From positions 4,130,920 to 4,194,919 of the forward strand of contig NZ_LR593887.1 of the NCBI RefSeq assembly GCF_901538355.1: a DNA stretch of 64,000 nt. The letters are read 5' to 3'. Below, one piece after another: positions 1 to 64,000 of the stretch. Positions within the stretch are counted from its first letter, which is position 1, and each line of letters begins with the position of its first letter. A model generated the notes under the pieces. It was given only the letters and a program-made list of their open reading frames with translations, was not told the DNA's origin and ran no database searches. The stretch comes from Tuwongella immobilis. Its GTDB lineage: Bacteria; Planctomycetota; Planctomycetia; Gemmatales; Gemmataceae. Position numbers and translations under genes: made by a program.

Positions 1-2661
1 GACGCCCAGGCTTTGCACCGATTCTTGCATGCGGGCGTATTCGCCGGAGAGTTCCAAGCGCATGCCGGTCGGTACGTCGATGGTGTCCAGCGTGCGTTGA
101 ATTTCTCGGGCCAGGCTGCCAATGTCGCGGTTTTCGGTATTCACCTGCACATTCACCAATCGCTTCAGGCTTTGGTGATTAAACTCCACCGCCTGAGTCG
201 TTTCGGTGATGGTGACCAGCGTGCTGAGTTGAATCGGCGATGCTTGATTCGTTCCCGTTGCCACGACATTCCGCAGATCATCCACCCGGAAGCTGGGATT
301 GTCGGGATATTGCACCGCGACGAAGTATTGATTCCCGCTCTTGGGATCGATCCAGAAATTCCGGGTCAGCGCGATACTGGAGTTCATCGCTGTCACCACT
401 TGCTGGGCGACATCGCGGGCGGTCAGCCCCACGCTGGCGGCCTTCTGGCGGTCGATGTTCAGCATCAGATACGGGGCATCGTTGCGTTGCAGCACTCGCA
501 CATCCGCCGCCCCGGTGATGGTGGCGACTGCTTCGCGGACGTTTCGGGCCAACTGAAACTTCGCTTCCGGTGTACCACCGATGACTTGAATATCGATCGG
601 CGAGGATGCACCAAAGTTCAAGGCCGCAGAAACCATCCCGCCAGTATCGAAGCTGAATTCCAAGTCCGACAATTCCGGGAGACTGGCCAAGTGATTTCGC
701 AGCACGATGGCGTATTCTTGGGCCGATTTGCTGCGTTCGTCCGAAAGTTGCAAGCGGATGATGGCATCCTGTTGGCCGGAATTCGGCGAGTAGGCTGCCG
801 ACCAGTCATTGTTCAGCCCCAGCTCCGAAACAATCGTCACCAGTTCGTGGGGCGGAATCACCTCGGCGATTGCCTTTTCGACATCAATCACCCGTTCTTC
901 GGTAGCATCCAGTCGCAGATGCGATGGGGCACGCACTTGCAGCGTGATCTGCCCGGCATCGACCGCCGGGAAGAATTCCTGGCCAATGTCGCGCAGCAAG
1001 GTCAGGCTGGCGAAGAAGATCCCTGCGACAGCGAGCAGAATTTTGCGGCGATGTCGCAGACACACGCCCAGGAATCGCGCATAGGCATGGGCCAATCCGG
1101 TCAATCCGCCATCAATGCGAGCATACACCCGTGCAAACCAACTGGGGCGATGTTCGCCCGCATGTTCGCCATGGCCGTGCGAATGCCCCTTCAGCAGCAC
1201 CGCACTCAATCCCGGCACCAGCGACCAACTCAACACGAATGAGGCAATCATGGCGAACGCCACCGCCAACGTCAGCGGCTTGAACAGAAACCCGCCCACG
1301 CCCGGCGTCAACGCAACCGGACACAGCACCACAATCAGCGCCAGCGTGGCGACAATCACCGGCATCGTCAGTTCGCTACAGGCATCCAGCGCTGCATGAT
1401 AGGGTGTTTTCCCCATTCCCAGGTGGCGGTGAATGTTTTCCAACACGACAATCGCGTTATCCACCAGCGGGCCAATCGCCAGGAACAATCCGCCCAGCGT
1501 CATGACGTTGATGGAATTGCCGGTGACATTCAGGCCGACAATCGAGACAAGAATCGCCAACGGCAACGACAGCGACGCAATCACCGTCATCCGCCAGTCG
1601 CCCAAGAACACTAGAATCATCACCGAGACCAGGATGGCCCCGATGATGCCTTCATGGACCAAACTATCAATCGAATTTCGGACATATGCCGACTGATCGA
1701 TGGCGAATTCGAGTTTGCTGCCTTCGGGGAGTTCGGATTCGATTTCGGAAATCGATTCGCGCACACCATCGGCAACGGCCAAACTGCTCGCCCCCGCTTG
1801 GCGATAAATCGGGATAAACACTTGCTGCCGACCGTTGACCCGCACCCGCGAACGCTGAATCACCGCATCATCGATCGCCTGCCCGACATCCCGCAGCAAC
1901 ACGCGACGATCGGGATCGAAGGTGATCGGCAGGTCGTTGAGTTCCTCGACATCGCGCACCATGACATTGGTGTCGAGCGCCACTTGCGAATCCCCGAAGT
2001 AGGCACTGCCGGCGGATAGCATCATGTTGCCGGCATCCAGCGACTTGACGACATCAACCATGGAAAGATTGCGCGCCTGGAGTTTGTCGGGGTCCAGGTA
2101 GATCATCACGCGGCGGTCTTTGCCACCGACGACAATCGGAGCGACTACGCCCGAGATGCCACCGAGACGATTCCGCACCTCGACACGGGCCAAGTCTTTA
2201 ATTTCCTGCTCGACCATTGACGGATTGCTGACCGTGAGAATCCCCAACGGCAGCGTTCCGGTCGGATCGAATGGCAGCACCACCGGCGGCAGGGTATTCG
2301 TGGGCAGATACGCCCGCGCCGCCGACGCCAGCGAGTTGGTCAACGTCAATGCCGAATTCGGATCGACACTTTCGTTGAAATACAGTTTCACCACGCTCAC
2401 CCCAGTGACGGAGCGCGATTCGACCACACTCACGCCGGGCGATTGATTTACCCAGCGTTCGATTCGGTCGGTGATGGTGCGTTCCATGCTTCGAGCCGGC
2501 ATGCCGTTGAAGAAGGTCAACACTTGAACGGCGGGCACTTTGAAGGCAGGGAGAATATCAATCGGGATACTCACCAAAGCGACAGCCCCGAGGACCATCA
2601 GCATCATGGCAAAGACAAGTACCCCGTAGATATTCCCCAGGGCGAGTCGGACCATACCCAT
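1..2661 (-). CDS. RND-family efflux pump inner-membrane subunit (AcrB/CzcA-like), 3' end outside window
   Basis: This is a proton-driven inner-membrane exporter that would work with a periplasmic adaptor and an outer-membrane TolC channel. My reverse-strand translation gives 887 uninterrupted codons, beginning MGMVRLALGNIYGVLVF with a first membrane span. Typical RND features follow, including a periplasmic porter region (FFNGMPARSMER) and membrane segments around GLFLAIGPLVDNAIVVLENI, which carries the conserved acidic and Asn stretch of the transmembrane core. RND pumps usually have about 1,020-1,050 residues, so roughly 150 C-terminal residues lie beyond base 1. I start at 2661 because GGAG sits 8 bases upstream; an in-frame ATG at 2655 is the alternative. 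The divergent neighbour at 3065 encodes the likely outer-membrane partner. No adaptor gene is visible here. The substrate cannot be told from sequence. Confidence 0.93.
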   Translation of the reverse strand, partial: MGMVRLALGNIYGVLVFAMMLMVLGAVALVSIPIDILPAFKVPAVQVLTFFNGMPARSMERTITDRIERWVNQSPGVSVVESRSVTGVSVVKLYFNESVDPNSALTLTNSLASAARAYLPTNTLPPVVLPFDPTGTLPLGILTVSNPSMVEQEIKDLARVEVRNRLGGISGVVAPIVVGGKDRRVMIYLDPDKLQARNLSMVDVVKSLDAGNMMLSAGSAYFGDSQVALDTNVMVRDVEELNDLPITFDPDRRVLLRDVGQAIDDAVIQRSRVRVNGRQQVFIPIYRQAGASSLAVADGVRESISEIESELPEGSKLEFAIDQSAYVRNSIDSLVHEGIIGAILVSVMILVFLGDWRMTVIASLSLPLAILVSIVGLNVTGNSINVMTLGGLFLAIGPLVDNAIVVLENIHRHLGMGKTPYHAALDACSELTMPVIVATLALIVVLCPVALTPGVGGFLFKPLTLAVAFAMIASFVLSWSLVPGLSAVLLKGHSHGHGEHAGEHRPSWFARVYARIDGGLTGLAHAYARFLGVCLRHRRKILLAVAGIFFASLTLLRDIGQEFFPAVDAGQITLQVRAPSHLRLDATEERVIDVEKAIAEVIPPHELVTIVSELGLNNDWSAAYSPNSGQQDAIIRLQLSDERSKSAQEYAIVLRNHLASLPELSDLEFSFDTGGMVSAALNFGASSPIDIQVIGGTPEAKFQLARNVREAVATITGAADVRVLQRNDAPYLMLNIDRQKAASVGLTARDVAQQVVTAMNSSIALTRNFWIDPKSGNQYFVAVQYPDNPSFRVDDLRNVVATGTNQASPIQLSTLVTITETTQAVEFNHQSLKRLVNVQVNTENRDIGSLAREIQRTLDTIDVPTGMRLELSGEYARMQESVQSLGV

Positions 2662-3064
2662 GGGTGAATCTCCAGCGATCGTTTGCTCATCCACTGGGGA
2701 ATTGCACATCTCGTTCCAAAGCAATGCAGATTCCGCCACACGAAACGAAATCGCCGGATTCGCCGGAAAATTCCGGCAGATGCTCCGTTCTCGTCGTCTC
2801 ACGGCCTGACTCCCGACCGAGTCAGTGGCGGATTTTCCGCCAGTGTGGTGGATTGGGCATCAACAGGGAAACCTAGCGCGAATGGTGCGGAGAAACGGAT
2901 TGAGCCGATTGGGGCGATTCGGTGGGTTTGAATCGATTTTCGATCGAGTTTGTCAGGTTAGAAGTCGATTCCAGAAAGGAAACTCACATTTGGGTTCATT
3001 TCCGCTTGCAGGTGGGCGAAGCCTGCTGCGAACCCAAGTTACCGGATCGGTGGAGAACCGCACC
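2662..3064. promoter_or_regulatory. Divergent intergenic region between pump and TolC-like genes
   Basis: This 403-base gap holds no convincing gene. An open frame reads through it on the plus strand into the TolC-like gene, but it lacks a good ribosome site and does not look like a signal peptide. Two short perfect palindromes stand out at 2762-2777 (GCCGGAA-aa-TTCCGGC) and 2826-2842 (TGGCGGA-ttt-TCCGCCA). They are plausible binding sites for a regulator of both divergent genes, but that is inference. I could not assign -35/-10 boxes with confidence. Confidence 0.4.
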
Positions 3065-4714
3065 ATGATGGGATCGAAGACCAGATCGTTTCGACGCCTG
3101 TGGCCGCTCGCGGGGGGCATCGCCTTCCTGGGAACCGCGCTAACCGCTTCGTCGCAATCGCCGCCGGCTCCGGTCCCCAATGTGGTGACACCGATTGACC
3201 CCGATCCGTATGGGCTGGTCGGGGCTGTCGAGAATGATTCGAAGTTGACCACTCCCTTCGGCACGCAACTGAATACTGTCGAAAGTATGCCGATCGACTT
3301 AGTGACGGTTCTGCAACTGGCGGACCTGCAAAATCCGACCAACGGCCGAGCGCAAGCACGAGTTCGACAAGCGTTGGCGCAGGTCGATCAGGCACGGATT
3401 CTGCTGCTGCCGAATATCGTCGTGGGGGCCAATTACTTCCGGCACGATGGCATCGATCAGAATCGCCGGGGGGATATCTTCCGAGTGTCGCGAAGTAACA
3501 CGTGGACCAGCGGTGCATTCCAATTGCGATTGGACCTGAGCGATGCCATTTATCAGCCGCTGATCGCCAAGCGCGTCCGCGATGCGGCGGTTGCCAACGC
3601 GCAATCGGTTCGCAATCAAGTGCAGTTGGATGCGGCCCTGCTCTATCTCGATCTGATGCAGCTTTATGCCCAATTGGCGATTAACGAAGAGACCATCGTT
3701 CAGACCGAATTGATGCTGGAACGGGCACGGACTGCCGACGCCGCCGGGCTGAGCAAAGCCAAGGGCGACATCAACCGCGCGGTGAAGGAATTCAACGTCC
3801 GCCGTCAAGAGCGACGCGAACTCAAAGGGCGCATCGGGGCGGCATCGGCAAAGCTCGGCCGCGTTTTGCAGTTGGATTCCACCGTCGACTTACGCCCCAT
3901 CGATCCAGTCGTTGTGCCAATTCAGTTGGTACCAGGACAGCCATTTGAAAATCTGATTGCGTTAGCATTGGGAAATCGACCGGAAATTGCCGAATCGCAA
4001 GCCCTTCGCGGTGCCGCCGATGAACGCTATCGACTGGCCCAATATCAGCCATTGATTCCGAAAGTCGCGGTCGGATTTTCGGGGGGCGGATTCGCCGGCG
4101 GACGAAACGCACAGTATTCCGATTTCGACGGGCAGGACGAATTAAGTGCCTTGCTATTCTGGGAGTTCCGCAACTTGGGATTCGGCAATCGCGTTGCGGC
4201 CCGAGAACGACAAGCCGTCGTCGATGAAGCCACCTATCGCGTCTTGGAAGTGCAAGCGCAGGTGAAGGCCGAGGTACTGGAATTCGCCAAACTTGCGACC
4301 GCCCGATTCCGCACCCTGAACTTCGCCCAGGAAGCCGTCCGTCAAGCCACGGAACTCTATCGGCGCTTGCTCGAATCGCAGCAGAATTTAATCGGCCCAC
4401 GTGCGACGTATGATGCACTGGAACCGCTGCTGGCGATTCAATCGCTGAATCAGACACGCACGCAATATCTCAACGAGGTCATGGAGTTTAATCGGGCCCA
4501 ATTCCGACTATTCACGGCGTTGGGTCAGCCGGCAATCGGATCCATTCCGGGTGGCACGCCGATTCCGGTGGCGGTGCCAGTAGTGCCGCAATCCCCGTTG
4601 GCGCCGGGGCAACGACTCCCCGCACCGGCCGCCGGTCCACAGCCTGCCCCACCGGCCGCCGGTACACAACCGGGTCAGGTGCCACAAGCGATGCTGCTGC
4701 CGCAAGTGCGGTAA
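3065..4714 (+). CDS. TolC family outer-membrane efflux channel protein
   Basis: This is a predicted outer-membrane channel of about 549 residues. The N-terminus is a signal peptide: basic residues (KTRSFRR), a hydrophobic stretch, then a small-residue site near TASSQ. The body has long Ala/Gln/Glu-rich helical segments in two related halves (around QARVRQALAQVDQAR and EITVYRRLLE-like helices), as expected of the two OEP repeats of TolC. The C-terminus is a low-complexity Pro/Ala/Gln tail. The start at 3065 follows GGAG by 9 bases and gives a clean signal peptide; the open frame extends back to 2825 but that part looks non-coding. It diverges from the RND pump at 1-2661 and is probably its exit duct. 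Confidence 0.88.
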   Translation: MMGSKTRSFRRLWPLAGGIAFLGTALTASSQSPPAPVPNVVTPIDPDPYGLVGAVENDSKLTTPFGTQLNTVESMPIDLVTVLQLADLQNPTNGRAQARVRQALAQVDQARILLLPNIVVGANYFRHDGIDQNRRGDIFRVSRSNTWTSGAFQLRLDLSDAIYQPLIAKRVRDAAVANAQSVRNQVQLDAALLYLDLMQLYAQLAINEETIVQTELMLERARTADAAGLSKAKGDINRAVKEFNVRRQERRELKGRIGAASAKLGRVLQLDSTVDLRPIDPVVVPIQLVPGQPFENLIALALGNRPEIAESQALRGAADERYRLAQYQPLIPKVAVGFSGGGFAGGRNAQYSDFDGQDELSALLFWEFRNLGFGNRVAARERQAVVDEATYRVLEVQAQVKAEVLEFAKLATARFRTLNFAQEAVRQATELYRRLLESQQNLIGPRATYDALEPLLAIQSLNQTRTQYLNEVMEFNRAQFRLFTALGQPAIGSIPGGTPIPVAVPVVPQSPLAPGQRLPAPAAGPQPAPPAAGTQPGQVPQAMLLPQVR

Positions 4715-4731
4715 ATTCCGAAAATCGGAAT
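4715..4731. repeat. Small hairpin after the TolC-like gene
   Basis: ATTCCGA and TCGGAAT form a perfect 7-bp inverted repeat with a 3-base loop directly after the stop codon. There is no U-tract, so terminator function is uncertain. Confidence 0.35.
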
Positions 4732-4865
4732 CCCGCTTGCATTCCTGAGATGGGCCGGAGATTTCCGCGTTCGCTCCCACGAACGATGCGTTACAATCGG
4801 GGACTCAATCGGGGCCGTTCTCCGATTGCTCTCCCGATTCTCCGCTCCATGTCAGGGGAATGCGC

Positions 4866-6311
4866 ATGCGATGGTTCCTGTTGGGTGGCCTGCTCGTGTG
4901 GCCCATGGCGACGCTGTCGGCCACTGGTCCGCTGGCCCCGACCAATGTGGTCGTGATTCTCGCCGACGATCTGGGCATCAACGATCTGGCATGCTACGGT
5001 CGCCGCGAGCATCACACGCCGCATCTGGATGCGCTGGCGAAATCCGGGGCAATGTTCACCGCGGCATATGCCGCCTGCCCGGTTTGTTCGCCCACGCGTG
5101 CGGCGATTCTCACCAGTCGCTCCCCCGCCCGATTGCGGATCACCACCTTTCTGCCGGGGCGTGCCGATGCCGCCTCGCAAAAACTGCTGCATCCCATCAT
5201 TCAGCAACGACTTCCGCTGAATGAAATCACCATCGGAGACCATTTCAAACGGGTGAACTACGCGACCGGGTACTTTGGCAAGTGGCACTTGGGTGGCGCG
5301 GGGTTCACCGCTCGCCAGCAAGGATTTGACACCGTTGTCGATGCACCAGGAAATCCGCCCAATCTTGCGGAGACAGGCGGAAAATCCGAACGGACGCTCA
5401 CCCGAGCTGCCGAGGATTTCATCGAGAAACATCAGAAGAAGCCGTTTTTCCTGATGTTGGCCCATCATAACCCGCATATTCCGCTCGCCGCGAATCCCGA
5501 AGCGATTGCCAAAGCTGCGGATACGTTCAATCACACCTATGCGGCGATGATCGACGAATTGGATCAATCCGTCGGGCGCATCGTCGCCAAGTTGGATGCC
5601 ATGCACTTGCGATCGCGGACCATCATTGTGTTCACATCCGACAATGGCGGCCTGCATGTGCCCGAACTTCGCGATGATGCGCCGACCCACAATAGCCCCT
5701 ATCGAGCCGGGAAAGGCTTTCTGTATGAAGGCGGGATTCGCGTGCCATTGCTCATCAGCTTTCCCATGAAAATCAAGGCCGGTGAAGTCTTCGCTCAGCC
5801 GGTGTGCAGCATGGACTTATTTCCGACCATCACCCAATTATGCGGACATCGCTTCCAGGCACCCAGTGATGGCTTGGATTGCTCACCGCTCTTTCGTGGT
5901 GGGTCGATCCGCGACCGCTCGCTGTTTTGGCATCTCCCGCACTACACGAATCAGGGGAGTCGGCCAAGCGGTGCCGTGCGGACAGGCGACTGGAAACTCA
6001 TCGAACATTATGATGATTCCTCCATCGAGTTGTTCAATCTCGCCACCGATCCGAGCGAATCGCGCAATCTCGCGGCCAGCGAACCGGCCCGCGCATCCGC
6101 GATGCGCACGCAGCTTCAGGAATGGAAACAATCGGTGAAGGCACAGGAACCGACACGCAATCCCGATTTTGACGAGGCGAAGTATCGGCCCCTGTATGTT
6201 GAAACCGATGTCTCGAAGTGGAAGCCAGCAAAAACCGCGAAGGAGACCTCGCAGCCACTCGCCGCTTGGCGAAAAGCGATCGACGACGCGGTGAAAAAGC
6301 CGGCGAAATAA
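4866..6311 (+). CDS. Sulfatase (arylsulfatase A-like, Cys-type), exported
   Basis: This is a type I sulfatase that would hydrolyse sulfate esters, probably on polysaccharides. After a signal peptide (RWFLLGGLLVWPMATLSA) the metal-binding pair D34-D35 lies in ILADDLG, and the formylglycine motif C74-S-P-T-R is intact, so the enzyme should be activatable by a formylglycine-generating enzyme. Later motifs typical of the family include GKWHLGG and TSDNGG. The length, 481 residues, is normal. I prefer the ATG at 4866 because AGGGG sits 7 bases upstream; the in-frame ATG at 4860 abuts the ribosome site. Sulfatases are strongly expanded in planctomycetes. The substrate is not predictable. The gene converges on the DUF1559 gene, with a strong hairpin between them. 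Confidence 0.93.
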   Translation: MRWFLLGGLLVWPMATLSATGPLAPTNVVVILADDLGINDLACYGRREHHTPHLDALAKSGAMFTAAYAACPVCSPTRAAILTSRSPARLRITTFLPGRADAASQKLLHPIIQQRLPLNEITIGDHFKRVNYATGYFGKWHLGGAGFTARQQGFDTVVDAPGNPPNLAETGGKSERTLTRAAEDFIEKHQKKPFFLMLAHHNPHIPLAANPEAIAKAADTFNHTYAAMIDELDQSVGRIVAKLDAMHLRSRTIIVFTSDNGGLHVPELRDDAPTHNSPYRAGKGFLYEGGIRVPLLISFPMKIKAGEVFAQPVCSMDLFPTITQLCGHRFQAPSDGLDCSPLFRGGSIRDRSLFWHLPHYTNQGSRPSGAVRTGDWKLIEHYDDSSIELFNLATDPSESRNLAASEPARASAMRTQLQEWKQSVKAQEPTRNPDFDEAKYRPLYVETDVSKWKPAKTAKETSQPLAAWRKAIDDAVKKPAK

Positions 6312-6319
6312 TGCAACAC

Positions 6320-6355
6320 GCCCGATGCCGAAGAAGCTCCTCTCCGGCATCGGGC
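6320..6355. terminator. Bidirectional hairpin between sulfatase and DUF1559 gene
   Basis: GCCCGATGCCG (6320-6330) pairs perfectly with CGGCATCGGGC (6345-6355), an 11-bp stem with a 14-base loop, in the 72-base gap between convergent genes. No U-tract, but position and strength suggest a transcription barrier for both strands. Confidence 0.65.
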
Positions 6356-6383
6356 GCGGCATGGAATCGGCAACGGAAATCGA

Positions 6384-7292
6384 TCAATAATCGCCCAGGA
6401 CTTCGCCGTCGTTACGGGCAGCCAATCGGCCTAACGTCGTGCCATCAATGTTGTTGCGGATACTTCGCACACTGCCATCGCCGAGCACGAAATTGCACAC
6501 GCCGGTATGCAGCGATCCGAACCCGCGCGTGGTGGCGGTGGGAATGCGCACAATCAGCGATGAACCACCCAGCGGGCGGAAGGAATAGCCTTTGTCGCCG
6601 TTGTAAGCCGGTCCATCGCCGACATTGACGTCATTCAATCGGCCAACGGTGACATGCTTATCACCCGCGAAAACAGTGTTGCTCAGACCATCGGTAATGT
6701 CGGAGAACACCGCCCCTTTTCGGAACCCACTTCCACCAGGTGCCCAGTTGTTCGACATCCAGAACGCGCCGTTGCAGCCGCCCAACGACGAGGCTTGCGG
6801 CCACCAGTAATCATTGGCGGCCCCAGTGGAGGGATTGCCGGTCGTGACGGCATAATCCGAAGTGACGCCATTCGCGGCGGTCGTCGTGCCATCCATCACA
6901 TCGACGCTCAGGTTGTTGCTGGCGCTGGTGCGACGGCTGGGGCAGTAATAAATTTTGATGGGCGTTTCTCGGGCCGCGGCATTCTGGGAATTAAACGCCG
7001 CATTGAGATTCCACTGCCGAAACAGCGAATCCTGCTCGATATACGGCAACAATTGCACCATCCAGGTATAGCGATTGTCGACACGGGTGGTCGGCAACGC
7101 TCCAAGGGCGTCGTGATGCCCGTGAAATGCCAACCCCATCTGTTTCAGGTGATTGCTACATTGCATGCGTGCTGCCGCTTCGCGCACTTTCTGCACGGCT
7201 GGCAGCAACAGACCGATCAAAATCGCAATAATCGCGATGACCACCAGCAGTTCGATCAGGGTGAACCCGGTCCGGGAGAGACGTGAGCGCAT
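6384..7292 (-). CDS. DUF1559 prepilin-like secreted protein
   Basis: This 302-residue protein belongs to a very large planctomycete family of pseudopilin-like proteins. The N-terminus carries the type IV prepilin cleavage and methylation signature [21 protein letters not shown], followed by [17 protein letters not shown]. Near the C-terminus is the H-x9-DG motif (H, nine residues, DG, then SVRSIRN) that defines the family end. It is expected to be processed by a prepilin peptidase and displayed in or beyond the inner membrane; the molecular role of the family is not established. GGAG lies 10 bases before the ATG. It stands alone, diverging from the lipoprotein gene at 7420. Confidence 0.95.
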
Positions 7293-7338
7293 GGGAGAGA
7301 CACTCCTTCGTCGGAAAAAATTCGGTCAAAAAAGTAGA

Positions 7339-7366
7339 TTTGAAGTGAGAACGAATAGTTTATAAT
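7339..7366 (+). promoter_or_regulatory. Candidate sigma-70-type promoter for the lipoprotein gene
   Basis: A perfect TATAAT at 7361-7366 is preceded at about 16 bases by TTTGAA (7339-7344). It lies in an AT-rich gap, with the start codon of the next gene at 7420. Box matching by eye only. Confidence 0.4.
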
Positions 7367-7419
7367 CCACTTTTAATCACTTGTCGAGCGATTCTTCTCT
7401 CCTTTTCCGAGGATCTTCG

Positions 7420-7854
7420 ATGCGCCGTTGGACTTTCACTGCTGCATTCATGGGAGCATGTGCAATTCTGGGCTGTGGTTCCAGCGGGTTGGCCCCCGTG
7501 AAGGGGCAATTCGTCACCCCCGATGGAAAGCCCGCCACCGCACTAGAAAAGTGTTCCGTCGTGTTTGAAGGCAAAGCCGCCGACGGCACCGCGACCGGAT
7601 CCACTGGTGAAATCGACGCCGAAGGACGATTCGAACTCACCACCCTGCAACCCGGCGATGGTGCCCCCATTGGCACGCACAAAGTTTCGATCGCGGCATA
7701 CTGGCCCGGCGCGGCCGAATCGCCCAAACCGCTCCCCGTGTTGGACAAATACAGCAACCCCGAAACATCCGGGTTGACCGCTGATGTCAAACCCGGAGCC
7801 AACGACATCAAACTCACAATCGAATTGAAGCCAACTCGCGGAAAAACACCGTAA
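7420..7854 (+). CDS. Small exported lipoprotein, carboxypeptidase-regulatory-like
   Basis: This 144-residue protein has a signal peptide ending in a lipobox (GACAILGC, Cys about 19), so it should be lipid-anchored. The mature part (VKGQFVTPDGKPAT...STGEIDAEGRFEL...GTHKVSIAAYWPG) has the look of a single transthyretin/carboxypeptidase-regulatory-like beta-sandwich. Short lipoproteins of this kind are very common in planctomycetes, often next to DUF1559 genes, as here. The ATG at 7420 has AGGA 6 bases upstream; a TTG at 7381 is in frame but lacks support. The role is unknown. Confidence 0.85.
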   Translation: MRRWTFTAAFMGACAILGCGSSGLAPVKGQFVTPDGKPATALEKCSVVFEGKAADGTATGSTGEIDAEGRFELTTLQPGDGAPIGTHKVSIAAYWPGAAESPKPLPVLDKYSNPETSGLTADVKPGANDIKLTIELKPTRGKTP

Positions 7855-7953
7855 TTCCCACGTTATTTCGGCAGGCGAGATCCACAGAACGAAATCCAAC
7901 AATCTCATTTCAATCGCTCTTGAAGCATCCGTCGCAGCGATTACAACGACACT

Positions 7954-7990
7954 GACTCAACGGGGAGTGACCGCGTTGAGTCGTGTTTTT
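7954..7990 (+). terminator. Rho-independent terminator after the lipoprotein gene
   Basis: GACTCAACG (7954-7962) pairs with CGTTGAGTC (7974-7982) across an 11-base loop and is followed by GTGTTTTT. It separates the lipoprotein gene from sdaA at 8041. Confidence 0.75.
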
Positions 7991-8040
7991 CCCGCGAGTC
8001 GGGAACCCATCCGCTCGCCATCTTCCTCGGGAGTCCGTCC

Positions 8041-9423
8041 TTGGCAATTAGTGCCTTTGACATCTTCAAAATCGGCTTCGGGCCGAGCAGCTCGCACACC
8101 TTCGGCCCCATGGTTGCCTGTGGCCGGTTTATTCGTGATTTGGAAGCCACCGGACAATTTGATCGCACCGAGCGCGTCACCGTCACGCTCTACGGATCGA
8201 TGGGCTTGACCGGAAAAGGCCACTATACCGATGTCGCGTTGGTGCTGGGACTCGAAGGGAACACCCCCTCGCAGACCAGCAGCGACACCGTCGGCCCGAA
8301 GACCGATCGCGTGCGGCGCGATGGCAACTTGCTGTTCGCCGGACGCAAGCGGATTCCGTTCCGATGGAACGACGATTTCATCTGGAAGGGAGACATCATG
8401 CTCCCCAAGCACCCCAACGGCCTGCGTTTCACGGCCTGGGATGCGTCCGGTGAACCGATTTTTCAAGGAACGTATTTTTCGATTGGCGGTGGATTCGTCA
8501 TCGGTGAGAACGAATCGCCCGATCACACCGTCGCCGTGGGTGATCCAAAACTCCCCTTCCCGTTCCGCTGGGGGCAAGAGCTGTTGGATCGTTGCCGCAG
8601 CGAACGCAAGTCCGTCAGCGAAGTGATGATGGACAACGAAAAGACCTGGCGCAGCGAGAGCGAGATTCGCGCAGGGCTGTTGAATATTGCGCAAGTGATG
8701 GAAAACTGCATCCAAGTCGGCCTGAAATCCGAAGGCATCATTCCCGGTGGCCTCGGGGTGAAGCGCGTCGCCAAGCGCATGGTCGATCGCCTTCAGGCAG
8801 TGGCCGAGCGGCCGACGACGAACCTGATTGCCGTCTCCGGCTACGCCAGCGCCTACGCCATTGCCGTCAACGAGGTCAACGCCTCGCTGGGGCAAATTGT
8901 CACCGCCCCGACCATGGGTGCATCGGGCACGATTCCCGCCGTGCTGCAATGTTTCAAGAAGTTCCATCCGCGGGCCAACGACGACACCGTCGTGCAATTT
9001 CTGTTGACGGCGGCCGCCATCGGGATCATCGTGAAGATTAACTCCACGCTTTCCGGCGCGGAAGGGGGCTGCCAAGCGGAAGTCGGCGTGGCCTGTGCCC
9101 AAGCTGCCGCCGGACTGACCGAGGCAATCGGTGGCTCGCCGGAACAGGTGCTCAACGCCGCCGCAGTCGGGTTGGAGCACAACTTGGGACTGACTTGTGA
9201 TCCCGTGGGCGGATTGGTGCAAATCCCCTGCATCGAACGCAACGCACTGGCCGCCAATAAAGCGATCAATGCCACCACAGTCGTCATGCTGCAAGGCCCG
9301 GAACGCACGAAACCGACATTGGATGATGTCGTGAAAGCGCACTGGGAAATTGCCAAAGACATGAATCACAAGTACAAGGAGACTTCGCAAGGCGGCTTGG
9401 CCGTCTTCTACACCAACTGCTGA
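8041..9423 (+). CDS. sdaA: L-serine ammonia-lyase (iron-sulfur L-serine dehydratase)
   Basis: This single-chain type enzyme of 460 residues converts L-serine to pyruvate and ammonia in the cytoplasm using a [4Fe-4S] cluster. The beta domain opens with FKIGFGPSSSHTFGPM, the family signature. The cluster cysteines are visible at C344 (SGAEGGC), C386 (LTCDPVGG) and C397 (IPCIERN). The chain ends in FYTNC; in the Legionella enzyme a C-terminal Cys caps the cluster in the resting state, so the final C460 probably does the same here. Translation starts at TTG 8041, with GGGAG 7 bases upstream and no nearer ATG; this start places the family motif at the right distance from the N-terminus. It appears monocistronic. 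Confidence 0.96.
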   Translation: MAISAFDIFKIGFGPSSSHTFGPMVACGRFIRDLEATGQFDRTERVTVTLYGSMGLTGKGHYTDVALVLGLEGNTPSQTSSDTVGPKTDRVRRDGNLLFAGRKRIPFRWNDDFIWKGDIMLPKHPNGLRFTAWDASGEPIFQGTYFSIGGGFVIGENESPDHTVAVGDPKLPFPFRWGQELLDRCRSERKSVSEVMMDNEKTWRSESEIRAGLLNIAQVMENCIQVGLKSEGIIPGGLGVKRVAKRMVDRLQAVAERPTTNLIAVSGYASAYAIAVNEVNASLGQIVTAPTMGASGTIPAVLQCFKKFHPRANDDTVVQFLLTAAAIGIIVKINSTLSGAEGGCQAEVGVACAQAAAGLTEAIGGSPEQVLNAAAVGLEHNLGLTCDPVGGLVQIPCIERNALAANKAINATTVVMLQGPERTKPTLDDVVKAHWEIAKDMNHKYKETSQGGLAVFYTNC

Positions 9424-9481
9424 TCGGCTCACCCCGCGAACCTCGGTTCCGGGCTGATCCGGAACGAATCGTGAGGTGCGT

Positions 9482-11515
9482 ATGCGTGGGTTGACTCTGC
9501 TGTGGATTCTCGGAGTGTGCACGGGGCAAACACTCGCCGCCGACACACTCCCCGTCACCATCCACGTTTCGCCGAACGGAAATGATGCCTGGACGGGGCG
9601 GCTCGCACACGCCAACGCCGCCCGCACCGACGGCCCAGTGGCCACTCCGCAACGGGCCCGCGATATCGTTCGTGCAATCCGCAAATCGACTTCGCCGCAA
9701 GCGCCGATCACCGTCCAACTTCAAGGCGGACGATACGAACTGGCCGAAACACTCACCTTTACGCCCGAAGATTCGGGAACCGAGAAATCGCCCACCATTT
9801 GGACCAATGCGATTGGTCAATCGGTCATCCTCAGCGGTGGCACCCGAGTTTCGCCACAAACCGAAGGCGACTATTGGGTTGTGACCACGCCCATGCAAAG
9901 CGAAGCCTATCGGCACATGGGTGTCGGAAACGCGATGCGCTACCCCAGTCGCTGGCCAAAGCAAGGCACGTTCACCATCAGCGGCCTGGCCGGGGCCGAT
10001 CCGAAAGCGAACTATCGCACGCCGGCCACCAAGTTTGAATTCGCCCCCGGCCAGATTCGCGGCGATTGGCAGCCGATTCGGGATATCGAGGTGGAGGTGC
10101 TGCATTTCTGGGTGGCCGGTAACTACCGCATTCAATCGGTGGATGCCGACAAGCGGGTTGTGACGCTCGATCGCCCCAGCATTCGCCGATTCACCGAAGA
10201 TGGCGGGCAAAAGCCGGGCCGTTTCATCTTGCGAAACATCCCCGACGCCATCGCTCCGGGGGAGTTCCATCACGACACTGCCGCCAAGCGTCTGCGCTAC
10301 CGACCGACCGCCGAAGAGATTCGGGAGAAGGCCACACTCACTCTGCCCCGATTGCGACAGGTCGTGCAGATTCTCGGCAACGCCAAAGACAATCGCTTCG
10401 TGGAACATCTGCACCTCGTCGGCCTGACCTTGGCGGATAGTCGATTCGATGTCGGAACGAAAGTCGCTGGCGACCTGCAAGCCGCGCAGCATGTGCCGGG
10501 CTCGGTGCTGCTTCGCGGAGCGCATCGCTGTCGCATCGAGAATTGCCGATTGGTCAATCTGGGCGGATACGGCATCGAACTGGGCGATGGCTGCCGCAAC
10601 AATACGCTCGCCCGCAACGAACTCACCCAGCTTGGCGCGGGTGGTATTCGGCAAAGTGGTGGTCAAGCGACCTCGCCCGAATCGCTTCGCACCGGCGAAA
10701 ATCGCATCCACGATAACCATATCCACCACTGCGGCGAAGTCTTCCCGGCAGGCATCGGCATTCTCAGCCAGCACGCCGACCGGAATTGGATTGCCCACAA
10801 TCACATCCATCATCTCTATTACACGGGCATTTCCGTGGGATGGATTTGGGGATACGCACCAAGCGTCAGCCGCGACAATATCGTCGAATTCAACCGGATT
10901 CACGAAATCGGCCAGGGATTCCTCTCCGACATGGGCGGCATCTACATGCTTGGCACCTCGCCCGGCACCATCGTCCGCCGCAATGTCGTCCATGACATCG
11001 AGTCGTTTTCGTATGGTGGTTGGGGCATTTACACCGATGAAGGCAGCACGGGAATTCTCATCGAACAGAATCTTACCTATCGCACCAAAAGCGGCGGATT
11101 CCACCAACACTACGGCAAAGACAACATCATTCGCAACAATATCTTCGCATTGGGACGGGAAGCCCAGCTGATGCGCACCCGAGCGGAGCCGCACCGCAGT
11201 TTCACGCTCGAACGCAATATTATGCTGGCGAAGGATGCCCCGCTGTTTGCCAAGAATTGGACCGGCGACGGCTTGGTGATGGATCACAATCTGTATTGGC
11301 GGATTCCTGGCCCGGCGACGTTCCCCGCGAAATCGTTTGCGGAATGGCAGAAGCGCGGCCTGGATCGTCATTCGCTCATCGCCGATCCGAAATTCCGCAA
11401 TCTGGAACAACTCGATTTCACACTCGCCGCAGACTCCCCCGCGAAATCGTTGGGATTTGTGCCGTTCGATCCGCGTGAGGCGGGCATTCGCCCCGCGAGC
11501 GCCTCTTCGCGCTGA
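9482..11515 (+). CDS. Secreted right-handed parallel beta-helix protein
   Basis: This 677-residue exported protein starts with a signal peptide (RGLTLLWILGVCTGQTLAA). Next comes a DUF1565-type segment (TIHVSPNGNDAWTGRLA), common at the front of carbohydrate-active beta-helix proteins. The middle and C-terminal parts are rich in short N/H-containing turns such as ENRIHDNHIHHCG, RNWIAHNHIHHLYYTGISVGW and GIYTDEGSTGILIEQN, typical of PbH1 repeats. Related proteins are often polysaccharide lyases or glycosidases, but I see no decisive catalytic set, so the substrate is unassigned. GAGG lies 5 bases before the ATG; an upstream in-frame GTG at 9476 is less likely. Confidence 0.88.
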   Translation: MRGLTLLWILGVCTGQTLAADTLPVTIHVSPNGNDAWTGRLAHANAARTDGPVATPQRARDIVRAIRKSTSPQAPITVQLQGGRYELAETLTFTPEDSGTEKSPTIWTNAIGQSVILSGGTRVSPQTEGDYWVVTTPMQSEAYRHMGVGNAMRYPSRWPKQGTFTISGLAGADPKANYRTPATKFEFAPGQIRGDWQPIRDIEVEVLHFWVAGNYRIQSVDADKRVVTLDRPSIRRFTEDGGQKPGRFILRNIPDAIAPGEFHHDTAAKRLRYRPTAEEIREKATLTLPRLRQVVQILGNAKDNRFVEHLHLVGLTLADSRFDVGTKVAGDLQAAQHVPGSVLLRGAHRCRIENCRLVNLGGYGIELGDGCRNNTLARNELTQLGAGGIRQSGGQATSPESLRTGENRIHDNHIHHCGEVFPAGIGILSQHADRNWIAHNHIHHLYYTGISVGWIWGYAPSVSRDNIVEFNRIHEIGQGFLSDMGGIYMLGTSPGTIVRRNVVHDIESFSYGGWGIYTDEGSTGILIEQNLTYRTKSGGFHQHYGKDNIIRNNIFALGREAQLMRTRAEPHRSFTLERNIMLAKDAPLFAKNWTGDGLVMDHNLYWRIPGPATFPAKSFAEWQKRGLDRHSLIADPKFRNLEQLDFTLAADSPAKSLGFVPFDPREAGIRPASASSR

Positions 11516-11539
11516 GTGATCCCAATCGCGCAAGAAAAA

Positions 11540-11566
11540 CCGCGTCGAGATTGACTCCCGACGCGG
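11540..11566. terminator. Convergent-gene hairpin 1
   Basis: CCGCGTCG (11540-11547) pairs with CGACGCGG (11559-11566) with an 11-base loop, 25 bases after the beta-helix gene. A run of A upstream would give U on the minus-strand transcript, so it could serve the protease gene as well. Confidence 0.6.
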
Positions 11567-11575
11567 CCCATCTGC

Positions 11576-11609
11576 CCCCTCGTTGCATCGCCACAATGCA
11601 AGTGAGGGG
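11576..11609. terminator. Convergent-gene hairpin 2
   Basis: CCCCTC-g-TTGCAT (11576-11588) pairs with ATGCAA-gt-GAGGGG (11596-11609) around a 7-base loop. It sits between the convergent beta-helix and protease genes, just beyond hairpin 1. Confidence 0.6.
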
Positions 11610-11637
11610 ACGCGGTGGCTCACGAATGTCAGTGGAT

Positions 11638-14307
11638 CTATCCGACGAAAATCCCACCGGCATAACCGGCAAATGCATCGAATTCATCGGCCACAACCGG
11701 CGAACCGCTGGCTGGCACATTCCGGCCCAGGTAACTCGTCACACGGCTCCCCGAATCGGTTCCGGCTCCAACCACGAGGTCGGCACGATCATCGCCATCA
11801 AGATTCTTCACGGTCACACGCACACCATTGCGATTTTCCGCATCTCCACCGAAGAAGTTAGCCCGCTGGCTGATGCGATTTTGCAGCAGATCCCGGCCCG
11901 AGAATGCCGTCACCCGCGGCCCGCCGCCCGGCCCACCGCCGACGATCACTTCCGCGAATCCGTCGCCGTCCAAATCGCCCGCCGTGATGTAGACCCCGTT
12001 TCGCAGTTCCACTTCAAAGGCGAAAAAGTCGTTGAACAGTTTGCGGGGTGCGGCGCTACCCAGCGAACGGCCATCGAATCCGGCGACACGCGGCCCCCCC
12101 ATAAAGCCCGCCACCACGAGCAGATCGCCCGCCCCATCTCCGTTGACATCGCCAATTCCCGATCGGGCACCACCTCGGAAATTGGGGTCATCAATTCCGA
12201 AAAAGTCGGCCAATTGCGAGAAATCCGAGCCGCGAAAGGCCCGCACGCGCGGCCCGCCCCCCTCGTCCGGCGTCACCACTAAGTCGGCAATGCCATCCCC
12301 CGTCAAATCACCCGCCGAGACATACACACCACCCACAAACGATGCTTCGAATGGGGCCACTCGGAACAATTCCCGCAAGGTCGCCCCATCAATCACACGC
12401 ACCAAGCTCGCCGTTCCCGGCCCGGTTGCGACGACATAATCGGCGATTCCATCGCCGGTGAAGTCTGCGGAAGCGGTGCGAATTCCGGCCGTCGGAAAAT
12501 CAAATGCGGCGAAGGTAGCCCGTTCGCTGCCGTCGGCACGAAACACCCGAACCAGCCCGTTGCTGTTGCGATCCCCACCCACCACAAACTGTTGTGCCCC
12601 AACCAGTTGCGGCCGACCGGCTTCCGTGGCATTCGCATCCACTTGCAATTGATAATCCGCAATCACCGCCCCTGAAGGACTCGACACCTGCAGCCAGTAG
12701 CGCTGGCCGGCGACTGTCGCAATCACAATCTGCTGAGCATCGCCATTTCCTTGCGATGCCGCCAGCAAATTCCCAGATTCATCGAAAATTCGCAAAATCG
12801 CCTGATCGACTTGCGTTCCGGTCAATCGAATCCGCGAGGTTCCCGATTCGGCTGCAAGATATGAATAGAAATCAACATCCGTCGATTCATGGAGCGATAA
12901 TCCACCTTCCGCACGGCTCGTGATCGTGCCCCAATCACTTGCGGTATCTCGACTTCCGTTCCCGGCGACACCTTCAAACCGGTCGCCAAGCCCGACGGTC
13001 GGAACAACCACGCTCGGGATGCTTGTCACTGGAGGCGTGACCGGGCTGGTCGCACGAATGGTGATCCCCGAATGGTGCGAGCCGAACTGCGAGCCACTGC
13101 CGCGAATCAGATCCATCACCGGCGTCGGGGCCGACAGTCCGGTGGCGGCTTCCACACTCCAAACCACGGTGTACGTCACCGGCATCAGCCCGGCTGGCAA
13201 ATTAGTTGCCAGTGTCACCATCCCGGTTTGCAGCGAGCCAAGATTGCTGAGGGTCGCCTCACCCAGCCAAATGTCCGATTCATCGAATTGCGAATCAAAC
13301 GACAATCGAAAGCGAACGCGAACATCCGACGCCGAAGTTCCCAGATTGCTGACCGGCACAGTCACCGTAACCGATTCACCCACCGATGCTTGCGTCCGAT
13401 CGATCGTCGAGACACTTCGACGACTATCTCCGGCAAACCAGGTATTCGTCGCCACAATTTGCGAGCGATCGAGTGCCGCCGAATCACCATTCATCGCCGA
13501 TTCGATAAACCGCAAATGCTCTTGCGTCAATCGGAGTCCCGTATTCAGACTCGCATCGTCTCGCCCTTCAAACCCCGCCACGTGGATGCCCACCAAGCGA
13601 GTGGTGGAGCCGCTTCCCGGCAACGTCAGGGCTCCACCACTGGAACCATTCGCCGTAAACAGTTGTGACTCTTGATATTGCAACAACGACCCCTGAACGC
13701 TTGCCACCGACCCGACGGAACGGAACTGCCGTTGGCCGTCGAATCCATCCGCCGCAGGATACGAATTCAATTGCAATGGCGATTGTGCGAATTCCGCATC
13801 AGTCGCAGCAACCGGCGTGAACGCTCCCGTGAGTTGGGCCAAGTTGCGATCCACCGCGATCACGGCGAGATCGGATGCGAATTCGGCTTGGCCGACGGCC
13901 GTGGGATAACCACCCATCCACGTCCACCGCGTGGCAACCGCTTCGCCGAAAGCCCGATTTGACGCATCCGATTGCCCCGCAAACACCGACACGAAATCTG
14001 CTGCACCACTTGGTGAAGTCGAGACATCTCGATTATACACCTGATGAGCGGCGGTCAGAACATGCCGTTGACCCACCACCGCACCACTGCCCACGCGAAT
14101 CGTATCGCCCGAATCGGCCACGCCGTTCGCATTCGTATCCCAAACCGAAACGACCTTGACCGTGGCCCGAGACACATCGTCTTGCAACGACGCAATCGCT
14201 TCCGGATTCACACCCGAACCAACCGTTGAAGGCACCAGTCGAGACTCGAATGATTCGACATTCAAGGAAACCGATCGGTTGCGACCGTGCGAACGATGGT
14301 GGGCCAT
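11638..14307 (-). CDS. Secreted trypsin-like serine protease with CARDB, PPC and FG-GAP repeats
   Basis: A modular extracellular protein of about 889 residues. Near the N-terminus is ESFESRLVPS, a motif recurrent in large secreted planctomycete proteins. Residues about 30-280 form a trypsin fold with an apparently complete triad: H88 (VLTAAH), D146 (ASDLAVI) and S223 (GSSGG). A CARDB-like beta-sandwich follows (about 285-395), then a bacterial pre-peptidase C-terminal-like domain (about 440-555). The last 300 residues hold at least five FG-GAP/VCBS-type repeats with calcium-loop sequences such as DLTGDGIADLVV and DLDGDGFAEVIVGGG. The protease probably acts outside the cell; the repeats suggest adhesion or display. 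I start at ATG 14307 (GGAG 11 bases upstream); a GTG at 14319 is possible. No neighbour shares its strand closely. Confidence 0.88.
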   Translation of the reverse strand: MAHHRSHGRNRSVSLNVESFESRLVPSTVGSGVNPEAIASLQDDVSRATVKVVSVWDTNANGVADSGDTIRVGSGAVVGQRHVLTAAHQVYNRDVSTSPSGAADFVSVFAGQSDASNRAFGEAVATRWTWMGGYPTAVGQAEFASDLAVIAVDRNLAQLTGAFTPVAATDAEFAQSPLQLNSYPAADGFDGQRQFRSVGSVASVQGSLLQYQESQLFTANGSSGGALTLPGSGSTTRLVGIHVAGFEGRDDASLNTGLRLTQEHLRFIESAMNGDSAALDRSQIVATNTWFAGDSRRSVSTIDRTQASVGESVTVTVPVSNLGTSASDVRVRFRLSFDSQFDESDIWLGEATLSNLGSLQTGMVTLATNLPAGLMPVTYTVVWSVEAATGLSAPTPVMDLIRGSGSQFGSHHSGITIRATSPVTPPVTSIPSVVVPTVGLGDRFEGVAGNGSRDTASDWGTITSRAEGGLSLHESTDVDFYSYLAAESGTSRIRLTGTQVDQAILRIFDESGNLLAASQGNGDAQQIVIATVAGQRYWLQVSSPSGAVIADYQLQVDANATEAGRPQLVGAQQFVVGGDRNSNGLVRVFRADGSERATFAAFDFPTAGIRTASADFTGDGIADYVVATGPGTASLVRVIDGATLRELFRVAPFEASFVGGVYVSAGDLTGDGIADLVVTPDEGGGPRVRAFRGSDFSQLADFFGIDDPNFRGGARSGIGDVNGDGAGDLLVVAGFMGGPRVAGFDGRSLGSAAPRKLFNDFFAFEVELRNGVYITAGDLDGDGFAEVIVGGGPGGGPRVTAFSGRDLLQNRISQRANFFGGDAENRNGVRVTVKNLDGDDRADLVVGAGTDSGSRVTSYLGRNVPASGSPVVADEFDAFAGYAGGIFVG

Positions 14308-14672
14308 GGTGACATTCACTCCATTAGCATAATTTTATTCCCTGACAAAAACTATCGTAGAACACAAACCGACAAAATTCTACCCATACAGAAAATTTTT
14401 TCTCAGAAAAGAATAACGCATGCAGATGGGTGCGGGAGGGCGTTTACCAACTCGCCGCCGTGCTGTTCAAACCAAATCTGAGAATTTCATCAGGATTCGC
14501 CAAAAATGGCTCAAGAAGTGATCGGACTAGGCCGAACGTGCCCTGCCTCGGGAACATCGCATGACAGGCAGAATGGGGCAATTTGATGGGGAATCGGAAA
14601 TGCCAATCGGCCTGAGAGCATTCCCGAAGGAACGGATCTCAGGCCGATTGAATTCAGGCTACAGTCGTAAAC
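14308..14672. other. Intergenic stretch upstream of the protease gene
   Basis: No credible gene lies in these 365 bases. The part next to the protease start (about 14325-14415) is distinctly AT-rich and probably holds its promoter, though I cannot fix the boxes. The far end carries the terminator of the DUF4340 operon. Confidence 0.5.
14604..14650 (-). terminator. Hairpin ending the GldG-type ABC operon
   Basis: CAATCGGCCTGAGA (14604-14617) pairs perfectly with TCTCAGGCCGATTG (14637-14650), a 14-bp stem with a 19-base loop, starting 23 bases after the DUF4340 stop codon. No U-run is visible. Confidence 0.6.
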
Positions 14673-17225
14673 TTATTCTTTCGCAAAAACTTTCGGCTTC
14701 TGCCGGACCGACTGGAAGCGATCTTGCAGAATCACAAAGACATCGCCGGGCAGTTTGTTGCTGGAACCAACATAGACCGCCACAGGAGCACCATTGCCCT
14801 GCTGCGGCTGATAGGTGTCGGCCTTGCCCAGCGTCAGAATCACCGGATCGGGCGTATCCAGGCGAAGCTCGATTTCCAACGCTCCGGTTTTGACATCGAG
14901 GCCATGTTCCGGCTTGGCCCCGGAACCGTAGACCAAGAACGCCTCTGCCCGCGGACGGGACAAATCTTCCAGGAACGAATCGATCTTCTTCGGATCGATC
15001 GCATAGCCGGAGTCACCTTTGAGCGTCCAACTATCGCCGCTGCGTTCGAATTCGCGGCTCTGCACCGAACCAACGAGGTCGGCCCACCCGCGAAGCACGA
15101 ACGATTTAATCTTCGATTTCTCCACCCGGAATAGCGTCATGTCCATCAGGTTGGGGTCGGTCAACTGAGAAATCAGCGACTGATTCACCAGGAACACCAG
15201 ATCCCGCCCTTGCTGTTGGCCATACACATTCGTTGGATCGTCTTTCGCCGCTTGGCCGAAGTGATAGACCCGCGTCTTTCCGCTGGCGTCGCCGCGAAGT
15301 GTCACCTCGACGGTGAGCAACGCCGCGTCTTTGGCTAAGCCGTAACCCGAGAGTGCATCGGCACTTGGGCGATCTTGCACCAGCTTGACCGGAGTGAGAT
15401 TCGCCAATCCGAGAATCAAGTTCGTCACCTTCGCGGGGTCGGCGTTGCGACCTTTCGCGGCGTTGACTTGATCGAGTTTCCAAGTCACTTGATCGGGAGT
15501 TTTCGCCTCTTTGTTCTCGGTCGAAATCGTTGCCCCGACAATGCGGTTATCCACTGTCTTGCCGGAAATCTTGAGCGATTCCACCTGGGTAATCTCGAAG
15601 CCATTCAGCTTGGGATCGAGGTAATCCACGCGCGGTCGGCTGACGGTGCGGAGCAGCGAGACCGGGACAATCGCGTCCAGCGGTTGCGTGCTTCCGGCGA
15701 GGATGCGGCGGACGTAGACAAAATCGCCTTCGACGCGGCCAAACAGCAGTCGGAACGTCGGCGGTTGAGGCAGCGTCGGCTTGGTGGGCTTCTCGCCGTC
15801 TTTCTTCGGTTCTTCGGCGGGAAGCGCCTTGACCCAAACATTCAACTCAGCGACGGGCTTATCCAGTCCCAGCGCGGCGTCAGTCTGACCGGTGGCCGGG
15901 AAATTGCTAATCTTTCGCGGTTCGATCAACTCAGTCAGGATTCGCTCGACGGCGGCCGGGGTGATGGCATCGGCAGTGCTGGTGGCATCCCACAATGTCC
16001 AAGCGGGTGGCGTTCCGCGTCGGAAGAATTCGAGCGTTTGTGCGGGAGTGATGGTTTGGATCGCATCCACATTCGCGGGGACCAATTTCGCCAACACCTT
16101 ATCCCGCAACTGGTTCGGCGCACTTGCCACCTTCCGCAGGGCAAGAATCGCCGGGCCGCCGGTGATTTGCACCACGCTCGAATCGCCCTCCACTTGGGCA
16201 TAGAAGCGATCGTTCTTACCATCGACCGAATCTCCGATCTTCACGGTTTCGGTGATGGCGGGCAATTCTTTTTCGCTTCCGGCCAACGGAATCGGCTTGC
16301 GGGTCACGCTCAATTTCAGCAGATTCGGGTTGCCATCCTCCAGGCCGTAGTCGCCGAGCGGCTTCGGCTCGGTGATGAAATCGGCGACCGATTTTGCCGA
16401 CAGTGAGGTGATCTGCCCCAACAGCGGCCGCACGCCGGTGATTGAGTTATCCACCGTCGGCGGGCCACCATCGGCGTCGGCCTCGCCGAGATTGGCGGGC
16501 TTCTCGAACGACCAGATGCGATCGGCCTTCGTCAACAGCAGCTCGCCGCTTGCGGATTGCAAGCGAACTTGTGTCGCTTCTTCAGCTCCGGTCGGCATTT
16601 GCAGATCGAACAATTTCAACGCACGGAAATCGGCAGCTTTGCGGACAAACAGAGCGGCATCCAGGCCGTCCGGTTCGGGCTTGCCTTCGGCTCGCGTGAA
16701 CAACGCATCAATACTGGTGCGCCGCACCGCCCGAGGGCGAGTCGGGACATCGTTGCTGGTGACGAACACCAGCGCGTTGGCACCGCCAATGCTGACGTGC
16801 CCCAGCGAAACCGTCGCCTGTTGATCCAACCCGCTCTTGAGCGTCACCGTGACCGTTGGCTTATCCAGGCCGTGGTTGGCCAGATTGGTGCTAATGTCTT
16901 TGGTGTCTTCCGTTCGGGCTCGCAGCAGTTCGCGGACGACATCGTCGATGAGCGTGCTATCGACTCGCGTCGGTTGCGGCTCGGTCATCACCCAGCGGGT
17001 GGGATCTTTGCGGAGAAACACCAGTTTCGTGGTCCCCTTGTCGGGGAGCGTGGTCGAGATTTCGACGGTGTCGATGTCTTTTGGCTCGACCTTGGCCGCC
17101 GCAAATGCCGGCAGCAAGGCTTTTTCGGTGGGATTATCGGGGGTGCTGGTCAACAACAACCCTAGCACGCCGATCAGACCGACGCCGAGAATCCCGAACA
17201 TCACATAGGTGGTCTTCAGATTCAT
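14673..17225 (-). CDS. DUF4340 domain-containing membrane-anchored protein
   Basis: An 850-residue protein with one N-terminal membrane anchor (TTYVMFGILGVGLIGVLGLLL) and a long extracytoplasmic part. Segments such as VEISTTLPDKGTTKLVFLRKDP and KLVFLVNQSLISQL-like repeats fit the DUF4340 family, whose members sit beside GldG-like ABC subunits. Several similar beta-rich modules seem to be repeated along the chain. It is the last gene of a four-gene minus-strand operon, 42 bases after the GldG-like gene, with AGGA just before the start. The molecular role is unknown; by context it is an accessory or substrate-facing part of the ABC system. Confidence 0.88.
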   Translation of the reverse strand: MNLKTTYVMFGILGVGLIGVLGLLLTSTPDNPTEKALLPAFAAAKVEPKDIDTVEISTTLPDKGTTKLVFLRKDPTRWVMTEPQPTRVDSTLIDDVVRELLRARTEDTKDISTNLANHGLDKPTVTVTLKSGLDQQATVSLGHVSIGGANALVFVTSNDVPTRPRAVRRTSIDALFTRAEGKPEPDGLDAALFVRKAADFRALKLFDLQMPTGAEEATQVRLQSASGELLLTKADRIWSFEKPANLGEADADGGPPTVDNSITGVRPLLGQITSLSAKSVADFITEPKPLGDYGLEDGNPNLLKLSVTRKPIPLAGSEKELPAITETVKIGDSVDGKNDRFYAQVEGDSSVVQITGGPAILALRKVASAPNQLRDKVLAKLVPANVDAIQTITPAQTLEFFRRGTPPAWTLWDATSTADAITPAAVERILTELIEPRKISNFPATGQTDAALGLDKPVAELNVWVKALPAEEPKKDGEKPTKPTLPQPPTFRLLFGRVEGDFVYVRRILAGSTQPLDAIVPVSLLRTVSRPRVDYLDPKLNGFEITQVESLKISGKTVDNRIVGATISTENKEAKTPDQVTWKLDQVNAAKGRNADPAKVTNLILGLANLTPVKLVQDRPSADALSGYGLAKDAALLTVEVTLRGDASGKTRVYHFGQAAKDDPTNVYGQQQGRDLVFLVNQSLISQLTDPNLMDMTLFRVEKSKIKSFVLRGWADLVGSVQSREFERSGDSWTLKGDSGYAIDPKKIDSFLEDLSRPRAEAFLVYGSGAKPEHGLDVKTGALEIELRLDTPDPVILTLGKADTYQPQQGNGAPVAVYVGSSNKLPGDVFVILQDRFQSVRQKPKVFAKE

Positions 17226-17267
17226 CGTTTCCTCACGACAGATTTCAATCGTTCCCGCCGTGACGGC

Positions 17268-19379
17268 TTAGCGCCGCCGGACCAACCACATTCCAACCGA
17301 TCCGCAAACAATCGTGAGCAGCATCAGCAACGCGGGCAGGACAACCAGTTGCACGCCGGAAATCCCCTTGGGGATTCGGTAAAACTTGTACTCGGTGAGA
17401 TCGAGATTGACCACGGGTCGATCGCGGAGCCAATCCACGGTACCAGCGAACAATTCGAAATACGGAACATTATCGTCCAGTTGGCTGGTGAAGGCATCGC
17501 TGACAAACGCCGAGGTGCCGTAAACTGCGAGCCGAGGCGTCTCTTTGGGTGCCGCGCGGGGATCGTCCGATGCCGGTGGCCCTTGCTCGGAGACGATCAC
17601 GCCTAACGATTTGGGAGCAACCCCATATTGCCGAGCCGCCCGACCATCTGGAGTCCGCAAGGCATCTTGGATTTCCTTCGGGTCCAAATCGAGCGATTCT
17701 TCGACCCAGGTTCGCACGCCAAACACCGACTCCAACAGGACTTCCGGCATGAAGGGGCCGTTGTTCCCTTGGCCGGCTTCGATGCGTCGCGGCTTCTGGA
17801 ACAGATACTGACGATCGACAAACGATTGGGCCAAGCGATTATCCCGATTCGCCAGCGCATCGGAAATTCCGACGACGGCATCGGTCACGATCCCATCTCG
17901 CAATTGGGTAATCATGACCTGATTGGTGACATTGACCCCGTATTCGCTCAACAGCGGCTCCAATCCGGTCGGCGAAATCTTCTTCACCAGCGGATTCGAC
18001 TGCGTTGCATCCAACAGTGCAAACAGTCGGCCAGGCGTCCCCTTGCCATCTCGACCGCGATTGAGATACTCACGCAGCGTGGAAACCAGCTTGGGGCTGA
18101 CCGTTTGCGTCGGGCCGGCGACCACCACCAGCGTTGCATCCTCAGGAATCTTCGCTGCTTCTGCGCTGAGCGGGTCAAATGCGAAGGTTTTCACATTGAT
18201 GTTGCGCTTTCGCAGATAGTCGGCCAACTTTGCGGCCGAGCGTGGGGTGCGTGCGCCGGGAGCGGCATCGCCCACGTCCAATTCGCCATGACCGGAGGTG
18301 AAGTAGACGGTCGGCTTAGTCTTACTATCCGACAAAAATCGGAGTTCACTCAGGAGCTTCGATTGCCCTTGGTAGACGATGCGGAAATCCTGCGGATTCT
18401 GCGACTCTCCCGGCAGTCGGGCCGCCAATTCGTTCACGGGGATGAAGCCACGCGTCGCCTCATCGTCACCGATCGTCAGCAGAATTCCCCCTTCGGCATC
18501 GGGCGAAATCTCGGGAAACTTCTTGCGGAGCGATTGCACGCGAACCGGGTCGGTTCCGGGCGACAGCACTTCCACCTGAAACTTGCGGTTGGCCTCTTGG
18601 CAGTTGAGGAGCATTTGCCGCGTGTTCGAGAACAGATTGAACGGGGGGCCGTCTTCGAACATAATCAAGTACGCTTTAACGGGCGTCTCAAGATCGAGCA
18701 CCGCATCGCGCAATTCCGGTCGAAGCGAGAAGAACTTCTGGGCTGTGGTGTCCAGCGTCGATGGAACTTTCACAAAGACGAACACATTCACGCCGACCAG
18801 AATGAGCAACAGCAACACGCCGGTGACGACGGCATTGGAACCGTACAACCAGCGTCGGAGCGTGGCATCGTTGCGTTCTTCAACGCGGGCATACTGCGCG
18901 GAGAGAATCAGCGCCAGGAGTCCCAACGCGGCGACGAAAATCGACAGAACCGCCGACCACGTCTCCCGCGACACCACCCGCGTATTGACCCAGGAAATCA
19001 GGCCATCGCTGAGTCGATAGGCCATCCAGATCCCGAAAAAGCTGAACAGCAATCCAAGGATGCCGTAGACCAGCATCACATCGGTTCGAATGCGGACCGA
19101 CTCGCGACGGGAATCCGCCGGTCGAAACTGCATCCACAGCGCCCCGGCAATCTGGGCGAGGCCAAAGAGCATGAAGAAAATCCCGAGCGTGAGCTCCAGG
19201 GAAATGCCGCCGTCCAGTTCTTCGGCTTGGATGCGTGCCGATTGCACGGTGGCAATGATGGCGACAATCATGCTGACAACCGATTGAGCAAGCAGCCCAA
19301 TGGCCATCGGTTTGCGACGCCCCAGGAGCAAATCCACCGGGGTCGTACTCGATTCGGATGGGGTGATACCAGCCGTCAT
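17268..19379 (-). CDS. GldG family ABC transport accessory protein
   Basis: This 703-residue protein has about five hydrophobic segments in the N-terminal third (GLLAQSVVSMIVAIIATVQ, LGIFFMLFGLAQIAGALWM, LVYGILGLLFSFFGIWMAY and others). A large soluble region with the GldG/DUF4350-like fold follows (YFTSGHGELDVGD, TLVVVAGPTQTVSPKLV), and a final C-terminal span ends in WLVRRR. In Bacteroidetes, GldA/F/G form an ABC system linked to gliding; here the homologues probably do something else at the envelope. GAGG lies 8 bases upstream of ATG 19379. The gap from the permease gene is 31 bases, so they are surely co-transcribed. Confidence 0.87.
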   Translation of the reverse strand: MTAGITPSESSTTPVDLLLGRRKPMAIGLLAQSVVSMIVAIIATVQSARIQAEELDGGISLELTLGIFFMLFGLAQIAGALWMQFRPADSRRESVRIRTDVMLVYGILGLLFSFFGIWMAYRLSDGLISWVNTRVVSRETWSAVLSIFVAALGLLALILSAQYARVEERNDATLRRWLYGSNAVVTGVLLLLILVGVNVFVFVKVPSTLDTTAQKFFSLRPELRDAVLDLETPVKAYLIMFEDGPPFNLFSNTRQMLLNCQEANRKFQVEVLSPGTDPVRVQSLRKKFPEISPDAEGGILLTIGDDEATRGFIPVNELAARLPGESQNPQDFRIVYQGQSKLLSELRFLSDSKTKPTVYFTSGHGELDVGDAAPGARTPRSAAKLADYLRKRNINVKTFAFDPLSAEAAKIPEDATLVVVAGPTQTVSPKLVSTLREYLNRGRDGKGTPGRLFALLDATQSNPLVKKISPTGLEPLLSEYGVNVTNQVMITQLRDGIVTDAVVGISDALANRDNRLAQSFVDRQYLFQKPRRIEAGQGNNGPFMPEVLLESVFGVRTWVEESLDLDPKEIQDALRTPDGRAARQYGVAPKSLGVIVSEQGPPASDDPRAAPKETPRLAVYGTSAFVSDAFTSQLDDNVPYFELFAGTVDWLRDRPVVNLDLTEYKFYRIPKGISGVQLVVLPALLMLLTIVCGSVGMWLVRRR

Positions 19380-19410
19380 GTTCTCGTCCTCACAGGTTCG
19401 GTGGCGTGGA

Positions 19411-20967
19411 TCACTTCCACTTACGGGATTCGATGACCTTGACTGTCAAATACAACCAGAAGGCCGCAACCGAGCCATGCAATACCAGATCGCGCACCGG
19501 CAGGCGACCGCCGAGCGAATCGATCCAAATCGTTAGGAATGACAAGTGCTTGGCCGCCTCGCGCCAGGTCGCACCGATCGACGCCATGTTCTGAATGAAG
19601 AAGGCGAACAGCATCACCATCATTCCAAAGAACGTCAGCACGGCGGCGATAATCTGATTCTTGGTCAGGCTGGAGCAGAACAACCCCATGGAAACGAAGG
19701 TTGCCCCGGTGACGACCAAGCCCACCATGAAGCTGAGTACCGGGCGGTAGTCGAAGCCCACGCCCGTGACCAGGAACAGATACACCAGCAGAATCAGCGA
19801 GGGGAGCCACAAAAACAGATAGAACATCAAGCAGGACAAGAACTTACTGAGCACCACGCTCCACTCACTAACCGGAGCGGTGAGCAGCACTTCCAGGGTG
19901 CCGGTTCGAGATTCTTCGGCCATCAGCCGCATGGTCAGCACGGGCACGACAAAGATGGCGAAGATCACGGGCATAATCTTAAAGATGTAATCGCCAACGA
20001 TCGGTTCGGGCACCCCCACTCCGTTATCCGAGCGAAGGGCGACATCCTGCACGAACATAAAGTAGTTCAGCCAGGCGGAAAGCGCCACACCGAGGATGAC
20101 CAGATACGCCATGGGCGAATAGAAGAACGAAATCAACTCGCGGCGGGTGAGCACGACGATCGACAGATCGGAGATCATCGCCAGCGCCACGACGAGGAAC
20201 ATCACTCCCAGCGCCATCAGAATCATGCCGTTGGGCACCAAGAACGGCATGGTCGACGCGAAGGCCGAGCGGAGAATGCCGTACCCCAGGAAGATCAGTC
20301 CCAGCAGCCCCAACCCGCGACCAATCATGAATCCCTGATTGGAAGAGGAATCCCAGACAAATGTTGTGGCCACGGCGAAGGCCAATCCCAGCATCCCGAG
20401 CATTAGGCCGAATCCGGGCAGATATTGCGGGGCGGCCACGGCCAAAATCAGCACCACCGCCAACTGTACGGTGGCTCCCAGTAGCATCACCAGCCCCAGC
20501 CAGCGGGACACGGCGGGATCATCTTCGTGCCGTGCCTGCGAGCCGAGAAACAGCAGCGACAGCAATAGCGTGGCGCAGCCGTAGGGGAAGAAGAACGCGC
20601 CGTAGGTACCGGCCTTGGGAATCACCCCCAGCAGGAGCGAGCCGCCCAACAGAACCACGCCGACAAGTCCGTACATGCGTCGCACTTGCGGATCGCCATC
20701 GGAGACGGCGTGAATGAGCATGCCCGCCAACCCCAGGCAGAGCATGAACACGCCGGCATTTTGCGAGATGAACCGCGGCCCTTGTGCCAGGTTGAACAGC
20801 ACCACCATCAGGCCGACGACGGTGAGCATCAGGCCAATCGTGCCAAGGAGCCGCACAAACCAGGGCTCGTTGGCCTTCATCACCGATGGCCCCTGCTCGG
20901 CTGCCACGGGTGGAGTCGGTTCGATTGGCTCGACCGGAGGATTCGCAATCGGAAGATCGCTGGACAT
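19411..20967 (-). CDS. ABC-2 type transporter permease (GldF-like)
   Basis: This 518-residue multi-span protein has a hydrophobic N-terminal half with about six spans, then a soluble stretch, then a second half of about six spans containing SFFYSPMAYLVILGVALS and the region EESRTGTLEVLLTAPVSEWSVVLSKF. The last is the classic ABC-2/GldF signature that contacts the ATPase. The doubled hydrophobic region makes it longer than typical GldF (about 240 residues); the N-terminal half looks like an added membrane module. AGAGG lies upstream of ATG 20967. It follows the ATPase gene by 60 bases. Confidence 0.9.
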   Translation of the reverse strand: MSSDLPIANPPVEPIEPTPPVAAEQGPSVMKANEPWFVRLLGTIGLMLTVVGLMVVLFNLAQGPRFISQNAGVFMLCLGLAGMLIHAVSDGDPQVRRMYGLVGVVLLGGSLLLGVIPKAGTYGAFFFPYGCATLLLSLLFLGSQARHEDDPAVSRWLGLVMLLGATVQLAVVLILAVAAPQYLPGFGLMLGMLGLAFAVATTFVWDSSSNQGFMIGRGLGLLGLIFLGYGILRSAFASTMPFLVPNGMILMALGVMFLVVALAMISDLSIVVLTRRELISFFYSPMAYLVILGVALSAWLNYFMFVQDVALRSDNGVGVPEPIVGDYIFKIMPVIFAIFVVPVLTMRLMAEESRTGTLEVLLTAPVSEWSVVLSKFLSCLMFYLFLWLPSLILLVYLFLVTGVGFDYRPVLSFMVGLVVTGATFVSMGLFCSSLTKNQIIAAVLTFFGMMVMLFAFFIQNMASIGATWREAAKHLSFLTIWIDSLGGRLPVRDLVLHGSVAAFWLYLTVKVIESRKWK

Positions 20968-21027
20968 ACCACTACGCCTCTTTGTGTCTCGTCAGGTGCG
21001 TCAAATCCGCCTCGACATCCGCCCCGT

Positions 21028-22008
21028 TCACGTGGCCGAAACGGTCGGAGATTGGGTGAGTCGTTCATAGCCCGGACGCCGCGTGACGATGCCGGTAAAC
21101 AAATCTTCCAAACGTTGTCGCTTCAAATCGATGCGTCGTAAGCCCCAACCTTGTGCGGCGATTCCGGCAGCCAAGGCTTCGCGGATGTCATCCTTGGAAT
21201 CAGATTTGACAACCCACTCGTTGGTGCCATCCGCCAGCGTGTTGCCGATCGCCTCGGTAACTCCAGCCTGCTTCATCAGCCAACTGCGAATGGCATCGCT
21301 GGGGCCACGCACTTCCAGAACCACGGCCGCTTGCCGATTGAGCAGGTCGCTCATTCGCAGGTCCAGCTCCAACTTGCCACGATTGATAATCATGACGCGG
21401 TCGCTGACGGCTTCGACTTCCGAAAGAATGTGCGTTGAAAGTAAGACGGTGTGCTGCCCACCCAGGCCTTTGATGGTGCTGAGCGTTTCCCGAATTTGCA
21501 GCGGGTCGAGGCCGCTGGTCGGTTCGTCCATAATCAGAATGGCGGGGTCGTGAATCAGTGCATCGGCCAGCCCCACGCGCTGGCGATACCCCTTGGACAG
21601 CGTGGAAATCAACCGGCGACGAACCTCCCACACGCGGCACTTCTCCATGGCGCCATGGATGCGTTGCGTGCGAATTCGTCGATCGACCCCTTTCAATCGA
21701 GCGCGATAGGTGAGATACTCTTCCACGCGCATCTCATTGTACAAGGGTACGCTTTCGGGCAGATATCCGATGTTTTCACGAACTTGCATCGATTCGGTCA
21801 TGACATCGTAGCCGACGAGTCGGGCCACCCCGCTACTGGCGGGCAGATACGTGGTGAGGATGCGCATGGTGGTTGATTTTCCGGCGCCGTTTGGCCCCAG
21901 AAACCCCACAATTTCGCCGGTTGAGACGGTGAAATTCACATGATCCACAGCCATCACGGGGCCGTAACTCTTGCACAAATCGATGACTTCGATGGCGTTC
22001 GAGGGCAT
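21028..22008 (-). CDS. ABC transporter ATP-binding protein (GldA-like)
   Basis: A 326-residue ATPase, first gene of the operon. Walker A is GPNGAGKST, the signature loop is LSKGYRQRVGLADAL, and Walker B is AILIMDEPTSG. The C-terminal 80 residues form the extra domain seen in GldA and other ABC-2 ATPases (VVLEVRGPSDAIRSWL...RRIDLKRQRLEDLF). The energised unit would be this protein with the permease at 19411-20967. The gene diverges from the TIGR02996 gene across 166 bases, which should contain the operon promoter. Confidence 0.95.
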   Translation of the reverse strand: MPSNAIEVIDLCKSYGPVMAVDHVNFTVSTGEIVGFLGPNGAGKSTTMRILTTYLPASSGVARLVGYDVMTESMQVRENIGYLPESVPLYNEMRVEEYLTYRARLKGVDRRIRTQRIHGAMEKCRVWEVRRRLISTLSKGYRQRVGLADALIHDPAILIMDEPTSGLDPLQIRETLSTIKGLGGQHTVLLSTHILSEVEAVSDRVMIINRGKLELDLRMSDLLNRQAAVVLEVRGPSDAIRSWLMKQAGVTEAIGNTLADGTNEWVVKSDSKDDIREALAAGIAAQGWGLRRIDLKRQRLEDLFTGIVTRRPGYERLTQSPTVSAT

Positions 22009-22174
22009 GGAACATTCTCTCGACCAGACAGCAAAGACGGCCTCTCTCGGGAGTCCGAGAGTATCGCATATGGTAGTACGTTGCAGACGGCTGACAAGTT
22101 TGCCGATTGCCCCGATTCTGCCGATTTTCGTGAGTTGACTCGATTATTCCCGGAATGCAACTGGAAACCGCATC

Positions 22175-22906
22175 ATGATTTCCGATTTGGAACGTGCATT
22201 GCTCGCCAATCTTTGGCTCAGCCCCGATGTCAGCCACTGGCTCATCTATGCGGATTGGTTAATCGAACAGGGCCAAGTCGGTTATGCCGAAATCATCCAA
22301 AATCGCGTGGAGCGATTGAATAATGAAGGGTTACCCCGGAATCTGACGGATAATCCCCCACCGCCACGCACCCGCGCTCGACGCCGTCCCGTGAAAACGA
22401 CGTTCCCAGCAATTCGTGTTCCCGAGTTACCCGGATGGCTCGATTATCTCTGGAGCATTCGACTGCAGATTGGCAAATTTCTGGAGCGGCATTTTCAAGG
22501 CGAGGTCTGGAGTTGGCGCGAGCAACGACTGCACACCGACGCCATCATTGCCCTGATGGTCTGCCCGAAGATGGCCGAAATTCGCACGCTGAATCTGCGA
22601 TACAACCGCCTGAGCGACCGCGGAATCCAAGCCATTGGCGAATGTCCGTATTTGCAGCAGTTGCGGGAGCTGGATCTGTCGTGGAATCCCCTCGGCGGAT
22701 CGATTCACTGGCTGACGGAAAGTCCTGTGTTGCAAGGACTTGAGCAATTGAATCTGAATTACGCCGGATTAACCGACGTGGATGTGGACCACCTCTTGCA
22801 TCCTGCCAACGAGTGGAGCGTGACCTACCTCTGGCTGGTGGCCAATCCGGTGGCAACTTTACGCAAAACGGAACTCGAGCGGAAGTATCTGGTCGAGTGG
22901 CGTTAA
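22175..22906 (+). CDS. TIGR02996 domain protein with leucine-rich repeats
   Basis: A 243-residue, probably cytoplasmic protein. Residues about 1-50 (ERALLANLWLSPDVSHWLIYADWLIEQG) match the TIGR02996 repeat-companion domain, largely confined to Gemmata-type planctomycetes. Residues about 130-205 hold leucine-rich repeats (IRTLNLRYNRLSDRGIQAIG, LRELDLSWNPLGG, LEQLNLNYAGLTDVDVD), probably used for protein binding. The pairing of this short domain with LRRs is characteristic of the lineage, but no biochemical role is known. The start codon has only a weak ribosome site. Confidence 0.85.
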   Translation: MISDLERALLANLWLSPDVSHWLIYADWLIEQGQVGYAEIIQNRVERLNNEGLPRNLTDNPPPPRTRARRRPVKTTFPAIRVPELPGWLDYLWSIRLQIGKFLERHFQGEVWSWREQRLHTDAIIALMVCPKMAEIRTLNLRYNRLSDRGIQAIGECPYLQQLRELDLSWNPLGGSIHWLTESPVLQGLEQLNLNYAGLTDVDVDHLLHPANEWSVTYLWLVANPVATLRKTELERKYLVEWR

Positions 22907-23079
22907 ACTTGACGGAGTCGGTTGGATCGTCGCGTTCGGTTCGTCATCTCGGATATTCCGATTACGCGCGTCAAGATGCATTGGACGACCAGCCACCAAA
23001 CGTGGACAATGCGCTTGCGAGGATTCGGATCGTCGGAGTCTCCGATTCCCTTCGCGCGGATCGACCTGAGAGAACAGCT

Positions 23080-24780
23080 ATGCCTTCGCTTCCGCGTTTG
23101 CCCGCCTTGTGGCTCGGCTTGCTGGGATTAACCACCACACAACCGTCCGAACTATTCGGCCAATCCAAGCCAGCAGCCCCGGCTCAAGCCGCCGCTCCTG
23201 CCCCGCTCGTCGTCCACCCGGGATTGCCCGGAGCCGCCGCCGCCATCGCCACCATCAACGGCGACCGAATGCCCCTCACGAAGCTCTCCCCTTCGAAGAT
23301 TTTCCCGAATCTCTGTATTTACGAATATCGAGTCACCACACAATCCGAACTCTGTCAGAAATATGTCGATCAGGGACTCGGCTTCTACTATTCGTATGTG
23401 TGGATGGAAGCGGCCCGCTCATTCGAAACCGCACTCAAACATGACCCCGAATGTGCCATGGCCTGGTGGGGCTTGAGCCGATCGCTCGAAAAATGGGGCA
23501 AAGGCGACGCCAACGCCGCGCTCAAACAAGCGATGGACCGCATGAAACGGGCCAGCGACCGGGAACGCCTGTTGATCCGCAGCCGCGCCGAAGAGAAGGG
23601 GTTGGCCCCGAACACCAAACCCGACGAACGGGTGAAAAAAGCATCGGCCACGCTCGACGATCTGCTCACGCTTTACGCCGACGATCAGGAAGCGTGGTTC
23701 AATCGGGCACAACTGGCCAAGGGCACCGCAGCGATTCCATACTACAAAGCGCTGCTGATGATTAACCCGGTACATCCGGGCGCAACCCATGAATTGGTTC
23801 ACTTTTACGAAAACTATCGGCGTCCGGGTCTGGGTTGGCCCTACGCGGAAGCGTACATGAAATCGTCGCCGGGAATTCCGCACCCGTTCCATATGCAGGC
23901 ACACTTGGCCACGCGTCTGGGCAAGTGGAAGGAAACCAGTAACCAATCCACGAAAGCCATCGACTTGGAACGGGCGTACCACAAGTTCCAAGGAGTCAAA
24001 CCGGCGGATGACCATCAGTTCTCGCACCACTTGGAAATTCTGACGCTGTCGCTCATTCACGATGGCCGATTCGCTGAAGCCCGCAAAATCAAAGAAGAAG
24101 CCAAAGCCGCCGGGTATCAGCATCCGCTGCCGTGGTTTGCCCTGCATCGCCGGGAACAAGATTGGGCCGAAGCGATGAAGATTGTCGAATCACAACGTCG
24201 GCGGGATAAATCACTTGGGGCGTATTTGGCGGCGACGCTGTATCTGGATCAAAACAAACTCGCCGAAGCGAAACTCGAAATCGATGTCATTCGCGAAGCC
24301 AGCCAGAAGCGCAAGAACGACCGCCGCATGGAATTGCGACTCTGGGAAACGCTGGGTCGCTATCTCTGTCGCACAGGTTCGCCGGATGAAGGGCTGAAAC
24401 TCATCTTCCGAACCATCGAAAAGACAAAAGATGATTTCGGTCACCATTCGTGGGGCAACGGTGCCTATTACATGGAAACCTGGGGCGATGAAGCGCTGCT
24501 GGCGGGCAAGGCCGAGATTGCCGAAGAAGCCTATCTGGAAGCGCTGGCCCATGATGCCGGGAGTGTGCGGGCGGCGATGGGGCTGCAATATCTGTGTCAG
24601 CGTCTGAACCGCACGGATGAAGCCGCAAATTACGCGCGATTGGCGAACGATGCCTGGGCGCGGGCCGATCAGCCGCATGTGGAACGATTGCGTCAGGAGA
24701 TGTTGGCCTCGTCCGCGAGTCTGCTCCCCAACGCGACCGTCAGCAAACCGACGACGTTTTCCGCCCCGATGAATCCTTGA
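23080..24780 (+). CDS. Exported TPR-repeat protein
   Basis: A 566-residue protein with an N-terminal signal-like segment (LPALWLGLLGLTTTQPSELFGQ) followed by an Ala/Pro linker. The rest is helical, with recurring TPR-like units: YSYVWMEAARSFETALKHDPECAMAWWGLSRSL, EAWFNRAQLAKGTAAIPYYKALL-type repeats, and C-terminal AEEAYLEALAHDAGSV. TPRs scaffold protein complexes; partners are unknown. The open frame reaches back to 22813, but the ATG at 23080 starts the signal peptide. The next gene begins 18 bases after the stop and is probably co-transcribed. Confidence 0.83.
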   Translation: MPSLPRLPALWLGLLGLTTTQPSELFGQSKPAAPAQAAAPAPLVVHPGLPGAAAAIATINGDRMPLTKLSPSKIFPNLCIYEYRVTTQSELCQKYVDQGLGFYYSYVWMEAARSFETALKHDPECAMAWWGLSRSLEKWGKGDANAALKQAMDRMKRASDRERLLIRSRAEEKGLAPNTKPDERVKKASATLDDLLTLYADDQEAWFNRAQLAKGTAAIPYYKALLMINPVHPGATHELVHFYENYRRPGLGWPYAEAYMKSSPGIPHPFHMQAHLATRLGKWKETSNQSTKAIDLERAYHKFQGVKPADDHQFSHHLEILTLSLIHDGRFAEARKIKEEAKAAGYQHPLPWFALHRREQDWAEAMKIVESQRRRDKSLGAYLAATLYLDQNKLAEAKLEIDVIREASQKRKNDRRMELRLWETLGRYLCRTGSPDEGLKLIFRTIEKTKDDFGHHSWGNGAYYMETWGDEALLAGKAEIAEEAYLEALAHDAGSVRAAMGLQYLCQRLNRTDEAANYARLANDAWARADQPHVERLRQEMLASSASLLPNATVSKPTTFSAPMNP

Positions 24781-24797
24781 TTTCGGAGAAATGCCCC

Positions 24798-25352
24798 ATG
24801 CGACGCTTCGCAATCGCTTGTTTTCTGGCGGGATTGTCTTTGAGTGTGGCTACCGCCGAACCCGTGAAATCCGGATTGGAACCGGGCAAAAAAGTCGCCC
24901 CGTACAGTTTCCATGTCGCCACGGGTCCGGAACGCGGGCAGCAAACCTGCTACATCTGCGAAACCGGCGGCCGACCTGCGGTCCTGGTGTTCGCCCGTTC
25001 GTTGACTCCATCGTTGGGCAAACTGCTGGACCAATGCGATCAGTTGCTGGTCAAGCAACCCAAAGAAGGTGGCCGCGGTTGGGCGACGATTTTGGGTGAG
25101 AAGACGGTGGATCTCGATTCGCTCGCCAAATGGAGCAAAGAGCAAGGCTTGAAGCTCATGCCGGTGGGTGTGTTCGACGATCCGGTTGGGCCACCGGCGT
25201 ATCGATTGCATGCGGATGCCGATGTGACCGTGATGCTCTTCACGGCACGCAAAGTCACGCATCGCTTCAGCTTCCGCGCCAATGAACTGACCGATTCGGC
25301 CATTGCGACGATTGTGCAGGAATTCACCGCCATCGCCCCGCCGCAAAAGTAA
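24798..25352 (+). CDS. Exported thioredoxin-like-fold protein
   Basis: A 184-residue protein with a signal peptide (RRFAIACFLAGLSLSVATA). The mature part opens like a redoxin (GKKVAPYSFHVATGP) and has CYIC at about residues 51-54, a CxxC, then VLVFARSLTPSLGKLLDQ, which resembles the beta strand and helix after a thioredoxin active site. It is shorter and more divergent than true redoxins, and the CxxC lies before, not at, the usual position. GGAG is 9 bases upstream of the ATG. It probably forms an operon with the TPR gene. Function unproven. Confidence 0.75.
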   Translation: MRRFAIACFLAGLSLSVATAEPVKSGLEPGKKVAPYSFHVATGPERGQQTCYICETGGRPAVLVFARSLTPSLGKLLDQCDQLLVKQPKEGGRGWATILGEKTVDLDSLAKWSKEQGLKLMPVGVFDDPVGPPAYRLHADADVTVMLFTARKVTHRFSFRANELTDSAIATIVQEFTAIAPPQK

Positions 25353-25380
25353 ATTGCCAGCAGATTGGGCAAAAAACACC

Positions 25381-25421
25381 GCACCCCGATTGATCGCCCG
25401 AACAGGCATCAACCGGGGTGC
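25381..25421. terminator. Hairpin between convergent genes
   Basis: GCACCCCG-a-TTGAT (25381-25394) pairs with ATCAA-c-CGGGGTGC (25408-25421) with one internal mismatch. It lies in the 99-base gap between the thioredoxin-like gene and the foldase gene. Confidence 0.6.
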
Positions 25422-25451
25422 ATGGTTTCCGACGAGTCGCAATCCGAAGGA

Positions 25452-26528
25452 TTACTTCTTCTCTTTGTTCGAAGCCGGGATCACTTCACCCTTGGGGGCG
25501 GTATCCCGCAGCGTGTCTTCCACGCTGTTGATGATCGAACGCGGATCGTTTTCGCTCTTGAGGAACAATTGCGGCTTGGCTTCGGTTCGCAGCGATTCGA
25601 ACAGCTTGGGAATTTCTTCCGACAAGCGGCGATCGATCACGTCTTTGGTCAGAATCGGCTTTTCCTTCTCGAAATCCTTGCCAGCTTCCGGCTCGATCAC
25701 GCCGACGCACTTCATCAACATGATGCCTTGCGGGGTGGTCAGCAGTCGGCTCAACTCGCCGGGTTGCAGCTTGAACGCTTCGGTTTCGACGAGATCGCTT
25801 TGGCCGCCCGAGAATCGAGCGATCGGGGCGACTTCCCCGCCGGAAGCGGCGAGCGTGGCATTGGCTTGCGAACGAGCAGCGCGATCGAATTCGTCATCGC
25901 TGGAACGAATCTTCTCGAATTGTTGCAGGGCAATCTTGCTATCTTGGCCCGGCCACATGATGATGCGGACTTTGACCTTCTTGCCGTAGCGATATTCGTA
26001 CATTTTCTTGAGTTCTTCGTCCGTGACCTTGATTTGATCGCGGCACAGCTTCGACATCAGCACGCGAGGCCGAATCACGTCTTGCTTCCATTCATACAGC
26101 GTTTTGCCGTATTCTTTCTTCAGAAGCTGCACGAAGTCGGCTTGCTTGAGGTTCAACCCCACCAAGTCATCATTGAGTGCGGCATCGACTTCTTCGGGCG
26201 TGATCGTCACGTTCCGTTGCTTGCAGGCATGCTCGATAATCTTCGTATTCACCAGCAGTTGCAGCTTTTCCGCCCCGTAGCGAGCGATGAGATATTCGCC
26301 CAATTCTTCACGGGTCACGGGGATGGTGCCATACACATAGGCCACCACACGCTGCGAGTATTCCGTGGGGGCAACCGCCGGGAGCGTGGCGGGCGGCGGA
26401 GTTGGATCGGCGATGACGCGCGAGAATCCGCTGAATTGTCCGACCGCCACACCAATCCCAAAAATGGCAAGCCAAGCGAGACGCGAGGAACGGCTCACGG
26501 TCGTTGGATTCGTGGACTTCTTGAGCAT
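25452..26528 (-). CDS. Peptidylprolyl isomerase / SurA-like periplasmic foldase
   Basis: A 358-residue protein with an N-terminal anchor or signal (RLAWLAIFGIGVAVGQFSG). The helical SurA N-domain-like part (VTREELGEYLIARYGAEKLQLLVNTKIIEHACKQ, ITPEEVDAALNDDL) is followed by one parvulin-type rotamase domain (about 190-290, including SGGEVAPIARFSGGQSDLVE and QPGELSRLLTTPQGIMLMKCV). The C-terminal tail is charged. It should help fold exported or outer-membrane proteins. GGAGG lies 7 bases before ATG 26528. The export-lipoprotein gene upstream is on the same strand, 116 bases away. Confidence 0.88.
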   Translation of the reverse strand: MLKKSTNPTTVSRSSRLAWLAIFGIGVAVGQFSGFSRVIADPTPPPATLPAVAPTEYSQRVVAYVYGTIPVTREELGEYLIARYGAEKLQLLVNTKIIEHACKQRNVTITPEEVDAALNDDLVGLNLKQADFVQLLKKEYGKTLYEWKQDVIRPRVLMSKLCRDQIKVTDEELKKMYEYRYGKKVKVRIIMWPGQDSKIALQQFEKIRSSDDEFDRAARSQANATLAASGGEVAPIARFSGGQSDLVETEAFKLQPGELSRLLTTPQGIMLMKCVGVIEPEAGKDFEKEKPILTKDVIDRRLSEEIPKLFESLRTEAKPQLFLKSENDPRSIINSVEDTLRDTAPKGEVIPASNKEKK

Positions 26529-26644
26529 TTGTCAGCCTCCATGCGACGGACCCGCGAATTGACGAAGCTCAATTGGGGTCATTTGTCGGGAAACTAACGA
26601 CGGGCCGATTTTTTCGCAAGATCAGTCTGCCATTTGCCGACACG

Positions 26645-27415
26645 TCACCTGACGCCGGTCGGAACGGCGGTTGGGACACTGAGCGGAGCAGCCGGGGGTT
26701 GTGCCGGTTCGATCCCGCAGCGTTTGCAGGTTTGCAGCAACAGCGAGCGCGCCCAAGGCGGCATCAATTCCAACAACTCCGCTCGCCAAGTCGTGCCGAT
26801 GACCACGCGATCGAACGGTTCCAATCGCAGATTCTGTTCCGAATCGTCATCTTCCAGAATTTTGGGAACCGAGACGGCGAAGATTTCCGGTGCCTTTCCG
26901 AGCGCGACATTCGGCCGCACCACGTGAATCGTCCGCAGGGCGACGCAGAGCCGCATGCTGTCGATGCGACGCAGAAAATCGAGGATCGATTCCGGCCCGC
27001 GATACGGCACCAAGCGCTGCACCCCTTCTGCCGGTCCCAAGACAATAATCATGCCCCGCCCGTGCTCCGAGACGTGCAGGCTGATGCGCTCCGGCGGCAG
27101 CTTCATCACCTGCCCCAGCGTGTGCGACGCTTGCAGGATGGTCTGCCCTTCCAGGCGGACTCGGCCCAGTTCGCCCAGATCGAACCGTCCTTCTTCGTCG
27201 ATCATCGATTCGCGGAGCGTTTCCTGCCCGTCGATCACTCCCACCGTCAAGACATCTCCGAAGCCAATGACGTAGAGATTCGAAACCGGCGGCATTACGG
27301 TCGCGGCTTGGCACGGCAAACACGATTTGTTCCGGGATGCGGAATCGCTCGCGCAGCCGCCCAACCAGGGCAACACAGCGAGTGCGACCATCCAGGCTCG
27401 GATTCCGACGCTCAT
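26645..27415 (-). CDS. Polysaccharide biosynthesis/export lipoprotein (Wza-like)
   Basis: A 256-residue protein with a signal peptide ending in a lipobox (WLGGC, Cys21). The Poly_export domain follows (YVIGFGDVLTVGVIDGQE...MIDEEGRFDLGELGRVRLEG), and a short second domain starts around RGMIIVLGPAEGVQRLV, resembling a minimal SLBB-like unit. Wza-like proteins build the outer-membrane channel for capsule or exopolysaccharide. Here it lacks the usual polymerase or copolymerase neighbours and is shorter than Wza (about 380 residues), so the substrate is open. It diverges from the PIG-L gene across about 180 bases. Confidence 0.83.
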   Translation of the reverse strand: MSVGIRAWMVALAVLPWLGGCASDSASRNKSCLPCQAATVMPPVSNLYVIGFGDVLTVGVIDGQETLRESMIDEEGRFDLGELGRVRLEGQTILQASHTLGQVMKLPPERISLHVSEHGRGMIIVLGPAEGVQRLVPYRGPESILDFLRRIDSMRLCVALRTIHVVRPNVALGKAPEIFAVSVPKILEDDDSEQNLRLEPFDRVVIGTTWRAELLELMPPWARSLLLQTCKRCGIEPAQPPAAPLSVPTAVPTGVR

Positions 27416-27593
27416 GCAATCGGCACCTCGGATGCGACCAATACGGAATGACCGATGCTCCCATCATCGGCGGAAAGCCCCGCAACGCTTGAATTTTCCG
27501 CCAATTCCCTGGATTCTCCTTTTTTCCGCAAATCGTCACAACCGATGCCAACACTAAGACTGTGAGCCGTTTCGATTCTCACGAGATTTGCCA

Positions 27594-28373
27594 ATGACCG
27601 AGCAACCCCGTCTGGATGTGCTGGCGGTGGCCCCCCACCCGGACGATCTGGAAATTCTCTGCGGCGGAACCCTCGCGCTGATGGTCAAGCAAGGGTATCG
27701 GGTCGGGATTGTCGATCTCACCTCGGGCGAACCAACGCCGCGCGGATCGCTGGAATTGCGGAAAGAAGAAGCGGAGGCCGCGCGGGTGGCGCTGGGGGTG
27801 CAAGTCCGCATCAATCTGGACCTGCCCAACCGCGAATTGATGGATGGCCCGCCGGCGCGGTATCGCTTGGCGACGGTGTTCCGCCGATTGCAGCCGCGCA
27901 TCGTCATCGCCGCCGCCGGGCGAACCCCCGCTGCATCGCCGGACCATCATCAGGGGCATCTGATTATTGAAGCGGCCCGATTTTATTCGCAACTGACGAA
28001 ATGGGATGATCGTTTCGAGAATACCGCACCGTATCGGGTGCCGCATCTGGTGTATGCGCCCTTTCCGTTCGATGCGGAGGATCGCCACTGGCATGGCACG
28101 TTCGTCGTCGATATTTCATCGACATTCGAGCAGAAAATGGCATCGATCCAAGCGTATCGATCGCAATTCGATCCCGACCGATTCGAGAAGGTTCGGCATT
28201 TTGTCAGCGGCACCTGCATTGCACACGGGGCACGCTGCGGATTTGCCTACGGCGAGCGGTTCGCCCTGCCCGCCGAGATTGGCACCACGGATCTGGTCAA
28301 TCTGGTGACGCAAAACCAGGCGATTGCCCCGCCCAACTTGACGCCGGGCAAGGATCATCTGCCGATGGGCTGA
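27594..28373 (+). CDS. PIG-L family deacetylase (LmbE/BshB1-like)
   Basis: A 259-residue cytoplasmic Zn-dependent N-deacetylase. The metal-binding motif is H15-P-D-D18 (APHPDDLEILCGG), and a later His cluster PDHHQGH completes the site. The layout (TSGEPTPRGSLELRKEEAEAAR, NRELMD) strongly resembles BshB1, which deacetylates GlcNAc-malate in bacillithiol synthesis, but no bshA or bshC homologue is visible nearby, so I keep the family name. It ends 4 bases before the stop of the convergent SGNH gene. Start at ATG 27594; TTG at 27588 is in frame but unneeded. Confidence 0.9.
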   Translation: MTEQPRLDVLAVAPHPDDLEILCGGTLALMVKQGYRVGIVDLTSGEPTPRGSLELRKEEAEAARVALGVQVRINLDLPNRELMDGPPARYRLATVFRRLQPRIVIAAAGRTPAASPDHHQGHLIIEAARFYSQLTKWDDRFENTAPYRVPHLVYAPFPFDAEDRHWHGTFVVDISSTFEQKMASIQAYRSQFDPDRFEKVRHFVSGTCIAHGARCGFAYGERFALPAEIGTTDLVNLVTQNQAIAPPNLTPGKDHLPMG

Positions 28374-28377
28374 ACGA

Positions 28378-30228
28378 TCACGAAACCGCAATCGGCATCG
28401 CGCCGAAATGCGGAGACAATCGCACCGCGCGGGCCTCGAGCAACTCGCCAGGTCCGCCGGATGCATCCGCCCGGAATCGTCGCAAAGTCGTTTGCGTCGT
28501 CACCTGACTGACCACAACATACTCCCCGCGGGTATCCGCCGCATACCCCCCACCGGTATATTCCGACGCGGCTCGGAATGCGACGCGCACGCCATTTCGT
28601 GCCACGGGATCATCGGCAAACCATTGCGTTCGCACCTGAAATGTGCCGACATCCACCACCGATACCACCGGCCCGCCACCGATTCCCGGCGAGATAATCG
28701 CCTCCACACGGCCATCCGCATCGGTATCCCCGGTGGCCAAATTCCAGGCGATTCGCAAATTGGCATCGGCCACGAATCCACGCGAGCGCTCGGTGAGCGT
28801 CGCCGATTCCAGCACCACCAACACGGGGCCACCTTTCCGGATGGGCATGGCAAACACTTCGTCGCGGCCATCGCCATCCGCATCACCCGCAGACACTTGC
28901 ACGCCACCGCCAAAGGTCGATTCGAACACGAATCGCGTTGCCCGCGTCTGCCCCGTTGCGGCATCCACAACTTTCACCACGGGTCCGCCGCCGGCACCGG
29001 CACCGATGATGATTTCATCGCGACCATCGCCATCGAGATCGGCCAAGGCCAGCGTGGCACCACCGGTGAAACTCGCATCAAACGGTAGGAATCCGCCCAG
29101 ATCCGCGCCGTCTCGCCCCGAGAAGATCCGGACATGCGCTGCCGCATTCGACGCGGGCACCGTCACGAGATCATCGACGCCGTCACCGTTGACATCGCCC
29201 GATGCGACATTCACGCCCCCCTGAACGGAGACGGCATACGGCTGAAGGCTGGCGATGGGTTGTTGCGTGGCGGAATCGTGAAGCGTTACCAGCGGCGGCT
29301 CGCCGGAATCCGAGCCAAGCGCCACCACCGACTGACCCGGCTGGAGCGAAATGCTCGAAGTCGCCGCGCCATCCACCCGACCGGAGGAAATCTTCGGCGA
29401 TTGCACAACGAAGCGCTCGATCCAATTGAGCATTTCCAGAATCGCCAGATTCCGGACGTTGTCGCCGAACTGTAGGCCGGACGGGGAGAAATCGCCGCCT
29501 CCAAACGGCGATTGATTCAGATGGACCAGCGTCGAATCCAGCCCACGAATCGGGAGCGGCTCAATCGCCGGCATGAGATTCAGCAACGGAATCTGAGCTT
29601 CGGCAGCCACATCGAGTTGGATTTGGTTGATTTGAATGACCTGCGGATCGACAATCTCCAGTGCGCCAAGTGCGACCTTATTGGAGGTCACCAAGACCGG
29701 AATCGTCCCGTTCGCTTTCAGCCAGCCGATCATCAGCCGCAAATTGGCCGCGAATTGTTCCCCCGGCACCCGGTAGGCCATATCGTTGTGGCCAAATTGC
29801 AGAAACGCAACCGTCGGTCGAACAGCCGCGAATTCCGCTTGAAACCGGGACACTCCCAAAGTCGAAGTCCCGCCCGGAATGGCCGCCGTCGAGTTGCGAG
29901 AGAAGGAATTGCCGCCCGAAATCGGTTGCAGATATTTCGCCCAGACATCGATCAACTCAGGCTGCCCCGCCAAGCCAAACAGCGCAGGATGATACCCCGC
30001 ACGCCCCAGATCCTTTAGTGATCCAAATTCGTTACTGGAATGACTATCACCCAGTTTGATGAACGTTCCGGGGCGATTTCCCAATCGCTGACCCAATTCG
30101 TAAACGTCGCGGAGTTGATGTTGCATCGCAACGGTCAATTCCGGCAATGTCGGGGCATCCGTGACCGCCGATAAAAGAACCCGTTGCTCCAATTCATCCC
30201 GAATCAGAGCGACCTTGGCGGATATCAT
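28378..30228 (-). CDS. Secreted SGNH/GDSL-type hydrolase with FG-GAP repeats
   Basis: About 616 residues from ATG 30228. Near the N-terminus is ELEQRVLLSAV, a form of the E-x-R-x-L-L-S motif found in secreted planctomycete proteins. Residues about 45-290 are an SGNH-type esterase: the nucleophile Ser62 lies in LGDSHSS, the oxyanion Asn148 in FGHND, and the likely catalytic His in STLVHLN. The C-terminal half has five or so FG-GAP-like repeats (DVNGDGVDDLVTV, DLDGDGRDEIIIGAGAGGGP), closely like those of the protease at 11638-14307. It probably acts on extracellular acyl or carbohydrate esters. The frame stays open to 30366 and ATGs at 30321 and 30366 are possible; none has a strong ribosome site. 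Confidence 0.85.
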   Translation of the reverse strand: MISAKVALIRDELEQRVLLSAVTDAPTLPELTVAMQHQLRDVYELGQRLGNRPGTFIKLGDSHSSNEFGSLKDLGRAGYHPALFGLAGQPELIDVWAKYLQPISGGNSFSRNSTAAIPGGTSTLGVSRFQAEFAAVRPTVAFLQFGHNDMAYRVPGEQFAANLRLMIGWLKANGTIPVLVTSNKVALGALEIVDPQVIQINQIQLDVAAEAQIPLLNLMPAIEPLPIRGLDSTLVHLNQSPFGGGDFSPSGLQFGDNVRNLAILEMLNWIERFVVQSPKISSGRVDGAATSSISLQPGQSVVALGSDSGEPPLVTLHDSATQQPIASLQPYAVSVQGGVNVASGDVNGDGVDDLVTVPASNAAAHVRIFSGRDGADLGGFLPFDASFTGGATLALADLDGDGRDEIIIGAGAGGGPVVKVVDAATGQTRATRFVFESTFGGGVQVSAGDADGDGRDEVFAMPIRKGGPVLVVLESATLTERSRGFVADANLRIAWNLATGDTDADGRVEAIISPGIGGGPVVSVVDVGTFQVRTQWFADDPVARNGVRVAFRAASEYTGGGYAADTRGEYVVVSQVTTQTTLRRFRADASGGPGELLEARAVRLSPHFGAMPIAVS

Positions 30229-30389
30229 GCGGATCTCGCATCCAGGAATCCAGATTTGTATCAGCCGAAAGATACGACGCGAATCTCGGTTTCCAGCGAT
30301 CTTTCCGAACCGAATGCGCATGAATTCGGCGAATCCTCGGTTCGGATATCGATTCTCCCGAATCATTCCGAGAATGCAATGATTCGCTT

Positions 30390-31463
30390 TCAGGAATTCG
30401 CATCAGTGGAATCGATTCTCGGAACTTCGCCGTGAATTCCGGCTAGCAGTTGGGTGGGGTCGACAAACACCGCAGGCAATCCGCCGGTATGGATGAACAC
30501 CACCACCGAGCCAGGTGCCAATTTCCCGCTGCGGACATCAGCGACAAGCGCGGCCATGGCTTTGGCGGTGTACGTCGGTTCGAGCAAAATCCCTTCCATC
30601 GTGGCGAGCAGATGCATCGCTTCCAAGCCATCTTGCGACGGCTTTCCGTATCCGGGACCAATGTATTCGGTGGTGGCGTCAATATCGCTCGCTCGCAGGC
30701 GATGCGGCAGATCCAACAGCGCCGCCGCCTCGTTCGCGGTCTGGGCAAGTGCCTCAGGAATATCCCACGGCCACGTCATCGGGCAAATCGATCGCACGGG
30801 GCAGTTCAATCCCAACACGGCTTTGCCCAACGCCAGCCCCGCGCCAGTCGATCCCGCCGAGGAGACATACACCGCATCCGGTCGCAAATCCATGGCGTGC
30901 ATCTGCTGCATGATTTCCGCCAGGCAGAGCGTGTAGCTAATCGCCGCTCGCGGGACGACTCGGGAGCGGTCCCAGACATACGGCCGCTTGCCTTGAGCGC
31001 GGGCCTCGTCGGCTTTGGCGGCCAACAGCGCATCCAACTCCGGGCCAATCTCGGCGTCGACGAGTTCGACTTTGGCACCCACCAGATAATCCAGCAGCAA
31101 GTTGCCCTGAATCTCGCGCTTGTAGTGCGACTTGCTCAGATACAAACGACAATCCAATCCGAGTTTCGCGCAGGCCGCCGCCGTCTGACGACAATTATTG
31201 GATTGCAACCCCGCCCCCCAGATGACCGTATCGCACCCTTCGTAGAGCGCATCCGCCATCAGGAACTCGTTGTGTCGGGCTTTGTTGCCGCCCAGCAGGA
31301 GCCCCGTGCAATCGTCGCGTTTGATCAGAACCCGAACGGGGCCAATGGCTTCGGCAAAGCGTGGCACCTCTTCCAGGGGGGTCGGCAGATGCGCCAAATC
31401 GACCCGCGGGAGCCGAGCGACGCGACGCTGCAAACGATCCGCGGTGAGGATTGGGCCAGCCAT
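30390..31463 (-). CDS. PLP-dependent enzyme, D-cysteine desulfhydrase / ACC deaminase family
   Basis: A 357-residue fold-type II PLP enzyme. The Schiff-base Lys lies in LLLGGNKARHNEFLMADAL, and the cofactor-side motif GAGLQSNNCRQTAAACAKLGL is the classic S-N-x-x-R of this family. A phosphate-binding glycine stretch appears at SSAGSTGAGLALGKA. Members cleave D-cysteine or 1-aminocyclopropane-1-carboxylate; the sequence alone does not choose. AGGAG is 8 bases before ATG 31463. The divergent deaminase gene begins 84 bases away. Confidence 0.9.
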   Translation of the reverse strand: MAGPILTADRLQRRVARLPRVDLAHLPTPLEEVPRFAEAIGPVRVLIKRDDCTGLLLGGNKARHNEFLMADALYEGCDTVIWGAGLQSNNCRQTAAACAKLGLDCRLYLSKSHYKREIQGNLLLDYLVGAKVELVDAEIGPELDALLAAKADEARAQGKRPYVWDRSRVVPRAAISYTLCLAEIMQQMHAMDLRPDAVYVSSAGSTGAGLALGKAVLGLNCPVRSICPMTWPWDIPEALAQTANEAAALLDLPHRLRASDIDATTEYIGPGYGKPSQDGLEAMHLLATMEGILLEPTYTAKAMAALVADVRSGKLAPGSVVVFIHTGGLPAVFVDPTQLLAGIHGEVPRIDSTDANS

Positions 31464-31547
31464 GGCAAACGCTCCTGGGTTGTGTCTATGAATGCTGTCG
31501 GAAGCGATATTGTGCCGGATGCACGACCGGACTGCAAGAGAGTACCC

Positions 31548-31993
31548 ATGCCCGCCACCGATTCGGACCTGCTCGCCATGCAGCGTGCCCTTGCCCTTGC
31601 CCGGCAGAATCCCGCCGCTCCCTTTGGAGCCGTCATTTACGATCATTCGACCGGCGCAATCGTGGCGGAAGGTCTGAACCATATTGCCGATGCGCAGATT
31701 TGGCATGGTGAGATCGACGCGATTGCCAAAGCCGCCGCGACGCACCCGAATTGGGCAACACTCTGCCTGGTCACCCCTCCGAACCCTGCCCCATGTGCCA
31801 ATCGGCGATTCTTTGGGCTGGCATCCGTCGGATGGTCTATGGTACTTCCATCCGAACGCTTCAATCCCTGGGCTGGCATCAAATTGATATTTTGTCGGAT
31901 GAGGTGACGCGGCGGACGCCGTTTGCCGGTTGTGAAATCATCCCTGGAATTCTCGAAGCCGAATGCGATACTCTGTTTCGGTCGGCTCGGTAA
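31548..31993 (+). pseudogene. Nucleoside deaminase (CMP/dCMP/guanine deaminase fold), split by a frameshift
   Basis: The first frame encodes a Zn-deaminase N-terminal half, with NPAAPFGAVIYD and the HGE motif at H53-x-E55 (WHGEIDAI). It then runs into nonsense after LCLVT. The second half continues in another frame (offset by -1) with SEPCPMCQSAILWAG, the zinc PCxxC motif, and the normal C-terminal helices up to TAA 31991-31993. Adding a single base in the CCCC run at 31774-31777 restores a 148-residue intact deaminase. Both parts fit one family, so this is one gene broken by a one-base deletion, or a sequencing error. There is no programmed-slippage heptamer. A translation from 31548 alone gives a truncated protein with an unrelated tail. 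Confidence 0.8.
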
Positions 31994-32054
31994 CTTTTGG
32001 CTGCGATGGCTCGGACCCGAACGATTCCAATCCCGAAGTAGTGGAACAGTTGTT

Positions 32055-33659
32055 ATGGCGATTTCGACGCTCGATACCGACCGAAACACCCGATCCCGAT
32101 CTGCGGACCGTCCCCGCCGGGTGCTGATCGTCGGCGCTGGTCCGGGAGGACTCGCAGCAGCCCTGTTGCTGCGACACGCGGGGCTGGAAGTTCGCGTCAT
32201 CGAACGAATGCCGCATGTGGGTGGCCGCACCTCCGCCATTCAAGCGGATGGCTTTCGATTCGACCTCGGCCCGACCTTCTTTCTCTATCCCGTGGTGCTG
32301 GAACGGATCTTCCGCCGCATTGGCCGACGGCTCGACCAAGAAATTCCGATGGTCAAGCTCGATCCGCAATATCGCGTGATCTTCGGAGACCGCGGCGATT
32401 TGGTCTGCACCCCGAATGTCGAGCAGATGGAAGCGGCCATCGCCAAACTGGCCCCCAACGATGCCCCGAATCTGCGGCGATTCCTGGCCGAAAATCGCGA
32501 CAAGCTCTCCCGATTCCGCCCCGCGCTAGAAAGTCCGTTCCTCTCCTGGCGGCGATTGCTCTCGTGGGATCTGATGAAGCTCCTGCCGATTCTTCGACCC
32601 TGGAATAGTGTCGATGACGATTTGCAGCGCTATTTCGCGGATGAACGCATTCGTCTGGCGTTCAGCTTCCAGTCGAAATATCTCGGCATGTCGCCGTTCA
32701 ACTGCCCAAGTCTGTTCTCGATTCTCTCGTTCTTGGAATACGAATTCGGCGTGTGGCACCCCATTGGCGGTTGCTCGGCGGTGTCGGATGCCATGGCCCG
32801 CGTTGCGCGAGAAATGGGCGTGGAATTCCACCTGGATGAACCCGTTCGGGAAGTGCTGCTCGATGGTCGCAAAGCCGTGGGCGTGCGGACGGATGCGGGC
32901 GAATACCGGGCCGATGCCGTGGTGATGAACGCCGATTTCGCCCAGGCGATGAAGAAGCTGATTCCCAATGTCAAGCGACGCCGTTGGACCGATGAAAAAC
33001 TCGCCAAGAAGCGGTATTCGTGCAGCACCTATATGCTGTATCTGGGCATCGAAGGGCTGGAAAAGCACCTCCACCACCATACCATTTACACGTCGAATGA
33101 TTACCTGAGCAACTTGGCGGACATCGAATCGAATCACCGGCTTTCGGATGATCCCTCGGTGTATGTGCAAAATGCCTGCATCACCGACACGACGTTGGCC
33201 CCCAAGGGGAAATCGACGCTGTATGTGTTGTCGCCGGTAACGCATCAGCATGAGAATGTCGATTGGAAGAAGGAAGCCCCGGCGTTCCGCGAACGGATTC
33301 TGCGCCAGTTGGAAACCAAGTTTGGCGTCGCCGATCTTTCTAAGCGGATTCTGTTCGAGCGCGAAGTCACGCCCGCCGATTGGGAGCATGGCTACGAAAT
33401 CTATCGCGGGGCCACCTTCAATCTGGCCCACAATCTTGGGCAGATGCTGCATATGCGACCGCAGAATCGCTTCGAAGATTTGGACAAAGTCTATCTCGTT
33501 GGCGGGGGCACCCATCCGGGTAGCGGTCTGCCGGTGATTTACGAATCGGCACGCATCACCAGCCGATTGTTGCTGCAAGATTTTGGCCTGGATACCGACT
33601 GGTTGGAAGAAACCGAAGTCGTGGCATCGTCCATGCCGGTCAGCCCAGTCTCGCATTGA
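32055..33659 (+). CDS. Carotenoid desaturase (CrtI/CrtN-type phytoene/diapophytoene desaturase family)
   Basis: A 534-residue FAD-dependent amine-oxidase-fold protein. The dinucleotide motif VLIVGAGPGGLAAALLLRHAG is near residue 23, with HVGGRTSAIQADGFRFDLGPTFF after it, and the C-terminal signature VGGGTHPGSGLPVIYESA is typical of CrtI/CrtN. It introduces or oxidises conjugated double bonds on an apolar substrate at the membrane. Paired with the second desaturase, acyltransferase and glycosyltransferase, the set resembles staphyloxanthin-type C30 carotenoid synthesis; planctomycetes are known to make C30 carotenoids through squalene-type precursors. No CrtB/HpnCDE gene is in this window. The start at 32055 begins 62 bases after the broken deaminase gene. 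Confidence 0.87.
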   Translation: MAISTLDTDRNTRSRSADRPRRVLIVGAGPGGLAAALLLRHAGLEVRVIERMPHVGGRTSAIQADGFRFDLGPTFFLYPVVLERIFRRIGRRLDQEIPMVKLDPQYRVIFGDRGDLVCTPNVEQMEAAIAKLAPNDAPNLRRFLAENRDKLSRFRPALESPFLSWRRLLSWDLMKLLPILRPWNSVDDDLQRYFADERIRLAFSFQSKYLGMSPFNCPSLFSILSFLEYEFGVWHPIGGCSAVSDAMARVAREMGVEFHLDEPVREVLLDGRKAVGVRTDAGEYRADAVVMNADFAQAMKKLIPNVKRRRWTDEKLAKKRYSCSTYMLYLGIEGLEKHLHHHTIYTSNDYLSNLADIESNHRLSDDPSVYVQNACITDTTLAPKGKSTLYVLSPVTHQHENVDWKKEAPAFRERILRQLETKFGVADLSKRILFEREVTPADWEHGYEIYRGATFNLAHNLGQMLHMRPQNRFEDLDKVYLVGGGTHPGSGLPVIYESARITSRLLLQDFGLDTDWLEETEVVASSMPVSPVSH

Positions 33660-33745
33660 TTCACGAGTCCGAGTCCGCAACTGTGGGAAGCGATCGCATT
33701 CGGAGTCGATCGCGGGTTCCAGGAACGCTTTCGAGGGATATTCGC

Positions 33746-35305
33746 ATGGCGGCAGGTCAACGCATCGGGGTCATCGGCAGTGGTTTGGGCGGCTTGGCAG
33801 CGGCCGCGACGTTGGCGGCTCGCGGCTACCAGGTCCATCTCTTCGAGAAAAGCCCCTGGTTGGGTGGCAAAGCCGCCGTTCTGGAAAAAGACGGCTACCG
33901 CTTCGACATGGGACCGACCATCCTCACCGTCCCCAGCGTGTTGAAGAAAATCTTCGACGATGCGGGCCGGAAGATGGAAGATTACCTGGAAATCATCCGA
34001 CTCGATCCGCAATGGCGCTGTTTCTTCACCGATGGCAGCGTGCTGGATCTCAAAGAAAATGTCGCCGAGATGAAGCAAACCTTGGCCCAGTATTCGCCCA
34101 ACAGCGGATCGGCCGAAGGCTACGAACGCTTCATTCAACTCTCGAAGCGGCTGCATGATATTTCCGATCGCTTCTTCTTCTGGAAGTCGATTGGTTCGAT
34201 CATGGACATGCTGGAAATCAAGGCCGGTTTCCAGCCGAAATTGATGGCCGACGTTTGGAGCATGCGGCCGGGTCGCTCGGTCGCCTCGACGGTGCGCAGT
34301 TTCGTGCCCGATGAGCGTGTCGCCCAGATGCTCGACCACTTCACACAGTATGTCGGCTCTTGCCCCGAGCAATCGCCGGCAGTGCTGTGTGGCATCGCAC
34401 ACATGCAGACCGAAGAAGGCATCTGGTATCCGATGGGTGGCACGCGAGCGGTGCCGTTGGCGTTGGCCAAACTCGCCAGCGAATTCGGGGCGAATCTCCG
34501 CACCGGCGTCGGCGTGACCCGCATTCTGACCGATGCCAGCGAGAAGCGCGTCACTGGCGTGTTGCTCGATAATGGCGAAACCGTCGAACTCGATGGTGTG
34601 GTCTCGAACATGGACTCGGTCCGCACGCACCGCGAACTGATGCCCAATAGCACCGCCACCCGCCGCTTCGATGGTCGCCGCGATTACGAACCCGCCTGCT
34701 CCGGTGTGGTGCTGTATCTCGGCCTGAAGCAAGGGTATGATTCGCTGCTGCATCATAACTTTGTCTTTTCGCAAGATCCGCACGAAGAATTCCATAGCAT
34801 TTATCAGAATGGCGAACCAGCCGCCGATCCGACCTGCTATGTGTGTGCCCCCGCTCGTTCGGAAACGGCTGTTGCCCCGCCGGGCGGCGAAGCCTTGTAC
34901 ATTCTGGTGCATACGCCGTATTTGCGACCGCATCACGACTGGAAGCAAATGCTGCCGACCTATCGCCAGACGATCCTCAACAAGTTGAAGACGACGGCGG
35001 GACTGACCGACATCGAAGACCGAATTGCGACCGAAGGCTATTTGACGCCGCAAGATATTCACGATCGCTATCGTGTGCTCAACGGCGCGATTTACGGGCT
35101 GGCCAGTCATGGCAAGTTCCTGGGTGCCTTCAAGCCGGCGAACCGCAGCAAGGATGTCAAGGGGCTGTATCTGGCCGGTGGCGCAGCGCATCCCGGACCG
35201 GGGATGCCGATGGTGATGATGTCCGGTTGGATTGCCGCCAATTCGCTCGATGAAGATTATCGCGGCGTGGCCCAACCCGACCGCGAACCGGTGCTTGCCA
35301 GCTAA
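33746..35305 (+). CDS. Second carotenoid desaturase/oxidase (CrtI/CrtP-like)
   Basis: A 519-residue FAD-dependent enzyme related to the preceding one but clearly diverged. It opens with IGVIGSGLGGLAAAATLAARGY, has WLGGKAAVLEKDGYRFDMGPTI, and ends with the family signature GGAAHPGPGMPMVMMSG. The N-terminal dinucleotide fold and C-terminal motif support a desaturase or terminal oxidase (CrtP/CrtNb role) acting after the first enzyme. I choose ATG 33746 because GAGGG is about 8 bases upstream; the gap to the preceding gene is 86 bases. The acyltransferase follows in 10 bases. Confidence 0.87.
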   Translation: MAAGQRIGVIGSGLGGLAAAATLAARGYQVHLFEKSPWLGGKAAVLEKDGYRFDMGPTILTVPSVLKKIFDDAGRKMEDYLEIIRLDPQWRCFFTDGSVLDLKENVAEMKQTLAQYSPNSGSAEGYERFIQLSKRLHDISDRFFFWKSIGSIMDMLEIKAGFQPKLMADVWSMRPGRSVASTVRSFVPDERVAQMLDHFTQYVGSCPEQSPAVLCGIAHMQTEEGIWYPMGGTRAVPLALAKLASEFGANLRTGVGVTRILTDASEKRVTGVLLDNGETVELDGVVSNMDSVRTHRELMPNSTATRRFDGRRDYEPACSGVVLYLGLKQGYDSLLHHNFVFSQDPHEEFHSIYQNGEPAADPTCYVCAPARSETAVAPPGGEALYILVHTPYLRPHHDWKQMLPTYRQTILNKLKTTAGLTDIEDRIATEGYLTPQDIHDRYRVLNGAIYGLASHGKFLGAFKPANRSKDVKGLYLAGGAAHPGPGMPMVMMSGWIAANSLDEDYRGVAQPDREPVLAS

Positions 35306-35315
35306 GGACGTGCCG

Positions 35316-36125
35316 ATGCCCACCGACCGAACCGCCTCAACTGCCGATGTTCCGATTCGCTGGCACTGGCTGATCCAATGGTTTCGCTGGTATGCCAACG
35401 GATTTGTTCGCAAGCATTTTCACGCGGTTCGGCTGGCGAAATCGTCTGCTCCACTGCCCGAGGGGGATGCCCCAATCATCGTCGTTCTCAACCATCCTTC
35501 GTGGTGGGACCCGATGATTGCGGCCCTGCTCACCGACTTATTCCCGAATCGGCCCGCGTATGCGCCGATTCATCAACGCGAGTTGCAGAAATATCGCTTC
35601 TTTCGCCGACTGGGATTTTTCGGACTCGATCCGGAGAATCCTCGTGCGGCGGTGCGATTTTTGCAAATTGCCGAACAGATTTGCCGTCAACCCCGTGCCA
35701 TGTTGTGGATCACCGCACAAGGGGAATTCGTGGATGTTCGCCAACGGCCGATTCAACTTCGGTCCGGGGTTGGGCATTTGGCAGCGCGGCTGGAGACCGG
35801 CTGGATTCTGCCGCTGGCGTTGGAATATTCCTTCTGGACCGAGAAAACCCCGGAAGCGCTGGCGCGGTTCGGTCCCGCGATCGCATTGGAATCGGTCCCG
35901 GATTGCTCCGGCAAACAATGGACGGAGCGCATCAGCCAGGCCGTCACCGAGAATTGCGATGCCCTGGCGGGGGATGTCCAAACACGAGATCCAGCGCGAT
36001 TTTTCACCCTGTTGGCAGGACGCACCGGGATTGGTGGCGTCTACGATGCCTGGCGGAACCTTCGGGCGTGGGTTCGCGGCGATCGCTTTCATCCTGGACA
36101 CGCTCACCCGGAGTCGCCCCCATGA
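35316..36125 (+). CDS. 1-acyl-glycerol-3-phosphate-type acyltransferase (CrtO-like role)
   Basis: A 269-residue PlsC-fold protein. The catalytic NHPSWWDP motif (H-x4-D) is intact and a second block FFGLDPENPRAAVRFLQ follows. In staphyloxanthin pathways the acyltransferase CrtO places a fatty acid on the sugar; this gene lies between the desaturases and a glycosyltransferase, so an equivalent acylation of a carotenoid glycoside is a reasonable inference, though general lipid acylation cannot be excluded. AGGA lies 7-8 bases before ATG 35316. Its TGA overlaps the next start as ATGA. Confidence 0.85.
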   Translation: MPTDRTASTADVPIRWHWLIQWFRWYANGFVRKHFHAVRLAKSSAPLPEGDAPIIVVLNHPSWWDPMIAALLTDLFPNRPAYAPIHQRELQKYRFFRRLGFFGLDPENPRAAVRFLQIAEQICRQPRAMLWITAQGEFVDVRQRPIQLRSGVGHLAARLETGWILPLALEYSFWTEKTPEALARFGPAIALESVPDCSGKQWTERISQAVTENCDALAGDVQTRDPARFFTLLAGRTGIGGVYDAWRNLRAWVRGDRFHPGHAHPESPP

Positions 36126-37276
36126 TGACGCTGAGCTGGATCATCTTCGGAGCCGCCGCGCTCCCAGCGATCATGTACCTCCTGAACTTCCTGTTCTATC
36201 GTCGTCCGCGCGATCTGCCGCAGATGCCGACACCGGCAATCTCGGTATTGATTCCCGCGCGCAATGAAGAACGGTCAATCGGCCCAGCGCTCGAAGCTGC
36301 GCTCGCCAGCACTGGTGTCGATCTCGAAGTCATCGTCCTCGACGATCATTCCGAAGATGGAACCGCTGCGATTGTCGAACGATTCGCCGAACGCGATTCG
36401 CGTGTCAAACTCCGACATTCGCCACCGCTTCCCGCCGGGTGGTGCGGCAAACAGCACGCTTGCTTCCAACTTAGCCAACATGCGAGCAAGCCATTGTTGG
36501 TCTTTGTCGATGCCGATGTCCGACTCGCCCCCGATGGCCTCCGCCGACTCGCGGCCTTCCAGCATCGCACGCAAGCGGGCTTAGTCTCCGGCATTCCGCG
36601 TCAGGAAACCGGGTCGCTATTGGAACGGCTCGTGCTGCCGTTGATTCATTTTCTGCTGCTGGGCTTCTTGCCGATGATCGGCATGAAAATCAGCCGCATG
36701 GCCGGTTTCGGCGCCGGTTGCGGGCAACTGTTCCTGACCACCCGCGAAGCCTATGACACGGTTGGTGGGCATGTCGCCGTCCGCATGTCGCTGCACGATG
36801 GCATCACCCTGCCCCGTGCCTACCGCAAAGCCGGCATCATGACCGATATTTGCGACGCCACGCCGTTGGCGACCTGCCGGATGTATCGCAATGCCAAGGA
36901 GTTATGGTTCGGCCTGGCGAAGAATGCCCGCGAAGGACTCGCCGCCCCGAAACAGATCGGATTCTGGACGGTGTTGCTGACCATCGGTCAAATCGTTCCC
37001 TGGCTGCTGTTGCCCATCGCCGCCCTTCTCGGCAGCGATTTCGAGGTGATCCGCAATCTCGCGCTCGCCGCCGGATTCGGACTCGCCATTCGCCTGCAAG
37101 CCGCGTACCGATTCCAACAATCCTGGTTGGGCGCGTTGCTTCATCCGCTGGGGGTGGCGTGTCTGCTGGCCATTCAATGGTTTGCGACGATCCGTGCGTG
37201 GCGAGGCAATCCGGTGGGCTGGAAAGGTCGCCCGAATCCATCGGTCGAAACCATGAATTCGGTATCGCATTCCTGA
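36122..37276 (+). CDS. Membrane-bound family 2 glycosyltransferase (CrtQ-like)
   Basis: A 384-residue protein with an N-terminal membrane span (WIIFGAAALPAIMYLLNFLF), a GT2 domain with SVLIPARNEERSIGPALE and the metal-binding VFVDADVRL, and then two to four C-terminal spans (LPLIHFLLLGFLPMIG, WTVLLTIGQIVPWLLLPIA and others). The arrangement matches CrtQ of staphyloxanthin synthesis, which glucosylates the carotenoid acid. Its start overlaps the acyltransferase stop by four bases (ATGA), indicating coupled translation. ATG 36125 is an alternative. Confidence 0.87.
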   Translation: MMTLSWIIFGAAALPAIMYLLNFLFYRRPRDLPQMPTPAISVLIPARNEERSIGPALEAALASTGVDLEVIVLDDHSEDGTAAIVERFAERDSRVKLRHSPPLPAGWCGKQHACFQLSQHASKPLLVFVDADVRLAPDGLRRLAAFQHRTQAGLVSGIPRQETGSLLERLVLPLIHFLLLGFLPMIGMKISRMAGFGAGCGQLFLTTREAYDTVGGHVAVRMSLHDGITLPRAYRKAGIMTDICDATPLATCRMYRNAKELWFGLAKNAREGLAAPKQIGFWTVLLTIGQIVPWLLLPIAALLGSDFEVIRNLALAAGFGLAIRLQAAYRFQQSWLGALLHPLGVACLLAIQWFATIRAWRGNPVGWKGRPNPSVETMNSVSHS

Positions 37277-37295
37277 TTTTCAAGCAAGGATTCTC

Positions 37296-38057
37296 ATGGT
37301 GGATACTTCGACTTCTCCTGTGACGGTGATTTTTGGCGGCGGTGGCGGCATCGGTTCGGAGGTGGCTCGGCTGCTGATCCAACGCGGCGGCCGCGTGCTG
37401 ATCGCCTCGCGTGATCGCGGCCGCCTCGAACGCACACTTGAAGATCTAGGCACCGATACCAGCCGCGCCCAAATGACGCTGGCCGATGTTACCCAATCCG
37501 CCGATGTGGACGCCGCGTTTGCAGCCGCCCAAGCGCATTTCGGTCGAGTCGATGCGGCAGTGAATGCGGTGGGGTCGATCCTGCTCAAACCCGCGCATCT
37601 GACCACGGACGATGAGTGGCATTCCACCCTGGCACTGAATCTGTCCAGCAGTTTCTTCGTCTTGCGTGCGGCGGCCAAGGCCATGCTCACGACCGGCGGC
37701 GCGATGGTGTTTTGCTCCACGGTCGCGGCCCAAATCGGCCTCACCAATCACGAGGCGATTGCTGCCGCGAAAGGTGGCGTCGATGCGCTGGTCCGATCCG
37801 CCGCTGCGACGTATGCCAATCGCAACATCCGCGTCAATGCCGTCGCTCCGGGATTGGTGCGAACGCCGCTCGCCGCCCGACTCACGAGCAGCGAGGCTTC
37901 CTTGAAGGCATCCACCGCCATGCACCCACTCGGTCGCATCGGGGAACCTGCCGACATCGCCCAAGCGATTGTCTATCTGCTTTCCCCCGAGGCGAGTTGG
38001 ATTACCGGCCAAACCATTTGCGTCGATGGCGGCATGTCCACCATCAAGCCTCGATAA
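37296..38057 (+). CDS. SDR-family protein lacking the catalytic tyrosine
   Basis: A 253-residue Rossmann protein in the carotenoid operon. The nucleotide-binding glycine stretch (IFGGGGGIG, residues 12-20) and the NAVG motif are present, and S141 sits in FCSTVA. At the active site, however, NHEAIAAAKGG places Ile155 where SDR enzymes have Tyr (Y-x3-K), while Lys159 is retained. The C-terminal segment IRVNAVAPGLVRTPL is normal. So the fold is classical, but chemistry needing the Tyr proton donor should be impaired unless another residue substitutes. It follows the glycosyltransferase by 19 bases, so it likely acts in the same pathway or is a binding subunit. Its true reaction is unknown. Confidence 0.9.
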   Translation: MVDTSTSPVTVIFGGGGGIGSEVARLLIQRGGRVLIASRDRGRLERTLEDLGTDTSRAQMTLADVTQSADVDAAFAAAQAHFGRVDAAVNAVGSILLKPAHLTTDDEWHSTLALNLSSSFFVLRAAAKAMLTTGGAMVFCSTVAAQIGLTNHEAIAAAKGGVDALVRSAAATYANRNIRVNAVAPGLVRTPLAARLTSSEASLKASTAMHPLGRIGEPADIAQAIVYLLSPEASWITGQTICVDGGMSTIKPR

Positions 38058-38071
38058 GGATTCGACGTGCC

Positions 38072-38542
38072 ATGATTGCCAACCTGATCCTTCTCGCCCA
38101 CATCGCCGCGACCTGGTTCATGGTCGGCATCATTTGGCTTGTGCAATGCGTTCATTACCCGCTGTTCGACCGCGTCGAATCGAGCGGGTTCACCCAGTTT
38201 GAATCCGATCACCAAGCATGGATTTTCCCGCTCGTTGGTCCGGGCATGCTAGTCGAGGCACTCACCGCAGCCCTGTTGCTATGGTATCGCCCCAGCAGCA
38301 TCCCGCTCTGGCTCCCGCTTGTCGGACTCGCACTCATCGCCGTCAATTGGATTTCGACCGCACTGGTGCAAATTCCGCTACACGAAACATTGGCACAGAA
38401 CGGCTTCCAACCCGACGCTCACGCCAAACTCGTCTCCTCCAACTGGCTCCGCACCGCCGCCTGGACGCTTCGCGGAATCCTCGCCCTCGCCATGCTTCTC
38501 TACCCGCTCTCTCAGACCACCCCACCCCCACCCGCTGCATAA
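38072..38542 (+). CDS. Small four-span membrane protein, unknown function
   Basis: A 156-residue protein with four predicted membrane spans: IANLILLAHIAATWFMVGIIWLV, FPLVGPGMLVEALTAALLLWY, LWLPLVGLALIAVNWIST, and TLRGILALAMLLYPLS. A short loop between spans 1 and 2 has HYPLFDRV and FTQFESDHQ. I do not recognise the family. It starts 14 bases after the SDR gene and is the last gene of the carotenoid group, so a link to pigment synthesis or placement is possible but untested. Confidence 0.8.
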   Translation: MIANLILLAHIAATWFMVGIIWLVQCVHYPLFDRVESSGFTQFESDHQAWIFPLVGPGMLVEALTAALLLWYRPSSIPLWLPLVGLALIAVNWISTALVQIPLHETLAQNGFQPDAHAKLVSSNWLRTAAWTLRGILALAMLLYPLSQTTPPPPAA

Positions 38543-38697
38543 TCCCGCGACAGGGACGCTGATTTCGCCCAATCCGCAGCAGTAGACACGACTTGCGCCG
38601 AAATTAGAATCCAGGCGATTCCCTGATTCACCAGTGTGGAATCGCTGCGTGATGTGTGGGCGTGTCGAAACGTGTCGTTGAGAATCGCGGAAGAGAT

Positions 38698-38739
38698 GGG
38701 CCGGGGCGTGGGAACGAAATCATCCCCACACCCCGGCCC
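38698..38739. terminator. Strong GC hairpin between convergent genes
   Basis: GGGCCGGGG-c-GTGGG (38698-38712) pairs with CCCAC-a-CCCCGGCCC (38725-38739), one mismatch, 12-base loop. It lies just beyond the stop of the PVC heme protein gene (38759), in a 216-base gap otherwise empty of genes. Confidence 0.65.
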
Positions 38740-38758
38740 GAGTCAAGTCAGACGATGG

Positions 38759-41700
38759 TCAGCCACCTGTTGCCGATTGGAGATAGGCGAGCAAATCGGC
38801 GAGTTCCTGTTTGGTGAACTGTTTCTCAAGTTCCTCCGGCATCAGCGACTTCGGAGTCGCCGTGATTTCGTCGAGCTGACTGCGAAGAATCGTATCTTCC
38901 TGGCCTTCCGCGCGGCGAAGCGTGATGCTGGTGGTCGTCTCGGCGGCGAGCATTCCGCTTAACAATCGGCCATTCTCGGTGACTGCCTGGTAGTTGACGT
39001 AGCGGGGATCGACTTCCCGCGAGGGGTCGAGGATGGCCACCAGCAGATAATCTTTTGGCTTGCCGCGAATGGCGGCGACAAGGTCCGGCCCGACTTGCAC
39101 GCCGACATTTTCCAAGCGGTGGCAAACGGAGCAGTTCTTCGCAAACACGGCTTTGCCCCGCAGCGGATCGCTGGCCATCGTCAGGGCATCGCGGTAGGCA
39201 TCGACCACTTTGGCGCGATCGGTCTGTCCCAATCCGGCGAGCAATTTCTCCGAGCGGGCGCGGATTTGGCCGTTGGCGTGGCTGCGGAGTTGGGCGATTC
39301 TCGCCGCTTCGAGTTGTGCCGGGAGAATCTGCTTCCGTTCGATTGCGGTCAGCAGCGCTTGCATACGATCGAGTTTGGCGAACAGCACTTCCCCGGCTTC
39401 GCGGCGAAGGGTTGGCCCCATTGCTGGCCACGCGGAAAGAATCGCGGAAGCGACTTCGGGGGATTCCTGCACAGCCAAGGCACGCAGCGACGCCAGTTGA
39501 ATCTCGCTGGGTTGTTGCGGCGACAGCATTTCGGCGAGTCGCTTGCCTGCGATCGGATACGGCCCAAACGCGAGCAATCGAATCGACTGAATGCGATCAC
39601 TCACGGACAATTTCGCGTTCCCAGCTCGCTCTGCTGCGCGTTCAAAAAAGGGCAACGCCTGCGACACCGCTTTCGTGAGCGTGGCCGGGGGATTCGTCCA
39701 CAAGGTATTCAGCGGCCGCTTGGTGTTTTGCAGCCCCTGTCCCAGCCCTTCCAAGACCGGCATTTCCCAGCCAGTCGTCTTCACCGAGGTCAAACTACTC
39801 AGCACTTTGGCCAGATTTGCTTCGTTTTGCGTCGCCCCGTTCATCGCACTCAATCGCGTGATTACCCCGGCTGCATTCGGCGAACGAACGAACTCCGCAT
39901 CCGCAATCAACGATTGCAGCAATTCCGGGGCGACATTCCCGGCACTGGCCAAAATTGCGGTCGTGGTCCAGCGATCGTCGCCGTCTTTCCGCAGAATCGT
40001 GGCCAGCGCGTTGGCGACTTCCGGCGATTGGATCTGCCCCAAACTGAGCGCGGCTTGGAATCGCACCCGCGCATCCGCATCCTTGGCGGCGGTCAACATC
40101 GCCTTGCGAATCTCCGCCGCCGATTCCCCCGTCAGCAACGATTCGCCCAGACGCAGGGCATGCTCACGCACCCCAGCTTCGACATCGCCAAACGCGGGAA
40201 TTAAGGTCGCCGCGGTCAAGGCTTGCAACCCCTGCAGCGTCCAGAGCGCATGCACCCGGCCCGGTCCCGACTTCGCCGATTTCGCCGCAGCTTCGAGCGC
40301 GGGAATCACCTTGCGGTCGGCCTGCTGCACCAGCAAGCGTTGCGATTGAATCCGCCACCAATAATTCGGGGAATCGAGGTTCGCCACCCACTGTTCCAGC
40401 GATTGATTGGCCAGATTCACTGTCAATGTGCTGGGAGCCGATTGCGACCGAATCCGCCAGATTCGGCCACGCTCCCGACTGTGCAGGATCAGACGTTGCT
40501 TGATATCTTCGGGCAACGAGAGCGGCGTTTCGATCACTTCCCGATAGAAATCGAGCACAAAAACTGATCCATCCGGGGCCAAGGTCAGCCAGGTGGGGCG
40601 GAACCAATTGTCGGTGGAGGCCAAGAATTCGGCATTGGCATCGGCCCGACTGGCGATGTAGGCCGCCCCGTTGGGACGCAGCGTATCGCGGGTGATGAGA
40701 TTATTTGCCGGGTCGCAGATCAGCACCGTTCCGCGATAGGTTTCGGGAAACTGATCGGCGTTGTACACCAGCGGACTACAGCCGGAAGTCACATAGCCGC
40801 CCGGCACCAACTCCGTCGAAACAAAGCGCTTGGCATCCGGCCCACCGGCCCGCCGCGTGGTGCGTTCCACCCGCCACTTTTCAAACGGGCTGATTCGGAA
40901 CACCTTGCACGAGGCACCATGTTCGGGAATGTCCCAAGTCGTTGTCGGGACACTGAGATACGGATTTTTCCGCAGGTATTCATCGGGCAGAATGATTTGA
41001 CGCAAGTGCTGACTATTGGTGGCCGTGAACCAGCGGGAATACGGATCGCAGGTGAGACCATATTGACCACCGCCGGAGGTGGGTTCCAGGCTGCCCGGTT
41101 GATCCGGCTTGAAGCGGGCCCCGCGACCGGACAGCGTCACTGGCGGCATGTCGGGCTTTTCCGGCGAGCGAATCGTGCCCCCTGCAAACCCGGCATTGAT
41201 GTGAACCCAGTTATCCATCCCCCATTGGAAGGAGTTAATCAACTGCTGGATGTTATTCAGCGCGAAGCCAGTATACAGCACCTTCACCACATCGGCTTTG
41301 CCATCGCCGGTGGTGTCTTCGGCATAGAGAATCTCGGGAGCGTTGGCGATGAGCAGTCCCTTGCGGTAAACCATCACACTGGTGGGGAATCGCAACCCTT
41401 CCAGGAAGGTGACGGCTGTTTCAAATTTGCCGTCGCCATCGCGATCGGTCAGGCGGCGGATTCGGCCTCCGGTTTCGTTCCCCGTGGCCACGCCGCCGTT
41501 GGGATAGCCGCGCATTTCGGCAACGTAGATTTGCCCCTGCTCGTCAAAGGTCATGGCGACTGGATCGACCACATCCGGCTCGGCGGCGACGAGTTCGATC
41601 GTCAATCCCGGTGCCAATCGGAAGGTTTTCTGCTCTTCCGCTGGCGAAAGCGGATCGGAATTGCGCAGCAGTGGCGGCTTGCTATCCGTCTCGGCGGCGG

Positions 41701-41812
41701 CTACCGGCTTTGGCTCCGCTGAATCGACGGCACGCTGCCCAAATCCCAGCAAGATTGCGGCGGTGAAAAATCCACCCACCAGCAATCGAAATCCCATGAC
41801 CGATTGTCGCAT
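38759..41812 (-). CDS. PVC-type heme-binding membrane-bound dehydrogenase, CxxCH protein
   Basis: A 1,017-residue exported protein. After a signal peptide comes a beta-propeller dehydrogenase region (about 60-460) with EPDVVDPVAMTFDEQGQIYVAEMRGYP and RLTDRDGDGKFE, the TIGR02604-type domain unique to the PVC group. A HEAT-like helical middle (about 490-880) follows, and finally a cytochrome c domain with CSVCH near residue 893 (39119-39133) and VGPDLVAAIRG. Such proteins are thought to oxidise sugars or similar substrates in the periplasm. I start at 41812 because AAGGA is 8 bases upstream; ATGs at 41821 and 41875 are in frame. It follows the ceramidase-like pair on the same strand after about 78 bases. 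Confidence 0.92.
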   Translation of the reverse strand: MRQSVMGFRLLVGGFFTAAILLGFGQRAVDSAEPKPVAAAETDSKPPLLRNSDPLSPAEEQKTFRLAPGLTIELVAAEPDVVDPVAMTFDEQGQIYVAEMRGYPNGGVATGNETGGRIRRLTDRDGDGKFETAVTFLEGLRFPTSVMVYRKGLLIANAPEILYAEDTTGDGKADVVKVLYTGFALNNIQQLINSFQWGMDNWVHINAGFAGGTIRSPEKPDMPPVTLSGRGARFKPDQPGSLEPTSGGGQYGLTCDPYSRWFTATNSQHLRQIILPDEYLRKNPYLSVPTTTWDIPEHGASCKVFRISPFEKWRVERTTRRAGGPDAKRFVSTELVPGGYVTSGCSPLVYNADQFPETYRGTVLICDPANNLITRDTLRPNGAAYIASRADANAEFLASTDNWFRPTWLTLAPDGSVFVLDFYREVIETPLSLPEDIKQRLILHSRERGRIWRIRSQSAPSTLTVNLANQSLEQWVANLDSPNYWWRIQSQRLLVQQADRKVIPALEAAAKSAKSGPGRVHALWTLQGLQALTAATLIPAFGDVEAGVREHALRLGESLLTGESAAEIRKAMLTAAKDADARVRFQAALSLGQIQSPEVANALATILRKDGDDRWTTTAILASAGNVAPELLQSLIADAEFVRSPNAAGVITRLSAMNGATQNEANLAKVLSSLTSVKTTGWEMPVLEGLGQGLQNTKRPLNTLWTNPPATLTKAVSQALPFFERAAERAGNAKLSVSDRIQSIRLLAFGPYPIAGKRLAEMLSPQQPSEIQLASLRALAVQESPEVASAILSAWPAMGPTLRREAGEVLFAKLDRMQALLTAIERKQILPAQLEAARIAQLRSHANGQIRARSEKLLAGLGQTDRAKVVDAYRDALTMASDPLRGKAVFAKNCSVCHRLENVGVQVGPDLVAAIRGKPKDYLLVAILDPSREVDPRYVNYQAVTENGRLLSGMLAAETTTSITLRRAEGQEDTILRSQLDEITATPKSLMPEELEKQFTKQELADLLAYLQSATGG

Positions 41813-41889
41813 AGCGATCATCCTTTGAACCAATTCCGGAACCGATCGGATCATGCGATGACTGGGAGAGAGCATCGCGGCAACGTGGA

Positions 41890-43275
41890 TTATTCCCGAG
41901 TCGCGGCCACGAGGGCTGCCACCTGAGCGAGAATTTTGGCTTCAATGGCGGGTGCCCATTTGCCGGGCATGCCGTAGTAAATCATCGACGAATCGGCTTC
42001 GTAGCCGCCTTCGGCCAACACCCGCGCGGATGGGATGTAGGCCATCACATCGTTGCAATAACCGGCCACCCAGATCCGCGGATCACCCGGTTTCTTCGGC
42101 CCGTGTTGCTCGCGGATTTTCAGAGCATAATCGACAACGACCTCCCCACCGAGCATCACCCACGTCACGGAATTCCCCAGCTTCCAGACTTGCACGGGAT
42201 AATGCGGATAACTCTCGGGCAACGGCTGGCCGGCATCCAGCATTTGAACAAATCGCTCGGCCCGCTGACGGAGCGCGACATTCGCAGACTTCGCTTCCTC
42301 ACGCCATTTCGTGGCATCGCGATTCGGCACAAGCGGAGCATCGACTTTGGCATATTTCGCCGAGAATTTGCCGGTGATCGGCGTCGATGGGCCATCGACC
42401 ACACTCGCCACCGATGCCGCTAATTCCGCACCATATTTCTTGCACAATTCGACCGTGCCACGCGGCAACGGATTGGCATCCGCCCCGCAGCCGATCCAGA
42501 ACATCGCTTGCGCACCGGGATAGCGTTTCTCCAGGTCGTGCATCGCAAAACCGGCATAATCCCCGCACCAATCGTAGAAGCTCAGCGTCGTGTTGTGACA
42601 AGCGTATCCGAAGAGAATCGCCTCGATTTTCTCGGTTTTCTGCGACCGCACCAGCAACACGGGAACACTCCGATCGACCGGCCCGGTCGGGTGCGTTCCG
42701 TTGATGACACCCTTCGGCGTCGGTTGTCGGCGATTGGTGGCAAAGCTCGCCGAACTCTCGCCCCAGGCAAGCGTCACCGGATTCCGGCGAGCGATTGCTT
42801 CCAAGATCGCTTCCACCATCAAGGCTTGCACACGCTGCGAATATTCGGGGATTTTGTCCCGTTCGCGCTGCGGCATATCGTACATCGAGGTCAACGCATC
42901 TTGCACGACGGGGCCGCAATGCGTGTGCGAGACATTGATGCACAGCGACTCCCGATTCAGCGAGGTTTTCTTGGCGACAGCCTCGTAGACCGCATCGGTA
43001 AACGCCCGACTGACGCCGCACAAATCGACCGTCACCATCACCAAGCGACCGCCTTGGCCATCATCCAACGCCAGCGCTTTGACGTATAAATCGTGCTGTT
43101 TTCCCTGGGCGGGCTTATTCCGCCCCGCGTAACCGGCCATCCATTGCGGCTGAGTGGGGGTAATCACCCGTTTCGCCACGCCGGCGGTGTAGCGAAGTTC
43201 CGGAGCGGCAGCCATGGCGGGTGCAGCGGCGGCGAGAAGCCCCACCAGCAGCACGGCAAACATTCGTCGATTCAT
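41890..43275 (-). CDS. Neutral/alkaline non-lysosomal ceramidase-like protein, exported
   Basis: A 461-residue protein with a signal peptide (MFAVLLVGLLAAAAPAMA). The N-terminal ceramidase domain has AGVAKRVITPTQPQWMAGYAGR, and the zinc-site motif NVSHTHCGP is conserved with the neutral ceramidase form SHTHSGP, the Ser being replaced by Cys. Ceramidases cleave the N-acyl bond of ceramide, but the planctomycete family may act on other amides. The start codon overlaps the stop of the upstream relative by four bases (ATGA at 43272-43275), so the two are coupled. Confidence 0.9.
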   Translation of the reverse strand: MNRRMFAVLLVGLLAAAAPAMAAAPELRYTAGVAKRVITPTQPQWMAGYAGRNKPAQGKQHDLYVKALALDDGQGGRLVMVTVDLCGVSRAFTDAVYEAVAKKTSLNRESLCINVSHTHCGPVVQDALTSMYDMPQRERDKIPEYSQRVQALMVEAILEAIARRNPVTLAWGESSASFATNRRQPTPKGVINGTHPTGPVDRSVPVLLVRSQKTEKIEAILFGYACHNTTLSFYDWCGDYAGFAMHDLEKRYPGAQAMFWIGCGADANPLPRGTVELCKKYGAELAASVASVVDGPSTPITGKFSAKYAKVDAPLVPNRDATKWREEAKSANVALRQRAERFVQMLDAGQPLPESYPHYPVQVWKLGNSVTWVMLGGEVVVDYALKIREQHGPKKPGDPRIWVAGYCNDVMAYIPSARVLAEGGYEADSSMIYYGMPGKWAPAIEAKILAQVAALVAATRE

Positions 43276-44615
43276 GATGTTCCCTTCTCGGCCAGGAGCA
43301 ATTTGCGAATACCGGCTTTGAGAATCGCTTCGCTTTCCGGGGCCACGAGCGCAACCGTTGGCTCGTAGCCCCCCTGCGGATAGGCTTCCGCCAACGGGAT
43401 GTAGCCCGGACCATCATCGCCATACGCCGCGACACAGACAAACGAATCGGGCCGTTGGGCTTGGGCAAACAGTTGATATTCGACGAACGATTCCGCGGGC
43501 AGATGCAGCAGTTGCAGTTTCCCGCCGAAATCGAGACAACTCAGTTCGATCGGGCGATCCTTCCGCATCAGCCACGCCATCTGATACGCCGCGTTATTGC
43601 GGCGGGCCGCGGATTCCTTGGGATCGTTCAGCACCGCGCGGCTCGCATCCATGCCGAAATTCGCTTCCGCACGCGGGGGCAACGTCACCGGCTCGACGCG
43701 CCAGGTGGCCGTCTCCACCGGGAAGCGTTTCGTGTTCTGAAATGCCGCTTTCATCGCCAGATAGATGCGATCGCGGAGGGCAATGCGATTCTCTTTGGAG
43801 CCGTCGTTGTACTTGCCAGCCGTGATATTCCCGGAACAGCCGGTGAAATAGACCTGGAATAATCCGGGCTGCTCATCCTGCCATTTTTGCCGGGCCAACC
43901 CGCAGAAATCGGCACTGACTCGGCCATCGCCGTAATAGCTCATCGGATGCGTGGCATAGTACGACAACACCGCCAGCGGCTTGTTCTGATTCCAGAAACT
44001 CACGCTGCGTAACAGCGGATCGATCAACCCTTCGGGCAGATCGCGAATTTTCGGATCGCGGGTGGCGCTGGTGCGTGTGAAGGCGACTTTCCCGTTCGGG
44101 CCGAGAATCCGCCGGTTGGAGGCGACTTTCTCGACCTTCGCAGAGCCGAATCCGACATGCGTAAACGGCACTTGCTTGGGAGCGGAGTCGGCCAAGGCTT
44201 TGCAAGTCGCGCGAATCGCCGACTTGTGGAATTCTAAGTCGAGCGAGATCGGTCCCATGGCCGCTTCGATCAGCTTCTGCGCCTCAGTATCGGCAAATGG
44301 CGCGTTATGCGGATGGACCGTGTGAATGGCCACATGATCCGGCGTGGTATGAGCGGCCTCTGCGAGCGCCACTTGCCAGTCCCGATGCGATTGATTGCGC
44401 AGCCCGGTCCAATCCAGCGTGCAAAGCACGACCGGCTTCGCCAGGCCGTAGATGACCACCCCCACGGCTTTGAGCGGATCATCCACCCCACGCACGGGTT
44501 GGATCCATCCCCCGCACAGCGGGTGATTCAGCGGCGGAGTCACATCGGCGGTAAATGTCGAAAGATGCAAGCCTGCCATTGCAAAACTCGCTGATTCCAA
44601 AGGGGGAAGGTTCAT
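43272..44615 (-). CDS. Second ceramidase-like protein
   Basis: About 447 residues, the same fold as the next gene: FTADVTPPLNHPLCGGW at the N-terminus, HTVHPHNAPF where the other has the SHTH motif, and YFTGCSGNITAGKYND at the metal site (compare WIGCGADANPLP). There is no obvious signal peptide, so it may be cytoplasmic, or the real start is different. ATG 44615 (shown), 44636 and 44579 are all possible; none has a good ribosome site, and 44579 would begin close to the conserved core. Tandem divergent ceramidase-like genes suggest different substrates or compartments. Confidence 0.82.
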   Translation of the reverse strand: MNLPPLESASFAMAGLHLSTFTADVTPPLNHPLCGGWIQPVRGVDDPLKAVGVVIYGLAKPVVLCTLDWTGLRNQSHRDWQVALAEAAHTTPDHVAIHTVHPHNAPFADTEAQKLIEAAMGPISLDLEFHKSAIRATCKALADSAPKQVPFTHVGFGSAKVEKVASNRRILGPNGKVAFTRTSATRDPKIRDLPEGLIDPLLRSVSFWNQNKPLAVLSYYATHPMSYYGDGRVSADFCGLARQKWQDEQPGLFQVYFTGCSGNITAGKYNDGSKENRIALRDRIYLAMKAAFQNTKRFPVETATWRVEPVTLPPRAEANFGMDASRAVLNDPKESAARRNNAAYQMAWLMRKDRPIELSCLDFGGKLQLLHLPAESFVEYQLFAQAQRPDSFVCVAAYGDDGPGYIPLAEAYPQGGYEPTVALVAPESEAILKAGIRKLLLAEKGTS

Positions 44616-44791
44616 TGCAGAACTGTAGAATCGCATATCGGACGAGGGATCGCAACATTCCGTCAGGGAAAATCTTGGCAGTTTCGATGGAGCGATCCAC
44701 GAGTCAATGCGTCTCGACCGGAGATATCGATTGTGGGAATCAGGTTGGGAGTGCGAATGATCCGAACGGAATCCGCGAGACAGGAATCAAA

Positions 44792-44862
44792 CTGGGGAAC
44801 TAGGATTCGAACCTAGACGAACCGGTTCAGAGCCGGGTATGCTACCGTTACATCATTCCCCA
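44792..44862 (-). tRNA. tRNA-Gln (anticodon CTG)
   Basis: The reverse strand folds into a full cloverleaf. The acceptor TGGGGAA pairs with TTCCCCA and the discriminator is G, as usual for Gln. The D stem is ATGT/GCAT, the anticodon loop is CTCTGAA with CTG, and the T arm is CTAGG-TTCGAAT-CCTAG. The variable loop has four bases. The first anticodon-stem pair (27-43) is C-T, a mismatch. CCA is not encoded. It starts 13 bases beyond the kinase stop on the same strand. Confidence 0.93.
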
Positions 44863-44875
44863 AAAAGACTGCAAC

Positions 44876-45967
44876 TCACAGTTGCCGTTCCGTATCGGGC
44901 GGCGAGCCGGCAGGATTCACGGGAGCCACTGTTGGAACCGTGAGGATATGTTGAAGATAACGGCTGACCTGAAGAGGTTCGCGCGGACGAAGGTTCGGAT
45001 CGCGCGCCATCAGGTGCATAATCAGCTTGGCGACTGGTGCGGGGACGTTCGAACGCACACGGCGGACATCGGGCGGACCAGCGTCCAGCACCCCCTGCAG
45101 CACATCAATGGCGTGTTCGCCGCGAAACGGTGGTTCGCCGGTAAGCAGGAAGTAGAGCACCGCTCCCAAGCTGTATAAGTCGGCACGAATATCTAACCGA
45201 GAGGCATCTTCAAATTGCTCGGGTGCCATGTATTCTGGCGTTCCGATGACCAATTGCGGATGGGTCATTCGTTCGCCGTGGGGCAGATGCGCGTAGACTT
45301 CTTCGGCTTTCGCCAGCCCCAAGTCGAGAATCTTGATCGTACCCGTAGGATCTTCACGCAGCAAATTGGCAGGTTTGATGTCGCGATGGATCAATCCGCA
45401 TTTGAGAATGTACTGCAAACCATTCGCGGTCTGACGAATGTACTCGCAGGCTTCTCGCCACGGCAATGGGCCGCGTTTGTGGACGAGTTCCCGCAGGTCA
45501 ATCCCACGAATATACTCCAGAACGAGATACCAATTTTGGCCATCCCGATTGGCGTCCAATCCCGAGACAAGATGGCGATGGTTGAGTTGGCCGACTACCA
45601 TCATTTCGCGGAGGAATCGTTGGAGTGCTTGGGGATCGTCGGTCAATTGTTTGCGCAGGATTTTGAGTGTGACTTCGCGCTGCATGCCGTCGGTTTCGCG
45701 GGCATGATAGACTTGGCCGAATCCGCCCTCCCCGAGTTTATCGAGAATGCGATAGCGACCGAGTCGGAGTTGGGCGGCCTGTCCGCGAATGACCACATTG
45801 AACTGATACTCGGTGAGCCAGCCTTGACTTCGGAGAAATTCTTGTAGCGTGGAAACGGACGGGAACGTCCCCCAGAAGCAGGAGCGAATCACGGTTGCGA
45901 ATTGTTCGCTCGTGAGAACCCCGCTTCGGGCCAATTCGTACAGCGCTTGTGCTGCCGGCAACGACAT
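44876..45967 (-). CDS. Soluble serine/threonine protein kinase
   Basis: A 363-residue Hanks-type kinase. An N-terminal helical region of 70 residues (QALYELARSGVLTSEQFATVI, SVSTLQEFLRSQGWLTEYQFNVV) is of the sort found before planctomycete kinases and resembles no known sensor. The kinase domain has the P-loop LGEGGFGQVY (78-87), ATP-binding K102 in VTLKIL, catalytic HRDIKPANLL with D196, and DLG (D215) instead of DFG, which is common in this phylum. APE appears in MAPEQFED. There is no membrane span, so it acts in the cytoplasm. The C-terminal tail is short and Pro-rich. Substrates unknown. Confidence 0.95.
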   Translation of the reverse strand: MSLPAAQALYELARSGVLTSEQFATVIRSCFWGTFPSVSTLQEFLRSQGWLTEYQFNVVIRGQAAQLRLGRYRILDKLGEGGFGQVYHARETDGMQREVTLKILRKQLTDDPQALQRFLREMMVVGQLNHRHLVSGLDANRDGQNWYLVLEYIRGIDLRELVHKRGPLPWREACEYIRQTANGLQYILKCGLIHRDIKPANLLREDPTGTIKILDLGLAKAEEVYAHLPHGERMTHPQLVIGTPEYMAPEQFEDASRLDIRADLYSLGAVLYFLLTGEPPFRGEHAIDVLQGVLDAGPPDVRRVRSNVPAPVAKLIMHLMARDPNLRPREPLQVSRYLQHILTVPTVAPVNPAGSPPDTERQL

Positions 45968-46133
45968 CGATTCTCGGATGGCTAAGGGATTGGGCTTGGT
46001 TCGCGTTGGCTCGGAACATTCGGAAAGTTACTGTAGTTATGAAGCCGCAAATCGGAATCCCCCGATCTGGAATTTTTAGAATTCCGATCGGATTAAGCGG
46101 TTTCGGGAACGAATCACGTCAAAGGGGAGTCCG

Positions 46134-46595
46134 ATGCGTGCGGTGATTCAGCGGGTTCGATCCGCCAAAGTGGAAGTTGCGGGCGAAATCATCGGTGAGA
46201 TCGGGATGGGGTTACTCGTCTTGATTGGCATCCACGAAGCGGATCGCCCGGAGATGCTCACCTGGATGAGCGACAAATTATTGGGAATTCGGATCTTTGA
46301 AGATTCTGATGGCAAAATGAATCGTAGTATTCAAGAGGTTGGTGGATCGCTGTTGGTGGTAAGCCAATTCACGCTTTATGGCGATTGTCAGAAAGGCAGA
46401 CGGCCGAGCTTTATTGCCGCAGCGCGCCCGGAATTCGCCTCGCCGATGGTGGATCAACTGGTGCAACTGCTTCGGAATTCAGGAATTCGGGTGGAAACCG
46501 GCCGCTTCGGGGCCGATATGCAAGTATCGCTGGTGAATGATGGTCCGGTGACGCTGGTGTTGGATGCACCCGTTGCAAAGACCAATTTGAATTGA
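46134..46595 (+). CDS. dtd: D-aminoacyl-tRNA deacylase
   Basis: A 153-residue cytoplasmic enzyme that hydrolyses D-amino acids, and Gly on tRNA-Ala, from mischarged tRNAs. Both family signatures are present: SQFTLY at 77-82 and N-D-GPVT at 135-140 (the cis-Gly-Pro substrate-selecting motif). The length is normal (145-155). GGGGAG is four bases before the ATG. A 166-base divergent gap separates it from the kinase gene and contains an imperfect inverted repeat around 46051-46088. Confidence 0.97.
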   Translation: MRAVIQRVRSAKVEVAGEIIGEIGMGLLVLIGIHEADRPEMLTWMSDKLLGIRIFEDSDGKMNRSIQEVGGSLLVVSQFTLYGDCQKGRRPSFIAAARPEFASPMVDQLVQLLRNSGIRVETGRFGADMQVSLVNDGPVTLVLDAPVAKTNLN

Positions 46596-46711
46596 CACAC
46601 GATCTGGGCCAACGGTTCAGCCATCGTGGATTTTTTGTTTTGACGAGGTGGATGATTGTTCCTAAGATCCACACTCGATTCCGCTTTCGGATGCGTCAGG
46701 AGACCACGATC

Positions 46712-47959
46712 GTGAGCCAACTTTTGCACCGTCGGGATGCGTTGCGCGGATTACTCGCGTCGAGCCTGGGGATTCCCCTGCTCGGATCGCTGGGCTGCAA
46801 CAATTCACAGCCTACTGCGTCCAGCAACACCATCAAAATCGTCTCCAGCCTCCCGCGAACGGGATCGGCAAAGGCCCAAACCGATTCCATCGTCAATGGA
46901 ATCCGCATGGCCTTGGAAGAAGTGAATTTCAAGGTCGGCAATTTCACGCTCGAATACGAAGATCTGGACGATGCCACGGCGGCGGCCGGTCAGTGGACCC
47001 CCGAACGCGAAAGCGCCAATGCCGACAAAGCGGCCAAAGATCTGGATGTGATGGTCTACATTGGACCGTACAACTCCGGAGCGGCCAAGAATTCGATTCC
47101 CATTCTCAATCGCGCGAATGTGCTGATGGTTAGCCCTGCAGTCACGGGGCCGGGGTTCACCAAGCCGGGGTTGGGCGAAGCGGACGAGCCGGGGATTTAC
47201 CGTCCCAGCGGTCGAGCCAACTTCACGCGAGTCGTTCCGGCAGACGATCTGCAAGGCCCGCTGGCTGCCGATTGGACCAAGGCAATGGGCGTGAAAAAAG
47301 CCTATGTGCTGGACGATACCGAAGTGTACGGCAAAGGGATTGCCACGCTGTTCCATGAGCGTTGCAAAGAAATTGGCATCGAAGTCATCGCCCAAGAAAG
47401 CATCGATACCAAGCAAGGCGAGTTCACCTCGCTGATGAACAAGATCAAGAATACCAATCCGCAGATGATTTACTTCGGCGGCACCTCGCAGACCAAAGCG
47501 GGTCAGATCGCCAAGGACATGGTCGCAGCCGGACTCAGCGGCGATCAATGCTTCATGATGGCACCGGATGGCTGCTACGAAATGGCCTTCATTCAAGCGG
47601 CCGGTGCGGATGTGTTCAAATCCTTGAAAGCGTATGTCACCTTCGGCGGCGTCCCCCCGGAACAACTCACCGGCAAGGGCAAATCGTTTGTCGAAAATTA
47701 CCTCAAGCGATATCAGATTAAGCCCGAAGGCTATGCGGTATATGGGTATGAGTCTGGCTTGGTCGCGCTCGAAGCGATCCGCAAAGCCGCAAAGAAAGAC
47801 CGCGTCGCCATCATCGAGGCCGCTTTTGCCATTCAGGACTTCGACGGTGCCCTCGGTAAGTGGTCGTTCGACAAGAACGGGGACACGACCTCGAAGGTGA
47901 TGAGCGGCAGTATCGTGGAAAATGGCGATTTCAAGTTCGTCCGTTTGTTAGGTGCGTGA
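46712..47959 (+). CDS. ABC transporter substrate-binding protein, branched-chain amino acid type, Tat-like lipoprotein
   Basis: About 415 residues from GTG 46712 (AGGAG 9 bases upstream). The N-terminus HRRDALRGLLASSLGIPLLGSLGC combines a twin-arginine-like pair (RRxxLR) with a lipobox ending LGC, so it is likely exported as a lipid-anchored protein. The body is a class I periplasmic binding fold (IKIVSSLPRTGSAKAQTDSIVNGIRMALEEVN, IGPYNSGAAKNSIPILNRA, AYVLDDTEVYGKG). ATGs at 46652 and 46691 are in frame but would spoil the signal sequence. It is the first gene of the liv operon; a terminator-like hairpin lies between it and the permease. The ligand is likely an amino acid but cannot be read from sequence. 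Confidence 0.92.
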   Translation: MSQLLHRRDALRGLLASSLGIPLLGSLGCNNSQPTASSNTIKIVSSLPRTGSAKAQTDSIVNGIRMALEEVNFKVGNFTLEYEDLDDATAAAGQWTPERESANADKAAKDLDVMVYIGPYNSGAAKNSIPILNRANVLMVSPAVTGPGFTKPGLGEADEPGIYRPSGRANFTRVVPADDLQGPLAADWTKAMGVKKAYVLDDTEVYGKGIATLFHERCKEIGIEVIAQESIDTKQGEFTSLMNKIKNTNPQMIYFGGTSQTKAGQIAKDMVAAGLSGDQCFMMAPDGCYEMAFIQAAGADVFKSLKAYVTFGGVPPEQLTGKGKSFVENYLKRYQIKPEGYAVYGYESGLVALEAIRKAAKKDRVAIIEAAFAIQDFDGALGKWSFDKNGDTTSKVMSGSIVENGDFKFVRLLGA

Positions 47960-47986
47960 TTCGGGTTCTCCGCTCTATCTGCGAAT

Positions 47987-48032
47987 TCGGTGTCAGCCTT
48001 CTCCTCTCCCACTGACACCGATTTTCGTTTTT
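47987..48032 (+). terminator. Intra-operon terminator/attenuator between binding protein and LivH genes
   Basis: TCGGTGTCAG (47987-47996) pairs perfectly with CTGACACCGA (48012-48021) over a 15-base loop and is followed by TTTTCGTTTTTT, an intrinsic terminator. It would allow more binding protein than membrane components, a common pattern in ABC importers. Confidence 0.8.
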
Positions 48033-48056
48033 TGCTGCCTTCCGGGGGTTTGCAAC

Positions 48057-49061
48057 GTGGTCGGGATTGTCTTACTGGCAGACCTGCTCGAATTGGTGAC
48101 ATCCGACACCTTCGTGCAATGTCTGATCACCGGGACGGTCATTGGCATGCTCTATGCCTTGATCGCCCTTGGTTACACCATGGTGTATGGGATTGTCGAG
48201 CTTATCAATTTCGCGCATGGCGATTTGTTTATGCTCGGTACCTTCTTTGCGCTCACGTTGCTCACCATCTTGGGGTTCAACTCCGCAGGCGACCCACCAG
48301 GCACGGTCATGGCCGTCATTGCCATGCTGCTCATGCTCACACTCGTGCCGACATTCACGGCACTGGTCAATGTCGGCATCGATCGCTCGGTCTACCGCTC
48401 CTTGCGAAACGCCCCGAAGCTCGCACCGCTCGTCTCGGCGATTGGTGTTTCGTTCGTGCTGATGAATATCGGTCTGTTTTGGTCCGCACTGCTTCCGGAT
48501 TCGGGTCGGCCAGTCGCGGCGGCGGCGGATCGGAACTTCCCCACGCTCATCCCGGCGACGAATTTACTCTCCGCAGAATCCGGACTGCGCTTCACCTATC
48601 GTGATCTCTTGGTCGTCGCGGTGACGGTGCCCATCATGATCACGCTGACGCTTTTGGTGAAGTATACCCGCATGGGTCAAGCGATGCGTGCCACCGCGCA
48701 GAACCCCACCGCCGCTCGACTCATGGGGATCAATGTCGATCGCGTGATTGCCGCCACGTTTCTTATCGGCGGTGCGTTGGCCGGTTTCGCCAGCGTCGTC
48801 TACGGGCTGACCATCGGCACGATCAGCTACCAAGTCGGCTATCAAAATGGCCTGTATGCCTTCACGGCGGCGGTACTTGGCGGCATCGGCAACATTCCGG
48901 GAGCGGTGCTGGGCGGACTCGTGATTGGCTTGGTGCGGTCATTCGGATCGGGATACGTCTCGGAACAATGGACCAGCGCCTTGGTGTTTGTCATTCTCAT
49001 CGTGATTCTCACCTTCCGCCCGACCGGCTTGCTCGGTGCCCGAACTCGGGAGAAAGTGTAA
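48057..49061 (+). CDS. livH: Branched-chain amino-acid-type ABC permease (LivH-like)
   Basis: About 334 residues of hydrophobic, multi-span membrane protein. The first part has the family motif IALGYTMVYGIVELINFAHGDLFMLG, and the C-terminal spans carry AAVLGGIGNIPGAVLGGLVIGL, the conserved LivH/LivM EAA-like loop. The GTG at 48057 is my choice because it lies beyond the terminator hairpin; a GTG at 47952 would add a polar, non-native-looking 35 residues. Shine-Dalgarno support is weak. It overlaps the next start by one base (TAATG). Confidence 0.88.
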   Translation: MVGIVLLADLLELVTSDTFVQCLITGTVIGMLYALIALGYTMVYGIVELINFAHGDLFMLGTFFALTLLTILGFNSAGDPPGTVMAVIAMLLMLTLVPTFTALVNVGIDRSVYRSLRNAPKLAPLVSAIGVSFVLMNIGLFWSALLPDSGRPVAAAADRNFPTLIPATNLLSAESGLRFTYRDLLVVAVTVPIMITLTLLVKYTRMGQAMRATAQNPTAARLMGINVDRVIAATFLIGGALAGFASVVYGLTIGTISYQVGYQNGLYAFTAAVLGGIGNIPGAVLGGLVIGLVRSFGSGYVSEQWTSALVFVILIVILTFRPTGLLGARTREKV

Positions 49062-50173
49062 TGACCACTCCACTTGCCACACCGATCCCGCCCGCACGCA
49101 GTTGGAAAGAATCGATTCCCTGGGGGATTCTCACCCTGGCAATCGTCGCGGCCTACCCACTGATTCCGGGCTTGGAAAACTCGCTGGGAATCGGCAATCA
49201 ACTGGGCTTCTTGTTTATTTTCTCGATTTTGGCGCTCGCGCTGAACGTGATTGTCGGCTACACCGGCCTGCTCCATTTGGGCATTGCCGCGTTCTTCGGC
49301 ATTGGTGCCTACATTACCGGCATCTTGACCATCTCGCGCTATCCGTTTCAGGTGGGATTCTTCCCCGCCTTGGTCGCCTCGACGGTCGGTGCCTCGCTCT
49401 TGGGCATGATGATTAGTGCCCCCACGCTGCGGCTTCGCGGCGATTATCTGGCGTTGGTGACGCTGGGCTTCGGCGAAGTGGTGCGGTTCTCCCTGCGGAA
49501 TCTCGAAGAAATCACCGATGGCACCAAGGGCTTGAACCCGATCCCAGCCCCGAAATTCCTGGGTGAAGACGCGAATTGGGCCGGCGATTTCCGCTACTTC
49601 TATTACCTCACCTTTGCGATCTTGCTCGTGGTGATTCTCCTACTTCGCAACATCGAGCGATCCCGGCTCGGTCGCGCTTGGGTGGCCCTGCGCGAAGACG
49701 AACTCGCCACCACCGCCATGGGGTTAAGCACCGCTCGGCTGCGCTTGCTCGCATTCGGTCTGGGCTGCGGGTTGGCAGGATTGGCCGGATCGCTGTATGC
49801 CACCCGATTGGTCAATACCGCCGACCCGAATTCCTACGACTTCAACCGCAGCATCATCATGCTCAGTTGCCTCATTTTGGGCGGGCTGGGCAATCGCAAT
49901 GGGGTGCTGCTGGGCGTGTTTTTGATTCTCGGCTTCGACAACATTCTGGCACCGCTGATGGACGGCATCATTCAGCGGAATTTCCCCGGTGAAACGAAAG
50001 TTTACTTCACCTTCAGCGGTTGGCGATTGATGGTCTTCGGCATGGCGTTGATTCTGGTGATGCGCTATCGCCCCGAGGGGCTGCTCCCCTCCAGCCGCAT
50101 GGCCCACGAATTGCACCCCGAAGACGAATTGCCGCCCCAGCCCGAAGCCAGCGCCGCGGAGGTGAAATCATGA
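49061..50173 (+). CDS. livM: Branched-chain amino-acid-type ABC permease (LivM-like)
   Basis: A 370-residue permease with about nine membrane spans. Family motifs include ALNVIVGYTGLLHLGIAAFFGIGAYITGIL, SAPTLRLRGDYLALVTLGFGEVVR and a C-terminal SCLILGGLGNRNGVLLG. The N-terminus is extended slightly with a Pro-rich stretch, and the last 25 residues are a charged cytoplasmic tail (HELHPEDELPPQPEAS). Start and stop codons overlap its neighbours on both sides: TAATG at 49059-49063 and ATGA at 50170-50173. Confidence 0.95.
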   Translation: MTTPLATPIPPARSWKESIPWGILTLAIVAAYPLIPGLENSLGIGNQLGFLFIFSILALALNVIVGYTGLLHLGIAAFFGIGAYITGILTISRYPFQVGFFPALVASTVGASLLGMMISAPTLRLRGDYLALVTLGFGEVVRFSLRNLEEITDGTKGLNPIPAPKFLGEDANWAGDFRYFYYLTFAILLVVILLLRNIERSRLGRAWVALREDELATTAMGLSTARLRLLAFGLGCGLAGLAGSLYATRLVNTADPNSYDFNRSIIMLSCLILGGLGNRNGVLLGVFLILGFDNILAPLMDGIIQRNFPGETKVYFTFSGWRLMVFGMALILVMRYRPEGLLPSSRMAHELHPEDELPPQPEASAAEVKS

Positions 50174-51474
50174 GTCTCTTGCGTGTCGACAATCTCACCA
50201 TGCGGTTTGGTGGCCTCACCGCGGTCAGTGGCCTGAATCTGACCATAGAATCCGGCCAAATCGTCAGCGTCATCGGCCCCAACGGTGCCGGCAAGACCAC
50301 GGCGTTCAACGCCATTACGGGAATTTATCCCCCGACCGAAGGCACAATCGCCTTTGAAGATCGGCCCCAGCTTCGCCCATTTCGCGCCAAAACCCTACTG
50401 AGCGCATTGGCGATTGGGCTGCTGGTGGGGGTGCTGTCGTGGATTGCCGCCGCCAGTGTCGATGACCTCTGGAAGGCCGCGATCAAGCGACAACTCTCCG
50501 ACGGCGTCGAGAATTTCTCCTACGGAACCGCACTGCGCGATGGCATGGCCTACTTGCGGGGCGATCTGGCGATCGACAAGCCGCGACGCAGCCGCACCTG
50601 GCAAGTCGTCAGTTGCGATGGCGAAGTCGAACTGTTGCGTGGGCTGACGCTCGAAGCCGCCACGCTGGCCCGCGATCGGCTCCAATCCGGCGAGTACGAA
50701 TTCCAGGATTCGCAACTGCGCGTGATTCACCCCGCCAGTGGCGAAGTCATCTTCCAAGCGGAAGACCGCGACAGCCTCGACCGCTTCCGCACTAAGTTGG
50801 TTTCCACCAAGCAGGCGGGCGAAGATCAGGCCCGATTTGCCGTGCGGGTGGGGATTCTCGGCTTCCTCATCGGCCTGTCGGGAACGCTAGTCGTCTGGCG
50901 ACGAACGCGCCGATCGGCCGACTACATCGCCCTTACCGGCATCGCGCGGACGTTCCAAAACATTCGACTCTTTCAGAATATGACGGTGTTGGAAAATATC
51001 CTCATCGGCATGGATCGCAAGATGTCGAACAATCTGCTGGCGATGGCGCTGCGTTGGCCAGGCTTGCGACGCGCGGAGGCCGAATGCTCGAAGCAGGCCC
51101 AGGAATTGCTCCGATTCGTGGGCTTGCGTGCCGACCAGATGAATTTGCTGGCCCGACAGTTGCCCTATGGCGATCAACGACGGCTCGAGATTGCCCGCGC
51201 GTTGGCCTGCCAGCCGAAATTGCTGCTGCTGGATGAACCCGCAGCGGGGATGAACCCCAGCGAAACCGTCGAGTTGATGGGGCTGATCCGCCGCATTCGG
51301 GATCGTGGCGTGACTGTCCTGCTGATCGAACACCATATGAATTTGGTCATGGGAATTTCCGATCGCATCGCGGTGCTGGATCATGGCGTGAAAATTGCCG
51401 AGGGGACACCCGAGGAAGTCAAACGCGATCCCAAAGTGATCGCCGCCTACCTGGGTGAGGAAGAGGTGAGCTAA
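50170..51474 (+). CDS. livG: LivG-like ABC ATPase with an inserted membrane hairpin
   Basis: The ATPase core is clearly LivG: FGGLTAVSGLNLTIESGQIVSVIGPNGAGKTT (Walker A 36-44), TGIARTFQNIRLF (Q263), signature loop LPYGDQRRLEIARAL from 331, LLLLDEPAAG (Walker B from 351) and IEHHM (H388). The chain, however, has 434 residues instead of about 255. An insert of about 180 residues (67-249) splits the core between the strand after Walker A and the Q-loop. It holds two hydrophobic spans, about 75-97 and 223-243, flanked by basic residues (RPQLRPFRAK before, WRRTRRS after). By the positive-inside rule the 125-residue stretch between them would lie outside the membrane. The ATPase motifs appear intact, so this may be active and membrane-tethered. 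The start overlaps LivM by four bases. Confidence 0.93.
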   Translation: MSLLRVDNLTMRFGGLTAVSGLNLTIESGQIVSVIGPNGAGKTTAFNAITGIYPPTEGTIAFEDRPQLRPFRAKTLLSALAIGLLVGVLSWIAAASVDDLWKAAIKRQLSDGVENFSYGTALRDGMAYLRGDLAIDKPRRSRTWQVVSCDGEVELLRGLTLEAATLARDRLQSGEYEFQDSQLRVIHPASGEVIFQAEDRDSLDRFRTKLVSTKQAGEDQARFAVRVGILGFLIGLSGTLVVWRRTRRSADYIALTGIARTFQNIRLFQNMTVLENILIGMDRKMSNNLLAMALRWPGLRRAEAECSKQAQELLRFVGLRADQMNLLARQLPYGDQRRLEIARALACQPKLLLLDEPAAGMNPSETVELMGLIRRIRDRGVTVLLIEHHMNLVMGISDRIAVLDHGVKIAEGTPEEVKRDPKVIAAYLGEEEVS

Positions 51475-52184
51475 TGCCCCTATTGGAAGTCAACAATCTC
51501 CAGGTCGCGTATGGTCCGATTGTCGCCCTGCAAGGGATCAGCCTGACCGTCGAGCCGGGCGAAGTCGTCACCATCATTGGTGCCAACGGCGCGGGCAAAA
51601 CCACCACGCTGATGACCGTCTCCGGTTGTGTCAAAGTCAAATCGGGCAGCATTCGCTTCGATGGCCAAGACATTACCGGCATGCCCGCCGATCAAATCGT
51701 GCGATTGGGATTGGCACAATCTCCGGAAGGTCGCAAAATTTTCCCCCGCTTAACCGTGCGGGAAAACCTGCTGATGGGTGCGTTCACCCGAAACGACAAG
51801 GCGGAGATTGCCTCGGACATCAAAAAGATGATCGAGATGTTCCCGATTCTCGGCAAGCGCAGTCATCAGGCGGGGGGCACCCTCTCCGGTGGCGAACAGC
51901 AGATGCTGGCGATTGCTCGGGCGTTAATGTCCCGCCCGAAATTATTGCTGCTGGATGAGCCATCCTTGGGATTGGCCCCGAAGATTGTGCTGCAAATCTT
52001 CGACATTGTGCGAGAATTGAATCGCCAAGGCATGGCAGTGTTGCTCGTGGAACAGAATGCCCGCATGGCGTTGAAGGTGGCCAACCGGGGATACGTCCTC
52101 GAAACGGGCCGCATGACCATGACGGCTCCCGCGTCGGAATTGCTCGATGATGAACGCATCCGCGCGGCCTATCTCGGTGAGTAA
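51474..52184 (+). CDS. livF: LivF-like ABC ATPase
   Basis: A standard 236-residue ATPase of the branched-chain amino acid importer class. Walker A is GANGAGKTT, followed by the LivF-specific SPEGRKIFPRLTVRENL. The signature is LSGGEQQMLAIARAL and Walker B LLLLDEPSLGLAP. Unlike its partner LivG it has no insert. Its start overlaps the LivG stop by one base (TAATG), so they are translated together and form a heterodimeric motor with the two permeases. Confidence 0.97.
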   Translation: MPLLEVNNLQVAYGPIVALQGISLTVEPGEVVTIIGANGAGKTTTLMTVSGCVKVKSGSIRFDGQDITGMPADQIVRLGLAQSPEGRKIFPRLTVRENLLMGAFTRNDKAEIASDIKKMIEMFPILGKRSHQAGGTLSGGEQQMLAIARALMSRPKLLLLDEPSLGLAPKIVLQIFDIVRELNRQGMAVLLVEQNARMALKVANRGYVLETGRMTMTAPASELLDDERIRAAYLGE

Positions 52185-52186
52185 GC

Positions 52187-53266
52187 ATGAGTATTTCCGG
52201 TGTGGTCTGTCGGTGGCTGAAGGTGCCCGCTTCCCGTGGCAAGGTCTCGCTGGCGGGTGGCGATTCCGCGGAGCCTGCCAAGCCTGTCGATGTCATTTTA
52301 GTGGAGATCCAAACGACCGAAGGCGTGACTGGCCTGGGGGTTACGCTTTCGCATCACGGCGGTGCCGCTGCGTTATTGGCCCTGTTGGAACACGACATTG
52401 CACCGCTGGTGCGCGATGAAGATGCGGCCGCACATGAGAAAATTGGCGCGAAGGTCAAACAATCGCTGCGTCGGCTCGATTCGGATGGCCTGATTTCGCG
52501 GGCATATGCCGCCATCGATATTGCCTTGTGGGATCTCAAGGGCAAACTCGCCAATCTGCCACTCTGGCGATTGTTGGGTGCTGCTCGCCCCACCGCCAGT
52601 GCCTTTCTCACCGTCCGGGAAACGCGACAAGCTGCCAAGAAAGCCGCCGAATTGGGGGCAATCGGCGTCCGTGTCGAACTCGCGGCCTGCGATCCCGAAG
52701 CCGATGCTCAGACCGTCGGCGAAGTGCGTGCCAGCTTGGGCGATGCCGCATGGCTGGCCGCCGCCGCCAACGAACGCTACGATCTGGGCACTGCTCTTGC
52801 GCTCGGACAGATATTCGACAACGAATACGCATTGGATTGGTTCGAATCGCCGACCATCTCCAGCGACATCCGTGCGTATCGCAAGTTGTCTTCCCGCTTG
52901 GATTTAGCGATTGCCACCGGCGATCGATTCCGCTCGCCCAGCGATGCGCGGGGCTGGTTGCGGCATCCCATCGCTCGGGTGCTGCGGCCCGACGTGCTGC
53001 GACTGGGCGGAATCACTCCCTGGCTGCGACTCGCGGCCATGGCCGAACCAACTCCGATTGTCCTTTCGCCGTATCGCCTGCCGGAAATTGGCATCCATTT
53101 GGCCTGTGGCATCCAGATCGTTCAGGCCGTGGAATGGGTCGATACGCTGTCCCCACTCTGGGAAGTCGGCCCCGAGTTCCGCAACGGCCAACTCGTCCCG
53201 CCGACCGCTCCCGGCCTCGGATTGGTCCTCAACGAAAAGACGGTCAAACGACTCGCCGTTTCCTGA
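52187..53266 (+). CDS. Enolase-superfamily protein (mandelate racemase / muconate lactonizing-like) with degenerate active site
   Basis: A 359-residue protein two bases after livF, so in the same transcript. The capping domain and the barrel are recognisable: GLISRAYAAIDIALWDLKGK, E220 in WFESP, D246 in TGD, and D269 followed by GGIT. However, the beta-2 Lys-x-Lys motif is replaced by R162-V-E164, and the first metal ligand, normally Asp in D-x-N, is Ala193 (AAANERYD). The C-terminal His is also replaced, by Tyr296 (SPYRLPE). With two of three metal ligands left, ordinary catalysis seems unlikely. It may be a new clade or a non-enzymatic protein linked to the transported compound. Confidence 0.83.
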   Translation: MSISGVVCRWLKVPASRGKVSLAGGDSAEPAKPVDVILVEIQTTEGVTGLGVTLSHHGGAAALLALLEHDIAPLVRDEDAAAHEKIGAKVKQSLRRLDSDGLISRAYAAIDIALWDLKGKLANLPLWRLLGAARPTASAFLTVRETRQAAKKAAELGAIGVRVELAACDPEADAQTVGEVRASLGDAAWLAAAANERYDLGTALALGQIFDNEYALDWFESPTISSDIRAYRKLSSRLDLAIATGDRFRSPSDARGWLRHPIARVLRPDVLRLGGITPWLRLAAMAEPTPIVLSPYRLPEIGIHLACGIQIVQAVEWVDTLSPLWEVGPEFRNGQLVPPTAPGLGLVLNEKTVKRLAVS

Positions 53267-53289
53267 GTCGAATGCCCCGCATCCAACGC

Positions 53290-53326
53290 CACACGCCCGA
53301 GACATCCTGCGATGCTCGGGCGTGTG
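53290..53326. terminator. Hairpin between convergent genes
   Basis: CACACGCCCGAG (53290-53301) pairs perfectly with CTCGGGCGTGTG (53315-53326) over a 13-base loop, in the gap between the enolase-like and ThuA genes. It probably ends both. Confidence 0.7.
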
Positions 53327-53359
53327 ACATTTCACGGTAACTTGTTATTGGCAAACGGA

Positions 53360-54391
53360 TTACTTCAGTTGCAGATCGGCGGGCTTAACACCCTTCTTGA
53401 AGCCGCCGAACTTGAACGGCGACGGTTCGAACGGCCCGACGATATCGACTTTCGATTGCGCGGGGATTTGGTCGGCCATGCCAATCGCCCAGTAGCAGCC
53501 GTTGACGAGCAGGCGACGCACACCTTCGCTGGGCAGGTCATTCGCTGCGCCAATCGTGCTAACGAACGCCTTACCGACCTTGCCGCTTCCCGTGTCATAC
53601 GGTTTGGTCCAAGCAATCGGCATCATCGGATTGTTCTGCTTGCCGTCGACCGGCTCATCGGTCGGCTTCATCCCCTTGAGCACCTGTCCGAGCACCAGCG
53701 GCGTGACATCCTTGGGCAATCGCACGCCGTAAACGTCGGTCGGTCCCCAGATATCGCCGCTCTTGATGCCGCGCAGAATCGGATTGTTTTCGGCCCCCGG
53801 CGCAATCAGGCCGCGCGTCGATTGGCTGCCGTGATTGCCGTGGTGGGTGAACCAAGTTTCGCCGAGCAACCGCTTGCCAAAGCCGCCTTCCCACCCGGCG
53901 ACTTTGCTCGTCCAGGTGTAGTTGGCATATTTCGATTTCGGATTCAAATTGAAAGCGTGCGTCGAGGTGCGAATGGCGACCACCGGCTTGCCCGCTTCGA
54001 GATAATCGACGATCCACTTCATCTGATCGTCTGGCAAATCTCGGAATCGCAAGAACATCACCACCAAATCCGCGCTGGGCAGCACTTCCAGGCCGGGGAT
54101 ATTGCGAACATTCGTTGGCTCGATGTTGCCGGACTTGGGGTCGATGGCGAACAGCACCGTGCATCGGAACCCGTGATGGACGCTGAGGATGCGCGCCAAT
54201 TGCGGCAGCACTTCTTCGCTGCGATATTCTTCATCGCCGGAGATCAGCACAATGTGCTTGCCCTTTCCGGGGCCATCTCCGCCGGGATACACCAAGGTGT
54301 GATCGTCTGCCGCGTGGACGGTCATTCCCGTCACCGCTCCCACGAGCAGCGTCATGACACTGCCGAGGAAAAATCGTCGAATGTTTGGCAT
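53360..54391 (-). CDS. ThuA domain-containing protein, exported
   Basis: A 343-residue protein with an N-terminal signal segment (FFLGSVMTLLVGAVTGMTVHA). The ThuA domain (glutamine-amidotransferase-like fold) runs through GKHIVLISGDEEYRSEEVLPQLARIL, VVMFLRFRDLPDDQMKWIVDYLEAGKPVVAIRTSTHAF and GETWFTHHGNHG. ThuA proteins are linked to trehalose or other carbohydrate use, but their chemistry is not settled. AGGA is 8 bases before ATG 54391; the open frame extends to 54535. It follows the redoxin gene by 143 bases on the same strand. Confidence 0.9.
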   Translation of the reverse strand: MPNIRRFFLGSVMTLLVGAVTGMTVHAADDHTLVYPGGDGPGKGKHIVLISGDEEYRSEEVLPQLARILSVHHGFRCTVLFAIDPKSGNIEPTNVRNIPGLEVLPSADLVVMFLRFRDLPDDQMKWIVDYLEAGKPVVAIRTSTHAFNLNPKSKYANYTWTSKVAGWEGGFGKRLLGETWFTHHGNHGSQSTRGLIAPGAENNPILRGIKSGDIWGPTDVYGVRLPKDVTPLVLGQVLKGMKPTDEPVDGKQNNPMMPIAWTKPYDTGSGKVGKAFVSTIGAANDLPSEGVRRLLVNGCYWAIGMADQIPAQSKVDIVGPFEPSPFKFGGFKKGVKPADLQLK

Positions 54392-54534
54392 AGCGAGAGT
54401 CCTTTGCCGGGACAAGCCCCGAATCCGATTTCCCAAAACTCCCATGATCTTCGCAGTCGCCCACGCGAAAACAAGCGAAATCCAGGGGATTACCCGCATT
54501 CCAATCGCGGAGTGCGAGCGGCATTCCCCCCGCA

Positions 54535-55311
54535 TCAGCGCGACGATTTCGCCGCCTGATCGCGTCGGTGAATCTCTTGTAACAGCGTCTGATTGGCGAT
54601 GAACGGCTGATCGCCGCGATTGGCCCAGACGATCCGCCCGGCGCGATCGATGACGAACGTGCCGTGCATCAACGCCCCTTCCTCATCCGGCGATTTCGCG
54701 GGGGTAAAGGTTGCATAGCGGGTGGCGACTTGATTTTCCGGGTCGGATAACACCGGGTAGCCGAACGTGCCGTATTCCTTCAGTCGAGCGCGAGTCTCCT
54801 CAACGGGATCGGCGCTGATGGCGACAATGGTGGCTCCCAACTCGGTGAATTTCGCCAGATCCTTCTTCAGGCCAAAGAGTTGCGAAACGCAGTGGTCGCA
54901 ATAATAGCCATAATAGAAGACGACGATCACCGGTCCCTTTGCGGTCGCATCGGCCAACTTCCACGCATTCCCATCAGAATCTTGGAGCGTAAAATCCGGC
55001 GCGAGTTGTCCCAACAGCGGATGTGCCTGCGTCGGCACCGAGACATACGTCGCATCGTTCAACAATTCTTGCAACGGCTTCGACAGTGGCTGGAATTGAC
55101 GATTCGCCAAGTCCGCCTCCGCGCCGGCGGCCAGATTCGCCTTCGGCGGCTCGGTCGCCTCCATTCGCTTCGCTCGATTCTTCGTCGAGTAGAGCACCAC
55201 CGCCAGGGAGAGTCCCACCGTGAAAAACGATAGCCCAATCGGCATCATCGGAATTCCGGAGGATGGTCTTGGCTGTGCTGGCGGAGTCGATTCGGGGGTT
55301 TCAGACGACAT
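54535..55311 (-). CDS. Membrane-tethered AhpC/TSA-type redoxin
   Basis: A 258-residue protein with one membrane span near the N-terminus (MPIGLSFFTVGLSLAVVLY), after a Pro/Ser-rich head. The C-terminal domain is a peroxiredoxin-like fold: LGQLAPDFTLQDSDGNAWKL, then FYYGYYCDHCVSQLFGLK with CDHC. A CxxC at the redoxin position suggests thiol-disulfide exchange rather than pure peroxidase activity. It probably sits on the outer face of the inner membrane. The start codon lies inside the end of the preceding gene (55301-55311 overlap), so translation is coupled. Confidence 0.87.
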   Translation of the reverse strand: MSSETPESTPPAQPRPSSGIPMMPIGLSFFTVGLSLAVVLYSTKNRAKRMEATEPPKANLAAGAEADLANRQFQPLSKPLQELLNDATYVSVPTQAHPLLGQLAPDFTLQDSDGNAWKLADATAKGPVIVVFYYGYYCDHCVSQLFGLKKDLAKFTELGATIVAISADPVEETRARLKEYGTFGYPVLSDPENQVATRYATFTPAKSPDEEGALMHGTFVIDRAGRIVWANRGDQPFIANQTLLQEIHRRDQAAKSSR

Positions 55312-55891
55312 GCGACGAATCCTTTTCCAAAATAGGGGGTGTCTGCACAGGCAGCATCGCCTTGAGCAGAATCCATGCGCCAGCGACGGTAAATCCAATG
55401 CTACCAATTACTTGGAACCAAATCGGTAATCCGACCGGCGAACTCGGCTCGCTTGGCGTTCCCGACACCTCTGCGGGAGCCGATGCGGGGGTTGTACCGC
55501 GCTTGGGCAGGTGGCAGCACGGGGCCAGCCCAAACGTGAGCATGACCTGCGTGGGGAATAATTCGCGGCCCACTCGGGTCACGGGGATGAGGTCGGCCGT
55601 CTTATTGGCGATGGTGAATTCGACTGTGAATTGATCGCCGCGAGGCATCGGGAATTCGCCCGTTCCGCTGGCATCGACTTCGCCACGTGCGAATTCCCGG
55701 CCGTTGAAATCGATCACCCGAATTTGCGCATCCAACAGTGGCTTGGCATCTTGCGTCAACGAAAACTTGAGCCACGCCTGTTCGATTGCGAATGTCGCCA
55801 CGGGTTCGGCGGCGAGGAGTGGGGTGCTATGTCCGCCGACCCACCAAGCAAACAGGACCAACGACGCCCATTGGATCAATCGTTTTGGCAT
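55301..55891 (-). CDS. Exported membrane protein with beta-sandwich domain, partner of redoxin
   Basis: A 196-residue protein with a signal peptide (RLIQWASLVLFAWWVGGHSTPLLA), a beta-rich domain that resembles a carboxypeptidase-regulatory or transthyretin-like unit (LLDAQIRVIDFNGREFARGEVDASGTGEFPMPRGD), a Cys-Cys in LAPCCHLPKRG, and a C-terminal membrane span (VIGSIGFTVAGAWILLKAML). I do not recognise a named family. Overlap with the redoxin gene suggests they act together, perhaps as an electron or metal-handling pair; that is inference. Start at 55891 has GGGAG 11 bases upstream; the open frame reaches 55936. Confidence 0.78.
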   Translation of the reverse strand: MPKRLIQWASLVLFAWWVGGHSTPLLAAEPVATFAIEQAWLKFSLTQDAKPLLDAQIRVIDFNGREFARGEVDASGTGEFPMPRGDQFTVEFTIANKTADLIPVTRVGRELFPTQVMLTFGLAPCCHLPKRGTTPASAPAEVSGTPSEPSSPVGLPIWFQVIGSIGFTVAGAWILLKAMLPVQTPPILEKDSSHVV

Positions 55892-56049
55892 GAGTGGAGT
55901 TACTCCCTCGAATCGGGCCATGGCGGGGGCAGACACACGCAGTCATCCAATGATCTTATCCCGACGATGGCCCCACTCGCAAGCGGCGGGTCGAGCCAAC
56001 GTCGGAAATCCGGCGCAATCGAACGCAATCGGCTGGACCGATGCGAGGA

Positions 56050-57030
<981 letters not shown>

Positions 57031-57135
57031 GAACTCCACCTTGATAATTCTAAAGACGAATGAAGACAAGCAATGCCCGGTCGCGGTGACAATCCGATGG
57101 ATTGCCGCGAAGCCATGACGACGTTCTTGCGTTCA

Positions 57136-57759
57136 TCAATTCTTTGGAGGTGGAATCAGTGGACGAGTGGGGACGCGAATTTCTCGCAGGTCGGGCGTGG
57201 GTCGCAATCGCGGAATCGGGCCGAACATCGGCAGCGCGAGCGGTTCCGTTTGTGGCAGGCTCGGCTCAGCAGCGAACAGCCCCACCGACGGCGTGCGACG
57301 ACACGATTGCCCGCGAATGACTCGCTCCCAAATCGAAGGGGCATCATCACTTGCGGTCATGGTATCGGTTGAACAGTCGGTTTCGCAGCAGGACGACGCC
57401 TGAGTCGCGTGTCGATTCATGGAATCGCAGCAGGACTTCGGTCGCTTCGCCGTCGCCGCACGATCGCCGGCCGCCTTCCGTCGAGCGGAATCGGGCACGG
57501 CCGCGCCGTGAGCATCCGCCCAGGCAACCTTTTCGACCAGCGTGAAGCAGCAACAATCGCCTTGCCAGCAGGTCGCCGCTGTCGCACAGCCGCAACCGTG
57601 CGATTGGCAAGGATAGGCGTCATCCGATGCACTTTCGACCGAGACGATTGGCCGAAATTGCGGAAATCCCAGCAACGACATGCCGTGCCCCAGCAGCAGC
57701 CCGGCCACAATGAGCAGGCGGGCGAGCGGCCAAATCGGGGTTCGACGAAATCGACGCAT
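57136..57759 (-). CDS. Cysteine-rich exported protein, unknown
   Basis: A 207-residue protein with a signal-like N-terminus (FRRTPIWPLARLLIVAGLLLGHGMSLLG). The region 48-75 is very Cys-rich, with SHGCGCATAATCWQGDCCCFT, and there are further SCC and SCCETDCS clusters around 110-130. The C-terminal part is Pro/Arg-rich with little structure. The spacing of Cys looks like a metal-binding or disulfide-rich region; I know of no named domain. It lies between a DUF1559 gene and the TsdA-like cytochrome gene on the same strand. Confidence 0.72.
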   Translation of the reverse strand: MRRFRRTPIWPLARLLIVAGLLLGHGMSLLGFPQFRPIVSVESASDDAYPCQSHGCGCATAATCWQGDCCCFTLVEKVAWADAHGAAVPDSARRKAAGDRAATAKRPKSCCDSMNRHATQASSCCETDCSTDTMTASDDAPSIWERVIRGQSCRRTPSVGLFAAEPSLPQTEPLALPMFGPIPRLRPTPDLREIRVPTRPLIPPPKN

Positions 57760-57961
57760 ACGGCGGGGATCTCAAAGCGCGGCGGGCGGGTGGCGGTGAG
57801 ATTGCATCGCAATTGTAACCGGCGAGCACCGCCTCACACAATCGTGAGCCGGCGAATCTTCGGATTTTTCAGCGACTCTTCACCAGACGCACATGTGACG
57901 AATTCCCGCCCCCGATCGTTCCCGAAAATCAACCCCTGCAAGTGATTCCGATAGGCGGAAG

Positions 57962-58837
57962 TCACTTGGCAGCAGGGTCCGCATTGTATTCCCCGAGTCG
58001 GTCGGCGGGCGGCAGATGCTCCGACAATCGGAATTTCGGTCGAGGCTGCGAATGGATGTACGCCGCAATGTCAATCGCTTCGCGGTCGGTGAGCATCGGT
58101 TCGCCCAAGGGCATGGCCACCTTCAGCCAGGGGGCGAGCTTTTCGACCCGCGCCAGCCCCGCGCCATCGTTGTACGATCGCGCCCCCCAGACCGGCGGAT
58201 TCTCCGAGTCGCCCGCGCCATCGGCCCGATGGCAACGCGCACAATGCTTGGCATAGCCCGCCTTGCCAGCCTGAAGATTTAAATTGTCGATCGGTGTAGT
58301 CAACTTTGGCACCGCATTCGGCCCAAGCGGTGCCTTGGCGTTCATCGCAATCGGCTGGGACTGCGACAGCCACGTCAAATACGCGGTAATGGCGACCGAG
58401 ACCCGCCCACCCAGCGGCGGCCGTGTGCCGTTGCAGCTTCGCATGAAGCAGTTGAGCACGCGATCCTCCAACGTAATCACCCGCTTCTCACGGGGCGAAT
58501 ACGCGGGATACGCCGCCGCCACACCCAGGAACGACCCCGCCTTCGGATCACGACCATTGTCCAAATGACACGACGTGCAGTGGAGCGCATTGCCGACATA
58601 CGGCTTGGTCCATTCGTGTGTCGCCGTCTGTTCGACGAGCAACTCGCCCATGCGAATCGCTTCCCCGAGCGGTCCCTCTGGGAGTTTCGGCGACGGGATC
58701 GGCGTCGGCGGATCCGCTGCAAGCAGCGTCGATGATTGAGGTTGCGTCACGAACTCCAGCCCGACCCGCCCGAGCACGAGCGATGCCACGCCCACCCCGA
58801 AAATCCCAATTTTCGTCCAAATGCTTCGTCGCATCAT
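57962..58837 (-). CDS. tsdA: Dihaem cytochrome c, thiosulfate dehydrogenase (TsdA)-like
   Basis: A 291-residue exported protein with a signal or anchor segment (IGIFGVGVASLVLGRVG). Haem site 1 is C87-TS-C90-H91, and Cys130 lies in LNCFMRSCNGTRPPLGG, matching the TsdA position where a Cys is the axial haem ligand. Haem site 2 is C199-AR-C202-H203, with M242 in VAMPLGEP as a possible Met ligand. TsdA joins two thiosulfates to tetrathionate, or the reverse. Start at 58837 has GGAGG 7 bases upstream; ATG 58843 abuts it. The fused methyltransferase-DsrE gene is immediately upstream on the same strand, stop at 58850, so the two form an operon. Confidence 0.87.
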   Translation of the reverse strand: MMRRSIWTKIGIFGVGVASLVLGRVGLEFVTQPQSSTLLAADPPTPIPSPKLPEGPLGEAIRMGELLVEQTATHEWTKPYVGNALHCTSCHLDNGRDPKAGSFLGVAAAYPAYSPREKRVITLEDRVLNCFMRSCNGTRPPLGGRVSVAITAYLTWLSQSQPIAMNAKAPLGPNAVPKLTTPIDNLNLQAGKAGYAKHCARCHRADGAGDSENPPVWGARSYNDGAGLARVEKLAPWLKVAMPLGEPMLTDREAIDIAAYIHSQPRPKFRLSEHLPPADRLGEYNADPAAK

Positions 58838-58849
58838 TGGCATTCCTCC

Positions 58850-60079
58850 TCAATGCACCGGGACGTAAGCGAAGCCTTGCTGCTGTCGATTGACGATGAC
58901 CAGCACGGCGGCATGGGCAGTCTTGACCGTTGATGTCACGTCGGCGGCTTCGATTCCCGAATAGTTCAACGCCTGCCCACAGACGAGAATCTCGACGCCG
59001 ACGGCCTGCAAATCGCGAATCACGGGCAGATTCGGGTTCGTTTTCTGGTTGGTTCGCGTGGCATATGCCGCATCGGTCAGCACACAACGCGTCGCTTTGC
59101 CGTGGAACACCACCGAAATGGTCACATCCGACGCCTTCAGCCCGGCTGCGCCATACAGATTCAGCACCAACGCGGCGCGCTTCAGCCCTTTGTGGACCTC
59201 ATCGGCCGGGCCATCGGCCGTGATGTCGATGACCATTTTCGCCCCCTTCACCGGCGGTTCGACGGCTCCGGGCAGCATCACCACGCCGCCGACCTTGCGG
59301 ATGATCGGGTACGCCTGCTTTTCCGGCGGGATGATCGGCATCGGCGTCGCGGGCATCGGTGTCGTCGTCGGAGGAATCGCGGCGGGTTTCTGAAAGATGA
59401 CGAAGTAGTTTTCCTTCAGTAACTCCTTGATATCATTGACTTTGCGGAAACCAGCGTCGGTGATTTCGCGTTCGACCACGTCTTGCCCTGCGCGAACGTG
59501 CCCAAGCACCCAGTCGGCACTGGTGCCCGGGATCCGCTTGAAATCGATAACGATCAAGCGACCACCTGGTTTGAGCGCGGCATGAATCGAGGCGAGCATC
59601 CGCTGCGGGAATTCAAAGTGGTGGTAGGTATCGCAGACAAACACCGTATCCACCGAATTGGCCGCGAGTTGCGTCGTGGTATCGGTGCCCAAAACGGTGC
59701 GGATATGGTCCAGTTTCAGCGTCTTCGCCGACGTTGCAATTTGTTCGAGAAACTTCGGGGCAATGTCCACCGCGAACACGGTCCCTTTGGCACCGACCGC
59801 CTCCGCAAACAAGCGGGTGTACAATCCGGTCCCCGCCCCGACATCGGCGATGATGCTCCCCGATGGAATTTCGCATGCGGATACGACCTTCAGTCGCTGG
59901 GCGAATACCTCGCGGCTCTCGCCCTCAAATTTCGTCACCCATTCTTGAATATTCGGATTCCGAAAGGAATCATTGATCCCCGGTTTCACGCTTTTGTCTT
60001 GTCCGAGACTCGGCGATGTCAGCAGAATCATTGCCGCCAACATCGCCCCCATCCACGCCATCCTGCCCAGACTTCGCAC
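58850..60079 (-). CDS. Exported SAM-dependent methyltransferase fused to a DsrE-family domain
   Basis: A 409-residue two-domain protein starting at GTG 60079 (GGAGG 6 bases upstream). A signal peptide (MAWMGAMLAAMILLTSPSLGQ) precedes a class I methyltransferase (about 45-230) with the SAM loop VGAGTGLYT at 80-88, AVDIAPKFLEQ, and CDTYHHFEFP. A Pro/Thr-rich linker (232-256) leads to a DsrE-like domain (about 257-409), with NLYGAAG, VVFHGKATRCVLTDAAYA, LPVIRDLQAVGVEILVCGQAL and Cys367. DsrE proteins carry persulfides in sulfur oxidation. A methyltransferase outside the cytoplasm is odd because SAM is not expected there. It is upstream of the TsdA-like cytochrome gene in one transcript. Confidence 0.87.
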   Translation of the reverse strand: MRSLGRMAWMGAMLAAMILLTSPSLGQDKSVKPGINDSFRNPNIQEWVTKFEGESREVFAQRLKVVSACEIPSGSIIADVGAGTGLYTRLFAEAVGAKGTVFAVDIAPKFLEQIATSAKTLKLDHIRTVLGTDTTTQLAANSVDTVFVCDTYHHFEFPQRMLASIHAALKPGGRLIVIDFKRIPGTSADWVLGHVRAGQDVVEREITDAGFRKVNDIKELLKENYFVIFQKPAAIPPTTTPMPATPMPIIPPEKQAYPIIRKVGGVVMLPGAVEPPVKGAKMVIDITADGPADEVHKGLKRAALVLNLYGAAGLKASDVTISVVFHGKATRCVLTDAAYATRTNQKTNPNLPVIRDLQAVGVEILVCGQALNYSGIEAADVTSTVKTAHAAVLVIVNRQQQGFAYVPVH

Positions 60080-60264
60080 GGTCCACCTCCGATCGATTGG
60101 CCAATTGCAGCGATTGCTCAATCATACAAATCGTGACAACACGACATCTCAGAATCACCGCATGTCAATGCTAGACGCAGCGCGGATGCTTCGGATTCAC
60201 ATGCCCTTTCGGGAATGGATTTCCGGAATCGGGCCAATGCGGCGAATGGGGGCAGCAATGCCAT

Positions 60265-60300
60265 GCCGCTCCGAGACTCATCCTCGAGTCATTCGGAGCG
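60265..60300 (-). terminator. Hairpin after the C45 gene
   Basis: CCGCTCCGA-GACTC (60265-60278) pairs with GAGTC-at-TCGGAGCGG (60285-60300) across a 6-base loop, 43 bases downstream of the C45 stop codon. Stable, without a clear U-tract. The rest of the gap to 60079 shows no gene. Confidence 0.6.
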
Positions 60301-60342
60301 GCGCGGCAAGGTTCAGGCGGGTGTTCGGAGTGCGGGCCAGGG

Positions 60343-61527
60343 TTACTTCGCGGCGTTGAGTTGATCGAAAATCGGGCCGAGTTTCACTTCGCCAAATGGC
60401 TTGCCGGTCGCGGAGCCAGTCGAGGTGAAGCTAACATGCAGGATGCGTTCCTTGGGTTCAAACACCATCGACTGCATCGTCCAAACCCACTGATTGACGT
60501 TGTCGAGATTTTTGATCACATCCGGGACACCGAGTTTGTCGCTGGCGTTTTGCGTCTTCTGGAGCGCATCGAACCGCCAACATTTGGCTGGTTCCGCGAG
60601 TCCATCGGTTCGGAAATGATTGGTACAGATGCAGACTTCGTTGACCGCCTTGCGCACGTTCACCGTCTTGGGCGTGATTTCGATCACCGCGCCGCCGTTG
60701 CGGTCGCAGACCGTGAGATTGCCGTAGGTGGTGCGTTTCGTCGTTCGCAAGAGCTTCTCGGCTTCTTCGACCGTGGTGCATTCTTCCATCACCCGGCGAA
60801 GCAGGAACGCCAGCGGCACCCCGTCCAGGTCCAACTTCGGCGAGTTGTCGCCGGCCTTCTTGATTTCGTTCAGGGTAATCGACAGCCCCGCATCGTTGAT
60901 CCCCGAAATCACCCCCATCAGCGCGGGCAGTGTGACCGCGGCAAAGGCGTGTTTGCCCTCGGGCTTAAACACGGTGACCAGCGTATGTTCGCCCAGATTG
61001 CGGAACGGCGGCCAATCGAGATTGCGACCGAACAACGGCCCGCCGGTCTTGCTCCGCGACGATTCCACGACGATCGTGGAACAGCCGCCGATCTTGTACA
61101 AATCCGCTAACGTATTGGCGAAGGTAAACAGTTCCGGCTTGCGATTGGCGGCTTTGGCGGCGGCGGCGAGTTCCGCTTGGTGGGCTGGCGTGGTGTGGCT
61201 CAGCAGCGTCGTGCCATGTTCGATCACTTCGCCATACCGCTTCTGCAACTTCAGCAGCACCACCAGATCCGGCACCGCATCGACCAGAATCGAGGCGGGC
61301 TTGACCGCGAGCGTGCCATAGGCTTCGCCAATTTCTTCCGGGGTGCCTTGCAGAATCAGCACCGGCACATTGTTGATGCGTTTGAGTTCGCTGCGGCCAT
61401 GCTTCCCTTCCGGAAAGCGAAATGGCTCGGCGGCGTGCAGCACCGGCGTGCCAATCCAGCCGAGCATCGCCACCAGAAGTCCAACCATCCAGCCGCGAAT
61501 CCCGATCCGATTGGCAAGCCGATTCAT
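60343..61527 (-). CDS. C45-family autoproteolytic acyltransferase/hydrolase-like protein, exported
   Basis: A 394-residue protein with a signal peptide (GWMVGLLVAMLGWIGTPVLHAA). The Ntn-hydrolase nucleophile appears as Cys149 in IGGCSTIVV, where the chain would be cleaved autocatalytically. The family pattern FGRNLDWPP follows, with GVISGINDAGLSITLNE after it. C45 members include acyl-CoA:6-aminopenicillanate acyltransferase and related amidohydrolases; the bacterial substrates are mostly unknown. GAGGAG lies 9 bases upstream within the end of the ABC permease gene, so translation is coupled (6-base gap). Confidence 0.87.
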   Translation of the reverse strand: MNRLANRIGIRGWMVGLLVAMLGWIGTPVLHAAEPFRFPEGKHGRSELKRINNVPVLILQGTPEEIGEAYGTLAVKPASILVDAVPDLVVLLKLQKRYGEVIEHGTTLLSHTTPAHQAELAAAAKAANRKPELFTFANTLADLYKIGGCSTIVVESSRSKTGGPLFGRNLDWPPFRNLGEHTLVTVFKPEGKHAFAAVTLPALMGVISGINDAGLSITLNEIKKAGDNSPKLDLDGVPLAFLLRRVMEECTTVEEAEKLLRTTKRTTYGNLTVCDRNGGAVIEITPKTVNVRKAVNEVCICTNHFRTDGLAEPAKCWRFDALQKTQNASDKLGVPDVIKNLDNVNQWVWTMQSMVFEPKERILHVSFTSTGSATGKPFGEVKLGPIFDQLNAAK

Positions 61528-61533
61528 GGGCTA

Positions 61534-63345
61534 TCACTCCTCGTTGACGGTGGTTCGTCCCAAGGCCACATCAAATTCACTCAACAATGGCACGAGCATG
61601 GCACTGATGGTGTATCCGAACGCCCCAGCGATGACGATAAACGGCACCAGCGGATCGGTCGATTCGTCCGACCCCGGTTTGGCCACCAAGACGTTGGTCA
61701 CAACATAGAACATCGCCAGCGGGCAAAGCCAGGCCGCGAGCGTCAGCGCTGCCGCCGGTCGATCCGCCGACAGCACCCACCAAAGCCCGCCGATGCCAAG
61801 GCCGATGAACGCGAGGAAGCTCAACCATTGATTGGCGAAACTCCCACCATTGATGACGATCAGATAAATCGCAATCAATGTCCCCACGGAGAGGAAGAAC
61901 ATCGTCCCCAACGTGTTGGCGATGGCCACGCGGCTGCTTTCGATTCGCAAGGCCACGTGGATGCCCAGCACCATGGCGAAGATCATCAGCACGACCATGC
62001 CGCCGAGGATGCAGAGCATTGGCAGCAGATTCAGCCCGAAGGCCACCGCCATACTGCTGCCCGGCGGAGTGCGGGTCAGTGCCCCGTAGAGCGCATAGTA
62101 CACGGCGAAGAGCAGCGGGGGGAGCAAAAACTCCTTGGTATTCCACAGCACGCCGCCCAACTTGCCGAAGATGAATTCCTTGGGCGTGAGGTCGGTGACC
62201 AGCAGCAGATCCAGGGCTTTGCCGTCGCGCTCCGAGGTGATCGACGTGACCGCCTGAGCGGAGACCAGCAGCAGGCTGAGCACCGCGATGGGCACCAATC
62301 CATACGCCGCCACAAACGACGGCTTCCCGGATGGGCGATGCAGTTCGCTGAGTGCGAAATAGGCGATCAATGCCAGCACGAAGCCGTACATCAGCTTCAC
62401 GAGAATCGGCCGACGCCCATAAGCATACGTCATGATTTCGCGGAACAGAATCGGGTTGCGCCACACTTCGCGGACCGCCCCCGGAGCGGCGTGCGATTGG
62501 GCCCGTTCGGCCTCTTCCAATTCGGCTTCGGTCGGTTGCTCGCGCTGCATGATCGGCTCGCCGCTGGGGTTCCAGGCTCGCAACTTCCAGATGCCAATGC
62601 CGTTGAGCAGCACCGTCCAGAACAGCATCACCAACCCGAAACCGTAAGCCGGGGCGATCGGCAGCGTGCGCGTCGGCGGCTCGAGCACAGTCCCCATCGC
62701 GAGAAACGGATCGATGCACGCCTGCACCCATTGCCAATCCACACTCGGAATCGACGCGGCGAACAGAGTCGGAATCTGAACGACACACAGGTACAACACC
62801 AGCACCAACACCGACAGCGCCAACGATTGGAAGGTGCGTTCGCGCCACAGAGCGATCAATCCGCCCAGCGATCCCGCCGCGACGCAGGTTCCGAACAGTA
62901 CGATTGTCGCCTGAACGACTTGCAGTCCGGAAATCCCACCCAGCAGCAGCAGCAACGACAACACGGGGATGGTCGCCAGCAGTTGCAGGAAGATCGGCAG
63001 CAGCGATCCTAGCATCTTGCCCAGCACGATTTCGTAATCGCGCATGTCCGTGAGCAGCAAGAGGATAAACGTGCGGCGGTCTTTTTCTTGGGCCACCGTT
63101 CCCGCAGCGGACATGGCGGCAAAGAACAACAGCAGCGTCAATTGCAGATACGAAATGATTTGAAACAGCAATAACCCGAATCGGGCCGTTTCGCCGAGCG
63201 TCGCACTGCGTTGGAAGCCGACACTCGCTTGCCAGGCGGTAATGCCCAGCACCATGAGTAAGCCAATGACGACCGTTCGCGTGGCATGGTGGCCCTGACG
63301 ACGGGGAACCGTCACCCATTCCCGGTTAAAGATCGGTCCAAGCAC
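61534..63345 (-). CDS. ABC-2 type transporter permease, double-length
   Basis: About 603 residues from GTG 63345 (AGAGGA 6 bases upstream). There are about twelve membrane spans in two halves, each of the ABC-2 kind: half one has KDRRTFILLLLTDMRDYEIVLGKMLGSLLPIFLQL, and half two has TSITSERDGKALDLLLVTDLTPKEFIFGKLGG. Both contain the E-(x)-D-R/G-K-T-x-(x)-LLLVTDL loop, so this looks like an internal duplication and may form the permease as a single chain. No ATP-binding gene is beside it in the window. The open frame reaches 63597 but that part overlaps the divergent gene. Confidence 0.87.
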   Translation of the reverse strand: MLGPIFNREWVTVPRRQGHHATRTVVIGLLMVLGITAWQASVGFQRSATLGETARFGLLLFQIISYLQLTLLLFFAAMSAAGTVAQEKDRRTFILLLLTDMRDYEIVLGKMLGSLLPIFLQLLATIPVLSLLLLLGGISGLQVVQATIVLFGTCVAAGSLGGLIALWRERTFQSLALSVLVLVLYLCVVQIPTLFAASIPSVDWQWVQACIDPFLAMGTVLEPPTRTLPIAPAYGFGLVMLFWTVLLNGIGIWKLRAWNPSGEPIMQREQPTEAELEEAERAQSHAAPGAVREVWRNPILFREIMTYAYGRRPILVKLMYGFVLALIAYFALSELHRPSGKPSFVAAYGLVPIAVLSLLLVSAQAVTSITSERDGKALDLLLVTDLTPKEFIFGKLGGVLWNTKEFLLPPLLFAVYYALYGALTRTPPGSSMAVAFGLNLLPMLCILGGMVVLMIFAMVLGIHVALRIESSRVAIANTLGTMFFLSVGTLIAIYLIVINGGSFANQWLSFLAFIGLGIGGLWWVLSADRPAAALTLAAWLCPLAMFYVVTNVLVAKPGSDESTDPLVPFIVIAGAFGYTISAMLVPLLSEFDVALGRTTVNEE

Positions 63346-63514
63346 GCTGAATCCTCTTCGCAAACAGTCGCGGAAGGTGGGGAAGCCCCCATTTCGTGAT
63401 ACGCCCGGCAGTCGGGTTCGGTTCACCGGCTCAATTCTCTTCCCGGCCCGTAGGGATTGGTGTACAATCGAACGACATCGGCGAGGAGTCCCCCGCCCAC
63501 AAACGAGGAAGCGC

Positions 63515-64000
63515 ATGAAGGCGATGGTGGTGGTTTTGCACGGTGCCAACACGCGAGGCATCGGCGCATATGGGAACGAATGGATTGCGACGCCCACGCT
63601 GGATCGCCTGGCGGCTCAAGGGGTTGTGTTCGACCAGCATCATGCCGACCACCCTGGCGACATTCGTTCGCTATTGAGCGGGTGTTATCATCTTCCCCCG
63701 TTCGAAGGCGAGCCAACGCATCCCGATGGGATCGCCATGTTGCAAGCGGCAGGCGTCCGCTGCGAACGCATCCTCGATCTGTTGGAACCGGCACGCACCA
63801 TTCCCGGCAACTGGGATGCCGACGATGCCGACGAGACACCCCTGCCCGATCGCATCGCCGCCGCGCTGGATCGGTTGCAAGCGCACGACCAGTGGCTGTT
63901 GTGGGTGGAGAGCGATCGCCTGATTCCGCCTTGGGAAGTCGATCCGCAAACCTTCGATGCGTATGCGGGCGAGATTGCCCCGGTCGATCGCTTTGCCGAG
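63515..64000 (+). CDS. Sulfatase-like (alkaline-phosphatase superfamily) protein, degenerate, 3' end cut
   Basis: My translation gives 162 codons to the window edge, with GAGGA 5 bases before the ATG. The N-terminus MKAMVVVLHGANTRGIGAYGNEWIATPTLDRLAAQGVVFD matches the sulfatase pattern after the metal-binding pair, but L-H-G replaces the usual DDLG. The active-site block reads DHPGDIRSLLSG where a sulfatase has C-x-P-S/T-R-x-x-L-L-T-G, so the formylglycine Cys is missing. It lacks a signal peptide. So it shares the fold but is probably not an active sulfatase. It is divergent from the ABC-2 permease gene (gap 169 bases). Confidence 0.78.
   Translation, partial: MKAMVVVLHGANTRGIGAYGNEWIATPTLDRLAAQGVVFDQHHADHPGDIRSLLSGCYHLPPFEGEPTHPDGIAMLQAAGVRCERILDLLEPARTIPGNWDADDADETPLPDRIAAALDRLQAHDQWLLWVESDRLIPPWEVDPQTFDAYAGEIAPVDRFAE

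Follow-up and report, generated by a model that had tools for sequence, protein, structure and literature searches.

The window analyzed here, a stretch of 64,000 nucleotides from the Tuwongella immobilis genome, carries a gene whose predicted product is an exported fusion of a class I methyltransferase (MT) with a DsrE domain, and a tsdA-like gene follows it directly. Comparison with other genomes confirmed, at the level of sequence, that the MT-DsrE fusion is genuine and that this combination of known domains recurs. When the fusion was searched for elsewhere among 397 genomes of the Planctomycetia, the opened loci showed it in at least 32, and these 32 belong to five family codes. The arrangement is apparently undescribed: titles and abstracts of the open-licence literature gave no description of the fusion, and no DsrE-tsdA gene pair was named in them.

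Fusion gene and tsdA-like gene in the window

Both genes lie on the minus strand, to which all coordinates below refer. The fusion gene (58850..60079) encodes 409 amino acids, with a GTG start and a TGA stop. Its ribosome-binding site, GGAGGT (60085..60090), stands at the usual distance before the GTG at 60079, which favours the start that keeps the signal peptide. An alternative TTG at 60121 would make the N-terminus longer and change nothing else. A promoter scan found none.

An earlier note on this DNA had described a signal peptide, a methyltransferase with an intact GxGxG-type loop, a Pro/Thr linker and a DsrE-like domain in a single chain, and all of these parts were recovered. Hydropathy and the relatives place the putative signal peptide at about residues 1-26 (60002..60079), ahead of a conserved Q(E/D)KSV junction. 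The MT domain follows at residues 27-235 (59375..60001), where Pfam matched Methyltransf_11 to residues 79-177 with 65.5 bits against a cut-off of 21.2. Alignment of relatives marked two motifs within it, the SAM-loop motif D79-x-G-x-G-x-G-L86 (59822..59845) and a family signature, C149-D-T-Y-H-H-F-E156 (59612..59635). The Pro/Thr-rich linker covers residues 236-256 (59312..59374) and is in part of low confidence in the AlphaFold2 model; the mean pLDDT of the model is 92.4, and segment 237-248 is the only one with pLDDT below 50 over at least three residues. The DsrE domain takes up residues 257-409 (58853..59311), and PF02635 passed its cut-off there (residues 284-406, 41.9 bits against 22.7). 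Its conserved cysteine, Cys367 (codon 58979..58981), sits within VCGQ and was present at the aligned position in 74 of 74 DsrE domains.

The tsdA-like gene (57962..58843) encodes 293 amino acids from its first ATG. Its ribosome-binding site, GGAGGA (58844..58849), abuts the stop of the fusion gene. The earlier note had put the tsdA start 13 bases past that stop; the adjacency held and the figure did not, as ATGs are found 6 or 12 bases past the TGA. The first ATG is the one at 6 bases; compared with it, those at 58837 or 58834 have better spacing, and the one 12 bases past the stop is the better placed for GGAGGA. Because GGAGGA comes directly after the TGA and a well-placed ATG follows 12 bases on, the two genes are probably translationally coupled.

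The assignment of the product as a TsdA-like dihaem cytochrome, also made in the earlier note, agreed with Pfam, which gave 42.6 bits for SoxA-TsdA_cyt-c (cut-off 27) and 42 bits for Cytochrom_C as the second domain (cut-off 21.3). The best solved relatives were M. purpuratum TsdBA (5lo9, E 1.2e-44) and A. vinosum TsdA (4v2k/4wq7, E ~1e-38), and both share the two CxxCH motifs with the T. immobilis protein. Haem 1 has CTSCH (58565..58579; C89, C92 and H93) and haem 2 has CARCH (58229..58243). Cys132 (codon 58448..58450) aligned with the haem 1 cysteine ligand of A. vinosum TsdA and would be the catalytic cysteine, and Met244 is the conserved methionine at the haem 2 position. Both haem motifs, Cys132, Arg135 and Met244 were found in 73 of 73 TsdA relatives. 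The known proteins have the cysteine at the haem 1 ligand position and the haem 2 methionine in common with the T. immobilis protein, and the sequence R-S-x-N-G behind the cysteine is common to A. vinosum and T. immobilis. The residue before the haem 2 methionine differs, being alanine in T. immobilis and Lys208 in A. vinosum TsdA. The available part of one report describes the haem 2 methionine ligand as strictly conserved in TsdA, and describes CccC, a TsdA-related protein, as also having alanine before this methionine and as lacking the haem 1 cysteine (PMC5146829). A further difference is the partner gene of tsdA, which is the MT-DsrE fusion in T. immobilis instead of tsdB.

Within the 6.69-Mb genome, the fused DsrE is the sole match to PF02635 (E up to 0.001) and the TsdA-like protein is the sole TsdA match (E up to 1e-15). 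Since these two single matches are adjacent, their pairing goes beyond chance.

Conservation and export of the methyltransferase

In an alignment of 131 MT rows, D79, G81, G83 and G85 of the SAM loop were identical in every row, as were C149, D150, Y152, H154, F155 and E156 of the signature and H194, R196 and Y225 outside it. H153 was kept in 130 rows and T151 in 115, and position 105 was D in 124 rows and E in seven. Fifty of the 131 rows came from a search with the motifs CDTYHHF and AD[IV]GAGTGL, so that the motif conservation of the 80 motif-found MT loci is partly by construction, and at least 20 of these 80 duplicate class-genome loci. The same residues were invariant in all 81 rows that had not been chosen by motif, with H153 in 80 of them. 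The conserved residues of MT, DsrE and TsdA show signs of being working sites rather than remnants of a decayed fold.

Sequence and model both indicate a class I SAM methyltransferase fold with motif I. The model matched a SAM-dependent methyltransferase of Aquifex aeolicus (3dh0) with Z 25.5 and rmsd 2.1 over 190 residues, at 22% identity. The fold is the same in both; the signal peptide and DsrE are present only in the window protein. At the family signature, the HMMER alignment pairs tfhel of 3dh0 with tyhhf. As 3dh0 is titled merely SAM-dependent methyltransferase, the fold tells little of the substrate. Named methyltransferases of NCBIfam were rejected, the best 25 of 52 matched models all being far under their cut-offs; UbiE reached 37.5 bits (cut-off 216) and ArsM, the arsenite methyltransferase, 37 bits (cut-off 263).

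A strongly hydrophobic stretch was predicted from hydropathy just ahead of the MT domain in 61 of 65 distinct MT genes (the relatives and the window's own), and in 61 of the 62 readable N-termini. Three of the four genes lacking it (L074, L099 and L109) are N-terminally incomplete, and the fourth, L142, carries a further domain ahead of the MT. Almost all of these stretches finish in a junction of the AQEKSV type. In addition, one reading frame of 506 amino acids in L123 comprises both the MT and TsdA, and one frame in L135 joins the MT to a di-haem peroxidase domain (CCP_MauG). Because c-type cytochromes acquire their haem outside the cytoplasm, the MT domains of these two chains should be extracytoplasmic. 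Export of the fusion, which the earlier note had read from the signal peptide, looks real on the grounds of hydropathy and of these MT-haem chains. A cytoplasmic start was rejected: no better-supported start was found downstream, the GTG carries a ribosome-binding site, and the L123 and L135 chains join the MT to c-type haem domains.

Export raises the question of the ligand, and the earlier note had objected that SAM has no obvious supply outside the cytoplasm. The concern stands. To our knowledge there is no source of SAM in the periplasm, and none was reported in titles and abstracts of the open-licence literature. The MT fold might then have been repurposed outside the cytoplasm, where it would hold a non-SAM ligand or serve as a scaffold and transfer no methyl group. 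That no periplasmic SAM is known speaks for such a change of use, as do the varied fusion partners and the titles and abstracts of the open-licence literature, which held no precedent for a comparable bacterial methyltransferase that is exported. A scaffold, however, would be expected to lose its SAM loop, its near-invariant CDxYHHFE and the acidic residue at position 105, all of which were kept, and kept equally in the rows that were not motif-chosen. We consider a repurposed fold rather unlikely. Because the SAM loop is invariant and CDxYHHFE is near-invariant, the exported MT probably binds SAM, and it may act on sulfur. With the MT family chained to c-type cytochrome domains in two relatives, the question of extracytoplasmic SAM is directly testable.

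Linkage to tsdA and the role of the DsrE cysteine

TsdA was found in 72 of the 397 class genomes at E 1e-30 or better, and 73 TsdA loci of these genomes were opened. Locus L049 (G088, 37% identity) fell outside the E 1e-30 set and was excluded from the 73, and incomplete loci such as L225 and L232 were kept in the counts. Gene starts and neighbours came from our own simple gene caller, which picked an incorrect frame at L282; the gene order of this locus was taken from the HMM match instead. DsrE stood directly upstream of TsdA (same strand, domain-to-domain gap of at most 259 bases) in 18 of the 73 loci. These 18 span nine of 38 genus codes, with one genus code supplying ten of them. Two more loci had an MT without DsrE directly upstream, one of them as a single MT-TsdA chain. 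Neither domain was directly upstream in the other 53, among which L159, L215 and L220 have DsrE at another place in the stretch and L225 is cut on its upstream side by a contig end. L277 and L281 are near-identical loci. When the fused genes were taken as the starting point, four of 26 motif-found fused loci had TsdA. The linkage of the fusion to tsdA in other genomes, which the earlier note had suggested checking, is real and is not general, as most opened fused genes have no adjacent tsdA. On the TsdA tree, the DsrE label needs seven changes, at least three of them forced by strong branches. This tree has 72 labelled rows (with L049 included and two short rows dropped) and its deep part is unsafe because of long outgroup branches; like all our trees, it was built quickly and without bootstraps.

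DsrE and TsdA were also found together outside the phylum. TsdA matched 52 plasmid records, of which 15 loci were opened through that match, and five of the 15 had a DsrE gene within 7 kb of TsdA by annotation or profile (Blastomonas, Caballeronia, Stenotrophomonas, Runella and Paraburkholderia). In Runella, TsdA and an annotated DsrE, weak in the profile at 21.7 bits, share a 4-base overlap. The two genes are divergent in Blastomonas, with 77 bases between them, and DsrE lies 2 to 5 kb upstream of TsdA in Caballeronia and Paraburkholderia. The Stenotrophomonas DsrE was seen in the annotation and not by the profile. Spirosoma is a possible sixth locus, with a DUF1791 gene near TsdA, which we take to be DsrE-like. 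No DsrE was found in nine of the 15 loci, three of which were judged by annotation alone, the profile having covered the first 12 loci. The Geminocystis plasmid match was without a sulfur gene set. Acetobacter and Komagataeibacter plasmids, reached through a DsrE match and so outside the count of 15, carry the row DsrE-SBP-SBP-cytochrome c-TsdA-oxidase; they are alike in the TsdA stretch and were treated as one case.

Linkage and domain content support a periplasmic sulfur module as the earlier note had envisaged it, and we suggest that the fusion and tsdA are genes of one periplasmic sulfur-oxyanion module. TsdA would oxidatively bind thiosulfate at its haem cysteine, or run the reverse reaction with tetrathionate. 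DsrE would be its covalent partner through Cys367; a transfer like the one proposed from SoxA to SoxYZ would load it with a thiosulfonate or sulfane group, TsdA or tetrathionate being the source. The tethered MT may bind SAM or a SAM-like ligand and either act on the DsrE-bound sulfur species or hold it. We put forward the exported DsrE cysteine as acceptor or donor, that is, as a carrier partner for TsdA with the MT on its sulfur, tentatively and with somewhat less than even confidence.

This partnership is proposed on the strength of the gene linkage and of the chemistry of TsdA, SoxA and DsrE3A. According to the available part of one source, TsdA works via a cysteine S-thiosulfonate on the haem ligand, and for SoxA a handover of this adduct to the cysteine of SoxYZ has been proposed (PMC4423706). 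The proposed logic of SoxA-SoxYZ, in which a Cys-ligated haem enzyme loads thiosulfate onto a carrier cysteine, would be common to both systems. Unlike in the Sox pathway, the 16 Pfam matches that the fusion gave (E up to 0.1) included no SoxY or SoxZ domain, and SoxB had no match in the T. immobilis genome. DsrE3A of Metallosphaera cuprina accepts thiosulfonate from tetrathionate and, as far as the available part of the report goes, reacts with neither thiosulfate nor polysulfide (PMC4175335). That the tested DsrE3A is archaeal, has no fusion and was unreactive with these two compounds speaks against the partner model, as do the 53 planctomycete TsdA loci with neither domain directly upstream, the small share of fused loci with TsdA, the ten linked loci from a single genus code, the nine plasmid loci in which no DsrE was found and the lack of a SoxB match. 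The fusion has a conserved-cysteine DsrE domain in common with DsrE3A and with the DsrE/YchN family (2pd2, 1l1s and E. coli YchN); the DsrE of a relative (L272, not the window protein) matched 2pd2 with Z 15.7 and rmsd 1.6 over 108 residues. In contrast to that family and to DsrE3A, the DsrE of the fusion is predicted to be exported and stands behind a methyltransferase. In the parts available of three further reports, the DsrE proteins are DsrEFH or cytoplasmic DsrE3C (PMC9237845, PMC12423496, PMC11582611).

The neighbouring genes bear on this partnership and on another role for DsrE. MBL-rhodanese and SQR-like genes were found near 13 of the 18 DsrE-linked TsdA loci, ten of these 13 being from one genus code, against 2/55 and 3/55 of the unlinked loci, respectively, a contrast that speaks for the partnership. 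The best model for the SQR-like flavoprotein was type III sulfide:quinone reductase, at 250 bits and so under the cut-off of 525. Alternatively, DsrE might be a persulfide carrier or scavenger of a sulfide-oxidation branch made up of such genes, with TsdA a neighbour in the same regulon and not its direct partner. This reading gains from the loci of class genomes in which MT-DsrE has no adjacent TsdA, where MBL-rhodanese occurred in ten of 27 and SQR-like genes in four. It gains likewise from the 26 motif-found fused loci (seven and five) and from the six motif-found loci with a separate DsrE (two and three), although the motif-found and class-genome sets overlap and are not independent. It is at odds with DsrE and TsdA being immediate neighbours in 18 of the 73 loci, as also in Runella, and with T. 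immobilis itself, which keeps the pair and in which no clear counterpart of either gene was found. The SQR-like protein had one weak match in its genome (E 8.4e-6) and the MBL-rhodanese protein seven partial single-domain matches, mostly to rhodanese parts. Thus the sulfide context of the T. immobilis pair is borrowed from relatives. BLH_phosphatase had one match in the genome, under the cut-off. On balance, a role for DsrE in sulfide oxidation apart from TsdA seems doubtful to us.

Among 48 loci with the MT only, MBL-rhodanese occurred in four and an SQR-like gene in one. In six of the 48, the MT stood behind MBL-rhodanese-TauE or ArsR-rhodanese-flavoprotein genes, the latter row in two of the six (gene families were checked with Pfam in three of these operons), and the other 42 had no operon of a sulfane-sulfur type. 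The six speak for a sulfur role of the MT; the 42, like its other fusion partners, speak against it. Because these counts differ between the DsrE loci and the MT-only loci, the sulfur linkage belongs chiefly to DsrE, and less so to the MT itself. If the DsrE cysteine is indeed a carrier partner, TsdA would be more than a maker of tetrathionate and, in bacteria that lack Sox, could supply a carrier of the SoxYZ type. The weakest of our inferences is that the MT methylates sulfur. A periplasmic enzyme that uses SAM to methylate sulfur, whether this sulfur sits on the cysteine of DsrE or is brought by TsdA, appears quite improbable; it would need SAM export, and it would give sulfane-sulfur or thiosulfate metabolism a final step of a new kind.

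Distribution and history of the fusion

In the order, the full-length fusion was found in 10 of 102 genomes, while 83 of the 102 matched at least part of it (E 1e-20), often through a more distant MT. Five of the 32 fusion genomes have an extra domain, X, between MT and DsrE, and X-DsrE without MT also occurs. Domain X gave no clear solved fold in a slight fold comparison, and all its NCBIfam matches were far under their cut-offs. Pfam found methyltransferase-type and DsrE families and nothing else in four MT-X-DsrE chains, and DsrE alone in the X-DsrE piece.

On the MT tree (131 rows), built in the same quick way as the TsdA tree, the MT-DsrE label needs 17 changes, and strongly supported branches force at least six of them. 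On the DsrE tree (71 rows, likewise), the fused DsrE domains from nine Gemmataceae make up a separate, supported group that does not include that of the window. The fused state has, as far as these trees tell, changed repeatedly, which implies that MT and DsrE were joined more than once, or were joined early and then split several times. That the fusion is an accident, in which a stop codon was lost and the domains work separately, would suit the many fusion partners of exported MTs, some of them met once, but is very unlikely in view of its presence in so many genomes and in two separate DsrE lineages, of the six or more forced changes on the MT tree, and of the separate neighbouring MT and DsrE genes in Verrucomicrobiota-labelled records (L285 and L300). 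Among the other fusion partners of exported MTs were glycosidase-type domains and the combination of a di-haem peroxidase and an esterase.

A His-rich domain between methyltransferase and DsrE

In some relatives, the exported class I methyltransferase domain (MT) and the sulfur-carrier-type DsrE domain were separated by an extra domain, X, which is His-rich, carries no family name and, in a predicted model, contains two helix-hairpin-helix repeats. This order was found in loci L126 (7414-9051, positions within each locus), L127 (2218-3894) and L130-L132. L127 had a second, NodS-like methyltransferase gene (3923-4573), which sat between the MT-X-DsrE gene and a gene for an SQR-like flavoprotein. 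Further X domains were located in L249 (4321-4872) and L220 (5379-7643). Domain X also occurred fused to DsrE without MT, as a stand-alone gene close to fusions, and flanked by Tll0287-like and CCP_MauG domains.

Other partners and neighbours of the exported methyltransferase

The exported MT was fused to a GH5 cellulase-type domain (L136:7265-9010), to a glycosidase-type domain (L138:5237-6955), and to a di-haem peroxidase together with an esterase (L135:6220-8673). In L142 (5733-7013), it followed a BLH_phosphatase-like domain that scored under the family cut-off. In six loci (L256, L257, L259, L263, L264 and L266), a gene of 455-471 aa belonging to one family came next after the MT gene, in the same orientation; the two genes overlapped by 1-4 bases in five of the six and were 54 bases apart in L266. 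Judged by eye, the downstream gene looks like an amino-acid permease.

Genes flanking the fusion and tsdA in the window

Downstream of the TsdA-like cytochrome gene lies a cysteine-rich reading frame of 207 aa (57136-57759, minus strand), for which neither Pfam nor NCBIfam gave a match with an E-value of 0.1 or lower. The gene upstream of the fusion (60343-61527, minus strand) scored 158 bits, against a cut-off of 85, as a C45-type autoproteolytic acyltransferase/hydrolase.
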